DNA from: Oryzomonas sp.
GTDB taxonomy: Bacteria > Desulfobacterota > Desulfuromonadia > Geobacterales > Pseudopelobacteraceae
Assembly (NCBI GenBank): GCA_031292255.1
Contig: JARLHN010000034.1
Coordinates: 1 to 64,000 of the forward strand
Length of the DNA: 64,000 nt
Direction of reading: 5' to 3'
Shown here: in pieces, positions 1 through 64,000 of the stretch
Layout: each line of letters starts with the position of its first letter
Numbering within the stretch: the stretch's first letter is position 1
Program-made: the position numbers and the translations under genes
Notes under the pieces: model-generated
What the model saw: only the letters and a program-made list of their open reading frames with translations
Databases searched by the model: none
Told to the model about the DNA's origin: nothing

Positions 1-378
1 GAGAAGGTCGTGTTCGAAATTACCGAACGTGACACCCTTAAAAACATGACCCTGCTGGAACGTTTCGTGATGGACCTTAAAATGGAGGGTTTCAAATTCG
101 CAATTGACGACTTTGGTTCCGGCTTTTCGTCCTTCCAATACATCCGCAATCTTCCGGTTGACTTTGTTAAGATCGATGGCATGTTCGTTCAAAATATGCT
201 GAACGACTCCAAGGACATGTCCTTTGTCAAAACCCTGGCGGTATTGGCGAAGGAATTCGGAATACAAACTATTGCCGAATACGTCGAAAACGAAGAGTTG
301 CTGAATGCCGTCACCTCCCTGGGCATCGATTTTGCCCAAGGATATCATACCGGCAAACCAAGCCCGGATTTTAGCTGA
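1..378 (+). CDS. EAL-domain protein, C-terminal part (5' end outside window)
   Basis: The frame is open from base 1, so the start lies upstream. The visible 125 residues are the second half of an EAL (c-di-GMP phosphodiesterase) domain: FEITER near the start, then the DDFGSG motif, VDFVKIDG, and a C-terminal segment with AEYVE and QGYHTGKP. The Asp pair and the Lys of the KIDG-type motif, which bind metal and the phosphate in this family, are present. The EAL signature itself and any sensory or GGDEF domain lie outside the window, so activity cannot be judged fully. The stop TGA is followed within seven bases by a palindromic element. Confidence 0.9.
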   Translation, partial: EKVVFEITERDTLKNMTLLERFVMDLKMEGFKFAIDDFGSGFSSFQYIRNLPVDFVKIDGMFVQNMLNDSKDMSFVKTLAVLAKEFGIQTIAEYVENEELLNAVTSLGIDFAQGYHTGKPSPDFS

Positions 379-384
379 TTTCCG

Positions 385-510
385 TCCGGAAAGGGTTCTT
401 TTCCGCCCATGCTGCGTCAATCTTCGGGTTTGCTTGTGCGGCGTACCGATGTACGCCTCCGCACAATCCCTCGATTTCCTTGCCTGGACGAAAAATCCCT
501 CCTTTCCGGA
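385..510. repeat. Palindromic MITE-like element
   Basis: The ends are inverted copies beginning TCCGGAAAGG. The centre is a near-perfect hairpin: TTGTGCGG and CGTAC, a CGAT loop, then GTACG and CCGCACAA. No coding frame fits. The layout (inverted ends around a GTACG-centred hairpin followed by a CAATC-type stretch) resembles the element at 11863-11977, so it may be one of a dispersed family. Copy number in the genome is unknown from this window. Confidence 0.6.
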
Positions 511-647
511 TGAGAAACTAGCCATGGAACTACGGCAACGATACATTCGAGGTGATGAAGGTTGTATCTTCACGCCCCATAACCCATCCGCTTAACGCCT
601 GTTGACGAGAAACGGCCTTATATGGATTTGCGAGGATTCTACCCGAC

Positions 648-1190
648 ATGGCGCTGCCATCCAAAGTTTACAAAGTATCCATCCATCTGTCCGATGTGGA
701 CCGCGGCATCTATGAAACCCTGCAGGCAACGGCCGCCCAGCATCCTTCGGAAACCGAGGAGCGGCTTGTGGCCCGGTTGCTGGCCTACGCCATCTTCCAT
801 GAGCCGGAACTGACGTTCACCAAGGGAATCAGCGCTACGGACGAACCGGACCTGTGGGTGAAAGGGGGCGACGACCGGGTGCAGCTCTGGGTCGAGGTCG
901 GCCTGCCGGAACCGGATCGCATCATCAAGGCAAGCCGCCATTCGGAACGGGTGGCTCTGCTGGCGTGCGGCAAAGCCCTCGCCATCTGGGACCAGCAGCA
1001 GTTGCACAAACTGGAGAAGCTTGCCAACCTCACCGTCATCAGCCTCGATCAGGTGCTCATCACCAGTTTGGCAACCCGGCTGGAACGCTCCATCACCTGG
1101 TCGATCACTATCACCGAAGGCATGCTCTATCTGACCATTGGCGAAGAAACGCTGGAGGATACCATCAAGGTAAAGACAGGCAATCGCTGA
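648..1190 (+). CDS. yaeQ: YaeQ family protein
   Basis: This 180-residue protein has the YaeQ layout throughout: an N-terminal MALPSKVYKVSIHLSDVDRG strand and turn, ERLVARLLAYA, and the acidic segment PDLWVKGGDDRVQLWVEVGLPEPDRI. That segment resembles the core of PD-(D/E)XK nuclease-like folds. Length is normal for the family (about 180). YaeQ proteins are widespread in proteobacteria with no firmly established biochemical role; older links to RfaH-like function are not settled. CGAGGA lies 11 bases before the ATG. It stands alone, 180 bases ahead of the acetyltransferase. Confidence 0.88.
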   Translation: MALPSKVYKVSIHLSDVDRGIYETLQATAAQHPSETEERLVARLLAYAIFHEPELTFTKGISATDEPDLWVKGGDDRVQLWVEVGLPEPDRIIKASRHSERVALLACGKALAIWDQQQLHKLEKLANLTVISLDQVLITSLATRLERSITWSITITEGMLYLTIGEETLEDTIKVKTGNR

Positions 1191-1370
1191 GCCGGAAACA
1201 ACCATGCCTGCCCAATAATTTTCCGGCAACGCCCCCTGCTCCGGGAAGGACGGAATTTCCTGGTATACTTGAGGCAGATACCTGAATCTGTGACGCTTGA
1301 ACGGCGGAGCAAGCGACATGAGCCGTTAGGGTGTCATCGATTCGGGAAACAGTTTTTACGAGGTGATCGC

Positions 1371-1883
1371 ATGTCGGAAACATCATTGTCCAGTGAGGAA
1401 ACTCCCCGTATCCGCGAGATGGAGATCGACGATTTCCCCGAGGTTTTCCATATCGGGGAGGAGGTGTTCACTGTCGAATTCTCCCAGAGCCTCTACCGGA
1501 CCTGGGATGAATTCGAGATCACCACCATGTTTAACTCGGACACCGAACTCTGCTTGGTGGCCGAGATGGGGGGGCGTATCGCCGGTTTTGCCCTGGGGAC
1601 CACGGTCAATAAGCATAACTCTGCCTGGAAGTATGGCTACCTGGTCTGGCTGGGGGTTCGGCGGGACATCCAGAAAGGGCGCGTGGGGAGCAGGCTGTTC
1701 AATGAGATCAGGCGCCGCATGATGGAGCAGGGGGTGAGGATGATCATCATCGACACCTCATCCGACAACCGGGCGGCCATCAATTTTTTCAGGAAGCAAG
1801 GCTTTGACGATTTCCAGGAGCACGTCTACATGTCTCTCAACCTGACGCGCAAGGCCAGGAAAAAAACGGTAAAGAAGCCATGA
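1371..1883 (+). CDS. GNAT family N-acetyltransferase
   Basis: This 170-residue acyltransferase of the GNAT fold shows the acetyl-CoA-binding beta4-alpha3 region as WLGVRRDIQKGRVGSRLF and the late motif SSDNRAAINFFRKQGF. The sequence resembles RimI-like and ribosomal-protein acetyltransferases, but the substrate cannot be inferred. The start is the ATG after GAGGTGATCGC; an upstream in-frame start at 1269 would add 34 residues without GNAT character. Its stop overlaps the start of the M20 peptidase (ATGA), so the two are probably co-translated. Confidence 0.85.
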   Translation: MSETSLSSEETPRIREMEIDDFPEVFHIGEEVFTVEFSQSLYRTWDEFEITTMFNSDTELCLVAEMGGRIAGFALGTTVNKHNSAWKYGYLVWLGVRRDIQKGRVGSRLFNEIRRRMMEQGVRMIIIDTSSDNRAAINFFRKQGFDDFQEHVYMSLNLTRKARKKTVKKP

Positions 1884-3010
1884 TCCCACGTGTGGAGGAA
1901 GTTTGGCGGGCCATTGACCCGGTACGGCTGCGCAGGACCCTGCTCGATATGGTGGATATCTACTCCCCCTCCGGAAAAGAGGAGGATATCCAGCTCTATC
2001 TGGAGGAGGTGCTCTCCCGTGCCGGATTCAGTGTGGAACGCCAGGTAGTGGAGCATGAACGCTACAACCTGCGGGTCACCATGGGGGGCAACGAACCGAA
2101 GTTCTACCTGGCCGGTCACGTGGATACGGTCCCGGCCTGGGACTTGGAGGAATTCGGGGCGCATGAAGAGGGGGACATCATCCGCGGCCTCGGGAGCGCC
2201 GACATGAAGGGGGGCTGCGCCGCCATGGTGGAGGCGTGGTTGGCCCTTGCCGATGCCCTGGCGCCGGAGGAACGGCCTTCGCTGGGTCTGTTGCTGGTGG
2301 TGGGAGAGGAGGAGAACGGCGACGGCAGCGCCGTTTTTCTGGAACAGTGCCGCCCCCCCTGGGTGGTGATCGGCGAGCCGACCGGGCTGGTGCCCTGCTT
2401 CGCCCATTTCGGCTACCTGGAGGCGGGGTTTGTCACCCGCGGACTGCGCAGCCATTCGTCACTGCCCGAACTGGGGCACAACGCGGTGGAGTCCATGCTG
2501 CGCTTGCTGTTGCATTTGGGCAAGGACCCCATCTTCGACCGGGAACGGGGGGAGATCGTCTACTCGATCCGCGAGTTGAGCTCGTCCCGGGCAGGTTTTG
2601 TCGTCCCTGACCGTTGCGAGGCGTGGATCGACCTGCACCTGCCGCCGGACATGGCCCCCGCCGCCCTTCAGGAATCGATCCGCCGCATCGCGGCCGATGC
2701 GGGCCGGTTCATACCGGACCTGGATATGGAGTTGAGTTTCGACTTCGCCTCACCCGGCTATGACCTGGGAAACGACAGCCGACCTGCCGGGCTTGTCAGG
2801 GACATCTATACCCAACTGGGGCTCAGGCCGGGCTTGAGCGCCTTCCGCTCCCACTCCGACGGCAACCTGTTCCATGCGGCCGGAACCTGCCCCATCATCC
2901 TGGGGCCCGGCTTACTGGAGAGCGCCCATACGCCCGATGAATTGGTGGCCTTCGGCGAGGTGGCGGAGGCCGCACGCATCTATGCCGCTCTGGGCCTGGG
3001 GATGGGCTGA
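1880..3010 (+). CDS. M20 family metallopeptidase (ArgE/DapE/CPG2-like)
   Basis: This 376-residue zinc hydrolase has the first metal motif in LAGHVDTVPAW (His near residue 80 with its Asp two residues on), the bridging Asp in GLGSADMKGG, and the catalytic Glu pair in GEEENGDGS. A lid/dimerisation domain follows, and the C-terminal metal His lies in the SAHTPDE segment. Family members hydrolyse acetyl- or succinyl-amino acids and dipeptides; which substrate applies here is not visible. It overlaps the upstream acetyltransferase by four bases, so an acetylation/deacetylation pair is conceivable but unproven. Confidence 0.88.
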   Translation: MIPRVEEVWRAIDPVRLRRTLLDMVDIYSPSGKEEDIQLYLEEVLSRAGFSVERQVVEHERYNLRVTMGGNEPKFYLAGHVDTVPAWDLEEFGAHEEGDIIRGLGSADMKGGCAAMVEAWLALADALAPEERPSLGLLLVVGEEENGDGSAVFLEQCRPPWVVIGEPTGLVPCFAHFGYLEAGFVTRGLRSHSSLPELGHNAVESMLRLLLHLGKDPIFDRERGEIVYSIRELSSSRAGFVVPDRCEAWIDLHLPPDMAPAALQESIRRIAADAGRFIPDLDMELSFDFASPGYDLGNDSRPAGLVRDIYTQLGLRPGLSAFRSHSDGNLFHAAGTCPIILGPGLLESAHTPDELVAFGEVAEAARIYAALGLGMG

Positions 3011-3137
3011 TCCGGAAAGAAGGGGGCTTCCCGGTCAAAAAAAGTCGATTTTTGTCACGCGGGTCAGTGTTGGATACTTCCGGCAGCGGCTCGGTTGCCA
3101 AGGGGCAGCATCGGCCCGCATCGCAACATCCCCGGTT

Positions 3138-3290
3138 TTAATTGGATTCTTCCTCGACAGGGGCCTCTAAGCCGTTTTCGTCCGCCGGGGCGCTATTCTT
3201 GGACAGCTTGCGCTGCAGTTTTTCCTCGTTCTTTTTCTTTCGTTCGAGTTCCTTCTGTTTCTTTTGAAACGAAAAATTAGGTTTGGCCAT
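3138..3290 (-). CDS. Small basic/charged hypothetical protein (50 aa)
   Basis: A 50-residue frame starts MAKPNFSFQKKQKELERKKK and ends in an acidic tail (EAPVEEESN). It is highly charged, probably helical, and lacks cysteines and membrane segments. AGGGAGCG lies seven bases before the ATG, a convincing ribosome-binding site. It lies on the same strand as the cold-shock gene, downstream of that gene's terminator. I recognise no domain; the long lysine-rich helix suggests nucleic-acid or ribosome association, which is inference only. Confidence 0.65.
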   Translation of the reverse strand: MAKPNFSFQKKQKELERKKKNEEKLQRKLSKNSAPADENGLEAPVEEESN

Positions 3291-3322
3291 CGCGTCGCTC
3301 CCTAAAACTGGTGATTTTTAAT

Positions 3323-3353
3323 AAAAAAAGCCCCGAGAATCCCCGGGGCTTTT
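3323..3353 (-). terminator. Intrinsic terminator of the cold-shock gene
   Basis: Stem AGCCCCG/CGGGGCT with an eight-base interior, followed on the minus strand by seven U residues (A3323-A3329 on the plus strand). It sits 21 bases past the stop of the cold-shock gene. Confidence 0.88.
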
Positions 3354-3373
3354 GCGGCCAATTAAGGCGTTAA

Positions 3374-3574
3374 TCAGGCTCTCTGTACGTTCGCGGCCTG
3401 AAGCCCTTTCGGACCCTTGGTGATTTCAAACGTCACGCTATCGCCTTCAGCAAGGGATTTGAAACCGTTGCCTTCGATTGCGGAAAAGTGGCAAAAAACG
3501 TCTTCGCCATTTTCCTGCTCAATAAAACCAAACCCCTTGCTGTCATTAAACCATTTTACTGTTCCGTTTACCAT
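3374..3574 (-). CDS. cspA-like: CspA-family cold-shock protein
   Basis: A 66-residue single cold-shock domain with both nucleic-acid-binding motifs: KGFGFI (RNP1) and DVFCHFS (RNP2, with Cys in place of the common Val). Length is typical. GGGAGAAAG stands nine bases before the chosen ATG; an upstream in-frame ATG at 3661 is rejected because the added residues are not domain-like. A long AT-rich leader lies upstream, as is usual for cold-shock mRNAs, and a strong terminator follows. The product is expected to bind single-stranded RNA/DNA as a chaperone. Confidence 0.95.
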
Positions 3575-3975
3575 TTTCTTACTTTCTCCCGATGCTGCTT
3601 TTAAATTTCGACTGGAAATATTCCGGACGTTTCTCGACCATAACAGCTTTGTGCGATGCAAGTCAAGCTAAAAACCAGCTATGCTTGTGAAGTAAAACAG
3701 CATAAATGGGCGAATCGTAATCTTTTAGGAATAAACACAATTATTCAAGCAGCTTGCATGTGTTGTGAAACAATAATAATAAATATGGCTATAAGTTGGA
3801 TTTATACTGAATGTAATACGTGCAAAAACTACTAACTATCGTAAATAATACTTGCTAATATATAGTTTATAGAATAAAGTTAAAAAATATAATTGGAGTT
3901 GAATGGGCTACAAAGTCATGGGGCCTGGTCTGGATTGTGCTATCTACTCATTTCTTAAAGAAAGCGGTATGACAC
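3575..3975. promoter_or_regulatory. AT-rich divergent intergenic region
   Basis: About 400 bases, much richer in A+T than the flanks, separate the minus-strand cold-shock gene from the plus-strand DUF3553 gene and must hold both promoters; I cannot assign a convincing -35/-10 pair. A 39-codon frame from ATG 3903, preceded by GGAGTTGA, runs out of phase into the DUF3553 gene and could be a leader peptide. Confidence 0.5.
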
Positions 3976-4230
3976 ATGGTAATCAAAATCGGCAACATTG
4001 TAAGCCACACAGGCGCGCTTGAATGGGGCGCCGGCAAGGTCATGGAAATTACGGCCTCCTCCGCGATGATCCAGTTCAGCGACGGTAAAAACAGGAAAAT
4101 AGCGGTATCCCACTTCACCACCCTGCAGCCCGCCGCTCCGAACTCCTTTTTACCCCCTCCAGAAGTGCTTGTGGAGACGAAGGGCGCCCGAGCCGCCAAG
4201 AGCCCCAGGGCCTCCAAGAAAAAATTGTAA
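3976..4230 (+). CDS. DUF3553-like small protein
   Basis: An 84-residue protein has the N-terminal pattern IGNIVSHTGALEWGAGKVMEI, resembling the short SH3-like fold (DUF3553/CarD-type) in which H-x-x-WG-x-GKV is conserved. A basic, proline-rich tail ends in KSPRASKKKL. This domain is often found on RNA-polymerase- or helicase-associated proteins, which makes nucleic-acid binding plausible, not shown. The ribosome-binding site is weak (AAGAAAGCGG). It is monocistronic as far as visible. The protein encoded at 14264-14701 carries a similar module at its C terminus. Confidence 0.72.
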   Translation: MVIKIGNIVSHTGALEWGAGKVMEITASSAMIQFSDGKNRKIAVSHFTTLQPAAPNSFLPPPEVLVETKGARAAKSPRASKKKL

Positions 4231-4409
4231 TCGCCGGGGAGCCTTGCAAAAACAAGGGGCCGGAAAAACGGCAACGGGCTGCTTTTGTACGATACATAGC
4301 CCATTGCCGATTCATATTTCATGGTGTAATGGCCCTCAACACTTGATGTATAATAGTAAGTGGGCCAGAGGGGATTTCATCGCCTTCGGAAATAGCGGGG
4401 AGGCATACC

Positions 4410-4649
4410 ATGAAAACATTGGACGTCGTCGTAACGGTTTTACTTCTCATCGGAGCCCTTAACTGGGGCCTTGTAGGTTTTTTCGGATTCAACCTCGTCG
4501 CCGCCATCTTTGGTGAAGCAGGGACGATCAGCAGGCTCATCTACGCTGTCGTTGGTTTGGCGGCCCTGTACGAAATCGGCAGTTTAACGTTCGGGCTCAA
4601 GGACACTCAGCAGCGATGGTGCGAAACGCTTTCCACCATTAAACATTAA
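4410..4649 (+). CDS. DUF378 domain-containing membrane protein
   Basis: A 79-residue protein with two hydrophobic segments: residues about 4-26, containing the family hallmark LLLIGALNWGLVGFFGFNLV, and about 38-60 (SRLIYAVVGLAALYEIGSL). It matches DUF378, small two-helix inner-membrane proteins of unknown function. The C-terminal 18 residues are hydrophilic. GGGGAGG precedes the ATG by six bases. A strong terminator follows about 70 bases downstream, so it is probably a single-gene transcript. Confidence 0.85.
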   Translation: MKTLDVVVTVLLLIGALNWGLVGFFGFNLVAAIFGEAGTISRLIYAVVGLAALYEIGSLTFGLKDTQQRWCETLSTIKH

Positions 4650-4717
4650 CAGCACATCTCCGAAGGCGGGGGAACGATACCTTCTCCGGGCGAAGTCCGA
4701 AGAAGGAGAACCACATC

Positions 4718-4750
4718 AGAAGGCGGCCAATCGGCCGCCTTCTCTGTTTT
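4718..4750 (+). terminator. Intrinsic terminator after DUF378 gene
   Basis: Perfect 11-bp stem AGAAGGCGGCC/GGCCGCCTTCT with an AATC loop, followed by CTGTTTT. The T tract is short but the stem is very strong. Confidence 0.8.
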
Positions 4751-4831
4751 GCCGTCACATCCCGGCAAATAACGCGGTATAATGAAATATGCTTGGTAAA
4801 GGGCGCGGAGGACCACCGGCAGGAGGCCGCC

Positions 4832-5914
4832 ATGTCAGACACAACCATTCGGGATCGCGCAGCGGGTGCCATCATGGGTGCCTTTATTGGTGATGCCCTG
4901 GGACTCGGGCCGCACTGGTACTACAGCCTTACAGAACTGCGCCGCGACTACGGCGAGTGGATCAGCGGCTATACCGATCCCCGGCCCGGCCGCTACCACG
5001 CCGGGCTCAAGGCTGGGCAGTCTTCCCAGGCCGGCTTCATCCTCAGGCTGTTGGTGACGTCGCTGGTCGAGCGGGGAGGGTACGAGGAGGCCGACTTTTG
5101 CCGCCGCATGGATGAGGAACTGCTGCCGCTCCTGGATGGAACCCCCATCAGCGGGCCGGGCGGCTATACCAGCCAATCGATCCGGGAATTGTGGCGGCGG
5201 CGGGTGGAGCAGAAACTGCCCTGGGGGCAGACCGGCGGCCATGCCGACACAACGGAGGCCATCGAACGCACCCTGGCCCTGGCGGTGCGCTATGCCCCGG
5301 ACCCCGGCCGGATGGCCGGTGCGGTCACCGGCAATACCATCCTGACCCAGGCCGACGACACAGTGGTGTCCATGACCGTTGCCTACGGTGCGGTGTTGGG
5401 GCAACTGGTGCAGGGCCACCCACTGGACGCCCGGCTGTCGGACAGGTTGATGAAACTGGTGCATAAGGGCGCGCTCCCCTTCCACGCCGTTACCAACGAC
5501 AATCTGCAGCCCCCCCGTCCCGGCGATTCCGACCCGCCCCGGGCCGGAAAGTTTGCCTCCCCCGATGCCCTGTTGACACCGTCCTATATGGCCGTCGCCG
5601 CCGCAGACCCGGATATCCGCATCGAACCGGCCTGGAAGGTCTCGATCGTTTACGGCATGCCCTGTGCAATTTACCACCAGTTACCGGCGGCCTACTATCT
5701 GGCGGCCCGTTTCCACGACGATTTCGAGTCCGCACTGCTGCATGCCGTCAACGGGGGAGGACAGAATCAGGCGCGCGCCATCCTGACCGGCGCCCTGGTG
5801 GGCGCCCAGGTCGGTCTTTCGCGGATACCGCAGCGTTTCCTGGATGGCCTGGATGAGTCCGCAGCCCTGTGCCGGTTGGCCACGGAACTGGCTGCGAGCG
5901 TTGACAAATCATAA
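4832..5914 (+). CDS. ADP-ribosylglycohydrolase family protein
   Basis: This 360-residue protein has the DraG/ARH fold signature at its N terminus (RAAGAIMGAFIGDALGLGPHW). A later segment, VNGGGQNQARAILTGALVGAQVG, corresponds to the metal-binding region where active enzymes carry D-x-D-T; here the position reads NGGGQNQA, so the usual Asp pair is not obvious. Family members remove ADP-ribose from proteins or small molecules, but the altered motif leaves activity uncertain. The start follows AGGAGG at 4821; an earlier in-frame GTG/ATG is less well placed. The alpha/beta hydrolase-OsmC gene follows after 36 bases. Confidence 0.82.
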   Translation: MSDTTIRDRAAGAIMGAFIGDALGLGPHWYYSLTELRRDYGEWISGYTDPRPGRYHAGLKAGQSSQAGFILRLLVTSLVERGGYEEADFCRRMDEELLPLLDGTPISGPGGYTSQSIRELWRRRVEQKLPWGQTGGHADTTEAIERTLALAVRYAPDPGRMAGAVTGNTILTQADDTVVSMTVAYGAVLGQLVQGHPLDARLSDRLMKLVHKGALPFHAVTNDNLQPPRPGDSDPPRAGKFASPDALLTPSYMAVAAADPDIRIEPAWKVSIVYGMPCAIYHQLPAAYYLAARFHDDFESALLHAVNGGGQNQARAILTGALVGAQVGLSRIPQRFLDGLDESAALCRLATELAASVDKS

Positions 5915-5950
5915 CGCCGCATGGAATTGGTATAAGACGAGGTGGCATTG

Positions 5951-7183
5951 ATGAACACGAAGAGAATCTCCTTCCCCAATAGCCGGGGTGAACGGCTTGC
6001 AGCCCGGCTGGAACTCCCCGAGGATGAGCAGCCGCTGGCCTACGCCCTGTTTGCCCACTGTTTCACCTGCTCCAAGGATCTCTCCGCAGCGGTGTACATC
6101 GCCCGCGCCCTGAGCAGCCGGCGTATCGCCGTGTTGCGCTTCGACTTCACCGGCCTGGGGGAGAGCGAGGGGGAGTTTGCCGCGACGACCTTCTCATCGG
6201 AGGTGAGTGATCTGGTGGCGGCTGCCCGCTTCCTGGAGCAGGAGTACGAGGCCCCACGACTGCTCATCGGCCATTCCCTGGGAGGTACGGCCGCGCTGGC
6301 GGCGGCAGTGGAGATCCCCTCTGCGATGGCCGTGGTCACCATAGCCGCCCCGTACAGCCCCGCCCATGTACGGGACCTGCTGGGGGTGTCGGTGGACCGG
6401 ATCGCGCAGAGCGGTCAGGCCGCCGTCAGCATCGCCGGCCGCGAGTTCACCATCCGCAAGAGTCTGCTGGACGACCTGGAGGCTCAACGACCTGAAGAAA
6501 CGCTACGTCGGCTCAAGGCTGCGCTGCTGGTGATGCACTCCCCCAATGACCAGGTGGTGGGGATCGACAATGCCGCCGATATCTACCGGACCGCCACCCA
6601 TCCCAAGAGCTTCATCTCCCTTGACTCGGCCGACCATCTGCTGTCCGATAGCCGGGACTCCCGCTACACCGGCGGGATCATAGCCGCTTGGGCCGTTCGC
6701 TACCTGGCGTTGCCCGAATCGCCTGCCCCCTCCCGCGTCCCGGTGGAGGTAATCGACAACCGGGTGACGGCACGCACCGGCGCCGAGGGTTTCCGCACCG
6801 ATCTGTTCGCCAACGGCTTCCCACTGGTGGCCGACGAGCCGGTGGAGGACGGCGGCGGCAGCGAAGGGCCATCCCCCTACGAGTACTTGCTGGCCGCCCT
6901 CGGCGCCTGTACCGGCATGACCCTGCAGGTATATGCCCGGAGCAAGGGGTGGCCGCTGGAAGAGGTGGTTGTGCGACTCTCCCATCACAAGGACCACGCC
7001 AAAGACTGCCGCGACTGCGATGAGACGGATCGCCGCATGGATACTTTCGAGCGGGAGTTGGAACTGCGAGGGGCGCTGAACGAGGTGCAGCGGCAGCGTT
7101 TGCTGGAGGTCGCCGGGCGGTGCCCGGTGCATCGCACCCTGGCGGCAGGGGTCAGGATCGAGACCACCCTCCGGCCGGCGTGA
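5951..7183 (+). CDS. Alpha/beta hydrolase fused to OsmC-family domain
   Basis: A 410-residue two-domain protein. Residues 1 to about 250 form an alpha/beta hydrolase with nucleophile elbow GHSLGG, an oxyanion/cap region near AHCFTCSKD, and a late His in DSADHLLSD. Residues about 262-410 form an OsmC/Ohr domain with its two redox cysteines in LGACTGMTL and GRCPVHRTL. OsmC proteins reduce organic hydroperoxides through such a Cys pair. The same fusion occurs in other proteobacteria. GAGG precedes the ATG by eight bases. The upstream stretch holds a solo GGAATTGGTATAAG motif shared with repeat ends elsewhere in the window. Confidence 0.9.
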   Translation: MNTKRISFPNSRGERLAARLELPEDEQPLAYALFAHCFTCSKDLSAAVYIARALSSRRIAVLRFDFTGLGESEGEFAATTFSSEVSDLVAAARFLEQEYEAPRLLIGHSLGGTAALAAAVEIPSAMAVVTIAAPYSPAHVRDLLGVSVDRIAQSGQAAVSIAGREFTIRKSLLDDLEAQRPEETLRRLKAALLVMHSPNDQVVGIDNAADIYRTATHPKSFISLDSADHLLSDSRDSRYTGGIIAAWAVRYLALPESPAPSRVPVEVIDNRVTARTGAEGFRTDLFANGFPLVADEPVEDGGGSEGPSPYEYLLAALGACTGMTLQVYARSKGWPLEEVVVRLSHHKDHAKDCRDCDETDRRMDTFERELELRGALNEVQRQRLLEVAGRCPVHRTLAAGVRIETTLRPA

Positions 7184-7216
7184 GGGATTGCATGCCTCAG
7201 CCCCGGCGTTGCAGGG

Positions 7217-7705
7217 TCATGTCCCCGCAATGGTGATGCAGAGGCACTCCCCTTCGGCGTAGAGCGTTTCTCCGCGGCAGATGCGGCCATGCACCTTTAC
7301 CTTGCGCCCCTCGGCGGAGATGATCCTGCTCTCGACCGTGACGACCTGTTGCAGCGGCAGGAGGTTCCTGAAGCTGACGTTCAGGTTGCCGACAACGATC
7401 GAATATCCTGCCGCCCAGGCGGCCAGACCCAGCACCTCGTCGAAGACTGCGGCCATGGAGCCGCCGTGGGCATTGCCCGGCGGGCCTTCGGTCTCGGGAC
7501 CGAACCAGATGCGCGCTTTCAATTGCTGCTCCTCGTCGCGGTAATAGCGCACCCGGAAGCGGTTGCCGTCCGGCTCGCCGGAGACAAAGCGCAACGATTC
7601 CCCGACCAGCGATGGGGCATCAAAAGGGGTCCATCCGGCTTCTCCGCTCAGATCAACTGGTGGACAGAGAGTCGTGCATATTTTCTTGGCAGTAGTTTTT
7701 GTCAC
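7217..7705 (-). CDS. PaaI-type hotdog-fold thioesterase
   Basis: A 162-residue single hotdog domain. The catalytic-loop signature is GNAHGGSMAAVFDEVLG (HGG followed by the acidic residue on the central helix), followed by NLNVSFRNLLPL, both typical of the PaaI/4HBT thioesterase group. The N-terminal 45 residues are less conserved. The expected reaction is hydrolysis of acyl- or aryl-CoA thioesters; the substrate is not visible. It starts a minus-strand neighbourhood with a zinc ribbon and YchJ but is separated from them by 75 bases or more. Confidence 0.85.
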   Translation of the reverse strand: MTKTTAKKICTTLCPPVDLSGEAGWTPFDAPSLVGESLRFVSGEPDGNRFRVRYYRDEEQQLKARIWFGPETEGPPGNAHGGSMAAVFDEVLGLAAWAAGYSIVVGNLNVSFRNLLPLQQVVTVESRIISAEGRKVKVHGRICRGETLYAEGECLCITIAGT

Positions 7706-7780
7706 AGATTATCTCCTCCGGGAATTGGTATCGCTCTTTGTGGTGACGGTTCCGTGAAGCGGAACGAGTCGCCGGGCCTG

Positions 7781-7963
7781 TTACCCCTGGGTATCCGGCC
7801 GTATCTTGCGTGCCTTTAGCCCGCAAAGGGGGCAGCGTTTGTCGGCAACAACCCGCTCGCAGGTCTCGCACCAGTATCGCCGGGGTTCGGCTTCCCTGCA
7901 CGCCGGGCATGTTTCTTCCGATCTCTTCGTGCCGCAGCCGCAGGTTTCGGTGGTCTTGGCCAT
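7781..7963 (-). CDS. Small zinc-ribbon protein
   Basis: A 60-residue protein with three cysteine knuckles: CGCGTKRSEETCPAC near the N terminus, then CETC and CPLC. The spacing suggests one or two structural zinc sites. No other domain is present. Such orphan zinc ribbons are common in Geobacter-type genomes; a function cannot be named. It lies on the same strand as YchJ, which also binds metal through cysteines, with 88 bases between them. Confidence 0.7.
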   Translation of the reverse strand: MAKTTETCGCGTKRSEETCPACREAEPRRYWCETCERVVADKRCPLCGLKARKIRPDTQG

Positions 7964-8051
7964 GCCTGATGACCCTCCGTCAGTACTTTAGTGTCCCATA
8001 TGTTTAGTTCCCACGACCAACCGCACGGACACCAGCCCGCCATGGGTGGCG

Positions 8052-8534
8052 TCACTTTCCACAGCATTTTTTATACTTGAGGCCGCTGCCGCAGGCGCAG
8101 GGGTCGTTTCGGCCGATCTTGATGACGGTGAGCGGTTTCGGCTTCATCATGGTCCCCTCGGTAAAGTACCACTTCCCGCTCTTGCGTTTAAACTGGCCAC
8201 ACTCGTGGTGTTCATGGGCAACGCCCTTGTCTTTGAAGCGGGCGACGAATTCCACCTCGCCCACGCTGTCCTCCTGGCCGCCCTTGTCGGTGGCGATGAT
8301 TTCGAGTCCCAGCCATTCGGAGTTTTTCGCCCACTCCTTTGTTCCATCATGGTCATACCCCTGGCGATAGTCAGGGTGGGTGGTTTCGAAGATGAAATCC
8401 ATCTGCGCTCCCGCATATGCCGAATAGCGCGCTCTCATGAGTTGTTCCGCCGTTTCGGCAGGCCGCGCCCCGGTGATGACCGGTTCGCAACAATCGGAAT
8501 AGGCAGCGCCGCTACCGCAAGGACAGCTGTTCAT
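8052..8534 (-). CDS. ychJ: YchJ family protein with two SEC-C motifs
   Basis: A 160-residue protein built as SEC-C, NTF2-like core, SEC-C. The first zinc motif is [13 protein letters not shown] at the N terminus and the second is [13 protein letters not shown] at the C terminus; between them is the conserved LMRARYSAY and a YchJ middle domain (residues about 28-130). The start follows AAGGAGAAC. An upstream in-frame ATG would add 23 residues read from the structured element at 8572-8696 and is rejected. SEC-C motifs bind zinc and mediate protein contacts; the cellular role of YchJ is not established. Confidence 0.93.
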
Positions 8535-8571
8535 GTCTGGTTCTCCTTGATGTTTTTGATTCGTTGACTTA

Positions 8572-8696
8572 CTGCGGTGCCACACAATCGGCACATTTGT
8601 CAAATAGTTTCCGCATCTGTCCCGTGAAGCGGCGGACCTGTCCCTGCAGGGACGAAAGGCCGATACCCCTGTAAAGACGGGGGTAGCGGCCTTTTT
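8572..8696. other. Multi-hairpin intergenic element
   Basis: Three stems lie in 125 bases: TGCGG...CCGCA enclosing TGCC...GGCA; the palindrome GTCCCTGCAGGGAC at 8640-8653; and a long hairpin AAAGGCCG (8655-8662)...CGGCCTTT (8687-8694) with inner TACCCC...GGGGTA, followed on the plus strand by TTTTT. It sits between the minus-strand SDR and YchJ genes. It could terminate the SDR transcript, but the better U tract is on the opposite strand, so a mobile or structured repeat is as likely. Confidence 0.5.
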
Positions 8697-8806
8697 GACG
8701 CCTGGCTCGATCAGCGGAATATCGGGAGTTCCGTGCGGTCAGTTCTCCGTCGTAATTTGGGATCTTTTGGCTGCTGCCGTCGTTGCGGCTTCTTGATGTA
8801 GGCCTG

Positions 8807-9595
8807 CTAGAAACACGACCGTACAACGCCGCCATCAACACGCAACGCGGCGCCATTGGTGGCTGATGATAGGGGGCTGCACACGTAGACGGCAAGGTTG
8901 GCAACTTCTTCCGGAGTGGCAAAGCGCTTGAGCAGCGATGCCGGGCGCACCATTTGGAAAAATTCCTTTTCGAAGTCGGCAAAGGATTTGCCGCCGCTGA
9001 GTTTTGCAACGAACCCATCCACGCCCTCCGTATGGGTTGGGCCCGGCAGGATCGCATTGACCGTTACCTTTGTCCCGGCACATGTTTCGGCAATGCCGCG
9101 CGAGACCGCCAGTTGTGCTGTTTTGGTCATTCCGTAGTGGATCATCTCTGCCGGGATCTGAATACCGCTCTCGCTGCTGATGAAGATGATCCGTCCCCAA
9201 TTTTGCTCCTTCATGCCCGGAAGATACGCTCGTGCCAGACGGACGCCGCTTAATACGTTGACCTCGAAAAAACGCAGCCACTCTTCGTCGGAAATCTCCT
9301 CGAAAGGCTTCGGCTCGTAGATGCCCAGGTTATTCACCAGGATATCAAGGGACGGTAATTGCCGGCGTAACCTGTCAACGTCCCCGGCCTGGGAAAGGTC
9401 GCCAGTAAAGCTCTCCACGGCAGCATCCGGCAGGGCGTTCCTGATCTGTTCCAGCGCAACCGCCAGGGAAACGTCACTGCGCCCGTTGATGACGACGTGT
9501 GCACCCTCACGTGCCAGGGCAATGGCTATTGCCAGGCCGATCCCCTTGGTTGAACCGGAGATGAGGGCTTTTTTACCGTTAAGCTGTAAGTCCAT
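8807..9595 (-). CDS. Short-chain dehydrogenase/reductase
   Basis: A 262-residue classical SDR: cofactor loop GSTKGIG near residue 14, NNLGIY (the NNAG position, with Leu for Ala), Ser of IFISSESG, catalytic YGMTK, and the late PGPTHTEG loop and VDGG terminus. The Arg after NG in VINGRSD suggests NADP(H) preference. The length is typical. SDRs of this type resemble 3-oxoacyl-ACP reductases and sugar/steroid dehydrogenases, so the substrate is open. It ends about 110 bases before the structured element. Confidence 0.9.
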   Translation of the reverse strand: MDLQLNGKKALISGSTKGIGLAIAIALAREGAHVVINGRSDVSLAVALEQIRNALPDAAVESFTGDLSQAGDVDRLRRQLPSLDILVNNLGIYEPKPFEEISDEEWLRFFEVNVLSGVRLARAYLPGMKEQNWGRIIFISSESGIQIPAEMIHYGMTKTAQLAVSRGIAETCAGTKVTVNAILPGPTHTEGVDGFVAKLSGGKSFADFEKEFFQMVRPASLLKRFATPEEVANLAVYVCSPLSSATNGAALRVDGGVVRSCF

Positions 9596-9729
9596 GAATG
9601 ACTCCTTTTGTCGGCTTGAGGATATCGAGATGAGGTTTGAAAAAATTGTATCACAGTGACGGAAAAATCAAGTGGCTGGCTGTGGGGCGCGTTTTCCGGA
9701 GAGGAGCGTATGGGACGTCGGGAATTAGG

Positions 9730-9772
9730 GGTTGTGCCCCTGGAAATTTCCTTGTAGGCTTGAGGCACAACC
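9730..9772. promoter_or_regulatory. Nested palindrome upstream of small gene
   Basis: GGTTGTGCC (9730-9738) and GGCACAACC (9764-9772) are perfect inverted copies; between them lies the second palindrome GGAAATTTCC. It stands 25 bases before the ATG at 9798 and could be an operator or an mRNA hairpin. The function is inferred from position only. Confidence 0.4.
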
Positions 9773-9797
9773 GTAAATGGAATCGTGAGGGAACCCT

Positions 9798-10034
9798 ATG
9801 ACAAAGACCGATAAAGCTTTGCTGCTGGCGGCATTGACGCCGGAAGAGATTCGCTGGGGAGCGGAGCTTGCCGATAAGCTGCCTGATGATATGGATCTGA
9901 CGTTCGTGGAGGTCAAGATGCTGACCAGAATCCCGATCGACAAATGGCCGAAGAGGCTTCTGGCCAAGGTCAGGGATGTGATCGACTTTGGGGATTTCGT
10001 GGATGACGACCATGATGGACTGGTACCATCATGA
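9798..10034 (+). CDS. Small acidic hypothetical protein
   Basis: A 78-residue soluble protein (MTKTDKALLLAALTPEEIRW...) with two amphipathic helices and an acidic C terminus (DFGDFVDDDHDG). I recognise no domain. GAGGGAACCC before the ATG is a plausible ribosome-binding site, and the frame is free of antisense competitors with recognisable domains. It converges on the FKBP gene 33 bases downstream. Confidence 0.6.
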   Translation: MTKTDKALLLAALTPEEIRWGAELADKLPDDMDLTFVEVKMLTRIPIDKWPKRLLAKVRDVIDFGDFVDDDHDGLVPS

Positions 10035-10067
10035 TCGTCTCCAAAGACCGCGTAGCGACGCTGCCGA

Positions 10068-10730
10068 CTACTTCGTCACGCCGAGCAGCTCAATCTCGAA
10101 TACCAGCGTAGCGTTGGGGGGAATGGGGCCGACGCCCCGCTCGCCGTAGGCGATTGCCGCCGGACAGACCAGCCTGGCCTTGCCGCCCGGTTTCATCATC
10201 TGTACCCCCTCGGTCCAGCAGGGAATCACACTGTTCAAAGCAAACTCGACCGGCTCGCCGCGCTTGTAGGAACTATCGAATTCCGTCCCATCGACCAGCG
10301 TACCGCGGTAATGCACCTTGACCTTGTCGCTGGTAGCCGGGGCGGCTCCATTGCCCACTTTCAGCGACAGGTAGACCATGCCCGACTTGGTCGTGATTGC
10401 CCCCTTCTCCTTGGCTGCCTTGGCGATGAGCTCTTTTGCCGCGGCAGCCAGTTTTCCCTCTTGGGCGTTACGGCGGGCGGTGGCCAGTTCCTGGACGTGC
10501 TTTTGATACGTCTCCAGATCCACGAGGGGTTTTGCCCCTGTCACGCCGTCCGACATCCCCTGTTTCACCAGGTCTAATTCTGCCGGGGTGAGGCTGAAGA
10601 CGGAAAGTTGGCGGGCCATGTAAAGGCCAATGGCATACAGGGTCTTTTGCTCTTCGGTTTTTGGCGCCTCCGCGGCAAAAGCGGGGATGGCAACCAGGGT
10701 GATAAGTAAGGCCAGGGTGAGTCTGCGCAT
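10068..10730 (-). CDS. Secreted FKBP-type peptidyl-prolyl isomerase (Mip-like)
   Basis: A 220-residue protein. A signal peptide (MRRLTLALLITLVAIPAFAA) is followed by an alpha-helical FKBP-N dimerisation domain (about 25-115, with YAIGLYMARQL) and a C-terminal FKBP domain (about 125-220) with KVKVHYRGTLVDGTEFDSSY, GWTEG-type CWTEGVQMM and PPNATLVFEIELL. It probably acts as a periplasmic isomerase and chaperone. One Cys replaces the Gly in the GWTEG segment, as in some homologues. It is convergent with the small acidic gene. Confidence 0.92.
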   Translation of the reverse strand: MRRLTLALLITLVAIPAFAAEAPKTEEQKTLYAIGLYMARQLSVFSLTPAELDLVKQGMSDGVTGAKPLVDLETYQKHVQELATARRNAQEGKLAAAAKELIAKAAKEKGAITTKSGMVYLSLKVGNGAAPATSDKVKVHYRGTLVDGTEFDSSYKRGEPVEFALNSVIPCWTEGVQMMKPGGKARLVCPAAIAYGERGVGPIPPNATLVFEIELLGVTK

Positions 10731-11001
10731 GTTTTTCCCTTTCGATGTTCATAAATTCGAATGTTTTTCATACTATCAGAATTTGCGAATGAGGCAACTA
10801 AAGATAAACATTGGGGACTGTTTTGCCCCATGGTCATATGTAACGGGTTTTGATGGCTGGCTTGAGTGTTCACCTTTCTTGCTTTTTTCGGACATCGACG
10901 ATATTATTTCCTGAAAGCGCATCCAAAGCGAGGTTTTGGCAGCAAAAAACTCATGATACGGCAAGGCAGGCCCTGTGCCGCCTTTTCTCAAGGATTGACA
11001 A

Positions 11002-11847
11002 ATGCCCATCTCGCTGACGATCCGGCGACTTCTGTCGATACAACCTATCGATCTGCCGGTCTTCCATCCCATAGCCCTTAAGCTGATCCATCTGCTTTCC
11101 GATTTCAATTTTACCATCGATGAATTGGCGAACACGGCCAACGACGATCAGGCCCTTGCCGGGCAGATCCTGAAAATGGCGAATTCGTCCAGTTACATTG
11201 GGCGGGTCAAGGTGGAAACGATCAAGGATGCCCTTATCCGGCTGGGGGCGCACCACGTCTCCAATCTGGCCATGGCGGCATCCCAGGCTGCACTGCATGC
11301 CTCGGACAACAGCACGGTCAATGCCGTCATGAAGGAGTTATGGTTCCATTCCCATGGCTGCGCCGTCGGTTGCCGCTGGGTGGCCATGAACACCGGGCAC
11401 CGTGCTTTGGCGGAACAGTGCTATCTGGCAGGGTTACTCCACGATGTGGGTAAGTTGTATCTGATCAAGGCCCTGGAACGGATCACCAACGCCGGGGTTG
11501 CCCAGGCTGCGTTGGAACGGGGACTCTTGCTGGAAATATTTGACGAATTACATGTGGAGCAGGGGAATCGCCTGATGGAGCATTGGAACATGCCGCCAGT
11601 TTATCGCACTGCCGTGGATAGGCATTCCAGCGCGCATTTCGACCCCGACGAAAAAGTCCTTGTCATCGTCCGGCTTGTGAACGTCTTTACCCGTTCCTGT
11701 GGCATGAGCTTCGTTGCCGGGCCGGACCAGGCGCTCCTGGAACTCCCCGAGGCGTCCCTGCTCGGCATGGGCGAGCAGCAGTTGACAGAGCTTGTAAAGG
11801 TGCTGGAAGAGTCCCGCAGCATCTCATTCCTTCCTTCCCAGGAATGA
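11002..11847 (+). CDS. HDOD domain protein
   Basis: A 281-residue single-domain HDOD protein: N-terminal LPVFHPIALKLIHLLSD, QILKMANSSSYIG, then ALIRLGAHHVSNLAMA, and a late LLHDVGKLYLI. HDOD domains are catalytically inactive relatives of HD phosphohydrolases that act as signalling scaffolds, and they are numerous in Geobacter. The central LAGLLHDVGKL looks like an HD motif but lacks the flanking metal His set of a real HD enzyme. AAGGA is nine bases before the ATG. No operon partner is visible. Confidence 0.88.
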   Translation: MPISLTIRRLLSIQPIDLPVFHPIALKLIHLLSDFNFTIDELANTANDDQALAGQILKMANSSSYIGRVKVETIKDALIRLGAHHVSNLAMAASQAALHASDNSTVNAVMKELWFHSHGCAVGCRWVAMNTGHRALAEQCYLAGLLHDVGKLYLIKALERITNAGVAQAALERGLLLEIFDELHVEQGNRLMEHWNMPPVYRTAVDRHSSAHFDPDEKVLVIVRLVNVFTRSCGMSFVAGPDQALLELPEASLLGMGEQQLTELVKVLEESRSISFLPSQE

Positions 11848-11862
11848 TGCGCCGGGCGGCAC

Positions 11863-11977
11863 ATTATACCAATTCCAAATCGGCTCGTCTTTTTGCTCCT
11901 CAACGTACGACCTGTACGCTTTCGTCGCCTCAATCCTCGCTGCCTTGATTTCATCCTTGATGTGGAATTGGTATTAT
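11863..11977. repeat. MITE-like element with ATACCAATTCC terminal inverted repeats
   Basis: A 115-bp segment bounded by ATTATACCAATTCCAAAT and, inverted, ATGTGGAATTGGTATTAT (16 of 18 positions match). The interior has a central CGTACGACCTGTACG hairpin and no coding frame. Related ends occur at 13985-14166, and single ends at about 5922, 7722 and 38387. The element lies directly before the lytic transglycosylase and may supply part of its promoter. Confidence 0.65.
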
Positions 11978-12006
11978 ATCTGCCCGGACTTTCGGAGTAT
12001 GGCGCA

Positions 12007-12687
12007 ATGACGGGGAAAAATTTGAAGATAGTGTGTCTTTTGGTCCTTATTGCGGTCAGTGGTGCCGGGAGGGATGCCTACCCGTTCTGTTTCGAGGAGG
12101 CGGGGCAGATGTATGGCATCAATCCATTGATCTTGAGGTCGATCGCCAGGGTCGAGTCGAACTTTGTGCCTGAATCAATCAACGAAAACAGCAATGGAAC
12201 TTTTGACATCGGATTGATGCAGATCAATACCATCTGGAAACCGGTAATTGGCGAACAGCGGTGGAGGTATCTGGGAGACGCCTGCTACAATACGAAAACC
12301 GGCGCATGGATACTGGCAACCTGCATAAACAAATACGGCTACAATTGGAAGGCCATCGGCTGCTACAACAGCCAAACGCCGGAAAAAAGCGAGGCGTATG
12401 CCAGGAAGGTATTCAGCCACTTAAAGCAGTTGGAGCATCATAAAGAACCCCAGCCGCTGGACAGTGAAATGAAATCGGTCATGCTGAACCAGATTAACAG
12501 CCTGGTTGAATCCGCACAACAGGGCAAGGGAAAGGAAAAGATCGTCAAGTTCGTCCCGTATGTGCGCGTCACCCGCCAGACCTTGCGCAAACCACCTGCT
12601 CCTCCTTCCGGTGAAGCCGCTTTGCCGCCGGAGGCTTCCGTCACTACCCTGCCGCCAAAATCCGTTCCTTCTCCCGCATCCCGCTAG
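12007..12687 (+). CDS. Lytic transglycosylase, SLT/IagB-like
   Basis: A 226-residue protein with a signal peptide (LKIVCLLVLIAVSGAG) and a compact SLT domain at about 25-145: catalytic Glu in SIARVESNFVPESIN, then GLMQIN and YNWKAIGCYNSQTPEKSEAYA. Two cysteine pairs fit a VirB1/IagB-type enzyme. Residues 150-226 form a charged, proline-rich tail. It should cleave peptidoglycan in the periplasm, often for secretion or pilus assembly, though no such genes lie nearby. CGGAG precedes the ATG by nine bases; upstream in-frame codons belong to the repeat. Confidence 0.88.
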   Translation: MTGKNLKIVCLLVLIAVSGAGRDAYPFCFEEAGQMYGINPLILRSIARVESNFVPESINENSNGTFDIGLMQINTIWKPVIGEQRWRYLGDACYNTKTGAWILATCINKYGYNWKAIGCYNSQTPEKSEAYARKVFSHLKQLEHHKEPQPLDSEMKSVMLNQINSLVESAQQGKGKEKIVKFVPYVRVTRQTLRKPPAPPSGEAALPPEASVTTLPPKSVPSPASR

Positions 12688-12737
12688 TACCATGTAACGG
12701 CTACAGTTTCGGAAAAGGCCCCCCCAGCGGTGGGATC

Positions 12738-12824
12738 AACCACCCCCTGCCCCCCTCCTTATCAAGGAGGGGAATGTTTGGGCGTTTTCCTCCCCTCCTT
12801 GTTTAGGAGGGGTCGAGGGTGGTA
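12738..12824. repeat. Tandem C/G-rich hairpins
   Basis: Two similar hairpins, CCCCTCCTT/AAGGAGGGG (12752-12772) and CCCCTCCT/AGGAGGGG (12792-12812), are enclosed by an outer ACCACCCC/GGGTGGT pairing. This is the common intergenic REP-like type; a second, divergent cluster lies at 28710-28862. Confidence 0.6.
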
Positions 12825-12999
12825 TCCATCCTCAGCTCACAGACTGACCTTTTTTCACCCTCCACTACCCAAGTACAAGTGCCCGATGGCATGACGGCCG
12901 AGACCGTCGCGTGCTTCCGCTTGGTTGCAGCCATGTTTAGTGGTATGGTGGTTCCCACCTTTTTCTGCCATCCGAAACGTCATGGAGAACCGCGCCCCG

Positions 13000-13986
13000 A
13001 TGCCTCACAGCCCACACCCTTTTCAAAACCTTATCCCCGGCCTCATCATGGATGCCGTTGAAAGCCAGGGATTTTGCTGCGATTGCCGTACGTTTGCGCT
13101 GAATAGTTACGAAAACCGCGTTTACCAGGTAGGCATCGAGGACGGACAACCGCTGATCGCCAAGTTTTACCGCCCCGGTCGCTGGAGCGACAAGCAGATC
13201 CTCGAAGAGCATCGCTTCTGTTTCGAGCTGGCCGAACATGAACTGCCGGTGGTAGCGCCATGGACCAATGCTGCCGGTGAGAGTCTTTTTCACCACGACG
13301 GGTTCCGTTTCGCCCTCTATCCGCGCCAAGGGGGGCATGCCCCGGAGTTCGACAACCTTGACAACCTGCTGATTCTCGGCCGTATGCTCGGTCGCATTCA
13401 TCGCATAGGCGCCGTGCAGCCGTTTGTCTGCCGGCCGACCCTCGACACCCGAAGCTTCGGCTATGCCAGCGTCGAATTGATCCGCGAACGCTTTATCCCG
13501 GAGGAATACCGGGCAAGCTACACCGCTGTGACCGATCAGCTGCTGAAGGCTGTGGACACGATTATGTCCGCGGCCGGGCCGATCCGCTCCATCCGTTCCC
13601 ATGGCGACTGCCATGGCGGCAATATCCTGTGGCGGGACAATGCGCCCCACTTCGTGGATTTCGATGATGCACGCATGGCTCCGGCAGTGCAGGACCTCTG
13701 GATGATGCTCTCCGGCGACCGCCAGCGCCGGATCGCCCAATTGGACGCGTTGATCGAAGGTTACGGTGAGTTCTTCGAATTCAACCCGGCAGAGCTGCGC
13801 ATGGTTGAAGCCCTGCGTACCCTGCGCATGCTCCATTACAGCGCCTGGCTTGCCAATCGCTGGGCCGACCCGGTCTTTCCCGCCACGTTCCCCTGGTTCA
13901 ATACCGTCCGCTACTGGGGGGAACACATCCTCGACCTGCGCGAACAACTGGCGGCCCTTGATGAACCACCACTGGAACTGGGATAA
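13000..13986 (+). CDS. srkA: SrkA/YihE-type stress response protein kinase
   Basis: A 328-residue APH-like kinase closely resembling E. coli SrkA (YihE/RdoA): NSYENRVYQV, the Lys in IAKFYRPGRWS, ILEEHRF, the catalytic SHGDCHGGNILWRD, metal-binding FVDFDDAR and APAVQDLWMM. The N-terminal FQNLIPGLIMDAVE aligns with the known start, which supports ATG 13000 over the upstream ATG at 12982. SrkA phosphorylates Ser/Thr and protects against stress-induced death in E. coli. No partner gene is adjacent; repeats lie on both sides. Confidence 0.93.
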   Translation: MPHSPHPFQNLIPGLIMDAVESQGFCCDCRTFALNSYENRVYQVGIEDGQPLIAKFYRPGRWSDKQILEEHRFCFELAEHELPVVAPWTNAAGESLFHHDGFRFALYPRQGGHAPEFDNLDNLLILGRMLGRIHRIGAVQPFVCRPTLDTRSFGYASVELIRERFIPEEYRASYTAVTDQLLKAVDTIMSAAGPIRSIRSHGDCHGGNILWRDNAPHFVDFDDARMAPAVQDLWMMLSGDRQRRIAQLDALIEGYGEFFEFNPAELRMVEALRTLRMLHYSAWLANRWADPVFPATFPWFNTVRYWGEHILDLREQLAALDEPPLELG

Positions 13987-14166
13987 TACCGTTGATTTGA
14001 ACCCAGATATTCACATAAGGCGGAGCAAAGCTCCTGCACTACCCGCCCGGTTTCCTCACCAATAGCCCTGCTATTGCCTCGTCAACCGGACGACAAGCTA
14101 CTCGGAACATGCCTCGGCGGCATCTCGTGCCCTAATGGAAAATCTGGGTTGTGAAATTGGTATAAG
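13985..14166. repeat. Larger MITE-like element related to 11863-11977
   Basis: The ends are imperfect inverted copies: ATAATACCGTTGATTTG... with AACCCAGAT at the left and, inverted, CTTATACCAATTTCACAACCCAGAT at the right. The interior holds short stems (GGAGC..GCTCC; CAATAGCCCTGCTATTG). It begins right at the stop codon of srkA. No protein is encoded. Confidence 0.55.
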
Positions 14167-14231
14167 AACGGATTTCTGGTGCGGCGCCGCCCTGATTCAG
14201 GCAACAATGTGGGGTTCCGTCCATGCCGGGG

Positions 14232-14258
14232 ATAAGAAAGGGGCCCATGCGGCCCCCC
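14232..14258 (-). terminator. Intrinsic terminator of zinc-ribbon gene
   Basis: On the minus strand, GGGGGCC GCAT GGGCCCC is followed by TTTCTTAT. It lies just past the stop of the 14264-14701 gene. Confidence 0.72.
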
Positions 14259-14263
14259 GAGAA

Positions 14264-14701
14264 CTACCCGCAGCGGAGCAGTTTATTCCCGTCGCGGAAC
14301 AGGACCTGCATCTTGTTCGGGGGGAGGAGAAGCTTTACGATGCCGAGGCCGAAAACAGGGTGAGCCACCGGGTTGTTCACGCGGAACTTGCCGTTCATGT
14401 CGTAAGGAAGCGCCTTATCCGGCTCTATGGCCGGGCTGAGGGATTCCCATTCTTCCCGTTCGGCGGCTCCGGGATCTTTCCTCCCTTTACGGGGGGCCGC
14501 TGCTTTTGTGCGGGCACCTCCGGCTGCCGGCCCCGTGACGGTCTTCTCCATGTGGTAATTATGAATCCCGCGGCACGTGTTGCATTCGACCCTGATGACC
14601 TTTTCCCCCACCATGGCGACGATCGTATGATTCAATAGTGCCCGGCAGCGCGTGCAGCGCGCCTCGATGCAGTCCCCTGCCGCTAGTTTTCTGGTTGCCA
14701 T
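14264..14701 (-). CDS. Zinc-ribbon protein with DUF3553-like C terminus
   Basis: A 145-residue protein with a CxxC pair near the N terminus (ARCTRCRALL), another in VECNTCRGIHNYH, a basic low-complexity linker (about 65-95) and a C-terminal module HPVFGLGIVKLLLPPNKMQVLF. That module resembles the SH3-like DUF3553/CarD-type fold also seen at 3976-4230. GGGAGAG precedes the chosen ATG; a longer start at 14746 would run into the leader terminator. Nucleic-acid or RNA-polymerase binding is an inference from the module only. A terminator-bearing leader lies upstream. Confidence 0.72.
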   Translation of the reverse strand: MATRKLAAGDCIEARCTRCRALLNHTIVAMVGEKVIRVECNTCRGIHNYHMEKTVTGPAAGGARTKAAAPRKGRKDPGAAEREEWESLSPAIEPDKALPYDMNGKFRVNNPVAHPVFGLGIVKLLLPPNKMQVLFRDGNKLLRCG

Positions 14702-14748
14702 ACTGCTCTCCCATATTCCCTTTGTTGGAAATTTACCATCCACCACAA

Positions 14749-14831
14749 TAAAAAAACTCCGGACTGCTCCGGAGCATTATGTGTCGATGCACGTGACATT
14801 TATCCGCACCGCGTTGGTGTGGTCCGCGGAT
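14749..14831 (-). ncRNA. Candidate small RNA or attenuated leader
   Basis: From the predicted start near 14831, the minus strand begins ATCCGC and pairs with GCGGAT at 14802-14807 to make a 5' hairpin. About 30 bases later an intrinsic terminator follows: CTCCGGA/TCCGGAG (stems 14757-14763 and 14768-14774) with seven U residues. The unit is about 82 nt and ends 48 bases before the ATG of the zinc-ribbon gene, so it is either a stand-alone RNA or a transcriptional attenuator for that gene. Confidence 0.5.
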
Positions 14832-14837
14832 GTATAA

Positions 14838-14867
14838 AGCCTAGCAGTTTTCCAGGGGCACTGTCAA
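14838..14867 (-). promoter_or_regulatory. Predicted sigma-70 promoter of the 14.8-kb leader
   Basis: The minus strand has TTGACA (14862-14867) and TAGGCT (14838-14843) with an 18-base spacer. The -35 is perfect, the -10 only partial. The expected start matches the first base of the leader hairpin. Confidence 0.5.
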
Positions 14868-15168
14868 ACAAAACAGGCTTGCCGGGTTGTCTTCTCTGCC
14901 GCTTCGACAGGGGACTGCAAGGATATACGGTTGAAGTCCGGGCGGAAAGCCCCGTCTGACGATTAAAACTATTTAGTACATTAGTAACGCGACATGAAAT
15001 TCTGATGCATGGCGACATTTCATGATCATGAGAAAAATTATGTCGAATTACGTACGTGCTTTTTAGTATCTGCATATAATCAGATATTGCATTCAGGTGA
15101 TTTTTTTGTAATCTTGTGGATCGCGAGCCGTAAACGGTTCGTGCATTGTGGGGCACAAGGATCTTGTC
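14868..15168. promoter_or_regulatory. Upstream region of siaA
   Basis: About 300 bases with no gene. The right half is AT-rich and should hold the siaA promoter, but no clear -35/-10 is evident. A short hairpin, CGGGC GGAAA GCCCCG, lies at about 14939-14954. Confidence 0.4.
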
Positions 15169-17157
15169 ATGGAATTCCTCAGCATCAGGTCAAAGTTTAT
15201 TGCGGTCATCGTGCTGGTCTATCTGGTTATCGGCTCGGTGACTCTGTTTGCCTTTTATACCGGCAGCAATCGCATCATCGATGTTTTTGCCCAACGTTTC
15301 GCCACCAAGGAAGCCCTGCTGGAGAAAAACAAGATCATCTCCATCATTGACCGGGAGGTGGCCTTGGCCCGGAAGATGGCCGACGATCCGGTTCTGAAGA
15401 GATGGGCCGCTGCGGAAAACAGCCCCCCCGTGAAACAGGAGGCACTGGAGCAGTTGGAAAGCTACCGGCGGCACTTTCGGGATCGCAGCTGCAACATAAC
15501 CGTCAACGCTTCCCATACCTACTACTCGCTCTCCGGCGACGGGGCGCCCGGCAGGCCGGCAACCACGGTCCTGCATGCCGACAACATGTCAGATGAATGG
15601 TACTTCGTCGCCATGCGGGACATTGACGACTTTGCCCTCAACCTGGACTATAATCGCCTGATCAAGAAAAGCAAGGTCTGGATCAACGCCATTGTGAAGG
15701 GGGCGGGCGGCGAAAAACTTGGAATCTGCGGCAGCGGCATCGATATCACTGATTTTCTCAACGAAATCGTCTACTCCAAGGAACAGGGGCTTTCGACCAT
15801 ACTGATCGACCGTTCGGGCATTATCCAGGCCCACGAAGACCGGAGGATCGTGGAACACAACGCCAACGAACGGGACAACGTGAAGAAGGTCACCATCTAC
15901 AACTTGATGGATGAACGCCAGAAACAGGAACAGTTGCGTACGGCCATTGTCACGCTCGCTGCCCGGAAAAGCGAGGTGGTGGCGTTCCCCGCCCGCTTCG
16001 GCGGAAAGAAGTACCTGGCCGCCGTCTCCTTCATGCCGGGTGTCGGCTGGTTTAACGTGGTCCTGGTGGATGTCTCCCGCGTCATCAGCATGCGCGAGTT
16101 TTTCCCCATTGTGGTCATCATGTTCGTGTCGCTTTTGCTGGTGATAATAACCATCGCCATTCTCATGAACCGCATGGTGCTGGCGCCCCTCACCAGCCTG
16201 TCCGCCGCCACCCGCCAGGTCGCCGGCGGACGGTACGACATCACGCTTCCGGTCACGAGGAGGGATGAGATCGGCGACCTGACGGCTACCTTCAACACCA
16301 TGACCGAGACGGTCTTGGACTACACCAATAATCTGGAAGCAAAGGTCAGGGAACGGACGAACGAGCTTTCCGCCGCCAACCGGATGGTGGAGGAGTCCCG
16401 GAACAGGATCATGGAGAGCATCAGCTATGCGCGCATGATCCAGGCCTCCATCCTGCCCGAACCGGACCTCATGTCACGCTGTCTCGGCGAGTACGCCGTG
16501 TTGTACCGGCCCAAGGAGATCGTGGGGGGAGACTTCTACTACCTTCGGGAGTTCCCCGGCCATTCCCTGCTGGCATGTATCGACTGCACCGGACACGGCG
16601 TCCCCGGCGCATTCATGACCATGACCGTCAACTCGGTCATGAACCACGTGATCGACATGGTCTGCTCCGACGACCCGGCCCGCATCCTGAGCGAGCTGAA
16701 CCGCGTCATGCAGCAGACTCTGCGTCTGCGGGACGTGGATGCGGGACTCGATATCGCCCTCTGCATGCTTGACCGGCGCGCGGCGCGACTCCTGTTCGCC
16801 GGGGCCGGGCTCTCGCTCTACATCGCCTCGGCAGAGGGGGTGCGAGAAATAAAGGGTGACCATCAACGGGTAGGCTACAGAGGCTCCAGGCTTGATTATG
16901 GCTATCATAATCATGAGGTCGCCCTTTCTCCGGGAGACACCTGTTATCTCACCACCGATGGGCTTTTGGACGAACCGGGCGGAGACATGCGCTACAGCTT
17001 CGGCTCGGAGCGTTTCAAGATGATGCTGGCCGGGCATCGTCACCTTGTCATGCCGGCGCAGACCGAGGCCTTCGAACGCATTCTGTCCGATTATCGGGGC
17101 AGCCATCCGCAACGTGACGACGTGACGTTGGTGGGCTTCCGTCCCGTACCCTGTTAA
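15169..17157 (+). CDS. siaA: SiaA-type membrane PP2C phosphatase
   Basis: A 662-residue sensor phosphatase. It has a TM helix at about 10-30, an extracytoplasmic sensor region to about 310, a second TM (about 314-336), a HAMP domain (about 337-390), a short coiled coil, and a SpoIIE/PP2C domain (about 424-662). The metal-binding Asp residues are in VGGDFYY, IDCTGHGVPG, TTDGLLDE and RDDVTLV. In Pseudomonas, SiaA dephosphorylates SiaC and so promotes its activation of the cyclase SiaD. The next three genes complete that set in order. AAGGA is seven bases before the ATG; a GTG 21 bases upstream is less likely. Confidence 0.9.
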   Translation: MEFLSIRSKFIAVIVLVYLVIGSVTLFAFYTGSNRIIDVFAQRFATKEALLEKNKIISIIDREVALARKMADDPVLKRWAAAENSPPVKQEALEQLESYRRHFRDRSCNITVNASHTYYSLSGDGAPGRPATTVLHADNMSDEWYFVAMRDIDDFALNLDYNRLIKKSKVWINAIVKGAGGEKLGICGSGIDITDFLNEIVYSKEQGLSTILIDRSGIIQAHEDRRIVEHNANERDNVKKVTIYNLMDERQKQEQLRTAIVTLAARKSEVVAFPARFGGKKYLAAVSFMPGVGWFNVVLVDVSRVISMREFFPIVVIMFVSLLLVIITIAILMNRMVLAPLTSLSAATRQVAGGRYDITLPVTRRDEIGDLTATFNTMTETVLDYTNNLEAKVRERTNELSAANRMVEESRNRIMESISYARMIQASILPEPDLMSRCLGEYAVLYRPKEIVGGDFYYLREFPGHSLLACIDCTGHGVPGAFMTMTVNSVMNHVIDMVCSDDPARILSELNRVMQQTLRLRDVDAGLDIALCMLDRRAARLLFAGAGLSLYIASAEGVREIKGDHQRVGYRGSRLDYGYHNHEVALSPGDTCYLTTDGLLDEPGGDMRYSFGSERFKMMLAGHRHLVMPAQTEAFERILSDYRGSHPQRDDVTLVGFRPVPC

Positions 17158-17201
17158 CCTGTCAAAATGGCCGATACCCGTTTTCACGCAAGGAGGTAAC
17201 G

Positions 17202-17732
17202 ATGGATCTTTTTAAGCTCAGAGAGCAGTTTTCCCAGGAAGGGATCATGATGTGTTTCAACGGGCCATTTTCCCACAGTATCATCGAGGAGATCGGCATC
17301 GCCATAAGAAACCATCTGGCAGCGGAGGACACATCCCGCATGGCGGTGCAGGATGTATTCGGCGTCTACATCGAAATGACCCAGAATGCCCGAAATTATC
17401 TCGTGTCGCGGGATATTCACGCAGGGGAGGCCGGTTCAGCCACCATCGTCATCGCCAAGCAGGGTGAGTCATACGCCGTGACATCCGGCAACCTGATCAG
17501 GACGGAAGACATCGCCGATCTCGGGGCGCGGATCGACCAGATCAATAGCCTTGACCGCGATGGCCTGAAAAAACGGATCCGGCAGCAGTTGCATAAGGAG
17601 GTGCCCCCAGGGGCATTAGGGGCGGGGATCGGGCTGATGGAGATAGCCAAGCGGGCAGTCGCCAAGCTGGAATATTCCATTCGGAACATCGATGGACACT
17701 ATGCTTTTTTCACGCTGACCGTATTGGTGTAG
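17202..17732 (+). CDS. siaB: SiaB-type protein kinase (DUF6272)
   Basis: A 176-residue protein of the SiaB family, a GHKL-like fold that phosphorylates its SiaC partner. Visible features are FNGPFSHSIIEEIG, an N-box-like VYIEMTQNARNYL (Glu and Asn at ATP-Mg positions), and the glycine-rich GALGAGIGLMEIAKRA loop. The ribosome-binding site is AAGGAGG. It lies 44 bases behind siaA and 11 bases before siaC, so one transcript is likely. The assignment rests on fold motifs plus perfect gene order. Confidence 0.88.
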   Translation: MDLFKLREQFSQEGIMMCFNGPFSHSIIEEIGIAIRNHLAAEDTSRMAVQDVFGVYIEMTQNARNYLVSRDIHAGEAGSATIVIAKQGESYAVTSGNLIRTEDIADLGARIDQINSLDRDGLKKRIRQQLHKEVPPGALGAGIGLMEIAKRAVAKLEYSIRNIDGHYAFFTLTVLV

Positions 17733-17743
17733 GAGGAGAGAGA

Positions 17744-18121
17744 ATGAATACGCTTGATATACCGCAGTCATCATCCACACCGTTGATCAGGTTCGACGCC
17801 GTTGAGCGAAAGATGCGTATCTCGGGGGAGTCCTACCCTGAGAATTCCTTCGGATTTTACGCACCGGTCGTCGGTTGGGTGAAAGAGTACCTTTCCGGCC
17901 AGAACGAGCTTCATCTGGATATCGACGTCAGTTACATGAACAGCAGCAGCACCAAGTGCATGCTCGACCTGCTCGACCTCCTGGAGGACGCCTATGTCGG
18001 GGGCGCCAAGGTCACAGTTGCCTGGCGGTATGACCGGGAGAATCCCCGTTCCCTTGACCTGGCGGAAGAGTTCCAGGAAGAGGTCACGCTGCCGTTTTCC
18101 ATTGTCGCAACCGATGAATAG
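17744..18121 (+). CDS. siaC: SiaC-type regulator (DUF1987)
   Basis: A 125-residue DUF1987 protein. The hallmark is DVSYMNSSSTKCMLDLLDLLE, where the Ser/Thr stretch corresponds to the phosphoacceptor region of SiaC. In Pseudomonas aeruginosa, unphosphorylated SiaC binds and activates the diguanylate cyclase SiaD; SiaB phosphorylates it and SiaA dephosphorylates it. AGGAGAGAGA precedes the ATG. The stop is followed after seven bases by siaD. Confidence 0.9.
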   Translation: MNTLDIPQSSSTPLIRFDAVERKMRISGESYPENSFGFYAPVVGWVKEYLSGQNELHLDIDVSYMNSSSTKCMLDLLDLLEDAYVGGAKVTVAWRYDRENPRSLDLAEEFQEEVTLPFSIVATDE

Positions 18122-18128
18122 GGATGCC

Positions 18129-19295
18129 ATGGCACGCAAGAGATCGAACATACCTGCGACCGACGCCGCCCTGGAGCGGGCCGACCGTATACTTTCCGAG
18201 CCTTCCTCACCCTCGGTCGATCTTGTCGCCGAATATGGCACCCTTGCCGACAGTTACCGCATACTGCTGCGGAAACTGAACAAGACGATTGTCATCAGCG
18301 ATACCTACCAGATGCAGTTCAGGGAGCTGATGAAGCAGATCGAGGATACCACCTACAAGTACCGGCAGCTCAAGGATGTTGCCCTGCCGCTCTGCGTGTA
18401 CTGCAAAAACATCCGCACCGATAACGACTATTGGCAGCGGCTTGAGACCTATTTCGGCACCCATGCGGATATCATGTTCAGTCACGGGATCTGCCCCGAA
18501 TGCATCAAGTCCACCACCCGCCAACTGGGTGCGTGGCAGCAAAAAGATACCTTCCCGGACATCCCGGCCTCTTCGGAGCCGCCTGCTGCCAGGAGCACAC
18601 CGAAGCCGGTCGAGGATGAAATCCTCAAGGAACTTCACAGCCTGCTCCAGCGGAGTGCCGTCACCGGCAATCCCCTCACGCCTGAACTGGAGCGGGTTGT
18701 GGGCAGGCATACCAAGCTTCTGCGGCGTTTCAACAAGATCGTCACCATCAGTGACGGGTACCAGTCGCAACTCATGGACCTGAAGGCCCGGTTGGAATTC
18801 TCGGCCCGGACCGATCTCCTCACCGGCCTTGCCAACCGTTGGGAGATCATGGCCCGGCTGGAGTCGGAGAAAAGCCGTTCCGAGAGGCACAAAAAGAATT
18901 TTTCCATCCTGATCAGCGATCTTGACCTTTTCAAGGAGATCAACGACAACCACGGGCATCTGGCCGGCGACCGTGTCCTCAGGGCTGTTGCCGATATCTT
19001 GCGTGGACAGATCCGCAGCGAGGATTTCTGCGGCCGGTGGGGAGGCGAGGAGTTTTTGTTCATCCTCCCGGAAACCGATCTGCCAACGGCCTGTTCGGTG
19101 GCCGCCAAGCTCCTTGCCAAGGTGCGAAAAATCTCCGTAACGTGGGAGGAAAGGAAAATCTCGACGACCATGAGCATGGGGATCGGCGTGTTCAGGCCGG
19201 GGATGAGCATCGATGGCTGCCTGAAGCAGATTGACGGCGCCCTCTTCAGAGCCAAGGGGAGTGGCCGTGACCGATTTGTCACGGTGAATGAATGA
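18129..19295 (+). CDS. siaD: SiaD-type diguanylate cyclase
   Basis: A 388-residue cytoplasmic GGDEF protein. A segment at about 75-125 carries CVYCKNIRTDNDYW...GICPEC, a Cys pattern also found in other Geobacter-type signalling proteins, then two helical stretches and a GGDEF domain from about 230. The catalytic motif is GGEEF (about 305) with an RSED inhibitory site five residues before it. GHLAGD keeps the Asp that reads guanine, so the product should be c-di-GMP rather than cGAMP. It differs from Pseudomonas SiaD by the added cysteine region. As last gene of the set it is the expected output. Confidence 0.88.
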   Translation: MARKRSNIPATDAALERADRILSEPSSPSVDLVAEYGTLADSYRILLRKLNKTIVISDTYQMQFRELMKQIEDTTYKYRQLKDVALPLCVYCKNIRTDNDYWQRLETYFGTHADIMFSHGICPECIKSTTRQLGAWQQKDTFPDIPASSEPPAARSTPKPVEDEILKELHSLLQRSAVTGNPLTPELERVVGRHTKLLRRFNKIVTISDGYQSQLMDLKARLEFSARTDLLTGLANRWEIMARLESEKSRSERHKKNFSILISDLDLFKEINDNHGHLAGDRVLRAVADILRGQIRSEDFCGRWGGEEFLFILPETDLPTACSVAAKLLAKVRKISVTWEERKISTTMSMGIGVFRPGMSIDGCLKQIDGALFRAKGSGRDRFVTVNE

Positions 19296-19449
19296 AGGTT
19301 GGCTTTTGCCGTACGTTTTCACGTGCGATGGATAAGGGCGAAACCTACGGAAGGTGCTGATAAGTTTAAGGAACGGCTTAAAATACGTCTTCTGTAGACC
19401 CCTCCCGGGGGCCTCGTTTTCAAGGTTGGGTCATTGCTGATAAATCATA

Positions 19450-19477
19450 TTGACAAACCGCTGGTAAAAGTTAATAG
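19450..19477 (+). promoter_or_regulatory. Possible promoter of ferritin-like gene
   Basis: TTGACA (19450-19455) and TAATAG (19472-19477) with a 16-base spacer stand 38 bases before the start of the ferritin-like gene. The rest of 19296-19515 shows no gene. Confidence 0.45.
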
Positions 19478-19515
19478 GATTTGTACATTCAAATATCAGG
19501 AGGATGATAGCAACT

Positions 19516-19965
19516 ATGGAATTTGTTACCCTTGACGATGTTATTAAATTTGCTGTTGATCGCGAGGACACCGCATATGAACTCTACAGCCGGGCAGCAG
19601 AGATCAGTAGCGGCGCTGCGAAGAAAATGTTCCAGGAGTTGGCTGCGGAAGAGGCTACCCACAAGGATGTCTTCAGCAAGATCGATACGGAAAAAGCCGA
19701 GCATCACAAACTGTGCAAAATCCCTGAAGTCAGTATAAGCAAGTACCTGGCAGATGTACCCTTCAGGCGCGACATGAGCTACCAGGAGATTCTGACCTAC
19801 GCCATGAAGACGGAAGATAACGCTTACCATCTTTACAAGACTGCTGCCGGCATGACGGACGATGAAAAGCTTCAGAAGGTGCTGATGACCTTTGCGGATG
19901 TCGAGTTGGGCCATCGTCGCAAGATCGAGGCTCTTTACGAGGAACGAGTGCTGACGGAAGGCTGA
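19516..19965 (+). CDS. Ferritin-like / rubrerythrin-type protein
   Basis: A 149-residue four-helix di-iron protein. Iron-binding residues are visible as two repeats: REDTAYELY...EEATHKDVF in the first half and KTEDNAYHLY...DVELGHRRKIE in the second (E-x6-Y, then E/D-x-x-H). It lacks the C-terminal rubredoxin domain of classical rubrerythrin. Such proteins act in peroxide or oxygen detoxification and iron handling in anaerobes. AGGAGG lies 11 bases before the chosen ATG; ATG 19504 is too close to the ribosome-binding site. It ends in a strong terminator. Confidence 0.88.
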   Translation: MEFVTLDDVIKFAVDREDTAYELYSRAAEISSGAAKKMFQELAAEEATHKDVFSKIDTEKAEHHKLCKIPEVSISKYLADVPFRRDMSYQEILTYAMKTEDNAYHLYKTAAGMTDDEKLQKVLMTFADVELGHRRKIEALYEERVLTEG

Positions 19966-20070
19966 ATCCGGCCCGGCACTGTGCCGCTTTGCGAGTTTTA
20001 CGGCATTCTTGCAATGGCGCCCCGTCCACGTTGTTATAACGCCTTACGGCATCAACAGGCCATGCGACGA

Positions 20071-20110
20071 TGCTCGGTATACCCTGGAACGGTAGCCGGG
20101 CATTTTTTTT
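20071..20110 (+). terminator. Intrinsic terminator of ferritin-like gene
   Basis: TGCTCGG/CCGGGCA with inner TACC/GGTA is followed by eight T residues (20103-20110). Confidence 0.85.
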
Positions 20111-20170
20111 GCGCTTACCGACCTGCCCGGAAAAGGAGAAAACTAAAAAGAACGTTTAAGCTCACATCTG

Positions 20171-20191
20171 CGGCCCTTCGGCCGTTTTTTT
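20171..20191 (+). terminator. Second intrinsic terminator upstream of folD
   Basis: A compact CGGCC CTT CGGCCG hairpin followed by seven T residues. It is a second terminator within 80 bases of the first, with no gene between them, so it may end a small RNA or attenuate the folD leader. Confidence 0.7.
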
Positions 20192-20206
20192 CGCGGCCCC
20201 GATGGT

Positions 20207-20264
20207 GGGTGCGGGCTGCTCTCGGCCATGGCCGTGCACAAATGCGCACCCCTCGGTTGCAGCC
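20207..20264 (+). ncRNA. Candidate H-type pseudoknot in the folD leader
   Basis: GGGTGCG (20207-20213) can pair with CGCACCC (20245-20251), and the adjoining GGCTGC (20214-20219) with GCAGCC (20259-20264), giving interleaved helices. The first loop holds the palindrome CGGCCATGGCCG. It lies 90 bases before the folD ATG. It does not match the ZTP or THF riboswitch consensus I know. Its role is unproven. Confidence 0.35.
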
Positions 20265-20353
20265 CCCGCTAATTTGTGATACTAATTCATATACTCCGGC
20301 TCCCTGAGGGTGGCGTGAGGTACCGATATTTGGAAGCAAGGGGTTGTATAAAC

Positions 20354-21226
20354 ATGGAACTGCTGGATGGCAAGAAGTGCGCTGAGAGCCTGGTGGCCGA
20401 TATTTCCGGGAAGGTCGCCGGTTACGTGGGCTCCGGCCTGCGCAAGCCGCATATGACCATCATCCTGGTCGGCAAGCACGCCCCCAGCGAATCGTACGTC
20501 AAATCCAAGGTAGCCTCCTGCGGAAGGGCCGGTTTCGCAAGCAACCTGATCCGCCTCCCGGAAACCATCACGGAGACAGAACTGCTGGGGAAGATCAGCG
20601 ACATCAACAACGACCCGGGCACGGACGGCCTGATCGTCCAACTGCCGCTGCCTTCCCACATCAACCAGCAGAACGTCATCAATGCCATTACCCCGGAGAA
20701 GGATATCGACGGCTTTCATCCCGCCAACTTCGGCCGCATGGCCCTCGGCCAGAAGGCCTTTCGTCCGGCTACCGCCTACGGCATCTGCAAGTTGCTGCAA
20801 TTTTACAACATTCCGATCAAAGGCAAGCACTGTGTCGTTATCGGCCGCTCGAACATCGTCGGCAAGCCGATCTCCATCATGCTGTCCAACGATTTCGACA
20901 TCGGCAACGCCACGGTCACCCTGACCCATATCGAGACGCCGCGGCCGCTCCTGCTGGACGAGACGCGCCGGGCCGACATTGTGATCGTGGCGGTGGGCAT
21001 CCCCGGCTTTGTCAGCGAGGACATGGTCAAGGAGGGGGTCGTGCTGATCGATGTGGGCATCAACCGGCTGGAGGACGGCAGGATCGTAGGGGACGTGGAT
21101 TTCGCGAATGTTGCCGGCAAGTGTTCCTGGATCACCCCGGTGCCGGGAGGCGTCGGCCGCATGACCGTGGCCGCCCTGATGATCAATACCCTGATGGCCT
21201 ACGAAAACAATTTCAACCTGGTCTAA
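20354..21226 (+). CDS. folD: Methylenetetrahydrofolate dehydrogenase/cyclohydrolase FolD
   Basis: A 290-residue bifunctional enzyme of one-carbon metabolism, interconverting 5,10-methylene-, methenyl- and 10-formyl-THF. The family motifs are complete: ESYVKSK with the catalytic Lys, [41 protein letters not shown] and [16 protein letters not shown]. Length is normal. The ATG at 20354 matches the family start; an earlier in-frame ATG at 20276 would add unrelated residues. The leader holds the candidate pseudoknot. Confidence 0.95.
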
Positions 21227-21278
21227 GGTCCGAGCGTTCCACAAAAGCCGAGGGCAGAAACAACGAGGGTGCAACGCC

Positions 21279-22124
21279 ATGGCATGGATGAACGGCACAA
21301 CGGTTCGGGTGTTTCGGTGCATACCGGCGGTGCTGCTCGCGGCGCTCATGCTCTTCCCCTGCCGGGCCGGCGCACACAGCGAGGAAGCCTCTCAAAAACA
21401 CCGGGCCGGCGATCCATTCCCGCAGGAAGAGGGGCCGGCGGTCGGGGTCGATGAGCGTCTGGGTGCAAAGATCCCCCTTGATACAACCTTTCGCGATGAA
21501 ACCGGGAAAACGGTCCGCCTGGGCGACCTGATTACCGGGCCGACCATCATTCTCCCCGTGTACTACAGTTGCACCAATATCTGCAATTATCTGCAGGGTG
21601 GCCTGGCGCGGGTGCTGCCGGCCATAAAATACCGGCCGGCTACCGATTACCGGGTCATCTCCCTCAGCTTCGACGAGAGCGAAACCCCTCCGCTTGCCGC
21701 CCGCTACAAACGCATATACCTGACCTCGATGAATGTTCCCTTCCCCGAGGACGGGTGGCGCTTTCTGACTGGCGATGCCCCGAACATCCAACGCCTGACC
21801 GCTGCCGCCGGGTATCGTTTTCAACGCCGGGGGCGGGATTTCATTCACCCGGTGACGAGCCTGGTGGTCGCCAGGGACGGAACCATTGTCCGTTACCTGT
21901 ACGGCACGACCTTTCTGGCCAAGGACGTGACCCTGGCACTGCTGGAGGCGCGCGAGGGCAGGTCGGGCGCCTCCATCCGCAAGGTGATGGAGTTCTGCTT
22001 CAGCTTCGATCCCGCCGGCAAGACCTATGTCTTCAACCTGATGCGGGTAAGCGCCACGGTGATCATCCTCTGTACCGGGGGATTTCTGGCCTTTTTATTG
22101 CTGCACGGAAATAAGCGCAAATAA
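21279..22124 (+). CDS. SCO1/SenC copper chaperone
   Basis: A 281-residue Sco protein: signal/anchor at about 10-30, a thioredoxin-like domain with Cu-binding YYSCTNICNYL (CxxxC), and the Cu-ligand His in DFIHPVTSLV. A C-terminal membrane segment (VSATVIILCTGGFLAFLLL) is less usual. Sco proteins deliver copper to CuA of cytochrome oxidase subunit II. Its position 250 bases upstream of the oxidase genes supports this role. The start at 21279 could also be the ATG two codons on (MNGTT). Confidence 0.9.
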   Translation: MAWMNGTTVRVFRCIPAVLLAALMLFPCRAGAHSEEASQKHRAGDPFPQEEGPAVGVDERLGAKIPLDTTFRDETGKTVRLGDLITGPTIILPVYYSCTNICNYLQGGLARVLPAIKYRPATDYRVISLSFDESETPPLAARYKRIYLTSMNVPFPEDGWRFLTGDAPNIQRLTAAAGYRFQRRGRDFIHPVTSLVVARDGTIVRYLYGTTFLAKDVTLALLEAREGRSGASIRKVMEFCFSFDPAGKTYVFNLMRVSATVIILCTGGFLAFLLLHGNKRK

Positions 22125-22235
22125 TCCGCTACACCGGATGGGCGGTATTGACAGGATAGCGGCCCGGACATTCCGGCCGGCTGCTTTTTATCCTTTTATC
22201 TACCCGGCGTTGTCCGGTTTGGTATTTACAGTCAG

Positions 22236-22262
22236 CTCCCTCTCCCGCAAGGGGAGGGGGGA
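22236..22262. repeat. C/G-rich hairpin before ctaD
   Basis: CTCCCTCTCCC GCAA GGGGAGGGGG forms a strong hairpin in the 250-base gap between sco and subunit I. It is REP-like. The rest of the gap is AT-rich (22300-22360) and probably holds a promoter. Confidence 0.5.
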
Positions 22263-22377
22263 ATTAATAGCATGTTTCAGTCGATGCGATTTCTCAACCG
22301 GACATTGCTGGTCCATGCAGGCAACTAATTAATGTTAATAAATTTTAATGTAATGACGCTTTTTGTCGGGAGGTTTG

Positions 22378-23994
22378 ATGGCCACCGTTCAGCCAACACC
22401 CACGAGTTTCTGGAACGACACCGGCAAGACCGGCATCACATCCTGGATATTCTCCACTGACCATAAGCGGATCGGGCTGCTCTACTTCTATTCCACGTTC
22501 GGTTTCTTTCTGGTCGGGGTGCTGCTGGGGCTCTTGCTGCGTATCGAACTGATGGCCCCGGGGCGCACCATCATGGGGCCTGCAACCTACAATGCCACGT
22601 TCACCGTGCACGGGGTGGTGATGATCTTCCTCTTCATCATCCCCGGCATGCCGGGTGCTTTCGGCAATCTGGTCATGCCGATCCAGATCGGCGCGCGGGA
22701 TGTGGCCTTCCCGCGCCTGAACCTGTTTTCCTGGTGGCTCTACGCCATCGGTGCGGTGATCGTGCTGACCTCGCTCTTCACCGGCGGCGGCCCGCCCGAC
22801 ACCGGCTGGACCTTCTACGTTCCCTTCAGCGCCCGCACCGGCACCAACGTATCCCTGGCCGTCCTGGGGGTCTTTGTTATCGGTTTTTCATCGATCCTGA
22901 CCGGCATCAACTTCGTGACGACGATCCACCGCCTCCGGGCCGAGGGGATGACCTGGGGCAGGCTGCCGCTCTTCGTCTGGTCGATCTATGCCACCGCCTG
23001 GGTCCAGGTCCTGGCGACGCCGATCCTGGGCATCACCCTGGTGCTGATCATGGCCGAACGTATCCTGGGGGCAGGCCTGTTCGATCCCGGCCGCGGCGGC
23101 GACCCGGTCATGTACCAGCACCTGTTCTGGATATACTCCCATCCGGCGGTCTACATCATGATCCTGCCCGCCATGGGGGTGATCTCGGACGTCATCCCGG
23201 TCTTTGCCCGCAAGCCGATCTTCGGCTACAAGATGATCGCCTTTTCCAGCCTGGCCATCGCCGCGGCCGGTTCATTGGTATGGGGGCATCACATGTATAC
23301 CAGCGGCATGAGCGATACGGCCATACTGGTATTCTCCTTCCTGACGTTCGTGGTCGCCATCCCGTCCGCCATCAAGGTCTTCAACTGGGTCTCCACCCTG
23401 TACAAGGGGTCGATCTCCCTGGAAGCGCCAATGCTCTTCGCGCTCAGCTTTATCCTGCTTTTTTCCATCGGCGGACTGACCGGGCTGATCCTGGGCGCGG
23501 CTGCCACGGACATCCATGTGCATGACACCCACTTCGTGGTGGGACATTTCCACTACGTGATGTTCGGCGGCGCCGGCTTTGCCTTCTTCTCCGCCATGCA
23601 CTACTGGCTGCCCAAATTCTACGGCCGCAAATACGCCGAAAAACCTGCCGTCATTGCCTGGGCGTTCATGTTCACGGGGTTTAATATCCTCTATTTTTCC
23701 ATGATGGTGCTCGGCCTCAAGGGGATGCCCCGGCGGTACTACGATTATCTCCCCGAATTCGCACCCCTCAACCTCGTATCCACCATCGGCAGTTGGATAC
23801 TGGCCGTGGGGCTGATCATAATGCTGGTAAACCTGTTCCGCGGCCTGTTCTGGGGTGAACCGGTGGGGAGCAACCCCTGGGGGGGAGCGACCCTGGAGTG
23901 GAGCATCCCGACACCGCCCCCAACCGAAAACTTCGACCAAGAGCCGGTGGTCACCCATGGACCGTACGATTTCACCAAGGCGGGTGTTCCATGA
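22378..23994 (+). CDS. ctaD: Cytochrome c oxidase subunit I (A2-type)
   Basis: A 538-residue, twelve-helix heme-copper oxidase core. The low-spin heme His lies in NATFTVHGVVM. CuB ligands are in YSHPAVYIMILPAMG (His with cross-linked Tyr) and the HH of WGHHMYTSGM. HDTHFVVGHFHYVMFGG supplies the heme a3/a ligands. The YSHPxVY form, lacking the D-channel Glu, marks an A2-type enzyme. It reduces O2 to water while pumping protons. GGGAGG precedes the ATG. It overlaps subunit III by four bases. Confidence 0.95.
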   Translation: MATVQPTPTSFWNDTGKTGITSWIFSTDHKRIGLLYFYSTFGFFLVGVLLGLLLRIELMAPGRTIMGPATYNATFTVHGVVMIFLFIIPGMPGAFGNLVMPIQIGARDVAFPRLNLFSWWLYAIGAVIVLTSLFTGGGPPDTGWTFYVPFSARTGTNVSLAVLGVFVIGFSSILTGINFVTTIHRLRAEGMTWGRLPLFVWSIYATAWVQVLATPILGITLVLIMAERILGAGLFDPGRGGDPVMYQHLFWIYSHPAVYIMILPAMGVISDVIPVFARKPIFGYKMIAFSSLAIAAAGSLVWGHHMYTSGMSDTAILVFSFLTFVVAIPSAIKVFNWVSTLYKGSISLEAPMLFALSFILLFSIGGLTGLILGAAATDIHVHDTHFVVGHFHYVMFGGAGFAFFSAMHYWLPKFYGRKYAEKPAVIAWAFMFTGFNILYFSMMVLGLKGMPRRYYDYLPEFAPLNLVSTIGSWILAVGLIIMLVNLFRGLFWGEPVGSNPWGGATLEWSIPTPPPTENFDQEPVVTHGPYDFTKAGVP

Positions 23995-24593
23995 ACCATG
24001 CCCCCCACAAGGATTACGGCGGGGCCAAGCTCGGCATGTGGCTGTTCCTGTTCACGGAATTGCTCCTGTTCAGCGGCCTGTTCCTGCTCTATGCAACCTA
24101 CCTTTCCCGCTATCCCCGGGAGTTCACCGCCGCGGGGCGAGACATGCATGTGGGTTTCGGAACGCTCAACACGGTGATTCTCATCACCAGCAGTCTCCTT
24201 GCGGCTATGGCGGTCACCGCCATCCAAAGGAACGAACGCCGGAACGTGCTCTTGCTACTGGGTGGAACGATCCTCTGCGCGGTAACCTTTCTTTGCAACA
24301 AGTACCTGGAATGGAGTGCTGAAATCGGCAACGGCATCTATCCCGGTTCACCCCGTCTGGCCAACGGACCACCGGGGGAGTCGGTCTTCTACAGTCTCTA
24401 TTACATCACCGTCGGCCTTCACGGTCTGCATGTCCTGGTCGGTGCAACGCTCTTGGCGGTGGTGGCGGTACGGGTCAAACGGGGGACCGTCCATGCCGGC
24501 GATTTCGTGCTGCTGGAAAACGGCGCCCTGTACTGGCATCTGGTGGACCTGATCTGGATATTTATCTTTCCGCTGTACTACCTGATTCTCTAG
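23991..24593 (+). CDS. ctaE: Cytochrome c oxidase subunit III
   Basis: A 200-residue, five-helix subunit III. Typical elements are GMWLFLFTELLLFSGLF at the first helix and YYITVGLHGLHVLVG near the fourth, with a final ENGALYWHLVDLIWIFIFPLYYL. The start overlaps the stop of ctaD (ATGA), which shows translational coupling. Length (200) is the short prokaryotic form lacking the first two helices of mitochondrial subunit III. Confidence 0.93.
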   Translation: MNHAPHKDYGGAKLGMWLFLFTELLLFSGLFLLYATYLSRYPREFTAAGRDMHVGFGTLNTVILITSSLLAAMAVTAIQRNERRNVLLLLGGTILCAVTFLCNKYLEWSAEIGNGIYPGSPRLANGPPGESVFYSLYYITVGLHGLHVLVGATLLAVVAVRVKRGTVHAGDFVLLENGALYWHLVDLIWIFIFPLYYLIL

Positions 24594-24602
24594 GAGGCCG
24601 AC

Positions 24603-24893
24603 ATGACGCACGAAACCACGGCCCATCACATCGTAAGCTACAAAAAGCTCGTCATGGTCTGGCTCGGACTGCTGAGCCTGACCGGCCTGACCGTGTGGGT
24701 GGCCCATCACAACGTGGGAATCGGCCATGTCTGGGGCTCGCTCGCCATCGCCTGCATCAAGTCCGGCCTGGTGATCGCTTTTTTCATGCACATGAAATAC
24801 GAGGGTCGCCTGTTGCGGTGGTTCTTGCTCCTGGCCCTGGCAATCGTGGCCATTTTCATCGGTTTTACCTTCTTCGATGTGCTCTACCGCTGA
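24603..24893 (+). CDS. ctaF: Cytochrome c oxidase subunit IV (CyoD/CtaF type)
   Basis: A 96-residue protein with three hydrophobic helices (about 15-35, 40-62 including KSGLVIAFFMHMKYEG, and 70-92). The FFMHMKYE motif is typical of prokaryotic COX4 proteins, which aid assembly of the CuB site. AGGAGG is before the ATG; nine bases separate it from ctaE and nine from ctaC. Confidence 0.9.
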   Translation: MTHETTAHHIVSYKKLVMVWLGLLSLTGLTVWVAHHNVGIGHVWGSLAIACIKSGLVIAFFMHMKYEGRLLRWFLLLALAIVAIFIGFTFFDVLYR

Positions 24894-24902
24894 GGAGACG
24901 CC

Positions 24903-26105
24903 GTGGACGCTACCCATCTTATAACCACAACCGAGGCAATCGACCCGGTCTTCATGTTCATCTTCGGTGCCTCTCTGGTCCTGCTGCTCGGTATTGCCGC
25001 GACCATGGTGGTCTTTGTGATCCGCTACCGCCGTTCCCGTTCCCCCGAGCCGACATCGCAGGTCTCGGGGAATCTTTGGCTGGAGGTTGTCTGGATCGTG
25101 CTCCCGACCCTGCTGGTGCTGGCCATGTTCTTCTACGGCTGGTCCGGCTACCTGGCGTTGCGCAACGTGCCCAAGGGGGCCATGGAGGTGACCGTCACGG
25201 CCCGCATGTGGTCATGGAGCTTTACCTACCCCAACGGGAAGACCAGCAACAAATTGTATGTGGCGGTGAACAAACCGGTCAAGGTTGAGCTCGTTTCCCG
25301 CGACGTGATCCACGGATTCTACCTGCCCGCCTTCCGGGTCAAGCGGGACGTGGTTCCGGGCATGAAGAACCATGCCTGGTTCGTGGCAACCAAGCCCGGT
25401 TCTTACGACCTGTTCTGCTCCCAGTACTGCGGCACCGGCCATTCGGCCATGATCACCACCGTGGAGGCGCTGCCCGAGGCGGAGTTTGCGGCCTGGCTGG
25501 CGCAGAAGGAGGGCAACCCCGGCCGTGGACTCCTCGAAAAGCATGGCTGCCTGGGGTGCCACACCCTGGACGGCAAGCCGGGAGTCGGGCCGACGTTCAA
25601 GGGGCTCTGGGGACGGAGCGAAACGGTCGTGACCAATGGCCGGGAACGGCACATTACCGTGGATGAGGCCTACGTGCGGCGATCCATCCTGGAGCCGAAC
25701 GCCGACGTGGTCAAGGGATTCCAGCCGGTCATGCCATCGTTTATCGGGGTGCTCAAGGAGGAGGAGATTAAGGCGATCATCGGCTACCTCCGTACCGGCG
25801 GCGCCGCATCCGCCAAGCGCGACGGCAGGAAGCTGGCCCAGGAAAAGGGGTGCCTCGGTTGTCACTCCCTGGACGGCAGCCACGGCGTCGGCCCCACCTT
25901 CAAAGGGCTGTTCGGCACCACGATTACGGTGCTGAGAGCGAACAAGGGGGTTGCCGTCACGGCCGACGAGGGATATCTGCGGGAGTGCATCCGCCAGCCC
26001 AATACCCAGTTGCTGGAAGGGTTCCAGCCGATCATGCCCACCTTTACCGAATTGTCCGACGATGATGTGGCGGCTCTGGTGGAATTCATTAAGGAGGTCA
26101 AGTGA
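24903..26105 (+). CDS. ctaC: Cytochrome c oxidase subunit II with two fused cytochrome c domains
   Basis: A 400-residue protein. It has two N-terminal TM helices (about 15-40 and 58-80) and a cupredoxin domain with the CuA site: CSQYCGTGHSAM plus an upstream His in VIHGFYLP. Two tandem cytochrome c domains follow, each with CLGCH. Their sequences repeat closely: CLGCHTLDGKPGVGPTFKGL and CLGCHSLDGSHGVGPTFKGL, pointing to an internal duplication. caa3-type oxidases normally have one such domain. GTG start with GAGGAGAC before it. It overlaps ctaB by four bases. Confidence 0.93.
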   Translation: MDATHLITTTEAIDPVFMFIFGASLVLLLGIAATMVVFVIRYRRSRSPEPTSQVSGNLWLEVVWIVLPTLLVLAMFFYGWSGYLALRNVPKGAMEVTVTARMWSWSFTYPNGKTSNKLYVAVNKPVKVELVSRDVIHGFYLPAFRVKRDVVPGMKNHAWFVATKPGSYDLFCSQYCGTGHSAMITTVEALPEAEFAAWLAQKEGNPGRGLLEKHGCLGCHTLDGKPGVGPTFKGLWGRSETVVTNGRERHITVDEAYVRRSILEPNADVVKGFQPVMPSFIGVLKEEEIKAIIGYLRTGGAASAKRDGRKLAQEKGCLGCHSLDGSHGVGPTFKGLFGTTITVLRANKGVAVTADEGYLRECIRQPNTQLLEGFQPIMPTFTELSDDDVAALVEFIKEVK

Positions 26106-26917
26106 CCGCCTCCCTGCTCAGACTGTTCCGGCCCCGCCTGGCGCTCTTGAACGGCGTTGCCGCACTGGGTGGCTATCTCCTCTATCCGGCCGCGGTGCAT
26201 GCCGTCTCCCTGGGCGCTCTTGTATGTGGGGTGGTGCTCCTGGCTGCGGGAGGTTCCGCCATCAACCAGGTGCTGGAACGGGACCTGGACCGCCTGATGG
26301 TGCGCACCAGCCGGCGTCCCCTTCCACGGGGGGACCTGACGCCGTTTTCCGGAACAATCATCGGCTCTTTTGCCGTTATTGGCGGCCTGATGTTGTTGGC
26401 CGCTTTTGGCGGACCGCTGCCCCCACTGCTCGGCGCGGCAGCCTTGGGGTGGTATCTGGCGGTCTACACTCCCCTCAAACGCCGCACTTCCTTTGCCCTG
26501 GCCCTGGGGGCGGTGTGCGGCGCCGTGCCTCCGCTGATCGGCTGGTGCCTGGCCGGGGGTAGCCCCGCGGATTATCGGGCCATGCTTCTGGCCGGGCTTT
26601 TGTACCTGTGGCAGATCCCCCATTTCTGGCTCTTTCAGCGCCGCCATGCCGCCGATTACCGTTCAGCCGGCATCCCGCTCTTTTGTCCTCCGGTCAGGGA
26701 GGGCGCTTCGTTCTGGCTCTGGATGGTCGCTTTGATTGCCGCGGCCATGCTATTACCCGCCTTCGGCATCATCGGGCAGCATGCCGCCATCTGGTATGTT
26801 CTCTTTCCGTTGCCCCTGGCCGTCATCTCCCTGGCCCGTTCCGAAAGGTTTCTCTTCCCCTATCTCAATCTCTTTCCACTTTTGGTGACCGTGACGCTCT
26901 CCCTCGGTCATTGCTGA
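26102..26917 (+). CDS. ctaB: Protoheme IX farnesyltransferase (heme O synthase)
   Basis: A 271-residue polytopic UbiA-family prenyltransferase. The substrate-binding motif is present as NQVLERDLDRLMVRTSRRPLP, with DxxxMxRTxxRPLP intact; the second Asp-rich loop is in the region of YTPLKRRT. It converts heme B to heme O for the oxidase. It starts at a GTG that overlaps the ctaC stop (GTGA). Some family members are about 290-300 residues; this one is slightly short. Confidence 0.92.
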   Translation: MTASLLRLFRPRLALLNGVAALGGYLLYPAAVHAVSLGALVCGVVLLAAGGSAINQVLERDLDRLMVRTSRRPLPRGDLTPFSGTIIGSFAVIGGLMLLAAFGGPLPPLLGAAALGWYLAVYTPLKRRTSFALALGAVCGAVPPLIGWCLAGGSPADYRAMLLAGLLYLWQIPHFWLFQRRHAADYRSAGIPLFCPPVREGASFWLWMVALIAAAMLLPAFGIIGQHAAIWYVLFPLPLAVISLARSERFLFPYLNLFPLLVTVTLSLGHC

Positions 26918-26959
26918 GCTTTGTACGGTCAACCGATAATCGGATCACAGGAGGCGGCC

Positions 26960-27325
26960 ATGTTCAGATCGACGCTACGTGCGTGTGCGGTTGTGACGGT
27001 TGTCGTGCCCCTGCTGGGAGGCTGCGGCAACGATGCACCGCAGAACGGGGGACGCTCCCCGGCGCCGCTTCAGCGGCAGTTGGGCAGGGGCGAAGAGTTG
27101 TTCAAGCAGTACTGCGCCGCCTGCCACCCCGATGGCGGCAACGTCAGCGACCCCGAACGGTCCCTTCATGGCTCGGCCCTGCGCTCGCACCATATCACCA
27201 GAGCCCGGGATATCGTGCGCATCATGCGCACCCCCATTTCACGCATGATCGGCTTTGATGCGGCAACCCTTTCCGACAAGGATGCCACGGCCATCGCCGA
27301 CTATGTGCTCTACACCTTCAAATAG
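26960..27325 (+). CDS. Monoheme cytochrome c lipoprotein
   Basis: A 121-residue lipoprotein: signal peptide ending in the lipobox LLGGC (Cys about 19), then one heme c motif CAACH at about 51-55 and a distal segment RIMRTPISRMIGFD that supplies a Met ligand. Its position at the end of the oxidase operon suggests an electron donor to the CuA/cytochrome c domains, which is inference. ACAGGAGGC precedes the ATG. Confidence 0.88.
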   Translation: MFRSTLRACAVVTVVVPLLGGCGNDAPQNGGRSPAPLQRQLGRGEELFKQYCAACHPDGGNVSDPERSLHGSALRSHHITRARDIVRIMRTPISRMIGFDAATLSDKDATAIADYVLYTFK

Positions 27326-27484
27326 GCATTGGGCAGCGGCCGGGCGGTTTGCGGGTCATTGCGGAGGCGGGCAAATGATGCATCGGTGACCCGGGGCGGT
27401 CATGTGCTGGTTGTTTGCTTTTTCCTGCCGACATGGTACTATCGGTCACTATTCTTTCCGGGACACTATCGAGGCGGGTGGGTC

Positions 27485-28105
27485 ATGACGATTTTCAGGG
27501 TAGTTCTTGTCGCTGCGGGTATCTTTGGGGCCGTCTCAATGGCGGATATCCCCTCTTCGACGGTGCAGGCGGCTGAGGGTGCCATTGGGGCCGGCAATGC
27601 CGCAATCCCGGCGCCGGCGGACCAGGTTTCGCAGGCTCCCCCAAAAAGGGTGGGCGCGGTTGTCCCCAGGAAGAGAAGAAAGAAAAAAAAGTCGGCCAGG
27701 GTCAAGACGGTGCGCAATGCGACCCCTGAGGCAAGCGAGTCCGCTCCCGGCACAAGGCTCTCCAGCGAGGAGGTTATTGCACTCTTGAGGGCAAACAGGG
27801 ATCTGTCGGGCAAAAACCTGAGCGGCATCAACCTGAGCGGCGTTAATCTCAGCAAGTGCAACCTGAAAGGCGTCGATCTGAGCAATGCCAATCTGGAGCG
27901 GGCTGACTTGGGGGAATCGGACCTGGAACGGGCCAACCTTGCCGGCGCGAACCTGAGAATGGCAAGTTTTAAGTTAAGCGGTATGATCGGTGCAAACCTG
28001 GAAAATGCCATCCTGGATGGCGCCATCTGGCAGGACGGCAGGATCTGCGCGAAGGGTTCGCTCGGTGTGTGCCGGGAGGCCGCGCCTCACTTTTTTCCCA
28101 AGTAA
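27485..28105 (+). CDS. Exported pentapeptide-repeat protein
   Basis: A 206-residue protein: signal peptide (MTIFRVVLVAAGIFGAVSMA), an Ala/Pro-rich and then very basic stretch (PRKRRKKKKS), and pentapeptide repeats of the A(D/N)LXX type at about 110-185 (LSGKNLSGINLSGVNLSKCNL and on). About 13 repeats predict a right-handed beta-helix. Two Cys near the end (RICAKGSLGVCRE) may pair. The function is unknown. GAGGCGGGTGG precedes the ATG; earlier in-frame starts lack a ribosome-binding site. Confidence 0.82.
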   Translation: MTIFRVVLVAAGIFGAVSMADIPSSTVQAAEGAIGAGNAAIPAPADQVSQAPPKRVGAVVPRKRRKKKKSARVKTVRNATPEASESAPGTRLSSEEVIALLRANRDLSGKNLSGINLSGVNLSKCNLKGVDLSNANLERADLGESDLERANLAGANLRMASFKLSGMIGANLENAILDGAIWQDGRICAKGSLGVCREAAPHFFPK

Positions 28106-28191
28106 TCCCCCGTTCCAGATGCTCTCTCCGCCGGTACCCCCGCCGCGCAGCCACGGTGGCATACACAGTACGTCGTTACTCCTTCGGATGG

Positions 28192-28407
28192 TTACGCCGC
28201 CAGATGAAGGTCGTCATCTTCCGCATAGTTGGAGAATGCCTTGACAAAGGACTTTTCCTTGCCGTTTTTGATTGTCTCCGTCAGCATGCTGTCCGTTGTC
28301 CGAATCGTCCCGCAGAACAGGCAGGTTACTACATTCTCGGCAGACCCATCCGCAGCCGAATCGATCCCGAAATAGTGTTCATTGGTGTTGCATATTGGGC
28401 ACGCCAT
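28192..28407 (-). CDS. Small zinc-ribbon hypothetical protein
   Basis: A 71-residue protein with CPIC at residues 3-6 and CLFC at about 29-32, the pattern of a zinc ribbon, then a charged tail (TIKNGKEKSFVKAFSNYAEDDD). I recognise no named family. AAGGAGAAGAAC precedes the ATG on the minus strand, and the gene lies opposite a plainly non-coding plus strand. Confidence 0.72.
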   Translation of the reverse strand: MACPICNTNEHYFGIDSAADGSAENVVTCLFCGTIRTTDSMLTETIKNGKEKSFVKAFSNYAEDDDLHLAA

Positions 28408-28709
28408 TGTTCTTCTCCTTTTGGCTCATATCGTAAATTTAGTAATACTATAAGTGGAATGATTTGGAAATGCAAGGGATAGTGACAAGTTTGTTCTTAT
28501 AAAACAAAATGTTACACTATTGTAGCATTGAGAATTAGATATCTTTTTTATTTTTGATCGGCATAAAGATTTAGTATTACTTTAACATACTGAAATATTT
28601 ATATAAAAACAAATCAAACGATATTTTGTAATCCGGCGGCTGCTCAGGGATTTCATGGCAGGTTTGCATCATGGTTGCTGATCAACATCGATTTTCCGCT
28701 AACGATAAG
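28408..28709. promoter_or_regulatory. AT-rich intergenic segment
   Basis: Bases 28440-28640 are strikingly AT-rich compared with the flanks. No gene is visible. The segment probably holds the promoter of the 28192-28407 gene, but I cannot assign its boxes. Confidence 0.4.
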
Positions 28710-28862
28710 ATCCCCCTTTAACAAGGTACCCTCGGGGGCCTCAAGGGGGATGTGCCATTGTGGAGCGCTTGAAGCGACTTCCCCCACCCCCAGCCTCCTC
28801 CTGCAAGGAGCGGGGGAGCAAAAGTCCAAACTCCAGGCCCCCCTTTTTTAAAGAGGGGAACA
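28710..28862. repeat. Cluster of C/G-rich hairpins
   Basis: ATCCCCCTT (28710-28718) pairs with AAGGGGGAT (28743-28751). Further short pairings (CCTCCT/AAGGAG with GGGGG; CCCCCCTTTTTTA/AAGAGGGG) follow. It is REP-like and similar to the cluster at 12738-12824. No coding frame is supported between 28408 and 29031. Confidence 0.5.
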
Positions 28863-28972
28863 ATATGGCGGAAGATGAGTGCTCTTCAGGTCATGGTTTG
28901 GAGGGATACTGCAGGGAATGGGCCTGATTGATGGGAAAAAGCGCCGGAGAACGAACGCAGGCAGGACTCGAA

Positions 28973-28992
28973 AAGGCGGCCTTAGCCGCCTT
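28973..28992 (-). terminator. Intrinsic terminator of the YhdH-like gene
   Basis: AAGGCGGC/GCCGCCTT with a four-base loop; on the minus strand the stem is followed by TTTCG. It lies 40 bases past the stop of the 29032-30033 gene. Confidence 0.65.
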
Positions 28993-29031
28993 GGGGTGGT
29001 ATTGGTGTCCCGTGGAGGCGGTGAACGATGT

Positions 29032-30033
29032 TCAGTCCGCCAGTTTGACTACGGTCCTGCCCCGGAGTCCGCCGTGCAGCATGGTCTGGATCTTTTGCTC
29101 CAGCTCCTCAAGACGGCACTCGACAGCCAATTCGGCGAGGGAGTTCAACTTCCAGTCGTCGGCCAGCCGATTCCAGACGGCGACGCGCGGTCCCATGGGG
29201 CATTCTGCCGAGTCGATCCCCAAAAGGCTCACCCCCCTCAGGATAAAGGGGAAGACATTGACCGGAAGTTCCGTGGAACCGACCAGGCCGCAGCAGGTGA
29301 CGACCCCTCCGTAGCGGGTCGCTTTGAGGATTGCCGCCAGGGTGGTTCCCCCCACCACATCCACGGCACCGGCCCAACGTTCCTTCATGAGCGGACGCTC
29401 GCTCCCCTTCAGCAACTCTTCGCGGCTGATGACCTCCGAGGCCCCGAGAGCGAGGAGGAACTCCTGTTCGTGTGTCTTGCCGCTGGCTGCCACAACCCGG
29501 TAGCCGGCATGTGCCAGCAGGGCAACGGCAATACTCCCCACGCTGCCTGTGGCTCCGCTGACGATGATGTCGCCGCTGCCCGGTCTCACCCCCGCATCCA
29601 TGAGCCGGAGTACCGAAAGTGCGGCGGTGAACCCGGCCGTACCGAGTATCATGCTATCCCGCAGACTCAAGCCCGGCGGCAATTTCAGCACCCATGCCGC
29701 GGGCACGCGGATGTACCGGCCGAAACCGCCGGGGGTGTTCATGCCCAGGTCATAGCCGGTGACAATCACCCGATCTCCGGGGACAAGGGTTTTCGTCGAA
29801 GAGGCTGCGACCTCTCCGGCCGCATCGATGCCGGGGGTATGGGGGAAGTTGCGGCTTACGCCGGGATTGCCGGTAGCGGATAGGGCATCCTTGTAGTTGA
29901 GCGACGAATAGTGGACCCTGATCACGACCTCTCCCGGCGGGAGGTCGCTGATCCGCCGTTCCCCTATCCGGCGCGTAAAGGTCCCCTTTTGCGGCTCTTC
30001 AACGATCATGGCCTTGAACACGGTATCTTCCAT
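29032..30033 (-). CDS. YhdH/YhfP-family quinone oxidoreductase (acrylyl-CoA reductase type)
   Basis: A 333-residue zinc-independent MDR enzyme. Features: SSLNYKDALSATGNPGV, IDAAGEV, GTAGFTAALSVLRL, the NADPH-binding VSGATGSVGSIAVALLA, and IDSAECPMGPR. The catalytic zinc ligands of true alcohol dehydrogenases are absent, as expected. The E. coli homologue (AcuI/YhdH) reduces acryloyl-CoA; the substrate here may differ. GAGGAGCG precedes the chosen ATG (MEDTVFKAM). It is monocistronic with its own terminator. Confidence 0.9.
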   Translation of the reverse strand: MEDTVFKAMIVEEPQKGTFTRRIGERRISDLPPGEVVIRVHYSSLNYKDALSATGNPGVSRNFPHTPGIDAAGEVAASSTKTLVPGDRVIVTGYDLGMNTPGGFGRYIRVPAAWVLKLPPGLSLRDSMILGTAGFTAALSVLRLMDAGVRPGSGDIIVSGATGSVGSIAVALLAHAGYRVVAASGKTHEQEFLLALGASEVISREELLKGSERPLMKERWAGAVDVVGGTTLAAILKATRYGGVVTCCGLVGSTELPVNVFPFILRGVSLLGIDSAECPMGPRVAVWNRLADDWKLNSLAELAVECRLEELEQKIQTMLHGGLRGRTVVKLAD

Positions 30034-30287
30034 GGGTTCGCTCCTCACGTTACGTTTAGGATGGGTATACTACCCCTCAGAAAAACATACCTCAAACAAT
30101 ATGTTTGACAAGCTCCACAATCCTTTGTCCGTGTGGGATACTGGCAAGCGTTACGCTTGAAACAGGGGCGTAACTATAGTATAAAAATCCTTGATCTCTA
30201 TAAATAAGTCGCAGGGAGTTCAATAAGCAGCCTTTCTCATTATTGCCCCCCATAGACATAAGGCATCAATTTTATGGAGAAAACAAC

Positions 30288-30881
30288 ATGACCAAAGAGA
30301 AAAACCTCCGTATCAGGAACAGCACCGCCGAATTTCTGATATTTTCCAAGCAGGCCGGAGAAAACAGCATCGAGGTGCGTGTTGAGGATGAGACCGTCTG
30401 GCTGACGCAAAAGCTGATGGCTGTGCTGTTTGAAGTAGATGTTCGAACAATCAATGAGCATTTGGGAAATATCTATCAATCCGGTGAATTGAATCGGGAC
30501 GCAACTATCCGGAAATTCCGGATAGTTCAGAAAGAGGGCAATCGGGATGTTTCCCGGAACGTAGATTGCTACTGCCTCGACGCTATAATATCGGTCGGGT
30601 ACCGCGTCAACTCGGCACGGGCAACCCAGTTCCGCCAGTGGGCCACCGGCATACTGCGTGATTTCGCCATCCGCGGCTATGTGCTGGACAAGGAACGCCT
30701 CAAAAACGGCGCAATTTTCAATATCAGGTTTTTCTTGAATGATCGTGCCATGAGAAAGTTCCCATATTGCTTTACGTTGCCCCATGGCCCGCATTTCCGG
30801 TTCCACCGTCAAACGCAAACCCATGCGATGCAGCAACTTATCAATGAGGCTGTCAGCGCCTCATCAATCTCTTCAAACTGA
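30288..30881 (+). pseudogene. rhuM-like: RhuM-family gene, 3'-truncated
   Basis: Residues 1 to about 143 are a good RhuM N-terminal domain: TVWLTQKLMAVLFEVDVRTINEHLGNIY, GELNRDATIRKF, DCYCLDAIISVGYRVNS, FRQWATGILRDFAIRGYVLDKERLKNG. Intact family members continue for about 180 further residues. Here the match stops near 30717 and the frame runs on for 55 unrelated residues that lie antisense to a different remnant. The gene therefore looks broken by a rearrangement. GGAGA precedes the ATG. RhuM genes are linked to restriction, toxin-antitoxin and mobile loci. Confidence 0.7.
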
Positions 30882-30975
30882 TTAATGCGGACACAGCCGT
30901 CGGGGAAACGGGCCACAATCTCCAAATCTCCCCCCATGGATTTATTGACACCCCGCAATGTAGAGAGAGATATAC
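30843..30975 (-). pseudogene. Remnant of an XRE/HigA-like antitoxin, N-terminus missing
   Basis: On the minus strand the frame reads GGISLSTLRGVNKSMGGDLEIVARFPDG followed by CVRINQFEEID. The STLR..., GG-LEIVARFPDG pattern is the usual C-terminal half of XRE-type antitoxin regulators. No start codon or helix-turn-helix remains; the frame begins at the DUF3820 stop codon. Downstream, out of frame, an open segment (LLHRMGLRLTVEPEMRAMGQ...) extends toward the RhuM fragment and could be part of the same lost locus. Confidence 0.55.
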
Positions 30976-30980
30976 CTCCG

Positions 30981-31208
30981 CTAACGCAGCGGATCGAAGA
31001 GGTATTCCAGGCCGTTGACCTTGATCTCGTAGATCGTCCGCAACTGGTCGCCCAGTTTCCCTTTGGGAAAACCCTGCTGGGCGAACCAGACCACGTAGGG
31101 CTCGGGCAAGTCGATCAACAGCCGTCCCTGGTATTTGCCGAAGGGCATTCTTGCTTCGGCCAGTTCAAGCAGTTTTTGATGATCATAAAGAGGTGGCGCC
31201 GTGTCCAT
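30981..31208 (-). CDS. DUF3820 family protein
   Basis: A 75-residue protein matching DUF3820, with MPFGKYQGRLLIDLPEPYVVWFAQQGFPKGKLGDQL, the nearly invariant core. The role is unknown; the family is found across proteobacteria and is sometimes joined to exonuclease domains. It lies three bases behind the Dus gene on the same strand and is probably co-transcribed with it and the upstream GGDEF gene. Confidence 0.88.
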   Translation of the reverse strand: MDTAPPLYDHQKLLELAEARMPFGKYQGRLLIDLPEPYVVWFAQQGFPKGKLGDQLRTIYEIKVNGLEYLFDPLR

Positions 31209-31211
31209 GGG

Positions 31212-32249
31212 CTACTCCAGTTCTGCGAGGCGGGCGCGGAAAGCGGGCATGGTCCTGGCCTTGCGGAGCTGCCTGACGGCATGTTCGAAGTCGGCATCGA
31301 CAAAGGTTGCCAACACCCCCTTGACCTTGCTCAGGACCTGGGTCTCCCCGCAGAACAACTCCCCGTAACGTGCCAGAAGCTCTTGGAGATAACGTCGCAG
31401 CATGGCTGCCCGTTCCGGCCTGGCCGGTTCGGCAGGGGCGCGGCCGCGCAACCGTTCGAACAGAAGCGGGTCGGCAATGGCTCCCCGACCCAGCATGAGC
31501 CCGGCGGCGCCGCTTTCCTCCAGCAGACGGGCCCCGTCGGCGACGGTGCGGATGTCGCCGTTGGCGATGACCGGCAGCCGGGTCTGTCGCACCACGCGGC
31601 TGGTGATGGCATGGTCCGCCAGCCCCTGGTATTCCTGGGCCACGGTGCGGGGATGCAGCACGAGGAAATCCACGCCGGCCGTCTCGAAGAGGGGAAGCAG
31701 GTCGAATATCTGCAAGGGGTCGTCGTAGCCTGCGCGCAGCTTGACGGAGAAGCTTCCCGTGATGACGGCACGCAGCGCAAAGATGATCTCCTCCAGCAAC
31801 TCGGGACGTCGCAGCATGCCGCCGCCGGTCAGGCCGCTGGTCATCCTCCCGTAGGGGCAGCCCATGTTGAGATTGATGTGCGCGGCCCCGGCAGCTTGGG
31901 CGGAGCGAGCGGCGGCAACCAGGGCTTCGCGGCCGTGGCCGATCAGTTGCACCACCAGGGGCGCACCGCCTTCCTGGGAATCGATCTCGCGCAGGTCGGT
32001 CGCCGAGAGCCGGTGTACGGGGGCAGAGGCGTTGACCCGCATGAACTCGGTAAAGACGGTGTCGGGCCGGACCCAGTCGATGAACAGCCGCCGCATTGCC
32101 TGGTTGGTCAATCCCTGCATGGGCGCCAGCATCAGAGGGGGGTGATCCTGTTGCCAGGGGAGTGGGGACGGGACGATGGCAGGGGAAGCCGCGGGCGCCC
32201 CCACGGCGCCGACGCTCGTATTGTCGGCGTTGGCAGCCGGTGTCCTCAT
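31212..32249 (-). CDS. dus: tRNA-dihydrouridine synthase family protein
   Basis: A 345-residue FMN enzyme: LAPMQGLTNQAMRRLF at the N-terminal barrel, the catalytic Cys in NMGCPYGRMTSG, KLRAGYDD, LVLHPRT, VIANGDIRT and MLGRGAIADP. The fold and the catalytic loop are those of Dus enzymes that reduce uridine in tRNA; the subgroup (A, B or C) cannot be fixed by eye. The N-terminal 30 residues are a low-complexity Ala/Pro extension. Its start overlaps the stop of the GGDEF gene (ATGA). Confidence 0.88.
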   Translation of the reverse strand: MRTPAANADNTSVGAVGAPAASPAIVPSPLPWQQDHPPLMLAPMQGLTNQAMRRLFIDWVRPDTVFTEFMRVNASAPVHRLSATDLREIDSQEGGAPLVVQLIGHGREALVAAARSAQAAGAAHINLNMGCPYGRMTSGLTGGGMLRRPELLEEIIFALRAVITGSFSVKLRAGYDDPLQIFDLLPLFETAGVDFLVLHPRTVAQEYQGLADHAITSRVVRQTRLPVIANGDIRTVADGARLLEESGAAGLMLGRGAIADPLLFERLRGRAPAEPARPERAAMLRRYLQELLARYGELFCGETQVLSKVKGVLATFVDADFEHAVRQLRKARTMPAFRARLAELE

Positions 32250-33514
32250 TTGGCCCCCGCAAGACAGGCCTGGTTCCTGCCCTTGTTTTTTGCCTTGTAG
32301 AGCGCTTCGTCGGCCGCCTTGAGCACGTCACGGGGTGTTCTGTGCCGTTCTCCCGGTTCGGCCACACCGATACTGACCGTAACCGATACCTCGCCGGAGT
32401 TGCGTGAACCGGAGCGGCGGCTCTTGCCCCGCTCCTCGTCCATGGGCCGGTTTTCCCCACGCAGCGCCATACGGTAATCGGCAATGGCCTGACGAAGACG
32501 TTCCAGGTGCGGGAGCGCCTCCTTGGCGCTCTTGCCGGGAAACAGCACCGTGAACTCTTCGCCGCCGTAGCGGAACGGGGAACCGCCTCCCGTCATATTC
32601 ATCATGCGTGCCCCCACCATCTTGAGCACCTGATCCCCCACATCGTGCCCATAGGTGTCATTGAAACCCTTGAAATGGTCCACATCCACCATGGCAATGG
32701 CGTAACGGCTCCCCAGGCCCGGCAATTGCTCGTTGAGCACGCGGCGGGAGAGCAGGCCGGTGAGATCGTCGCGGAATGCCATGTTGTAGGAGTCCTGGAT
32801 AACGGCCATGATCTGGATGAGGGCCGAAGCGGCGCAAAATGTCTCCGGCACATGAGGGGACCACATCCACCTGAACACGACGTAGAGGGTGACGCAGCAG
32901 GCAAACATGCTCCCCTCGATGGGGGAGCCGAGGGAAATGGCCCGCCGCAGGGCAACGCATGCCGCCAGGAGGATCAGGATCAGGCTCAGTTGCGGCATGG
33001 TGAAGCGCTCGAGCGCCGGCCAGTGGATGATCGGCCGCGTCAAGGCAACCCACAGGGAATGAAGGTCAAGGCGGACCGTTATCCACACCGCACCGATCTG
33101 CACGGCAACGAACACCAAGCGCATACGCCCCGCCGTACTCCAGAATCCCTTTTCGCTCATCAGGGCAATGAGCAGGATATTGAACGGCACGACAACCGCC
33201 AGGGTACGGTAGATCAGCCATGCCTCCGGGGTGTCGGTGCCCTGGGTGAGTTGGGTGCGAAAGAGGTAATAGCAGGCCCCAACGGCCAGCAGTGCGAGGA
33301 AGACCCGCCCCCGGCGGAAATGGCAGGCAAGGAGCATCCCCACGATGTGCAGCAGGTAGGGGGCAAGGGGCACCAAGTCCTGCTTTTCCGGAGAAAGCCG
33401 GGGGATCTGGAAGACGATGACCCAGGCGGCAAAAAGAACTGCCGTCGGGACAAGAATTGTGGAGAGCTTTCTGAGCATGGGAATGGCAAAGAATAGCACA
33501 AAGCCGGGCGGCAT
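32246..33514 (-). CDS. Membrane GGDEF protein (diguanylate cyclase)
   Basis: A 422-residue protein with six or seven hydrophobic segments over residues 15-225 (for example LSTILVPTAVLFAAWVIVFQ and LSLILILLAACVAL), then a GGDEF domain. Catalytic residues are intact: VDVDHFKGFND, GHDVGD and YGGEEF. No RxxD inhibitory site stands before the motif. Asp in GHDVGD implies c-di-GMP product. The start is uncertain: ATG 33514 or ATG 33478; neither has a strong ribosome-binding site, and the first lies within an inverted repeat. It overlaps dus by four bases. Confidence 0.87.
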   Translation of the reverse strand: MPPGFVLFFAIPMLRKLSTILVPTAVLFAAWVIVFQIPRLSPEKQDLVPLAPYLLHIVGMLLACHFRRGRVFLALLAVGACYYLFRTQLTQGTDTPEAWLIYRTLAVVVPFNILLIALMSEKGFWSTAGRMRLVFVAVQIGAVWITVRLDLHSLWVALTRPIIHWPALERFTMPQLSLILILLAACVALRRAISLGSPIEGSMFACCVTLYVVFRWMWSPHVPETFCAASALIQIMAVIQDSYNMAFRDDLTGLLSRRVLNEQLPGLGSRYAIAMVDVDHFKGFNDTYGHDVGDQVLKMVGARMMNMTGGGSPFRYGGEEFTVLFPGKSAKEALPHLERLRQAIADYRMALRGENRPMDEERGKSRRSGSRNSGEVSVTVSIGVAEPGERHRTPRDVLKAADEALYKAKNKGRNQACLAGAK

Positions 33515-33552
33515 CCAAGGTTCAATCTCTTGGTCCCGCTCGGCTTTGTGCC
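33495..33552. repeat. 17-bp inverted repeat at the start of the GGDEF gene
   Basis: AGCACAAAGCCGGGCGG (33495-33511) and, inverted, CCGCTCGGCTTTGTGCC (33536-33552) match at 15 of 17 positions around a 24-base spacer. It may be a hairpin or a regulator-binding site. Confidence 0.55.
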
Positions 33553-33621
33553 AAAAATAATTCTTGCCGGTATGCTATGGGTCTGCGCGCAATCAGTCGT
33601 TGTCCGCAGACGTGATCGTAA

Positions 33622-35001
33622 TCAGGCTCCTTTGCCGGGGCCGCGCCATGGGCGTCGTTTCTCGCTGCGTGCCGCCTCGGGCGAGGTGCCCGCTTTCGCC
33701 GTCGGTTGCGTCCGGGCATCTTTCGTTTCCTCGCCGGCTACCTCGCTCTTGGTCCTAAACGGCCCGGAACCCCTGACAGGACCTTTTGCCTGCTGCCTGG
33801 CGTCGGTTTTGGGGGCCGGGCGGCGGCTGCCCTGCTCATGGGGATGTCTCTTGAACTCCTCGTCCTTAAGGGGAGACGGGACTTTGTAGTCAAAATCCGG
33901 CAGCGTCTTCCGCTCTATCTGTTTGCCCAGAAGTTTTTCAAGCGTCTTTATGGAGCCGGTGTCATCCCCGGTAACGAACGTTATCGCCTCCCCGGTGCGC
34001 TCCGCTCTGCCGGTCCGCCCGATCCTGTGCACGTAAAATTCGGCCGTCTCCGGCATGTCAAGGTTCAGGACCAATCCTATCAATGACACGTCGATCCCAC
34101 GGGCAGCGATATCGGTGGCAACCAGGATCCGGTACGAGCCGTCCCTGAATCCATCCATGGCTTCCTGGCGACGGTTCTGGGAGAGGTTGCCCTGCAGTGA
34201 CGCCGCCTGGTAGCCGGCCTTGACCAGCAGTTCGCCAACCCTTTTGGCCCGGTGTTTTGTCCTGGTGAAAACCAGCACGGAACCTTCGGTATGATTTTCC
34301 AGTATCTTCATCAACAGGGCCGTTTTCAGGTGCTGTGCGACAGGATACAGGGCGTGCCGCACCGTGGCGGCGGGTTTGATCTTGTCGACCTGCACGGTCA
34401 CAGGGCTCTTCAGCATCTCTTCAGCCAGTTTTCGGATCTCGTCCGGCATGGTTGCCGAGAAAAGCAGGGTCTGCCTTTGGGGGGGAAGTTTCTGCAAAAT
34501 CTTCTTGATTGTGGGTAGAAATCCCATGTCGAACATCTGGTCCGCCTCGTCAAGGACGAGCACCTCGACGTTGTTGAGCAGAGCCACCCCTTGCTGCATG
34601 AGGTCCAGCAACCGTCCCGGGCACGCCACGATGATCTCGGTGCCTCTTTTGAGGGCGGCAACCTGGGGCAGTTGACCGACACCGCCGTAAATCGTTGCGC
34701 TTTTCAGGCCGGTCTGGCCGGCGAACAGCCGGAAGGATGCCTCGATCTGCTCAGCGAGTTCCCGCGTCGGGGCGATGACCAGTGCACGGGTCACATGACG
34801 TGGCCCTTTGCTCAGCCGGTCGAGTATGGGCAGGGCAAAGGCGGCGGTCTTGCCGGTCCCGGTCTGGGCCAGGCCGAGCACGTCGCGGCCCTCCATGACT
34901 ATGGGTATGGCTTCTTTCTGGATTGGTGTCGGGTGCGAATAGCCTGCCTCGCGTATACCGGCTGACACTGCCGGGTGAAACTTGAAATGGGTGAATCCCA
35001 T
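33622..35001 (-). CDS. rhlE-like: DEAD-box RNA helicase (RhlE-like)
   Basis: A 459-residue helicase. Motifs in order: Q motif (FHPAVSAGIREAGYSHPTPIQ), AQTGTGKT, PTRELAEQ, VLDEADQMFDMGF, FSATMP, VLVFTRTKHRA, VATDIAARGIDV and HRIGRTGRAERTG. After about residue 365 comes a basic, low-complexity tail (KTDARQQAKG..., ending EKRRPWRGPGKGA), as in RhlE/CsdA relatives that use it for RNA binding. GAGAGG precedes the ATG. The leader upstream contains an intrinsic terminator. Confidence 0.93.
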   Translation of the reverse strand: MGFTHFKFHPAVSAGIREAGYSHPTPIQKEAIPIVMEGRDVLGLAQTGTGKTAAFALPILDRLSKGPRHVTRALVIAPTRELAEQIEASFRLFAGQTGLKSATIYGGVGQLPQVAALKRGTEIIVACPGRLLDLMQQGVALLNNVEVLVLDEADQMFDMGFLPTIKKILQKLPPQRQTLLFSATMPDEIRKLAEEMLKSPVTVQVDKIKPAATVRHALYPVAQHLKTALLMKILENHTEGSVLVFTRTKHRAKRVGELLVKAGYQAASLQGNLSQNRRQEAMDGFRDGSYRILVATDIAARGIDVSLIGLVLNLDMPETAEFYVHRIGRTGRAERTGEAITFVTGDDTGSIKTLEKLLGKQIERKTLPDFDYKVPSPLKDEEFKRHPHEQGSRRPAPKTDARQQAKGPVRGSGPFRTKSEVAGEETKDARTQPTAKAGTSPEAARSEKRRPWRGPGKGA

Positions 35002-35029
35002 AATTGCCTCTCTCTTCTTTCTATTGTGC

Positions 35030-35056
35030 AAAAAAAAACCCCGGCAAATTCCGGGG
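35030..35056 (-). terminator. Intrinsic terminator within the helicase leader (attenuator candidate)
   Basis: CCCCGG/CCGGGG (35039-35044 and 35051-35056) with loop CAAATT; on the minus strand nine U residues follow. It lies only 28 bases before the helicase ATG and downstream of the predicted promoter, so expression requires read-through. Confidence 0.8.
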
Positions 35057-35097
35057 CCTACGATAACGTGATATCCGCGGTACTGCTAATTACCGCA

Positions 35098-35127
35098 ACT
35101 ATAGCAGTGCTTGACAGGCTTTGTCAA
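35098..35127 (-). promoter_or_regulatory. Predicted sigma-70 promoter of the helicase
   Basis: TTGACA (35122-35127) and TATAGT (35098-35103) on the minus strand, spacer 18. The predicted transcript would start near 35091, about 35 bases before the terminator stem. Confidence 0.6.
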
Positions 35128-35150
35128 GCGGTCAATTGGGAGGGTGTCTC

Positions 35151-35178
35151 GTGGAGGCGGCCTGCAGGCCGCCTCCAC
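35151..35178. terminator. Perfect 28-bp palindrome after slyD
   Basis: GTGGAGGCGGCC TGCA GGCCGCCTCCAC is self-complementary. It lies 25 bases past the slyD stop but lacks a T tract, so it is either a Rho-linked mRNA-end hairpin or a REP-like sequence. Confidence 0.5.
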
Positions 35179-35202
35179 GTGCGATGATGTGTGCCCCTCT
35201 CG

Positions 35203-35709
35203 CTACAGTATCTCCAGCAGCGACACTTCAAAGGTGAGATTCTCTCCGGCCAGGGGATGGTTGGCGTCGAAGGTGACGCTTTCCGCGTTTGCCTCAATGA
35301 CCGACACGCCCAACTCCTCTTCATCCTCATTGGCGAGCACGAGTTCGTCGCCGACCACCGGGTCGAGATCGTCCGGGAGGTCGCCGCGCGGTACGGTGAA
35401 GACCCGCTCCTTGTCGTAGTCGCCAAAGGCGTCCGCGGCCGGAATGACGACGGTCTTCTTATCGCCCGGAGCCATGCCGACCAGGGCTTCGTCGATCAAG
35501 GGGAACAGCTCCCCCGCTCCGATGGTCAGCACCATCGGCCCGGTTTCGCAGCCGCAACCGCAATCGTCATCGCCGCAGTCGCCATCTTCCTCGCAACCGC
35601 AATCCTCGGTGTCGCACTCGCTCTCCAGAGTTGAATCAAAAACGGTACCATCTTCCAGCGTGCCGGTGTAGTCGATCTTAACCTTGTCGCCTTGTTTTGC
35701 CTGTGCCAT
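35203..35709 (-). CDS. slyD: SlyD-like FKBP isomerase with cysteine-rich insert
   Basis: A 168-residue FKBP/SlyD protein. The FKBP part has VKIDYTGTLEDGTVFDST and, after the insert, GAGELFPLIDEALVGMAPGDKK and the IF-domain region. Residues about 32-57 form an insert with seven Cys and many acidic residues: CDTEDCGCEEDGDCGDDDCG then CGC. In E. coli SlyD the metal-binding stretch is at the C terminus, not here. The insert should bind metal (Ni, Zn or Cu), which is inference. The ATG is preceded by AAAGGCATC. It is followed by the 35151-35178 palindrome. Confidence 0.88.
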   Translation of the reverse strand: MAQAKQGDKVKIDYTGTLEDGTVFDSTLESECDTEDCGCEEDGDCGDDDCGCGCETGPMVLTIGAGELFPLIDEALVGMAPGDKKTVVIPAADAFGDYDKERVFTVPRGDLPDDLDPVVGDELVLANEDEEELGVSVIEANAESVTFDANHPLAGENLTFEVSLLEIL

Positions 35710-35858
35710 GTGTGATGCCTTTCCTGTACAATTAATGCGGCTGGATCGCCGTTGTCTCTCCTTATAAGGTACGAGAGAATGCGGCCATTCGTCTACAAAA
35801 ATCGTGCAACCCCCCGTAACGGGCGGATAGTTGGGGCAACGGCCGTTGAAAATCCCCG

Positions 35859-37268
35859 TTATGAGACGAGGAAGGCGGAAATGGCGGCTGCCGCCTGTTT
35901 GCCGTCCCCCATGGCCAGGATGACGGTTGCCCCGCCCCGGACGATGTCGCCGCCGGCAAAGACGCCTGCCAGATTGGTAAGGCCGCTTTCGTCGGCAACG
36001 ATGTTGCCCCACTTGTTCAGGGCCAGATCGGGAGCGGTTGCCGTCAGGAGCGGATTAGCCCCTGTGCCGACGGCATTAACCACCACATCGGCCGGGATGT
36101 CGTACTCGGTGCCTTCCACCGGTACCGGCTTGCGCCGGCCCGAGGCGTCCGGTTCACCCAGTTCCATGTGCCGGCAGCGCAGGGCGGCGACCCATCCGTC
36201 ATTTTCGCTGAGAATGGCCACCGGTGCGGTCAGCATGAGAAATTCCACACCCTCCTCTTTGGCGTGCTTGATCTCCTCCACGCGGGCCGGCATCTCGGCC
36301 TCGCTACGGCGATAGATGATCATGGCCCGTTCCGCGCCCAGCCGCCGGGCGGTCCTCACGCAGTCCATGGCCGTGTTGCCGCCGCCGATAACGGCCACGT
36401 TGCGCCCCTTTATGATCGGCGTGGCGGCCTCAGCCCGGCGCCCGGCCCCCATCAGGTTGATCCGGGTCAGGTATTCATTGGCCGAGTAGACACCCTTCAG
36501 GTTTTCGCCCGGGATGTTGAGCATGGTCGGCAGGCCGGCGCCGTTGGCGATGAATACCGCGTCGAACTTCTGACGCAGTTGGGCCAGGGTGAGTGTCTTG
36601 CCGATGATCACGTTGCACTCGATCTCCACGTCCATGGCGCGCAAGCGGTCAACCTCGGCATCGATGATCGCCTTGGGGAGACGGAATTCGGGGATGCCGT
36701 AGCGCAATACCCCACCGGTGTCGTGCAGTGCCTCGAAGATCACCACGCCATGGCCTAAGCGGGCCAGTTCGCCGGCCGCGGTAAGCCCGGCCGGGCCGCA
36801 CCCTGCGATGGCGATCCGTTTGCCGGTAGGGGGAGGCGGCTTTTCCATGCCGAGTTGGATGGCGTTCTCCATGGCCCAGTCAGCGACGAAACGCTCCAGG
36901 TAGCCAATGGCGACGGCCTCGCCCTTGATCCCCCGCACGCATTTGGCCTCGCACTGCGTCTCCTGGGGGCAGACTCGCCCGCAGACGGCTGGCAGTGCGT
37001 TATCGTACCGGAGGATGCGGGCCGCGCCGGCCAAGTCGTTTTCCGCCACCCGGCCGATGAATTCGGGGATGGAGACTCCTACCGGACACCCCTCCACGCA
37101 TTGCCGGTTCTTGCACTGGATGCAGCGCTGGGCTTCGCGTAGCGCATCGTCCGACCCAAGCCCGCGGTTGACCTCTTCAAAGTTGGAACTGCGCACCGTT
37201 GCCGCCAATTCCGGCATCCTGACCCGCCCGATGGCGAGACGTTCCCTGGTTGTCATGGTTGTCGTCAT
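35859..37268 (-). CDS. gltA: NfnB/GltA-type NAD(P)H-dependent flavoprotein, large subunit
   Basis: A 469-residue protein: an N-terminal Fe-S domain with CIQCKNRQCVEGCP and CGRVCPQETQCEAKC (two [4Fe-4S] sites), then an FAD-binding GCGPAGLTAAGELARLGH and an NADPH-binding VIGGGNTAMDCVRTARRLG. It matches the small subunit of glutamate synthase (GltA/GltD) and NfnB/SudA. Adjacent to an NfnA-type gene with ATGA overlap, the pair fits NADH-dependent ferredoxin:NADP+ oxidoreductase or sulfide dehydrogenase. No glutamate synthase large subunit lies nearby, which favours Nfn/Sud. Confidence 0.88.
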   Translation of the reverse strand: MTTTMTTRERLAIGRVRMPELAATVRSSNFEEVNRGLGSDDALREAQRCIQCKNRQCVEGCPVGVSIPEFIGRVAENDLAGAARILRYDNALPAVCGRVCPQETQCEAKCVRGIKGEAVAIGYLERFVADWAMENAIQLGMEKPPPPTGKRIAIAGCGPAGLTAAGELARLGHGVVIFEALHDTGGVLRYGIPEFRLPKAIIDAEVDRLRAMDVEIECNVIIGKTLTLAQLRQKFDAVFIANGAGLPTMLNIPGENLKGVYSANEYLTRINLMGAGRRAEAATPIIKGRNVAVIGGGNTAMDCVRTARRLGAERAMIIYRRSEAEMPARVEEIKHAKEEGVEFLMLTAPVAILSENDGWVAALRCRHMELGEPDASGRRKPVPVEGTEYDIPADVVVNAVGTGANPLLTATAPDLALNKWGNIVADESGLTNLAGVFAGGDIVRGGATVILAMGDGKQAAAAISAFLVS

Positions 37269-38098
37269 GGCTGCACCTGCCTGTTCAATCTGCAATTGGC
37301 CGCTTCGTGGCTGCGATAGGTGGAAAGACGGTCAAAGAGGTTTTCGAAGTCTACTTTGTGGCCGTCGAATTCAGGCCCGTCCACGCAGGCGAAACGCGGC
37401 TCGCCTTCCACCAGTACGCGACATCCGCCGCACATGCCGGTCCCGTCGATCATGATCGGGTTGAGGCTGACGATCGTCGTGATGCCCTGGGGGCGGGTCA
37501 GTTCGGTCACGGCTCGCATCATCGGCACCGGACCGATGGCGAAAACCGCCTGGGGACAGGTGGCCGGATCGGCCATCAAATCCGCCAGCGCGGCGGTAAC
37601 GAACCCCTTGCGCCCCATGCTGCCATCCTCGGTGGTGATCAACACCTCCTTGGAAATGGCCGACAACTCATGTTTCAATATGATGAAGGCGTCGGCGCGG
37701 CCGCCGATGATGGTGGTCACGTCGTTGCCGGCTTCGGCGAGCGCCTTGGCCAGGGGATAGAGGACTGCCGTTCCGACGCCGCCTCCTATGCAGGCCACCC
37801 GACCCCACTGCTCGATATGGGTCGGCAGGCCGAGTGGCCCGGCCACGTCGCGCAGAAAACCGCCGACGGGTGTGGCGACGATCGTGCGCGTCGATGCGCC
37901 GATGGCCTGAACGAAAAGGGTGATGGTGCCGACTGCGTTGTCGGCGTCGCCGATGGTCAGGGGAATGCGCTCTTCTTCCGGTGCTGAACGGACGATGACG
38001 AACTGTCCCGGTTTTCGGGACGCCGCCACCCGTGGGGCTCTGACCACCATGCGGTGGAGAGAGGGTGCAAGGATGTCGTTGCTTACGACTTCAAACAT
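37265..38098 (-). CDS. NfnA/SudB-type FAD/NAD-binding flavoprotein, small subunit
   Basis: A 277-residue FNR-like protein: FAD-binding beta barrel (PGQFVIVRSAPEEERIPLTI), an NAD-binding domain (CIGGGVGTAVLYPLAKAL), and a C-terminal [2Fe-2S] site of four Cys in GTGMCGGCRVLVEGEPRFAC plus the preceding region. Family members are NfnA and dihydroorotate dehydrogenase electron-transfer subunits. ATG 38098 (MFEVVSND) is chosen over an upstream codon because the family begins there. It overlaps the larger subunit by four bases. Confidence 0.88.
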   Translation of the reverse strand: MFEVVSNDILAPSLHRMVVRAPRVAASRKPGQFVIVRSAPEEERIPLTIGDADNAVGTITLFVQAIGASTRTIVATPVGGFLRDVAGPLGLPTHIEQWGRVACIGGGVGTAVLYPLAKALAEAGNDVTTIIGGRADAFIILKHELSAISKEVLITTEDGSMGRKGFVTAALADLMADPATCPQAVFAIGPVPMMRAVTELTRPQGITTIVSLNPIMIDGTGMCGGCRVLVEGEPRFACVDGPEFDGHKVDFENLFDRLSTYRSHEAANCRLNRQVQP

Positions 38099-38450
38099 GT
38101 CGATACCTGCCCAAATGAGATATGCGGCCAATGGCCGACCTTATTGGATGGTAAACGACGGAACCAAAGAAATACAAGATTGTATACGGTATACAGTTTA
38201 AAGTTGATATTATGTATTGATATGAATATGTTGACTCGTAATAAAAATTATTTTTTTGAAGTGGTCACTCCGGCCGCGCAGGGCTGCCCGGCGAGGGCGC
38301 CCTTGACCCGCCGTTCGTGCCGATGGAGCGCAATGCCTGGGTGGTTGGCAATGGGGCGGCCGTCGTGGTAGACTTTAATGCCTTTATTTGGAATTGGTAT
38401 AAATGGCGTGGGGCATGCCAAGGAAAGACGGAAGGAAAGGAGACGCTACC
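38099..38450. promoter_or_regulatory. Divergent region between nfnA and cupin gene
   Basis: The left half (38150-38260) is AT-rich and probably carries the nfnA promoter. At 38387-38402 is a solo TTTGGAATTGGTATAA, the end motif of the repeat at 11863-11977. I see no convincing gene. Confidence 0.4.
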
Positions 38451-38777
38451 GTGGGCACATTCATCGACACCGGTACACAGGAGTGGGAGACGGTACGGCC
38501 GGACGTTGCCCAAGGGGTGCTGGGCCTGACCATCCTGAACGTTGGGGTCAAGGTGACCGTCACCCGCGTCCTGCCGGGAAACGGTTTTGCCGCGCATCAC
38601 GACACCTATGGGCACCTGCTCTATTTTATGTCCGGTTCGGGCGTCGTCGGGGTGAGCGGTGACGAAGCTCCCATACGGCAGGGGCTGGCGGTCCGCATCC
38701 AGGCGGGGGAAGAACATTATTACCGCAATACCGGGGACGATGAGCTTACCCTGCTGTCGGTCAACATCCCCGCTTAA
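38451..38777 (+). CDS. Cupin-domain protein
   Basis: A 108-residue single-domain cupin. Motif 1 is visible as GNGFAAHHDTYGHLLYFMSGSGVVGVSG (HH...H type metal ligands) and motif 2 as QAGEEHYYRNTGDDELTLL. Small cupins of this type are often dioxygenase- or isomerase-like, or sensors; no substrate can be assigned. The GTG at 38451 is eight bases behind GGAG; the frame opens 48 bases earlier at an ATG without a ribosome-binding site. Confidence 0.8.
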   Translation: MGTFIDTGTQEWETVRPDVAQGVLGLTILNVGVKVTVTRVLPGNGFAAHHDTYGHLLYFMSGSGVVGVSGDEAPIRQGLAVRIQAGEEHYYRNTGDDELTLLSVNIPA

Positions 38778-38847
38778 TGTGCTATAATCAGTTTCAGGGC
38801 GGATTTGGATTATAGCATCAAGCCGTATCCCAAAGGAGGAATACGCC

Positions 38848-40305
38848 ATGTCCCTTCCTCCCCAACTGCGCAGGGTCTCTCCCACGGTTTGGGAGCTCCC
38901 CGTGTCATACAAGGACGGCATGCTGGTCCCGGCCCGGATCATCGCAACGGAAGGGCTGTTGGCCGGCATGGAGGCGGGGGTCTTCGAGCAGGCGGCCAAC
39001 GTGGCCTGTCTGCCCGGCATCCTGAAATACGCCTTCTGCATGCCCGACGGCCACTGGGGCTACGGTTTTCCCATCGGCGGCGTGGCGGCCATGGACCCGG
39101 CCAGCGGCGTGATCTCCCCCGGCGGGATCGGTTTCGACATCAACTGCGGCATGCGTCTGGTGCTGACCACCCTGACCGAGGAAGAGGTGCGGCCGCGGTT
39201 GCACCAACTGGTGGACCTGATGTTTGCCCGCATCCCCACCGGGGTCGGCTGCACCGGCTTTGTGCGCTGCTCCCGCAGCGAGTTCCGCCATGTGCTGGAG
39301 AAGGGCTCCCGTTGGTGCCTGGAGAAAGGCTACGCCTGGCCCGAGGACCTGGAGATGACCGAGGAGGGGGGCTGCTTCGGCGGCGCCGATCCCGATGCGG
39401 TCAGCGACAAGGCCATCGAGCGCGGCTTTGACCAGATAGGAACCTTAGGCTCCGGCAACCACTACTGCGAAATCCAGGTGGCGCGGCCCGAAAACATCTT
39501 CGATGCAGCCACTGCGCGCGCTTTCGGCATCACCATCCCCAACCAGGTGGTGGTCATGTTCCATTGCGGCAGCCGCGGTTTCGGCCACCAGGTCGCGACC
39601 GACTACCTGCAGAGCTTCCTGCGGGTTATGGCCACCAAGTACGGAATCAAGCTCCATGACCGTGAACTGGCCTGCGCCCCGTTCCGTTCCCCTGAGGGGC
39701 AGGCCTACTTCGCAGCCATGAAATGCGCCGTCAACATGGGCTTCGCAAACCGTCAGGTGATCCTGCATCGCCTGCGTGAAGTATTCTCCCAGGTATTCCA
39801 CCGCTCTCCCGAGGACCTGGGGATGCGCATGGTCTACGACGTGGCCCACAACACCGCCAAGTTGGAGCATCACACGGTGGACGGCAGGATGAAGGAGGTG
39901 CTGGTGCATCGCAAGGGCGCCACCCGTTCATTCGGCCCCGGCATGGCCGGCATCCCCGAGTGCTACCGCGAGACCGGCCAGCCGGTAATCATCGGCGGCA
40001 GCATGGAGACCGGTTCCTATCTGCTGGCGGGAGAGGCGGGGGCGGCTGCCACCTTTTTCACCACGGCCCATGGCAGCGGACGCACCATGAGCCGCCACCA
40101 GGCCAAAAAGATGGTCAAGGGGCAGAAACTTTTAGGCGAGATGGAGCAGCGGGGAATCTACGTACGCACCGACTCCTGGGGCGGCCTGGCCGAAGAGGCC
40201 GGCTTTGCCTACAAGGATATCGACCAGGTTACCGCTGCCACCGAAGAGGCCGGCCTGTCCCGCCGGGTGGTCAAGCTGGTGCCGATCGGGAATATCAAGG
40301 GGTAG
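38848..40305 (+). CDS. rtcB: RNA-splicing ligase RtcB
   Basis: A 485-residue RtcB. It has the metal-binding GGIGFDINCGMRL (Cys ligand), LGSGNHYCEIQV, MFHCGSRGFGHQ, and the GMP-acceptor His in FFTTAHGSGRTMSRHQAKK. Length matches bacterial RtcB (about 470-490). It joins 2',3'-cyclic phosphate or 3'-phosphate ends to 5'-OH ends of RNA using GTP. Archease, which helps RtcB turn over, starts ten bases downstream, so both are probably one transcript. AAGGAGG precedes the ATG. Confidence 0.95.
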   Translation: MSLPPQLRRVSPTVWELPVSYKDGMLVPARIIATEGLLAGMEAGVFEQAANVACLPGILKYAFCMPDGHWGYGFPIGGVAAMDPASGVISPGGIGFDINCGMRLVLTTLTEEEVRPRLHQLVDLMFARIPTGVGCTGFVRCSRSEFRHVLEKGSRWCLEKGYAWPEDLEMTEEGGCFGGADPDAVSDKAIERGFDQIGTLGSGNHYCEIQVARPENIFDAATARAFGITIPNQVVVMFHCGSRGFGHQVATDYLQSFLRVMATKYGIKLHDRELACAPFRSPEGQAYFAAMKCAVNMGFANRQVILHRLREVFSQVFHRSPEDLGMRMVYDVAHNTAKLEHHTVDGRMKEVLVHRKGATRSFGPGMAGIPECYRETGQPVIIGGSMETGSYLLAGEAGAAATFFTTAHGSGRTMSRHQAKKMVKGQKLLGEMEQRGIYVRTDSWGGLAEEAGFAYKDIDQVTAATEEAGLSRRVVKLVPIGNIKG

Positions 40306-40315
40306 TTCGCTGGCC

Positions 40316-40747
40316 ATGCCCTACAAATTTCTTGACGACATCGCCACGGCCGACGTGGCCTTCGAGGCGTGGGGAGACACGCGGGAAGAGCTGTTTGCGG
40401 CTGGCGCCGATGCCCTGCTGCATACCATGGTCCATGATCCCGAGGCCGTGGAACGCCGGGAAGAGATGACCGTCACGGTGGAGGATGATGCTCTGGACCT
40501 GCTGCTCTTTTCATTTCTTCAGGAGCTGGTCTTTCTCAAGGATGCCCGGCGGCTGCTGTTGCACCCGGAGAGGGTGAGGATCGCCGAGAACGACGGCCGC
40601 TACCGGCTGGAATCGGTCTTGCGGGGCGAGAGGATCGACCGGCAGCGCCACCCCCTGGTGGTGGACGTAAAGGCCGCCACCCTGCATCGTTTACGGGTCG
40701 CCTGCAAGTCCGAAATCTGGCGCGCCGTGGTGGTGCTGGATGTGTAA
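40316..40747 (+). CDS. Archease
   Basis: A 143-residue archease (MTH1598/Tma domain): YKFLDDIATADVAFEAWGDTREELFAAGADALL carries the conserved acidic residue pair, and DLLLFSFLQELVFLKD and VDVKAATLHRLRV are also typical. Archease promotes guanylylation and multiple turnover of RtcB. The position directly after rtcB supports the pairing. The ribosome-binding site is not obvious, suggesting translational coupling. Confidence 0.92.
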   Translation: MPYKFLDDIATADVAFEAWGDTREELFAAGADALLHTMVHDPEAVERREEMTVTVEDDALDLLLFSFLQELVFLKDARRLLLHPERVRIAENDGRYRLESVLRGERIDRQRHPLVVDVKAATLHRLRVACKSEIWRAVVVLDV

Positions 40748-40838
40748 TCTCGATCAGCCGCATCGCTTGCCGCTCGTCCCTGTTGGGGTATAATGCACTA
40801 ACCGAGTAATTTCCCGTCATGAACAGTGAGGAGATGCC

Positions 40839-42947
40839 ATGGAACTTAAAAATACCCGCACCACCATTCTCAACGGTGAGGATCCGGAACAGAAACGGGC
40901 CGAAATCCTGGACTACTTCCATAAAACGTTCGACATCGACGAGAAGCTCTACGAGACGCTGAGGCATGACGATACCTTCTACCTGCGGGCCGACCGGCTG
41001 CGGCATCCGCTGATATTCTACTTTGGCCATACCGCCACCTTCTTCATCAACAAACTGACCATCGCCAAGGTGATTGAAAGCCGCATCAACCCACGCTTCG
41101 AGTCCATGTTTGCCGTGGGGGTGGATGAGATGTCCTGGGATGACCTGAATTCGGCCCACTACGACTGGCCGACCCGTCAGGCGGTCAAGGAGTACCGCGA
41201 CAAGACCCGCGAACTGATGGACGGCCTGATCCGGCGACAGCCGCTCAAGCTGCCCATCACGTGGGGCGATCCGTTCTGGGCCGTCATGATGGGCATCGAG
41301 CACGAGCGTATCCACCTGGAGACCTCATCGGTGCTGATCCGCCAGTTGCCCATCGACCAAGTGGTGCAGCTTCCCCTCTGGGCAATCTGCGGCGAGACGG
41401 GCGAACCGCCGGAAAACAGGCTGCTTGCGGTTGCCGGAGGCCCCGTGGTCTTGGGGAAACCCAAGGACCATCCTCTTTACGGCTGGGACAACGAGTATGG
41501 CCGCCACGAGGCCGAGGTGGCCGGGTTCAGGGCATCCCGGTACCTGGCATCCAACCGGGAGTTCCTGGCCTTTGTCCAGGCCGGCGGCTACCGGGAACAA
41601 AAGTGGTGGACCGAGGAGGGGTGGAACTGGCGGGAGTTCAGGCAGGCCGAGCACCCGCCCTTCTGGATCAACAGGGATGGCGGCTGGAAACTGCGCACCA
41701 TGGCCTCGGAGATTGACTTGCCCTGGAACTGGCCTGTGGAAGTCAACTATCTGGAAGCCAAGGCGTTTTGTACCTGGAAGGCGGCGGAAACCGGCCTCCC
41801 CATCCGCCTGCCGACCGAGGATGAATGGAACCGGCTGCGGGACATGTGCGATATCCCGGACCAGCCCTGGTGGGACAAGGCGCCGGGCAACATCAACCTG
41901 GAATATTGGTCGTCATCCTGCCCGGTGGACCGCTTCGGTTTCGGCGATTTCTACGACGTGCTGGGCAATGCCTGGCAGTGGACCGAAACCCCCATCTATC
42001 CCTTCCACGGTTTCCGGATCCACCCGTGGTACGATGATTTTTCCACCCCCACCTTCGATACCCGCCACAACCTGATAAAAGGGGGGTCGTGGATCTCCAC
42101 CGGCAACGAGGCGACGCGGGATTCGCGCTACGCATTCCGTCGGCATTTCTTCCAACACGCCGGGTTCCGTTACGTGGAGAGCGCCGCGCCGGTGGAGATC
42201 CGCGAGGACCAGTATGAGACCGACACCCTGGCGGCCCAGTATTGTGACGCCCATTACGGGGCGGAACGGTTCGGCGTGGCAAATTTCCCGGCAACCTGCG
42301 CAAAACTCTGCCTGGAAGTGATGGGAGACCGTCCCAAGGGGCGCGCCCTGGACCTGGGGTGCGCCGTGGGCAGGGCCTCTTTCGAGCTGGCCCGCGGCGG
42401 CTTCCAACGGGTGACGGGACTGGATTTCTCCACCCGTTTCTTCCGTCTGGCGGCCCGCATGCAGGATGAGGGGTACCTGCGCTACGCCTTTCCCGAGGAG
42501 GGTGAAATACTCTCGTTCCACGAGATCAGTCTGACCGACCTGGGGCTGGAGAAGGTGCGTGAGCGGGTCGAGTTCTCTCAGGCCGACGCCTGCAACCTGC
42601 CGGAAAAATTCACCGGCTATGACTTGGTGCTGGCGGCCAACCTCATCGACCGGCTCTACTCGCCGCGCCGTTTCCTGTCAACAATCCACGAACACATCAA
42701 TCCGGGCGGACTGCTGGTCATCACCTCGCCCTATACCTGGCTGGAGGCATTCACCAAGAAAGAGGAATGGCTGGGAGGGTACAGGGATGCGGGCGAGAAC
42801 GTCACCTCGCTGGAAGGGCTGAACAGTGCGCTAGCACCCCGTTTTCGCCTGCTGGGCGAGCCGCGCGACATCCCCTTTGTGATTCGCGAGACCCGGCGCA
42901 AGTTCCAGCATACCATCGCCGAAATGACCGTATGGGAGTTGAAATAA
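40839..42947 (+). CDS. ovoA: OvoA, 5-histidylcysteine sulfoxide synthase/methyltransferase
   Basis: A 702-residue three-domain protein of ovothiol synthesis. N-terminal DinB_2 domain (about 20-170) with iron ligands GIEHERIHLE (HxxxHxE). Middle FGE-sulfatase domain (about 195-455) with GWDNEYGRHE, LPTEDEWN, GNAWQWTETP and RYAFRRHFFQHAGFRYV. C-terminal SAM methyltransferase (about 470-702) with LDLGCAVGRASFELARGG. OvoA couples histidine and cysteine oxidatively and the C-terminal domain methylates the product. The DinB and FGE parts keep the expected motifs, so it should be active. Confidence 0.93.
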   Translation: MELKNTRTTILNGEDPEQKRAEILDYFHKTFDIDEKLYETLRHDDTFYLRADRLRHPLIFYFGHTATFFINKLTIAKVIESRINPRFESMFAVGVDEMSWDDLNSAHYDWPTRQAVKEYRDKTRELMDGLIRRQPLKLPITWGDPFWAVMMGIEHERIHLETSSVLIRQLPIDQVVQLPLWAICGETGEPPENRLLAVAGGPVVLGKPKDHPLYGWDNEYGRHEAEVAGFRASRYLASNREFLAFVQAGGYREQKWWTEEGWNWREFRQAEHPPFWINRDGGWKLRTMASEIDLPWNWPVEVNYLEAKAFCTWKAAETGLPIRLPTEDEWNRLRDMCDIPDQPWWDKAPGNINLEYWSSSCPVDRFGFGDFYDVLGNAWQWTETPIYPFHGFRIHPWYDDFSTPTFDTRHNLIKGGSWISTGNEATRDSRYAFRRHFFQHAGFRYVESAAPVEIREDQYETDTLAAQYCDAHYGAERFGVANFPATCAKLCLEVMGDRPKGRALDLGCAVGRASFELARGGFQRVTGLDFSTRFFRLAARMQDEGYLRYAFPEEGEILSFHEISLTDLGLEKVRERVEFSQADACNLPEKFTGYDLVLAANLIDRLYSPRRFLSTIHEHINPGGLLVITSPYTWLEAFTKKEEWLGGYRDAGENVTSLEGLNSALAPRFRLLGEPRDIPFVIRETRRKFQHTIAEMTVWELK

Positions 42948-42948
42948 T

Positions 42949-42975
42949 CCCGTGTGTCGCGAATAAACGCACGGG
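42949..42975 (+). other. Hairpin between ovoA and slyX
   Basis: CCCGTG...CACGGG forms a stem without a T tract. It may stabilise or end the ovoA transcript; slyX starts 18 bases later. Confidence 0.3.
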
Positions 42976-42992
42976 ACACTATTGGGGGAGCC

Positions 42993-43196
42993 ATGAAAGA
43001 ACGGATTACCGAGTTGGAGCTGCGTTTCATGCAACAGGAACATACCATCCAGGAATTGAACGACACGGTCTATCGCCAGGAGCGGGCCATTGATCGGCTT
43101 GAACGGGAGCAGAGCCTGATCCGCGAACAGCTTCGACTGCTGGCGCCCTCCATCAATCGCAGTGCCGAGGAGGAGGAGCCGCCGCCGCATTACTGA
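42993..43196 (+). CDS. slyX: SlyX family protein
   Basis: A 67-residue coiled-coil protein (ERITELELRFMQQEHTIQELNDTVYRQERAIDRLEREQ) with the SlyX pattern and an acidic, proline-rich end (EEEEPPPHY, a common SlyX terminus). The function is unknown. GGGGGAGCC is directly before the ATG. Confidence 0.9.
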   Translation: MKERITELELRFMQQEHTIQELNDTVYRQERAIDRLEREQSLIREQLRLLAPSINRSAEEEEPPPHY

Positions 43197-43372
43197 GGGC
43201 GCAGGGATCGATCCGAAACCGCCATGAGTGCTCTCAGGCAAACTTGACGTGGAAATAAAATACCTGTACGTTGCACTACACGGCCAAAGGGGGTTGCGGG
43301 ATTCGTCCTGCATCTCCTTTTTTCGTTGGGTTGCCGTGGGACTGCCCGCGACCATGGTACACTATGACAAAA

Positions 43373-43388
43373 GGCCCGTTACCGGGCC
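43373..43388. promoter_or_regulatory. Palindrome before pncB
   Basis: GGCCCG TTAC CGGGCC lies 48 bases before the pncB start. It could be an operator or an mRNA hairpin; on the minus strand it is followed by TTTTG. Confidence 0.35.
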
Positions 43389-43435
43389 CTGCATCGGGAA
43401 AACCGGCGATCATCGGTTGCCTTTCGGGAGGTATA

Positions 43436-44863
43436 ATGCGTTACTCACCGCTTCTGACGGACCTGTACGAACTGACCATGCTGGCCAGCTACCTGGAGGA
43501 GGGCATGGTGGGCAAGCGGGCCGTATTCGACCTGTTTTTTCGCATCAATCCCTTCGAGGGTGGGTATGCGGTCTTTGCCGGACTTGAACCCGCCCTGGAC
43601 TACCTGGAAGAATTGCATTTCAACTCCGAAGAGCTGTCCTACCTGATGGGACTTGGCTTGTTCCAGCCCCGCTTTATCGATTTTCTGCGCGACTTCCGTT
43701 TCCATGGCCGGGTGACCGCACCACCCGAGGGAACGGTGGTCTTTGCCAATGAACCGCTCCTGACGGTGGAGGGGGCCCTGGCGGAGGCACAATTTGTGGA
43801 GACCGCGCTCCTTTCCATCATCAACTTCCAAACCCTGGTGGCAACCAAGGCGGCGCGTATCTGCCATGTTTCGGGCGGGGCGGAGGTGATCGAATTCGGC
43901 TTGCGGCGCGCCCAGGGACCTGACGGCGGGCTTTCCGCATCCCGGGCGGCCTGCGTGGGCGGGGCCGACAGCACGAGCAATGTCCTGGCCGGCATGGCCT
44001 TCGGCCTGCCGGTTCAGGGAACCCATGCCCATAGCTGGGTCCAGGCATTCCCCGATGAACTGACCGCTTTCCGGGCCTATGCGGATGCCTTCCCCGAGGC
44101 CACTGTCCTGTTGGTGGACACCTACGACACCCTGGGCAGCGGCATGCCCAACGCCATTATCGTTGCACAGGAACTGCGGGAGCGGGGCCACGAATTGCGG
44201 GGCATTCGCATCGATTCCGGCGACCTGGCCTACCTGTCCCGCGAAGCGAGGCGGATGCTGGATGCAGCCGGTTTCGGGGAGGTGCGCATCGTGGTATCCA
44301 ACGAGCTGGATGAGTACGTGATAGAGTCGGTGCGCAGCGAGGGGGGGCGGGTGGACGTCTACGGCGTGGGCACCAAGCTGGCAACCTGCTCCGGGCCCGG
44401 TGGCTCGGCTTTGGGCGGCGTCTACAAGCTTGTCGCGGTGGACGGTCTTCCCAAGCTGAAGGTGACCAGCGACATGGCCAAGGCGACCCTGCCGGGCATG
44501 AAGAGCGTCCTGCGCGCGACCGGCCCGGACGGTATTTTCATTCAGGATGTCATCTGCCTGGAAGGGGATGAGGTGCAGCCGGGCGAAACGGTCTATGACC
44601 CGACCAACCCGCTGCAGCACAAGCTCCTTCCCGCGGGGGCGCGGCTGTCCGATCTGCGGCGGGTGGTGATGGAAGAAGGACGGCGCACGGTTGCCAGGGA
44701 GCCGCTCGAATCAATGACCGCCCGCTGCCGGCGGGAACTTGCCTTGCTCCCCCAGGGGTGCCTGCGCTTCATAAACCCTCACCGCTACAAGGTTTCGGTC
44801 TCTCCTCGCCTGAATGAGCTGCGCTGCAGGCTGATCACTGAAGCATGCAAAAGGGGGGCATAG
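43436..44863 (+). CDS. pncB: Nicotinate phosphoribosyltransferase
   Basis: A 475-residue NAPRTase. Motifs: [37 protein letters not shown] with the phosphorylatable His region, [52 protein letters not shown] and [11 protein letters not shown]. It makes nicotinate mononucleotide from nicotinate and PRPP in NAD salvage. The ATG follows CGGGAGG. pncA starts two bases after its stop, giving nicotinamide-to-NaMN conversion in one operon. Confidence 0.95.
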
Positions 44864-44865
44864 CC

Positions 44866-45447
44866 ATGGAACGGGACAGCGCGCTTTTAATCGTGGATGT
44901 GCAGAACGATTTCTGCCCTGGCGGGGCGCTCGGCGTACCGGAGGGCGACCGGGTGGTGGAACCGCTCAATCGGGCGGCAGAGCGGTTTGCGAAGGCCGGT
45001 TTGCCGGTATTTGCCAGCCGCGACTGGCACCCGGCCGTGACCAGGCACTTCGGTCAATACGGCGGAACCTGGCCGCCACACTGCGTGCAGGGGACCCCTG
45101 GTGCCGACTTCCACCCCGGGCTGCGCCTGCCGGCGGGCACCATGGTTATCTCCAAGGGGACCGCCCCCGATCTCGACAGTTATTCGGCCTTCGAGGGGTT
45201 CCTGGAAGATGGGGCTACTCTTGCGTCGTGCCTTGCAATGCTGGGGGTAAGCCGCATCTACATCGGCGGCCTGGCCACCGACTACTGCGTGCGCTCATCG
45301 GCGCTGGATGCCGTGCGGGCCGGCCTTGGGGTGACAGTGCTGACGGATGGTGTGGCGGGCGTGGACCAAAAGCCGGGCGACTCGGCCCTGGCCCTGGAGG
45401 AGATGGTCCGGGCGGGTGTTCGGCTTGTCACGGTCGATGGGATATAG
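44866..45447 (+). CDS. pncA: Nicotinamidase (PncA-type isochorismatase fold)
   Basis: A 193-residue amidase. The catalytic triad is visible as Asp in IVDVQNDFCPGGALGV, Lys in VISKGTAPDLDSYSAF and Cys in GGLATDYCVRSSALDA; metal ligands are in SRDWHP and the nearby His. It hydrolyses nicotinamide to nicotinate, feeding PncB. AAGGGGGGC lies just before the ATG. It follows pncB by two bases, so co-translation is likely. Confidence 0.94.
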   Translation: MERDSALLIVDVQNDFCPGGALGVPEGDRVVEPLNRAAERFAKAGLPVFASRDWHPAVTRHFGQYGGTWPPHCVQGTPGADFHPGLRLPAGTMVISKGTAPDLDSYSAFEGFLEDGATLASCLAMLGVSRIYIGGLATDYCVRSSALDAVRAGLGVTVLTDGVAGVDQKPGDSALALEEMVRAGVRLVTVDGI

Positions 45448-45967
45448 GGAGCTTCCTTCAATTCAGCACGTCAGAATCGGTCCCCACGATAGTAGTCCGA
45501 ATCAACTGCCAGGGGGGTTGAATGTGTCCACAACCGTATTCGGCTCGTAACGATGCCCGGCACGGCTCTCCCTCTGTCGGCGCCTGACCGGCTGATCGAT
45601 TCGCTCAGGGCGCCCGGCTCAATCATGGAGAACGTCCCTGTTGCGGATTTTTTTGACAAAAATTAAGAATAACTAAAATAGGTTAGCAGTGCATACTTAA
45701 TTATATTGACTTCAACCGGCGCAACATATTAAATTTTGCCGCGTAACTTTTGAATAGCCGCTTTTGCAGCGGCCCGCCCCATCCGGTTTTCCCCCTTTGC
45801 CATTCACTGACCCGACCACCCTTGTAAATCGCCTGAACATGGGACTCGACGGCTGGAGCGGCCTCTGGTCGGGAACACAAATACACAACACCATACAGGC
45901 TCTCTGCGTTGGGGGGCAGGTCAGCCGATTTCCTTTACTTCCTTGGCACGAGGAACATACCGTACAT
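45448..45967. other. Intergenic region with degenerate frames
   Basis: About 520 bases. A 37-codon plus-strand frame (45553-45666, MPGTALPLSAPDRLIDSLRA...) has protein-like composition but no ribosome-binding site and may be a remnant. An AT-rich block (45650-45740) could be the promoter of the HD-GYP gene, whose frame already opens at 45764. Confidence 0.4.
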
Positions 45968-47473
45968 ATGGAAAACAGCAAACTCATACTGGCATTCGTT
46001 GCCGCAGGCATCATGGACGACGATCTCGACAACCTGTTGGCGCGCCTGCTCGCCATGCTTCAACAGTTGCCTTCATTCCGCGTACAGCCAAGAGGGGTTG
46101 TCAGGATGTTCAATCCCCGCGGCGGCTTGATATCCATAGCACAGCACGGTTTTCAGCCGGTCTGGCTTGATCCCGCGACCGATATTTTGCTGGCGAAGGC
46201 TCCCCGGACGTTTTGCGCCACCGCCCATACCGTGTCGTTTGAACCACTGGATCGCGCGATTGTTCTGCCGCTTGCCACTGACAGCCGTCAACTCGGCCAG
46301 GCGATCCTCTTTATCGAGCCGGACTGGGTGCCCTCGAATGCGGAAATCGGATTCATGAATAATCTTGCCCAAGCGCTTTCGGGGCTGGTGAACCGCTGCC
46401 TGACCGTCGAAACGCTGAAGGTCCGTGAGTTTGAACTTGAAGAAGCGAGGATTCAGACGATACGGAGCCTGGGTGAGGCTGCCGAATGCCGTGATCACGA
46501 CATCGGTTTGCATGTGATGCGGATGTCGAGTTTCGCGGTAGTAATCGCCAAGGCGCTTGGTTTGTCTGACGAACAGCGCGAACTGCTGTATATCGCAGCA
46601 CCAATGCACGATGTGGGTAAAATCGGCATTGCCGATGACATACTGTTGAAACCGGGCAAGCTGACCGACGATGAGTTCGACATTATGAAGACCCACACGG
46701 AAATCGGCGAACGATTGCTGTATGGCTCGGAATCGCTCATCATGGCGGCACGGGATATTGCCTCCTCCCACCATGAAAATTGGGATGGCAGCGGTTACCC
46801 GCACGGTTTGAAGGGAGAGGGGATTCCTCTTCTTGCCCGAATCTGTTCAGTAGCCGACGTCTTTGATGCCCTTATTTCGACACGCCCATACAAGTGTGCT
46901 TGGTCGATTGAAGATGCCATTACCTGGATTTTGTGCCAAGCCGGGAAAAAATTCGATCCGATCGTCGTCAAGGCCTTCGAGGCAGCATTACCTGAAATCA
47001 GGCGCATCCGGGAACTATACCGCGAAGACATCATCAATCCCACCCAAACCGTGGCGTTGGCCGAGCTGGTGCATCGGGGTACAAGATGGATCAGTTGGGA
47101 CGAAACACTAAGAGTGGGTATTGACGTTATTGACGAACATCACCGATATTTGTTCGACCTGGCCAACGAACTTATAGGCATAGTGGCAAAAAAGCTCGAG
47201 TTACGAGCGGTTGGTCGGCTGCTCAGTGCTCTTGAACAGTATGCCCAGGTGCATTTTCATGCCGAAGAGCGAATGATGGAACACTATGGCTATGCTGATT
47301 TGGAACAACAGAAACATCAGCACCAACAGTTTACTGACAGACTACTTGAATTCCGTAAAGAATTCCATGATAACCCGCTGCTCGTCCAGTTTGAGGCGAT
47401 GGCTTATCTGCGGGAATGGCTGGAAGTGCATATCAGGCACGAGGATGCCCGGCTCAAGGAGCTGGTGGTATAG
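45968..47473 (+). CDS. HD-GYP phosphodiesterase fused to bacteriohemerythrin
   Basis: About 501 residues. A GAF-like region at the N terminus (from DLDNLLARLL) leads to an HD-GYP domain: APMHDVGKIGI, then HHENWDGSGYPHG with the GYP motif intact, expected to hydrolyse c-di-GMP. The C-terminal 135 residues are a hemerythrin domain: GIDVIDEHHRYLFDL, FHAEERMMEHYGY, QQKHQHQQF and HIRHEDARL, all with the di-iron ligands. Oxygen or redox sensing that controls c-di-GMP breakdown is plausible. The start is uncertain: ATG 45968 has GAGGAA 13 bases away, and the frame opens at 45764. Confidence 0.88.
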   Translation: MENSKLILAFVAAGIMDDDLDNLLARLLAMLQQLPSFRVQPRGVVRMFNPRGGLISIAQHGFQPVWLDPATDILLAKAPRTFCATAHTVSFEPLDRAIVLPLATDSRQLGQAILFIEPDWVPSNAEIGFMNNLAQALSGLVNRCLTVETLKVREFELEEARIQTIRSLGEAAECRDHDIGLHVMRMSSFAVVIAKALGLSDEQRELLYIAAPMHDVGKIGIADDILLKPGKLTDDEFDIMKTHTEIGERLLYGSESLIMAARDIASSHHENWDGSGYPHGLKGEGIPLLARICSVADVFDALISTRPYKCAWSIEDAITWILCQAGKKFDPIVVKAFEAALPEIRRIRELYREDIINPTQTVALAELVHRGTRWISWDETLRVGIDVIDEHHRYLFDLANELIGIVAKKLELRAVGRLLSALEQYAQVHFHAEERMMEHYGYADLEQQKHQHQQFTDRLLEFRKEFHDNPLLVQFEAMAYLREWLEVHIRHEDARLKELVV

Positions 47474-47856
47474 CTTGGCCGTTTTTCCGCGCCAGGGTCT
47501 CCACACGGCACAATTCAGGTAACTCCATTTCCGCTTCCCCACATGTATCGTGTTGAGTCCGGATCGTGTTACTCTCCTGTAGCACCTGTTACGAAGATAC
47601 GCATTGCCATTCCTCCTGTCGCGGTCAGGAGAGGTTCACAAGACATCGAACGAAAGCCGCGTGCCGACGTGAAAACTTGAACCCCATTGATTTGCTTCGC
47701 GCGCTCATTGGTGCCGCTAATAGAGCAACCAGCCCGGATTGGCAACAAAGCGCCAGGAGATTAGTGGATATTCTCATGATGGGATCGCGGCCGATCAAGT
47801 AGATCTGTCCCCCAATGTTTAACACATCGCCCCGATCGTTAAACGAAGGACACAAA
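47474..47856. other. Intergenic region without clear gene
   Basis: The only reasonable plus-strand frame ends at 47802 with a protein-like tail (LLRALIGAANRATSPDWQQS...), but has no ribosome-binding site, and its first third is cysteine-rich and unlike any protein. It may be a fragment. Confidence 0.4.
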
Positions 47857-49266
47857 ATGACACCCACAGCATTACGAATCCTGCTTGCCGTTTTTATCTG
47901 CGCATGCCTGCAGACAGCGGCGTCAGCGCTGCTGATCGAAGATACGCCCATCAAGCTCGATGCTTCGCGCAACGAGCAGATCATCACAGTCCCCAGCGAC
48001 GATCTCCATCCGGTCAAGCTTCAACTGACCCTGTTCACTCCCAATGGCTCCGGACCATTTCCGCTTGCGATCATGAACCATGGTTCCGACGGCAACACGT
48101 CCGCCAAGCTCAATCCGAGGAACCGTTCACCACTGGCGGTCGGGTATTTCCTTTCCCGCGGCTATGCGGTGGCCCTCCCCATGCTGCGCGGGTACGCCGG
48201 TTCCGAGGGGCAGCTCGAGATTCGCGGCTGCGATCCGGCAACTGTCGGGATTGACGATGCCAAAGACATCTATGCCATCATCAATTACCTCTCGACATTC
48301 TCCGCTATCGACAGCAGAAACATCCTCGTGGCCGGCCAAAGCTTCGGCGGCTGGAACACCCTCGCCCTGGGCACCCTCAAGCATCCCTGGGTCAAGGGGC
48401 TGATAAATTTCTCGGGCGGGATGCTGGTGCCCACCTGCCCGAACCCGGAATACAGTCTGGTTGCCGCTGTTGGTCAGTTCGGAGCGCACACCTCGGTCCC
48501 TTCTCTCTGGTTCTACGGGGAAAACGACAAGCTGTTTCCGGTATCGCTCTGGCGTGCCATGTACGAGCGCTACACCGCAGAGTGGGGACCGGCAGAACTC
48601 GTAGACTACGGTGTGTTCAAAGACGATTCGCATATGATGCTCGGGTATCAGGAGGGGCTGGCCATCTGGGTGCCGAAGGTGGATGCCTTCCTTGCCAAGG
48701 TGGGTTTGCCCAATACACCCGTTTACCCGGAGTACCTGCCCATTTCCTTTCCGCAACCGTCGAACTATGCCGCTATCGACAATGTCGATGCCGTACCTTA
48801 CCTGAACGATACGGGGCGCGAGTCCTACCGGAAATTCCTGGACAGACCGTTGCCGCGCGCATTCGTTGTGGCCCCGAATGGCACTGCGGCGGCAACTGAC
48901 GGCGGCGTTGATCCGCTGGGCAGGGCGCTGAAGTTATGCCGGCAAAAAGCGCGCGGCTGTCAGGCCTATGCCTTAAACGATTTCGTCGTGTGGACCGGCC
49001 CGGAAGAGACCCCGAAGAAGGCCGGTTTTGCCGCGATCGATGATGTCACCGCAGTGCCGTATCTGAATGAGAAAGGTCGGCAGGGCTACCAGAAGTTCCT
49101 GACGATGAAGAAACCACGTGTATTTGTCATAGCGCCCAACGGTTCATGGAGCGCTTTCATGCAGGGGAGGGACCTTGTCGCAAATGCATTGAAGGCATGC
49201 GGCAAGGCCAGCAATGAATGTCGGGTATATGCTGTGGACGATGAGGTCGTATGGAAGCAGGAGTAA
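47857..49266 (+). CDS. Secreted alpha/beta hydrolase with duplicated C-terminal module
   Basis: A 469-residue exported protein. It has a signal peptide (ALRILLAVFICACLQTAASA) and a dienelactone-hydrolase-like alpha/beta domain (about 20-300): MNHGSDGN, a nucleophile elbow GQSFGGW, an acid in YGENDKLFP and His in DDSHMML. It then carries two tandem repeats of about 75 residues (YAAIDNVDAVPYLND... and FAAIDDVTAVPYLNE..., each ending in CRVYAVDD-type strands). I do not recognise the repeat family. GAAGGAC precedes the ATG. Confidence 0.82.
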   Translation: MTPTALRILLAVFICACLQTAASALLIEDTPIKLDASRNEQIITVPSDDLHPVKLQLTLFTPNGSGPFPLAIMNHGSDGNTSAKLNPRNRSPLAVGYFLSRGYAVALPMLRGYAGSEGQLEIRGCDPATVGIDDAKDIYAIINYLSTFSAIDSRNILVAGQSFGGWNTLALGTLKHPWVKGLINFSGGMLVPTCPNPEYSLVAAVGQFGAHTSVPSLWFYGENDKLFPVSLWRAMYERYTAEWGPAELVDYGVFKDDSHMMLGYQEGLAIWVPKVDAFLAKVGLPNTPVYPEYLPISFPQPSNYAAIDNVDAVPYLNDTGRESYRKFLDRPLPRAFVVAPNGTAAATDGGVDPLGRALKLCRQKARGCQAYALNDFVVWTGPEETPKKAGFAAIDDVTAVPYLNEKGRQGYQKFLTMKKPRVFVIAPNGSWSAFMQGRDLVANALKACGKASNECRVYAVDDEVVWKQE

Positions 49267-49497
49267 GCACGGCTGACCACCAACGTCGTCGCCACGAAAC
49301 AAGGGCATTGCCCTTATGCAATTCTCCGGTTTTTGTCATGTGAGGTGACATTATTTGGAAGGTTAGAATCGCTGATCAGGGGATCATGTATAAATGTTCG
49401 AAATAACAGTCGGTTGTGTGGCATGTTTGAGTGGCATACTCTATGCAATTTTTTATTGCCGGTAGAAATAAATCATGCAATACCTGTAAACGACAAT
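49267..49497. other. Intergenic region upstream of the riboswitch
   Basis: No gene is visible. The segment is AT-rich at 49441-49500 and should contain the promoter that transcribes the riboswitch; I cannot fix its elements. Confidence 0.4.
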
Positions 49498-49587
49498 CCT
49501 CTCTGTAAAGAGCAAACCTGGGGCAACCCGGGGACGCAAAGCCGCGGGTCCAAAATATGAAAGGATAGCCGGGCTACCGAAAAGAGG
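49498..49587 (+). promoter_or_regulatory. GEMM-I riboswitch, GEMM-Ib (cGAMP) type
   Basis: P1 is CCTCT/AGAGG at the two ends. The core AGAGCAAACC is followed by a hairpin TGGG GCAA CCCG (GNRA tetraloop), then GGGACGCAAAGCC, GGGTCC...GGATAGCC and GGGCTACC, the conserved GEMM-I framework. The base corresponding to Vc2 G20 reads A (AGAGC instead of AGGGC), the signature of GEMM-Ib riboswitches, which in Geobacter bind 3',3'-cGAMP. It lies directly before a terminator and the S53 peptidase gene. Confidence 0.88.
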
Positions 49588-49613
49588 GCGAGAGATGTTA
49601 TCGAGCGTCCTTC

Positions 49614-49642
49614 TAATTTTAATGAGGGACGCTTTTTGTTTT
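49614..49642 (+). terminator. Riboswitch-controlled intrinsic terminator
   Basis: AGCGTCC/GGACGCT stem followed by TTTTTGTTTT. The 5' side (CGTCCTT) can also pair with GAGGGCG (49584-49590), which overlaps the 3' strand of riboswitch P1, giving a possible antiterminator. This predicts that P1 formation, hence ligand binding, favours termination; direction needs testing. Confidence 0.82.
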
Positions 49643-49689
49643 AGGTGTCCCCATCTGAATCTCTGAAAATCAGAATCGGAGGTAGTGCC

Positions 49690-52314
49690 GTGCATAAAAT
49701 AATGTCGAGATTCGTTGCCGTTTTTTACGCCTTGGCGGTCACTTTGGCAGCATCCATGGCCTACGCCCGCACTATTGACAACAACAACCGCATCGCGTTG
49801 CCCGGAAACGTTCACCCCTCCGCTCAGACGAAGTACGATGCCGGAGCTGCGAGTGACACTCTCCCACTGACGAACATGGTATTGTCGCTGACGGTACCGC
49901 AAAACATCCAGACTCAACTCGAAGAATTCCTGGCCAGCCAGCAAAATCCATCATCTTCCAACTACCACAAGTGGCTTGCACCGGCTGAATTCGGGGCGCA
50001 ATTCGGTAATTCGGCAGAGGATATAACAACGACCACCAATTGGCTGAAGTCCTTTGGCTTCACCATAAATGCCGTAAGCGGCAGCAGAACTTGGATCAAC
50101 TTTTCCGGTACTGCTGCAATGGTCAAAGCGGCATTCGGCACTCCCATTCACAACTATACCATCAACGGCCGGACATATACCGCCAACTCACAGAACCCGA
50201 CAATCCCCGCGGGTTTTTCCGACCTCATAGCCGGTGTGGTAACCCTGCATAATTTTCCACGCGGCGCTATGAATACCGGCGCCAAAACATTGGCCGCAGA
50301 CGTACCGTCCAAGCCTGAATATACCAACGGCAGCAGCCACTATATTGCACCTGGTGATTTTGCGACCATATATGACCTCAATCCGCTGTACAGTGCAGGT
50401 ATCACCGGTAATGGTCAAACTATTGCCATAGTCGGCCGCACTCATCCGTCCGGCACCAACTGGGCCAATTTCAGAAGTACGATGGGACTCCCCGCGAATC
50501 CGCCGCAAGTGATTATAAACGGCCCGGACCCCGGCGATCTTGGCGCCAGCGAAGATCTCGAAGCTGACCTGGACGTGGAATGGTCCGGAGCGGTCGCAAA
50601 AAATGCAACCATAAAATTTGTGGTATCCAAATCGACCAACTCGACTGACGGTGTCGACCTTTCAGCACAATATATCGTTGAAAACAATCTGGCGCCTCTT
50701 ATGAGCGTAAGCTTCGGTGCATGTGAAGCCCAGATGGGCACCGCCGAGAACACCTTTTATAACAATCTCTGGCAACAGGCGGCAGCCCAAGGCATATCGG
50801 TCTTTGTGTCCTCTGGCGATTCAGGAGCGGCAGGATGCAGCTCCTCCGGCTCGACAACGGGTTCTGGGCTTGGTGTGAACGGACTCGCATCCACTCCGTA
50901 CAACGTGGCTGTCGGCGGCACTGAATTCAACGAAGGCAGCGGCAGTTACTGGAACTCAACGAATGGCACCGGAGACACTTCCGCAAAGAGTTATATCCCT
51001 GAGACAGCATGGAATGAATCAGGCAGCGGCAACGAAGGGCTCTGGTCGTCCGGGGGAGGGGTGTCGATCATTTATGCAAAACCATCATGGCAAGTCGCAT
51101 CGGGAGTCCCCTCGGATGGCATGAGGGATGTTCCTGATGTTGCGCTAACCAGCTCCGGCCATGACGCCTATATGATCGTTTCGCAGGGACAACTTGAGGC
51201 TGTATCGGGTACATCCGCGGCATCCCCGTCATTCGCGGGGATCATGGCTCTCGTCGTGCAAAAATATGGCCGTCAAGGCAATCCCAATCTCAGTCTGTAT
51301 CCGCTCGCAAAGGCGCAATACGGCGGCTCCGGTGTGGCGGCCTTTCATGACATTACATCCGGGAATAACAGTGTGCCGGGCGTAGTGGGATACACCGCCG
51401 GAACCGGATATGACAGGGTAACCGGCCTCGGTTCCGTCGATGCAAACGTCATGGTGACCAAGTGGACATCATCGACGGGATCAACAACTCCTGCACCTGC
51501 GCCGACCTTCAAGTTGACCGACTCTGCATCCACCATTTCGCTGGTGGCAGGCAACAACGGAACGCTGACAGTCGGCACCACGACAAGCGGCAGCTTCACC
51601 GGCAGCATTACCCTCTCGATATCCGGCCTGCCTTCCGGCGTTAGCGCGGCATTCAGCCCGGCGACAATCACGACCCCAAGTTCCGGCAACTCAACACTAA
51701 CGTTTGCATCCTCCCCCTCGACTACGCCGGGCACTTACTTGCTCACTATTACTGCTGCAGGGGGTGGCATGACGCAGACCGCTTCAGTGTCACTGACGAT
51801 GACCGCGCCGCCTGTCACCGGAACCACTCTGGTTACCGATAACTTCGCGGGAGGCGGCTGGGACACCCTGGAAACGAGCGCTATCGACAGTGCCATCTGG
51901 GGATTGGTTGCCAAGGGGTCTACACCGACAGCCACACCCTACACCGGTAGTGCTATGGCGGAATTCAATTCAGCAGCGGCCAAAACCGGCAATCAGGCTG
52001 TACTCGCCCGTGTCACGGGCATTGCGCTCCCGACTACCGCCAAAATGGTCACCCTGAAATTTTGGATGTATCATGACAACGGAGACCAAGCGGCAACCGA
52101 CACATTGCAACCTGTTATTTCCATGACAAAGAACCTGTCTACATGGACAAAGGTAGGGACCGCCATATCGCGGTATGCCGCCACCAACGGATGGGCGCAA
52201 GCCAACGCCGACCTGACCGCTTATAAAGGGCAAACAGTTTACATAGGTTTCCTCGGTACAAGTGCCCATGGGGAGAATATGTATCTCAATGAAATCACCG
52301 TGACCGATCAGTAG
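49690..52314 (+). CDS. Secreted S53 (sedolisin/kumamolisin) peptidase
   Basis: An 874-residue protein from GTG (GGAGG seven bases before; ATG four codons on). It has a signal peptide (FVAVFYALAVTLAASMAYA) and a kumamolisin-type prodomain (about 45-210). The catalytic domain runs about 215-590: acidic pair in ASEDLEADLDVEW, oxyanion Asp in SSGDSGAAG (near 377), Ser in SGTSAASPSFAG (near 507), and the Ca-binding FHDITSGN/GYDRVTGLGS. A C-terminal Ig-like domain and a jelly-roll-like domain (ending YLNEITVTDQ) follow. It is an acid-type serine-carboxyl peptidase, exported and probably autoactivated. Transcription depends on the riboswitch. Confidence 0.93.
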   Translation: MHKIMSRFVAVFYALAVTLAASMAYARTIDNNNRIALPGNVHPSAQTKYDAGAASDTLPLTNMVLSLTVPQNIQTQLEEFLASQQNPSSSNYHKWLAPAEFGAQFGNSAEDITTTTNWLKSFGFTINAVSGSRTWINFSGTAAMVKAAFGTPIHNYTINGRTYTANSQNPTIPAGFSDLIAGVVTLHNFPRGAMNTGAKTLAADVPSKPEYTNGSSHYIAPGDFATIYDLNPLYSAGITGNGQTIAIVGRTHPSGTNWANFRSTMGLPANPPQVIINGPDPGDLGASEDLEADLDVEWSGAVAKNATIKFVVSKSTNSTDGVDLSAQYIVENNLAPLMSVSFGACEAQMGTAENTFYNNLWQQAAAQGISVFVSSGDSGAAGCSSSGSTTGSGLGVNGLASTPYNVAVGGTEFNEGSGSYWNSTNGTGDTSAKSYIPETAWNESGSGNEGLWSSGGGVSIIYAKPSWQVASGVPSDGMRDVPDVALTSSGHDAYMIVSQGQLEAVSGTSAASPSFAGIMALVVQKYGRQGNPNLSLYPLAKAQYGGSGVAAFHDITSGNNSVPGVVGYTAGTGYDRVTGLGSVDANVMVTKWTSSTGSTTPAPAPTFKLTDSASTISLVAGNNGTLTVGTTTSGSFTGSITLSISGLPSGVSAAFSPATITTPSSGNSTLTFASSPSTTPGTYLLTITAAGGGMTQTASVSLTMTAPPVTGTTLVTDNFAGGGWDTLETSAIDSAIWGLVAKGSTPTATPYTGSAMAEFNSAAAKTGNQAVLARVTGIALPTTAKMVTLKFWMYHDNGDQAATDTLQPVISMTKNLSTWTKVGTAISRYAATNGWAQANADLTAYKGQTVYIGFLGTSAHGENMYLNEITVTDQ

Positions 52315-52340
52315 CGGAATTCCACTCACTGTCCCAAAGA

Positions 52341-52368
52341 AAAGCCCGGTACTGCCGGGCTTTTCTTT
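52341..52368 (+). terminator. Intrinsic terminator of S53 peptidase gene
   Basis: AAAGCCCGG TACTG CCGGGCTTTT, followed by CTTTG. It lies 27 bases past the stop. Confidence 0.88.
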
Positions 52369-52405
52369 GTTGTCGCCGCCATTTTCAGAAAGAGCCTCAT
52401 AGTGG

Positions 52406-52461
52406 CAACCCCTGACCAAGTGACTTGAACTCACCCCATAAATGTCTCGTGTCAGGGGTTG
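52406..52461. repeat. Inverted repeat of 11 bp
   Basis: CAACCCCTGAC (52406-52416) and GTCAGGGGTTG (52451-52461) are exact inverted copies around 34 bases with an inner GTGA/TCAC pairing. It lies in the gap before the DUF6178 gene; the rest of 52370-52680 shows no gene. Confidence 0.5.
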
Positions 52462-52680
52462 ACGCCTCAGCTTTTTTCCACAGGGGCACAGAGAATAAAC
52501 ATTCAATCCGTGACGTTGATCTTTTTTCTCTTTTCTCAGTGCCTTGAAAAAAAACGCGGGATTGATTGATTTTACATTACTAATGTACAACGAATAAAAT
52601 AAATCTTCCCGCATTGTTTTTGAAAAAGGTGCTATTATGGTAAGAAATCACCGTATTATGCATAACAAGGAGAATACGTA

Positions 52681-53958
52681 TTGGGAAATTGCGTGACTGA
52701 AATCGGTACAGGGACGGCAGCTACAAACAGTTTTAGGCTTGGTGAGGAAGAGTTCCGCAAACTTTCTTTTGACGATAAACGTATCTATTTGGATGGGGCG
52801 CTCCCCAGTGAGAGGATGGACCTTATTCCGGGAGACCCGGACGGGAAGAAGCTGACACGTGCTATGCCGCCCCAGGAGTTATATTGGCTATTCAAGGAAA
52901 TTGGCGCTCCTGATGCCATGGAATTGCTGGGTCTGGCAAATCCACGTCAGTGCCTTTTTATCCTGGATATGGAACTCTGGAGGGGTTGGACGTTTTTGGA
53001 AGATAAGGCGGTCGAATATCTTGGGTATATTCTGAAAGGGAGTGAGGAACATTTCCTGGAATTGCTCCCGCATCTGGATTTCAATCTTCTTTCCCTCTTT
53101 CTGGGGAGGGAACTTGTCGTAGCGGGGGGCATTGGCGATCTCAATAACGATGAAGAACGTCAGACGGATTGGGACTACACCTTTGATGATGTGTTCCTGA
53201 TAAAATTCAAGAACCCCGAATGCTCCCAGGTCATCGGCTCCTTCCTGGAGTTGGTCTGCCGTTTCGATAATCCCCTGTACGTGGCGCTCATGGAAAGCGT
53301 CAGCGGTGAAATCGACATCGAATCAGAAGAGGAATGTTATCGCCTGAAATCGGGACGCCTTGCCGATCTGGGCTTTCCTCCCCATGATGAGGCGCTTGAG
53401 ATCTACTCCCGTATCGACCCGGCCACGTTTACCCCCAACTTCGATAAAGTGCTGTTGCAGACGGGTGAAGCAACCACTCTTCCCGAGATATTTTTGACCG
53501 GAAAGACGTTCCTGGCGAGGGTTGTTCTCCTCATGGACTCGGAGCTCTTTCGCATGGAACTGAATTATCTCATAAATACCGCACTTGTGGCCGACCAAGC
53601 GCATCTCGCCGACACGGAATATATGAAGTCGATCTTGGAAAGGGTTTACGGCTACTTGAATATTGCCCTTGAGTACCTGAGCCACGGTGATGAAACGAAG
53701 GGGGGAGAAATCCTTGCCGGCGTATATCTGAAAAGCTTGTTTCAGCTGGGGTTTAGTATAGTACTCGGTCTGAAGTACCGAGCGGATAAGCTTGCAGATT
53801 CGAGCTATGCCACCAGCAAAGCCCTTTCAGGGCTTAAGAACGCCAGACCTCGCTACTATCGCGGCTTGGATATCGACGGAGTTGACGGCTATCGGGAATT
53901 CCGGGAGATGCAGGATGTGAAGAACATGTCCGATTTTCTCGTGGAGTTGAGAGAATGA
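52681..53958 (+). CDS. DUF6178 family protein
   Basis: A 425-residue soluble, helix-rich acidic protein. It fits DUF6178, found mainly in Desulfuromonadota and relatives, with LSFDDKRIYLDGALPSERMDLI and LYWLFKEIGAPDAMELL. The function is unknown. The start is TTG at 52681 with AAGGAG eight bases before; GTG 52693 is a less well-placed alternative. It stands alone. Confidence 0.78.
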   Translation: MGNCVTEIGTGTAATNSFRLGEEEFRKLSFDDKRIYLDGALPSERMDLIPGDPDGKKLTRAMPPQELYWLFKEIGAPDAMELLGLANPRQCLFILDMELWRGWTFLEDKAVEYLGYILKGSEEHFLELLPHLDFNLLSLFLGRELVVAGGIGDLNNDEERQTDWDYTFDDVFLIKFKNPECSQVIGSFLELVCRFDNPLYVALMESVSGEIDIESEEECYRLKSGRLADLGFPPHDEALEIYSRIDPATFTPNFDKVLLQTGEATTLPEIFLTGKTFLARVVLLMDSELFRMELNYLINTALVADQAHLADTEYMKSILERVYGYLNIALEYLSHGDETKGGEILAGVYLKSLFQLGFSIVLGLKYRADKLADSSYATSKALSGLKNARPRYYRGLDIDGVDGYREFREMQDVKNMSDFLVELRE

Positions 53959-55430
<1,472 letters not shown>

Positions 55431-55495
55431 GAAAAAAGAGCCGGACAATCAGAGGGCCGCAGTAATTGAAATACATCCTCCTTTGGACAGGGGCC

Positions 55496-56428
55496 TTAGT
55501 TGATCCAGCCGGTCAGTATGGCCACGGCGCTCGTCACTGAAACAATCGCCCAGAGAATTACGCCCTGGGCGAGCGGTTTTATGCCTGTTCTGCCCAGTAC
55601 TTCTCTGGTCAGGCCGCAGCCGATCAGAAACAGGGTAACCACCAGACTCTGTTTCGCCATGCCGTTAAGCGGCTGCCATACCTGATTATAGTGCGGCAGC
55701 ACTGTTTTGATGGCAGCAGCGGCAATGAAGCCGAAGATGAAGAGAGGAAACTTGACCTTCCCTTCCGACTTGGTGAACCAGGCGGCAACCAGGGCGGAAG
55801 GCATGATCCATAATGCCCGGGTCAGCTTGACCGTTGTGCCGATTGCCAAGGCCACCCCGCCATACGCTGCCGCCGCGCCTACCACGCTGCTGGTGTCGTG
55901 GATCGCCAGGGCGGCCCAAAGCCCGAATTGTCGCTGCCCCATTCCCAGAAGAAGACCCACGGGAGGAAACAGAATCAAGGCAATCGAATTGAGGGTAAAG
56001 ACGGTAGCCAGAGCAACGCCGGTTTCTTCAGGCTCTGCCTTGATCACCGGCGCCATGGCGGCTATGGCGCTACCACCGCAGATGGCGGACCCAAAAGAAA
56101 TCAGGGTGGAAGTGCGCTGGGGTATTTTAAGAAACCTGCCTAACAGATACCCCAAGACCATGGTAAAGCTGATACTGATGGCGGTGTACAAAAAGGCATC
56201 CTTGCCGGTCTTGACAAGCTCCGGAATGTTCATGCCAAACCCCAGTCCGACCACCGAGGCCTGTAGCAAGCGCCTGCTCCAGACAGACGTGGTTACATTC
56301 CAGGGATTGCCGATCAGAATCCCGAATGTGATCCCGGCCACCAGTGCTATCGGGGCACTTACCCGAGGCCAGCAGCACCCCAGCAATGCTATCCAGAATA
56401 TTGCTTTCAACAGATTACCGTTTTTCAC
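55496..56428 (-). CDS. yeiH: YeiH-family putative sulfate exporter
   Basis: A 310-residue protein with about ten hydrophobic helices. It matches the YeiH/PSE (putative sulfate exporter) family: LLQASVVGLGFGMN, FGSAICGGSAIAAMAPVI and AAALAIHDTSSVVGAAAAYG-type segments. Transport specificity is uncertain; some members are linked to sulfite/sulfate export. The divergent LysR gene starts 99 bases away, as in yeiE-yeiH of enterobacteria. Confidence 0.9.
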   Translation of the reverse strand: MKNGNLLKAIFWIALLGCCWPRVSAPIALVAGITFGILIGNPWNVTTSVWSRRLLQASVVGLGFGMNIPELVKTGKDAFLYTAISISFTMVLGYLLGRFLKIPQRTSTLISFGSAICGGSAIAAMAPVIKAEPEETGVALATVFTLNSIALILFPPVGLLLGMGQRQFGLWAALAIHDTSSVVGAAAAYGGVALAIGTTVKLTRALWIMPSALVAAWFTKSEGKVKFPLFIFGFIAAAAIKTVLPHYNQVWQPLNGMAKQSLVVTLFLIGCGLTREVLGRTGIKPLAQGVILWAIVSVTSAVAILTGWIN

Positions 56429-56527
56429 AACAGCCCCCTTTGGTTACGTAGCTGTTGACACTATAGACAAAACGAAATATAAATAAAAATGAATAATATT
56501 TATAAATTATATCAATTGGATTGAACT
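56429..56527. promoter_or_regulatory. Divergent promoter region with LysR-type dyad
   Basis: An AT-rich 99-base gap between yeiH and the LysR gene; the stretch ATAAATAAAAATGAATAATA and following ATTTATAAATTAT contain T-N11-A type dyads expected for a LysR regulator. Confidence 0.5.
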
Positions 56528-57424
56528 GTGGCCCTGTCACTTCGGCAACTGGAAATATTTGAAAAGATTGCCACTACGGGAAGCGTCACGCAAGCGGGCG
56601 AGGAACTGCTTCTTACTCAGTCAGCGGTCAGTATGGCCTTGTCACAGCTTGAACAGTTGAGCGCTACCCCTTTGTTCGAACGGACCGGAAGGCGTCTCCT
56701 GCTAAATGATAGCGGGCGCTTGCTGCTTAAAGAGGCCCGCGAGATACTTCTGGCCGTGCGGCGGGTTGAAATTCAGCTACGGGGTGATCGTGACCAGGAG
56801 ATGGTGGGTGAGTTGCTGGTGGGGGGGAGCACCACCATCGGCAATTATCTGCTACCTGCACTATTGGGAAATTTTGCCAAGCGGTATCCAAAGACCAGGG
56901 TAGAGTTGCAGGTGGGCAACACACAACAGATAGCTCTTTGGCTTGAAGCTGGTGATCTTGATATCGCGTTTGTCGAGGGGCCCTGCCACAGCAGGGGGCT
57001 TGTTTCGTCCCACTGGCGCGATGACGAACTTGTCGTGGTAACGGGGCCTGAACATCCCTGGGTAAAGGGCAAGGTCGTCACACCGGCCAGCCTGGCGTCG
57101 GCCCCTTGGATCATGCGTGAAAAAGGCTCCGGTACGCGCGAGATATTTGAGGACGCCATGGAGAAAGCCGGTATCAGCTATGCAATATCGCTTGAATTCG
57201 GTCATACGGAGGCCATCAAGAACGGTGTCGCTTCAGGGCTTGGGGTAAGTTGCCTTTCGCGGATTGCCGTTCACCGTGAGCTTGAGTACGGCTTGCTTGT
57301 GGAGGTGGCAAGCCCGTTGATGCTCAAGCGTTCCCTTTCGCTGCTCAAAAGACGCGACAGCAGCTGTTCGGCCTTGTTGGCAGCTTTTTTGGAGGTGTCT
57401 GGCGGGCGTTGGAGTGCTATCTGA
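56528..57424 (+). CDS. LysR-family transcriptional regulator (YeiE-like)
   Basis: A 298-residue LTTR. N-terminal winged helix: ALSLRQLEIFEKIATTGSVTQAGEELLLTQSAVSMALSQLE. Effector domain: GELLVGGSTTIGNYLLP, ELQVGNTQQIALWL and LDIAFVEGPC. GTG start. Divergence from yeiH suggests that it regulates the exporter, as YeiE does in related systems. Confidence 0.9.
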   Translation: MALSLRQLEIFEKIATTGSVTQAGEELLLTQSAVSMALSQLEQLSATPLFERTGRRLLLNDSGRLLLKEAREILLAVRRVEIQLRGDRDQEMVGELLVGGSTTIGNYLLPALLGNFAKRYPKTRVELQVGNTQQIALWLEAGDLDIAFVEGPCHSRGLVSSHWRDDELVVVTGPEHPWVKGKVVTPASLASAPWIMREKGSGTREIFEDAMEKAGISYAISLEFGHTEAIKNGVASGLGVSCLSRIAVHRELEYGLLVEVASPLMLKRSLSLLKRRDSSCSALLAAFLEVSGGRWSAI

Positions 57425-57990
57425 CCATGTACCGGACCGGCTGATGCAACGCCTACACCTTCTTCCCGCCTGAAGACGCAATCCATGCCTGTACGCCGGG
57501 TAATCTCCGCTTGACTCCATCATGGGCATATGAACCCAGGCTGGTCGCCCAACCAGAAAATAATGCCTGAGCCGACCATGTCGTGGCTCTCCTCCAGGCC
57601 ATGTTACTCATGGACCGGCAGCATCTTTAGTTGTCGGTCCAAACACGTAACATCCCGGCTTCAAACCGCCTACCAAATTGAAACAGACGGCGCGCAGGTT
57701 TTCCTACCGGCAGATATGTGCCAACCCCCACCCACGGCAGACATTTTTTTGTGTTGACATATTTTAAAATCCACATATATTGTAAAACATATAATTAATA
57801 AAGTTCCTTAAACATCGGCTATGCCGTTACGGCGTTCAAGGCATTTCAAAAAATAAAATGCCACTCATATGGGCGTTGACAGGTTTTAGATCCTCTTGTC
57901 CGAGGGTATTCCGTTGAATATCATCGTTGAATATCCTGCATTCAACCCATTATGGGGGCTTTCCTCAAGTCATGACTCAATGGAGAACCT
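57425..57990. promoter_or_regulatory. Upstream region of the RND efflux operon
   Basis: About 570 bases. No gene is supported. A promoter-like TTGACA (57754-57759)/TATATT (57776-57781, spacer 16) is embedded in ACATAT-rich sequence that could be an operator. A GGCATTT/AAATGCC hairpin lies at about 57839-57860. Confidence 0.5.
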
Positions 57991-59331
57991 ATGCTGCGAA
58001 TTTTCTTTTCCTTGCCGCTTCTTTTCTGTTGGATTGGGATAGCCGCCGCGGAACCCGTCAGGCTGTCGATCAAAGACGCTGTCAGTCTGGCAGCCGGCAC
58101 CAGCAACATGGTTAAGGCCGAGAAATTCAGATTGGCTGCCGCTCAAAGCGGTGTTGACCTTGCCGGATCCCACTACCTTCCCCGCCTCGGTTTTGAAGAG
58201 GCCTTTGCTGCATCAAACTCGCCGACTCAAACCTTTATGATGAAGCTCGATGAAGGGCGCTTTGCCGTGAATGACCTGCAGATAGCCAATCTGAACAATC
58301 CTGGCACGCAGCACGATTTCAGGACAGCTCTCGTGCTCACGCAGCCATTGTTTAACCCCGCCATTGCTCCCACCAGGGAGATTGCCGTCAAACAGGCAGA
58401 GTCTCAAAGCATGAGTCTGGAGACAACCAGACAGGAAATGGCTTTTGCCGCATTTCGGCTCTACCTTGAGATCCAGAAGGCTCAAGCGCGGGTTCGCGCT
58501 GCGGAAACTGCGCTGGGCGAGTCACGGGAGAACCTGCGTCTCGCAAAGGTCCGGACTGAAAACGGCGTGGGGTTGAAATCGGATGAATTGCGGGCCAAAA
58601 CACATCAGGCCTCAATAGAGCAGAAGCTCATCACGGAAAAGAATGTGCTTTCACTTGCAAGGATGCAGCTTGAAAAACTTTTAGGGTTCAAGGAGGGGGA
58701 AAACCTGGAAGTCGATGGCGCCATCAGCGACGTGCCTTCTCCACCCGGACAGAATGACCTGATCACTACCGCCTTGGAAAATCGGAGCGACCTGCTGCAA
58801 ATGAAAAGCGAACAGGAGAAGGCCAACGCAGGAGTCAAGCTGGCAAGAAACAGCTATCTGCCGTCAGTGGCGGCATTCGCAAGCTATCAGCTTAATTCGA
58901 AGGATACCCCCTTTGGAGCGGACAATGATTCATGGATGGCAGGGGCGACCCTCAAATGGCAAATCTTTGACGGGTTTGCCCGCAGTAGTGAGTATCGCAG
59001 AGCTGTTGCCAATCGGTCCGCAAGCAGTGAATATATTGAAAACCAAATCAAAGAGGTGGTCTACGGCGTCAAGGAAAGTTTACTGAAGCACGATGAAGCC
59101 GATAAGCGGCTTGAGGTAGCCAAAAATACCGTACAGGATGCGGAAGAAACGGTACGCCTGATCTCCCGGCGGTATGAAAACTCACTTGCAACCATGTATG
59201 AACTGCTGGATGCACAGACGGTACTGAATCAAGCGCGGTCCGGATTGATCGATGACGAGACGAACTTGGCGCTGGCCACCGGACAAATCTACCATGCAGC
59301 GGGCATATTTCTCAAGGAGATGTCGAAATGA
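57991..59331 (+). CDS. TolC-family outer-membrane efflux protein
   Basis: A 446-residue protein with signal peptide (FFSLPLLFCWIGIAAA) and two TolC-like helical repeats. Typical segments are LSIKDAVSLAAGTSNMVKAEK at the start, LTQPLFNPAIAP, LLGFKEGENL and the C-terminal RRYENSLATMYELLDAQTVL. It forms the trimeric outer-membrane channel of the efflux complex. GGAG lies six bases before the ATG; its stop overlaps the adaptor start. Confidence 0.92.
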   Translation: MLRIFFSLPLLFCWIGIAAAEPVRLSIKDAVSLAAGTSNMVKAEKFRLAAAQSGVDLAGSHYLPRLGFEEAFAASNSPTQTFMMKLDEGRFAVNDLQIANLNNPGTQHDFRTALVLTQPLFNPAIAPTREIAVKQAESQSMSLETTRQEMAFAAFRLYLEIQKAQARVRAAETALGESRENLRLAKVRTENGVGLKSDELRAKTHQASIEQKLITEKNVLSLARMQLEKLLGFKEGENLEVDGAISDVPSPPGQNDLITTALENRSDLLQMKSEQEKANAGVKLARNSYLPSVAAFASYQLNSKDTPFGADNDSWMAGATLKWQIFDGFARSSEYRRAVANRSASSEYIENQIKEVVYGVKESLLKHDEADKRLEVAKNTVQDAEETVRLISRRYENSLATMYELLDAQTVLNQARSGLIDDETNLALATGQIYHAAGIFLKEMSK

Positions 59332-60440
59332 TGCATACCAAGGCAACCCGTGTCGGCCTGGGGCTGCTGTTTTTGGCAGGCTGCAGCGGCAGCGGGCATG
59401 ATTCCGGGAAAAGGGTTTCCGATACGGCGACGGTTGTAAAAGGGGTTGTAATAGAGCGTGCCGCTGCCTCATCGTTGCCGGAAACCTTTGAGGTCTCAGG
59501 TGTGGTCCGTTCCAGGACCAGTGCCGTGATTTCCAGCCGGTTGGCCGGTACGATCAGTGCGATGAGCGTGCAGGAGGGGGACAGGATCAAGAAGGGTCAG
59601 CTTCTGATCCGGCTTGATGCCGGGGAAAACCAGGCCAATGAAGCATCGGCCGTTGCGGGCATCGAAGAGGCGCGTCGCGGGCTGGATGAAGCCGCGGCAC
59701 GCAAACAGCTTGCCGACGTGACCCAGGAGCGCTTTCAAAAACTGTTCATGGAACAGGCGGTAACCCGCCAGGAATTCGATATCAAGCGGACCGAGCGCGA
59801 ACTGGCCTCGCAAGGTCTCGCACGGGCGGAAGCGCGCCTCAGGCAGGCTCGGGAAGGGGCAAAAGCCGTTGCGGCGGTGGCGGGCTATACGAAAATTGTC
59901 GCCCCTATTTCAGGGGTCGTCACCAGCAAACTGGCGGCTTTGGGGACAACCGTCTTCCCTGGCCAGCCACTCATGACCATTGAGGATGAAGGCCGGTACC
60001 AGTTGGAGTTTGCCATACCCGAGTCGCTCGCCGCGAAGGTCAAACAGGGCGGCAGCGTGCAGGTGACGCTGGATGCCGCCGGGACGACCTTTCCCGCACG
60101 GATAGCAGAGGTTGTCCCGGCGGTTGATCCTGCCACTCGAACGTTTACCGCCAAGATAAACCTCAACCGGAAAGGGCTCAAGTCCGGCATGTTTGGTAGG
60201 GGGGCCATTTCAATGGGAACGGGCAGCATCGGCTTGACCGTCGCGAAAAAAGCCGTTTTCGAGCAGGGAGCACTGACGTCGGTATGGGTGCTGGACAAGG
60301 ATAATATTGCCCGCATGCGTTTGGTCAAGGTCGGCAAATCGATTGGGACCCGGCTGGAGATTCTCTCGGGCTTGTCGGAAGGTGAAAGGATCGCGGTCGA
60401 GGGTGCAGAGATGATCACGGAAGGCGTAAAGGTGGAATAA
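59328..60440 (+). CDS. RND efflux periplasmic adaptor (MFP) lipoprotein
   Basis: A 370-residue membrane-fusion protein: lipobox FLAGC at the signal peptide end, then the biotinyl-lipoyl half (SSRLAGTISAMSVQEGDRIKKGQLL), an alpha hairpin, and the second lipoyl half (YTKIVAPISGVVTSKLAALG), beta barrel and membrane-proximal domain. It overlaps TolC by four bases (ATGA) and precedes the pump by three bases. Confidence 0.93.
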   Translation: MMHTKATRVGLGLLFLAGCSGSGHDSGKRVSDTATVVKGVVIERAAASSLPETFEVSGVVRSRTSAVISSRLAGTISAMSVQEGDRIKKGQLLIRLDAGENQANEASAVAGIEEARRGLDEAAARKQLADVTQERFQKLFMEQAVTRQEFDIKRTERELASQGLARAEARLRQAREGAKAVAAVAGYTKIVAPISGVVTSKLAALGTTVFPGQPLMTIEDEGRYQLEFAIPESLAAKVKQGGSVQVTLDAAGTTFPARIAEVVPAVDPATRTFTAKINLNRKGLKSGMFGRGAISMGTGSIGLTVAKKAVFEQGALTSVWVLDKDNIARMRLVKVGKSIGTRLEILSGLSEGERIAVEGAEMITEGVKVE

Positions 60441-60443
60441 ACC

Positions 60444-63400
60444 ATGAATCACCTCGGTTTTGCGGGAAAGGTTGCCCGTGCCTTCATCAACTCGAAGTTG
60501 ACCCCGCTGATTGTGGGAGCTGCGCTGATGCTGGGGCTGTACGCGGTCATAATGACCCCCCGCGAGGAAGAACCGCAAATATCGGTACCGATGGTGGATG
60601 TGTATCTGCCGATGCCCGGATCGTCGCCCGCCGAAGTACAGGAGCGGGTAGTCAAACCCCTTGAAGCGATGTTGTGGCAGATCAAGGGGGTTGAGTATCT
60701 CTACTCCATGAGCCGCCCCGGCATGGGCATCATCACCGTCCGCTTCCTGGTAGGGCAACCGATGGAGGAGTCGCTGGTCAAACTCTACAACAAGGTCATG
60801 AGCAGCCGTGCCCTCCTTCCCCCCGGCGCTGGTGAACCGCTGGTTTCACCCAAGTCCATCGATGATGTCCCGATCCTGGCCCTGACCCTCTGGTCTGAGC
60901 GATATGATTACGGCACCCTGCGTATGCTGGCCAGGGAAGTTGCCGACAAGCTGAAGAAGAGCGAGAACAGTGCCGAGGTGGAGATAAAGGGGGGACTTTC
61001 CCGTCAGGTACGGGTGTCTCTGGATGCGTCCCGCATGACTGCATACGGATTATCACCCCTTCAGGTAGCCTCTGCCTTGCAGAAAAGCAATACAAAGCTC
61101 GCATCGGGCTCCTTCAGTGCCGACAACAGGGATACCCTGGTGGACACCGGCGGTTTTCTGGAGAATGCCGAGGCGGTCAAGCACGTGGTGGTCGGGGTTG
61201 CCAACGGTAAGCCGGTCTACCTGTCCGACGTGGCCCGGGTGGAGGATGCCCTTAACGAACCGCAGGATTATGTCTTCATGGGGCTGGGGCAGGGAGCGGC
61301 GCAGAAGAAGCTGATCGGAAATCCTAAGCAGGATTACGCCGCCGTAGCCATTTCAGTGGCAAAAAGAAAAGGCGCCAACGCCACCTGGGTGGCTGAGGAT
61401 TTGCTGGCCAAGGTGGAATCGCTTAAGGGGAAAGTGATACCGGCAGATGTCCAGGTGACCGTGACCCGCAACTATGGTGAGACCGCCAGGGAGAAAAACA
61501 ACGAGCTGCTGTTCCACATGTTCCTGGCTGCCCTCTCGGTCACGATCCTCATCTCCCTCTTCATGGGATGGCGCGCCGGGGCGGTTGCGGCCATTGCCAT
61601 TCCGGTCACCCTGGCCCTGACCATGCTGGTCTTCTATCTGATCGGCTATACCCTTAACCGCATCACCCTCTTTGCCCTGATCTTTTCCATCGGCATCCTG
61701 GTGGATGATGCCATTGTCGTGGTGGAGAACATCCACCGCTACTTCACCACCACCATCATGAAACCTCTTGAGGCGGCCATCAGGGCGGTGGACGAGATCG
61801 GCAATCCGACGATACTGGCCACCTTCGCCGTCATCGCCTCGATCCTCCCCATGGGCTTCGTCGGCGGCCTGATGGGCCCCTACATGCGCCCGATCCCGGT
61901 AGGCGCCAGCATGGCCATGTTGATCTCCATGTTCATCGCCTTCACCGTCACCCCCTACTTCGCGTATCGCTTCATGCGGGGGGCCCATCATGCCGGGGCA
62001 ACGGAGAAGTATCCGAGCGATTCCCGGCTGACCCGCTTCTACCGTCACTGGATGGGGCGGCTGCTCCATGAAAAGCCCTTGCGCTACAGCTTCCTGACGG
62101 CAGTGGTCGTCCTGCTGCTTGCCTCGTGCTCGCTGATCTACTTCAAGGCCGTGACGGTCAAGATGCTCCCCTTCGACAATAAAAACGAAATGCAGGTCAT
62201 TATCGATGCCCCTGACGGAACGCCGCTGGAGCAGACCGCCCGAATCACCAGGGAGATGGGTGATGCACTGCGGACAATGCCGGAGGTGACCGATTTCCAG
62301 ATGTATGTGGGTACCAGCGCCCCCTTCAACTTCAACGGTCTGGTCCGGCATTACTACCTGCGCAAGGGCAGCAACCAGGCCGACATCCAGGTCAACCTGC
62401 TTCCCAAGGACAAGAGGAAGGACCAGTCCCATGACACGGCCAAGCGCATCCGGCCGCTGGTCAAGGCCGTGGCCGACAGATACGGCGCACGGGTCAAGGT
62501 GGCTGAGATCCCGCCCGGCCCGCCGGTACTGGCCACCCTGGTAGCTGAGGTCTATGGACCAAATGATGCCGGCCGCGCCGGTATTGCCGCCAAGGTCAAA
62601 GCGATCATGCAGCAGACGGCCGGCGTGGTGGATGTGGACATGTACCGCGAGGACGACCAGCATAAACTGAGTTTCAACGTGGATCGCGAGAAGGCGGCAT
62701 TGTCCGGAATTTCCGTGGAGGATGTTACCGCTACCATGGCCATGGCGCTGGGGGGGCGAAACGTTGGACTACTCCATCTGCCGAAGGAGAAGGAGCCTGT
62801 CTTTATAAACCTGCGTCTGCCCACCGCAAGCCGCGGTTCCGTGGCTGACCTGGCGTCAGTCAACGTTCCGGGATCACGGGGCTCCGTGCCTCTTTCCCAG
62901 TTGGTGCGGACTACCAGCGGCAGCGAGGAGAAGACACTCTATCGCAAGAACCTGAAGAATGTGGTCTACGTGATCGGTGATGTGGCCGGCCAGACCGAGG
63001 CGCCGGTCTACGCCATCCTTAAGATGCAGAAGGAGATTGCATCCTTGCCAACCCCTGACGGTCAGAAGATAGAAATCCTGGCATCCAAACAGCCCTGGTC
63101 CGAAGAGCACATGGGCATGAAGTGGGACGGAGAGTGGCATATCACCTACGAGGTTTTCCGTGATCTGGGCATGGCCTTCGGGGCGGTGATGGTGCTGATC
63201 TACATCCTTGTGGTGGCCTGGTTCCGCGACTTTACCACGCCGTTGGTGATCATGGCCCCGATCCCGCTGACCCTCATCGGCATTTTGCCGGGGCATGCCA
63301 TATTCGGGGCATTTTTTACCGCGACATCCATGATCGGCTTTATCGCCCTGGCCGGGATCATCGTACGCAATTCGATCATTTTGATCGACTTTGCTGAAAT

Positions 63401-63668
63401 GAAACGCCGTGAGGGGATGCCCCTGGACAAAGCCATCATCGAGGCCGGAGCGGTACGTTTCCGTCCCATGCTGCTGACCGCCGCCGCGGTGGTGGTGGGA
63501 AGTTTCGTGATCGTTTTCGATCCGATCTTCCAAGGATTGGCCCTGGCCATGATGTTCGGCGAAATCGCCTCGACAACCCTTTCCCGGGTAACCATTCCGA
63601 TACTGTACTATCTGGTGCAGTCGTGGAAAGAGCGGCGTCATATAGGTGAAACAAAGGAGGATGTTTGA
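60444..63668 (+). CDS. RND-family efflux pump (AcrB/MMPL-type)
   Basis: A 1074-residue inner-membrane pump with the twelve-helix RND layout: first TM at about 20-38, large periplasmic loop to about 350, TM2-6 with GILVDDAIVVVENIHRYF (the proton-relay Asp pair in TM4), second periplasmic loop, and TM8-12 with GFIALAGIIVRNSIILIDFAE. It belongs with heavy-metal/hydrophobe exporters of the multidrug group; the substrate is not visible. It closes the tripartite set. Confidence 0.94.
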   Translation: MNHLGFAGKVARAFINSKLTPLIVGAALMLGLYAVIMTPREEEPQISVPMVDVYLPMPGSSPAEVQERVVKPLEAMLWQIKGVEYLYSMSRPGMGIITVRFLVGQPMEESLVKLYNKVMSSRALLPPGAGEPLVSPKSIDDVPILALTLWSERYDYGTLRMLAREVADKLKKSENSAEVEIKGGLSRQVRVSLDASRMTAYGLSPLQVASALQKSNTKLASGSFSADNRDTLVDTGGFLENAEAVKHVVVGVANGKPVYLSDVARVEDALNEPQDYVFMGLGQGAAQKKLIGNPKQDYAAVAISVAKRKGANATWVAEDLLAKVESLKGKVIPADVQVTVTRNYGETAREKNNELLFHMFLAALSVTILISLFMGWRAGAVAAIAIPVTLALTMLVFYLIGYTLNRITLFALIFSIGILVDDAIVVVENIHRYFTTTIMKPLEAAIRAVDEIGNPTILATFAVIASILPMGFVGGLMGPYMRPIPVGASMAMLISMFIAFTVTPYFAYRFMRGAHHAGATEKYPSDSRLTRFYRHWMGRLLHEKPLRYSFLTAVVVLLLASCSLIYFKAVTVKMLPFDNKNEMQVIIDAPDGTPLEQTARITREMGDALRTMPEVTDFQMYVGTSAPFNFNGLVRHYYLRKGSNQADIQVNLLPKDKRKDQSHDTAKRIRPLVKAVADRYGARVKVAEIPPGPPVLATLVAEVYGPNDAGRAGIAAKVKAIMQQTAGVVDVDMYREDDQHKLSFNVDREKAALSGISVEDVTATMAMALGGRNVGLLHLPKEKEPVFINLRLPTASRGSVADLASVNVPGSRGSVPLSQLVRTTSGSEEKTLYRKNLKNVVYVIGDVAGQTEAPVYAILKMQKEIASLPTPDGQKIEILASKQPWSEEHMGMKWDGEWHITYEVFRDLGMAFGAVMVLIYILVVAWFRDFTTPLVIMAPIPLTLIGILPGHAIFGAFFTATSMIGFIALAGIIVRNSIILIDFAEMKRREGMPLDKAIIEAGAVRFRPMLLTAAAVVVGSFVIVFDPIFQGLALAMMFGEIASTTLSRVTIPILYYLVQSWKERRHIGETKEDV

Positions 63669-64000
63669 TGTTTTGGTCGAAAAAGGCAAGACCATCAGGA
63701 GAAGGAATGGAGGTGGCCAAGCAGTGTCAACTGGAAGCGGAGGCGCTTTACCGGTCCGGTACCCATCACTGCGCCGAAGCTGTAATGGAAGCTGTCAGAA
63801 AGCACTTTGCGCCCGAAGTGCCTGAGTCCGCAGTCAAAGCCGTTGCCGGTTTTGGCGGCGGTTCCGGTTCCGGCTGCTTATGTGGGGCGGTGTCCGGCGG
63901 CACCGTGGCGTTGGGGGTGGTACTGGCAGATAAGAAGAGTACCTCGCATCTGACAAAGGAATTGCACACCTGGTTTAAGGAAAAGTACGGGGTTACCTGC
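63668..64000 (+). CDS. C_GCAxxG_C_C family protein (3' end outside window)
   Basis: The frame from ATG 63668 is open to the window end (111 codons). It overlaps the pump stop by one base (TGATG) and has AAGGAGG before it. The motif GSGCLCGAVSGGTVALG corresponds to the GCAxxG core, with Cys also at HHC and VTC, the pattern of C_GCAxxG_C_C proteins, putative redox-active membrane or soluble proteins. It is probably the last gene of the efflux operon visible here. Confidence 0.85.
   Translation, partial: MFWSKKARPSGEGMEVAKQCQLEAEALYRSGTHHCAEAVMEAVRKHFAPEVPESAVKAVAGFGGGSGSGCLCGAVSGGTVALGVVLADKKSTSHLTKELHTWFKEKYGVTC

Follow-up and report, generated by a model that had tools for sequence, protein, structure and literature searches.

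An RNA in the leader of an S53 peptidase gene in the window (the whole 64 kb stretch of DNA analyzed here) is probably a cGAMP-type (A20, A47, C92) GEMM-I riboswitch that exerts transcriptional OFF control of the peptidase. We infer both its putative cGAMP ligand and its OFF direction, and the direction appears to be the new part, since the Geobacter cGAMP switches studied so far are ON. If true, one signal would raise some surface genes and lower others directly at the RNA level, with cGAMP here lowering a secreted peptidase.

GEMM-I aptamer and downstream peptidase gene

A covariance search against Rfam, the check proposed in the first-pass annotation, bore out the GEMM-I framework. The sole gathering-level match in the window, at 49502-49582 on the forward strand (as are all features below), is to RF03167, c-di-GMP-I-GGC (64.8 bits, E 5e-13; curated threshold 59 bits). 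This core, comprising P2, P3, and the junctions, scores 69.5 bits with RF01051 (threshold 35 bits), which ranks it third among 14 GEMM-I matches in the genome. Positions 49498-49587 are a complete GEMM-I aptamer of clan CL00126, scoring above both family thresholds. P1 is formed by CCUCU (49498-49502) and AGAGG (49583-49587, also part of the antiterminator) and is predicted in several, not all, transcript lengths. The P1-P2-P3 junction with A47 and C92 is present in the sequence and the alignment.

The equivalent of Vc2 G20 had been called as A, and 49511 is indeed A both in the sequence and in the RF03167 alignment. Position 47 is A (49538), and position 92 is C (49577). We placed this numbering on the RNA ourselves and take it to be that of Vc2. 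In our mapping, positions 47 and 92 equal A41 and C75 of the cGAMP aptamer, which contact the ligand according to the accessible part of PMC6274999. Among the further contacts given there, the equivalents of G14, A17, A18, and A48 are kept, while three are changed (A9 to U, C15 to G, and G40 to C); the last two together make one swapped pair. As read from these bases, A20/A47/C92 is a cGAMP-type combination.

Downstream, a Shine-Dalgarno-like GGAGG (49678-49682) precedes a GTG start codon at 49690. The gene (49690-52314) encodes 874 residues with a pro-domain, a catalytic domain, and a C-terminal choice-of-anchor J domain. Its earlier identification as an S53 (sedolisin/kumamolisin) peptidase is upheld by a Pro-kuma_activ match (PF09286, E 1e-30) and by homology to sedolisin (1ga1, E 4e-36), with which the EADLD, SSGDSG, and GTSAASP motifs align. 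We take these motifs to provide the catalytic Glu/Asp/Asp/Ser. The Pro-kumamolisin domain and the catalytic-domain homology point to S53, and acid endopeptidase activity is predicted; export was judged by eye only, from a putative signal peptide. The pro-domain, catalytic-domain homology, and motifs are common to sedolisins and kumamolisins, whereas the C-terminal region ending in the choice-of-anchor J domain is additional.

Terminator, antiterminator, and direction of control

The intrinsic terminator reported after the aptamer is present as a stem of 49605-49613 and 49624-49632 (hairpin -17.3 kcal/mol) followed by TTTTTGTTTT, with the 3' arm and U tract spanning 49624-49642. A consensus terminator scanner did not list it because its 10-nt loop exceeds the 3-8 that the scanner takes. 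The terminator begins 21 nt past the aptamer, and the two structures can form together. As had also been noticed, its arm pairs with sequence overlapping P1: GAGGGCG (49584-49590) is common to P1 and to an antiterminator whose 3' strand, 49606-49612, lies in the terminator 5' arm. Because the P1 3' strand runs into the strand that pairs with this arm, a ligand-stabilized P1 should free the terminator. The predicted structure has both parts of a transcriptional OFF layout, an aptamer-independent terminator and a competing antiterminator. A scan for sigma-70-like promoters upstream of the RNA found none.

In the mechanism that we propose, at low cGAMP 49584-49590 would pair with 49606-49612, the terminator would be blocked, and the peptidase would be transcribed. 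At high cGAMP, P1 (49498-49502 with 49583-49587) would be locked, the terminator arm freed, and transcription stopped at 49633-49642. The cGAMP would be supplied by Hypr-type GGDEF proteins encoded in the same genome.

Minimum-energy folds of 115- to 130-nt prefixes contain P1 and no antiterminator, and the fold of the 135-nt prefix contains the antiterminator. At pre-terminator length, the antiterminator ensemble is only 1.1 kcal/mol less stable than the P1-aptamer ensemble, so ligand energy could decide between them. Once the terminator is complete, the terminator state is favored by 5.8 kcal/mol, and switching must therefore be kinetic. Before termination, the antiterminator state is 4.1-7.5 kcal/mol more stable than the P1 state in three sibling RNAs and 2.3 kcal/mol more stable in the G024 RNA. 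The window antiterminator holds two G-U pairs and is weaker than those of the siblings, and in these models strong termination at the window copy may occur even in the absence of ligand.

The genome holds four RNAs of this layout, the window RNA and three paralogs, and the same layout recurs with compensatory changes in RNAs of other genomes in the order. Across 48 aligned rows, in an alignment fitted to the model, the antiterminator helix is 95.7% paired with both-side changes in 5 of 7 pairs; in 44 of these rows, the antiterminator strand is also used to build a terminator. The paralogs and the covarying antiterminator of the relatives support the idea, raised in the first-pass annotation, that ligand binding would promote termination.

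It is very improbable that the RNA is instead a cGAMP ON switch in which bound ligand somehow prevents termination. Such a switch would resemble the studied Geobacter examples, which are activating (PMC6456294 and PMC9262584, in the portions available); the known ones had earlier been described as mostly so. In addition, once the terminator arm is complete, the terminator is already part of the best fold, and forcing P1 to form alongside costs about 2 kcal/mol, so P1 by itself is no proof of switching. However, the ON layout, found in 7 of the 14 GEMM-I RNAs of the genome (L005, L006, L008, L009, L011, L012, and L014), puts the terminator 5' arm inside the aptamer. The pilM terminator likewise sequesters aptamer sequence in the available text of the same two papers, whereas the window terminator is separate from the aptamer and its antiterminator competes with P1.

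The proposed OFF logic is that of Cd1, a c-di-GMP-I OFF switch of Clostridioides difficile, in which, according to the accessible sections of PMC9262584, ligand-bound aptamer and terminator coexist and a competing antiterminator opens up some of the aptamer. The likeness is one of logic; Cd1 senses c-di-GMP, while the window RNA has A20. Titles and abstract openings on cGAMP riboswitches contained no case of an OFF switch; the founding PNAS 2015 papers and PMC7209772, which could list such cases, fell outside this scope. One RNA with the ON-type platform in the same genome, L012, is itself an A20 aptamer, and cGAMP would then turn up one group of genes and turn down another.

Ligand preference

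The Geobacter cGAMP (GEMM-Ib) switches, for example pgcA (GSU1761) and pilM/Gmet_0970, share with the window RNA the GEMM-I fold, the equivalents of A20, A47, and C92, a transcription terminator platform, and a Hypr-type GGDEF in the genome. Our survey of the genome covered 30 of its 34 GGDEF matches, and the motif was legible in 27 of these. Two of the proteins, L045 and L046, have Ser where Asp would stand at the pocket position, the replacement expected of a cGAMP synthase, and are Hypr type by sequence only; L050 has Thr there. The best solved-structure match of both is 6d9m (229 bits for L045, next 144; 133 bits for L046, next 120). This entry is a lysozyme fusion and fits the T4 lysozyme-Gmet_1914 structure mentioned in the available part of PMC6456294.

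The Rfam name c-di-GMP-I-GGC was considered as evidence for c-di-GMP and rejected. We infer from the Rfam consensus lines that the suffix denotes positions 20/47/92, with G20/G47 in RF03167 and U20/U92 in RF03168 (c-di-GMP-I-UAU, the family reported for the sibling L004); it is misleading here because the window RNA has A at both 20 and 47. Its G21-C22, pairing with C46, does agree with the RF03167 consensus. The C21-U22 scaffold of pgcA-like A20 aptamers, by contrast, is absent from the window RNA and occurs in L012, L096, and L103, whose likeness to the pgcA aptamer we assume. We also presume that C21-U22 defines the cGAMP-selective GEMM-Ib class. Its absence lowers the likeness to that class and does not exclude binding.

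The window RNA could be an OFF switch as proposed that responds physiologically to c-di-GMP, or to both dinucleotides, with A20 merely shifting affinity; c-di-GMP-high states would then turn the peptidase off. We regard this as rather unlikely, although several observations point that way besides the retained G21-C22. Position 20 in the OFF family is A in 21, G in 19, and C in 7 of 47 members, so that G20 sits on the same platform, and it varies between some homologous genes: of L186 and L224 (75% identical), which belong to different genomes, one carries A20 and the other G20, and L205 and L221 form a further homologous pair with unlike bases there. In addition, an A variant studied in a different bacterium acquired affinity for cGAMP while keeping much of its c-di-GMP affinity, the loss in the latter being perhaps only slight (PMC9481103, in the excerpt available). 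A20 is thus a good yet insufficient sign of cGAMP binding, as A20 aptamers can keep c-di-GMP affinity. On the other side, A20G in a Geobacter aptamer flips selectivity from cGAMP to c-di-GMP (PMC6456294, accessible portion), A20 is found in all four window-type RNAs of the genome and in all six HD-GYP-upstream RNAs found (against 21 of 47 in the family), and Hypr-type GGDEFs are encoded in the genome.

Peptidase link and RNA family across the order

Of 141 genomes in the order, 22 contain PF09286, with 31 matches altogether. The order is probably Geobacterales, judging by named relatives of the peptidase (Geomonas, Geomesophilobacter, and a Geobacteraceae MAG, alongside Acidobacteria and others) and by the Gmet_1914-like cyclase. 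We searched 30 of these 31 loci (with 1,500 bases of flank), 24 named relatives, and 8 further loci, 62 partly overlapping sources in total, with R1, a model tuned to the OFF family of the window RNA with which other GEMM-I types could be missed. The search returned only the window itself and two weak matches in L132 (27.8 and 20.7 bits), and no other S53 locus had an R1 match directly in front, with little DNA upstream of the match in L136, L142, L151, L153, and L154. With RF01051 in seven relatives, the matches listed (up to 150 candidates scored in each genome) included no GEMM-I closer than 10 kb to a homolog of the peptidase. The further check suggested, conservation of the riboswitch at homologous peptidases, thus gave a negative result, and among the genomes searched the link is found only in that of the window. 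In L132, an A20 GEMM-I with the other scaffold belongs to the gene preceding the peptidase homolog, but a terminator-like stretch near 2695-2725 lies between that gene and the homolog. Titles and abstract openings on cGAMP riboswitches with proteases, and on sedolisins with riboswitches, held no such case; the founding PNAS 2015 papers, outside this scope, could list peptidases.

We consider it quite unlikely that the RNA is a decaying duplicate of an OFF switch. In this view it would be a leaky leader or a constitutive terminator on which ligand has little influence, and the peptidase behind it would be a recent acquisition. Five congeners have neither a PF09286 match nor an RNA of the window's score, with just a distant match to the peptidase in one of them, G001 (34-35% identity); of five antiterminator states compared, that of the window RNA is the least favored; and the sibling L010 has two broken P2 pairs. 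In the window RNA, however, the pocket, P1, P2, P3, and terminator are all intact, and a C-to-U change in the terminator arm is compensated by G-to-A in the opposite arm and leaves a G-U pair in the antiterminator.

Beyond the proposed OFF control of the peptidase, we tentatively suggest an order-wide GEMM-I OFF family built on one platform, in which position 20 would have changed repeatedly among A, G, and C in front of homologous genes, moving control among cGAMP, c-di-GMP, and perhaps a third ligand recognized through C20. Its A20 members would turn off genes for secreted or surface proteins and HD-GYP phosphodiesterases, a signal feedback, with another A20 aptamer of the genome acting as an ON switch. 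Alternatively, the variation at position 20 within one platform family may mean that A20 reflects drift or mixed specificity. Titles and abstract openings on HD-GYP with cGAMP and riboswitches included no case. The family provides natural homologous-gene pairs differing at the specificity base, in which the evolution of riboswitch specificity is directly testable, and its C20 members, L202 and L209 among them, are candidates for a further specificity. C20 members precede homologous proteases in two genomes.

Ligand pocket of the riboswitch upstream of the peptidase gene

Across the 64-kb window, Rfam gives a single match at gathering level: RF03167 (64.8 bits) marks a GEMM-I aptamer on the + strand at 49502-49582. 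With RF01051 this aptamer scores 69.5 bits, rank 3 among the 14 GEMM-I matches of the Oryzomonas genome. These covariance matches bear out the GEMM-I framework read in the first-pass annotation. The aptamer is complete once its 5-bp P1 (49498-49502/49583-49587) is counted in. Downstream on the same strand lie terminator arms (49605-49613 and 49624-49632), a U tract, and GGAGG ahead of a GTG start at 49690. The 874-residue product carries a pro-kumamolisin domain, a sedolisin alignment spanning 220-586 (E 4e-36) and a C-terminal choice-of-anchor J domain. The terminator and the sedolisin-like peptidase of the first-pass annotation are both supported. The product of the same-strand gene upstream of the riboswitch (47815-49266) is a hydrolase whose domain matches are S15/S9-like.

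Window positions were placed in Vc2 numbering, and the mapping of ligand contacts is our own. Among the cGAMP aptamer contacts listed in the accessible part of PMC6274999 (G8, A9, A11, A12, A14, C15, G40, A41, A42 and C75), our mapping gives identical bases in the window for G8, A11, A12, A14, A41, A42 and C75, while A9, C15 and G40 are replaced by U, G and C, respectively. The C15 and G40 equivalents oppose each other, as G-C in the window versus C-G in the cGAMP aptamer. A14 corresponds, again by our mapping, to position 20 (49511), where the window has the cGAMP-type A already assigned to it. Because of this correspondence, and because A20G in a Geobacter aptamer shifts selectivity from cGAMP to c-di-GMP (PMC6456294, accessible part), the window RNA has what, judged by sequence, are cGAMP-type bases. 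A20 should nevertheless be read with caution as a cGAMP sign, given a probed Desulfobacca A variant that gained cGAMP affinity with c-di-GMP binding perhaps slightly weakened (PMC9481103, accessible part). The Rfam suffix GGC does not describe the window RNA: positions 20 and 47 are both G in the RF03167 consensus.

The Oryzomonas genome has 34 GGDEF matches. Among the 30 read (3 without a readable motif), the pocket position is Ser in L045 and L046 and Thr in L050. The closest solved structure to L045 is 6d9m (229 bits, next 144), also the best match for L046 (133 bits, next 120); 6d9m fits the T4 lysozyme-Gmet_1914 structure of PMC6456294, as far as the accessible text describes it. The Ser-type proteins and their best match make a cGAMP source in this genome likely.

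Direction of switching and the proposed OFF platform

GAGGGCG (49584-49590) overlaps the 3' strand of P1. Its potential pairing partner, CGUCCUU (49606-49612), is at once part of the terminator 5' arm. When transcripts of increasing length are folded, the minimum-energy structure contains P1 at 115-130 nt, changes to the antiterminator at 135 nt and holds the terminator from 140 nt. Computed ensembles just before the terminator 3' arm give -40.8 kcal/mol for the P1-aptamer versus -39.7 for the antiterminator; during emergence of the arm the antiterminator is ahead by 0.5 to 1.1 kcal/mol, and with the full arm present the terminator state is ahead by 5.8 kcal/mol. So modeled, the layout follows OFF logic, like that of the Clostridioides difficile switch Cd1 and unlike that of the Geobacter pilM switch, as both appear in the accessible part of PMC9262584.

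The proposal that ligand promotes termination is supported by these folds, by paralogous RNAs and by family covariation; the balance within the window RNA speaks against a clean switch. The pre-termination antiterminator is favored by 4.1 to 7.5 kcal/mol in three paralogs of the same genome and by 2.3 in an RNA of another genome (G024), whereas it is disfavored by 1.1 in the window, where one antiterminator pair is G-U instead of G-C. Termination in the window RNA may hence occur readily, either the ligand threshold or the ceiling being low. Overall, the observation in the first-pass annotation holds and its interpretation is partly supported.

Among the 14 GEMM-I RNAs of this genome, seven have an ON layout, the terminator reusing aptamer sequence, and five an OFF layout, with the terminator at least 21 nt past the aptamer (the window, L002, L004, L010 and L007); the scan found no terminator in two. 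A20 occurs in all OFF-layout RNAs except L007. L012 combines A20 with an ON layout, and for L013, a further A20 RNA, the scan found no terminator. At L018:7296-7534 (C42:77295-77533), tandem aptamers precede a 429-aa ORF: A20 ON-type L012, about 77 nt, then the G20 aptamer L001, for which no terminator was found. This is a possible two-signal gate.

R1, a covariance model that spans the aptamer and the antiterminator and was built from five sequences (four with A20), matched at 1e-6 in at least 116 of 141 genomes of the order, with at most 25 candidates per genome scored; in many of the 116 the match is probably generic GEMM-I. Of the 49 places listed with scores of at least 77 bits, 47 were aligned with a weak second match in L157 (48 rows), leaving out two in G128. 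In this alignment, which is fitted to R1 and leans towards the model, the antiterminator helix is 95.7% paired, both sides change in 5 of 7 pairs, and, for the structure taken as a whole, 0 of 500 shuffles came up to what was observed. A terminator hairpin lies on the antiterminator strand in 44 of the 48 rows and was not found in L017, L158, L211 and the second L157 match; another scan gave a weak hairpin for L017.

Exchange of the specificity base

Position 47 is A in all 48 rows. At position 20, the 47 RNAs divide into 21 with A, 19 with G and 7 with C (the second L157 match is also C). Homologs of the downstream proteins show both conservation and exchange of this base. It is exchanged between L186 (A) and L224 (G; proteins 75% identical) and between L205 (A) and L221 (C; 70%), whose Oryzomonas homolog stands behind the G20 ON-type RNA L014. 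Oryzomonas L015 (A), L185 (C) and L199 (A) form a mixed trio (47-48%), and more distant paralogs also match across bases (for example L211 C/L196 G and L212 A/L197 G). G is kept in L187/L204, L201/L175 and L203/L217, and A in L214/L218, L215/L216, L222/L223 and Oryzomonas L016/L194 (43%). The window RNA would be a cGAMP-type GEMM-I RNA with an OFF platform, in a family that changes the specificity base at homologous genes.

C20 OFF-platform RNAs are found at L202:3831-3938, L209:4077-4187, L221:1712-1832, L185:3997-4117 and L192:324-431. C20 is retained in two genomes before homologous papain-family proteases (L202 and L209, by Pfam; 49% identical).

Downstream genes and the peptidase link

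HD-GYP phosphodiesterase genes were found behind 6 of the 47 RNAs, and all six are A20 (L016, L194, L222, L223, L215 and L216). For 7 of the 47, the sequence extends less than 3 kb downstream. The profile was built from five of these cases and run on frames within 4 kb behind all 48 rows; Pfam backs five of the six. As near-identical homolog pairs account for two of the six each, three or four cases are independent. A20 at all six OFF-type RNAs hints at feedback on cGAMP. A single downstream protein each was searched with Pfam for 20 of the 47 RNAs; besides the papain-family proteases, the targets include a multihaem cytochrome, a chemoreceptor, sensor kinases, a FIST protein, RHS repeats and an Lcl_C lipoprotein. 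In L187, L189, L204, L205 and L221, from five genomes, an opposite-strand ORF, FmdB-like by eye, separates the OFF-type RNA from the next gene on the strand of that RNA; transcription of the leader would cross this ORF in antisense.

Among the loci searched, the riboswitch-peptidase pairing is seen solely in the window. No such RNA lies directly in front of five homologs in relatives (55-60% identity) or of the other S53 loci searched. The five congeners gave no PF09286 match, one (G001) having a distant match to the peptidase catalytic region only, and no RNA of the window's score (best R1 match 66.9 bits among the matches listed). The pairing is therefore probably young. In the titles and abstract openings searched, outside the two founding 2015 papers, no cGAMP switch was seen that is tied to a protease, a sedolisin or HD-GYP or that works as an OFF switch.

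The most similar long named homolog of the peptidase (63% identity) is in L132, from Geobacteraceae bacterium Bin.003_Forest. There, an A20 GEMM-I RNA of another scaffold (L132:1006-1082) sits at the gene just before the peptidase, with a terminator-like stretch between that gene and the peptidase.
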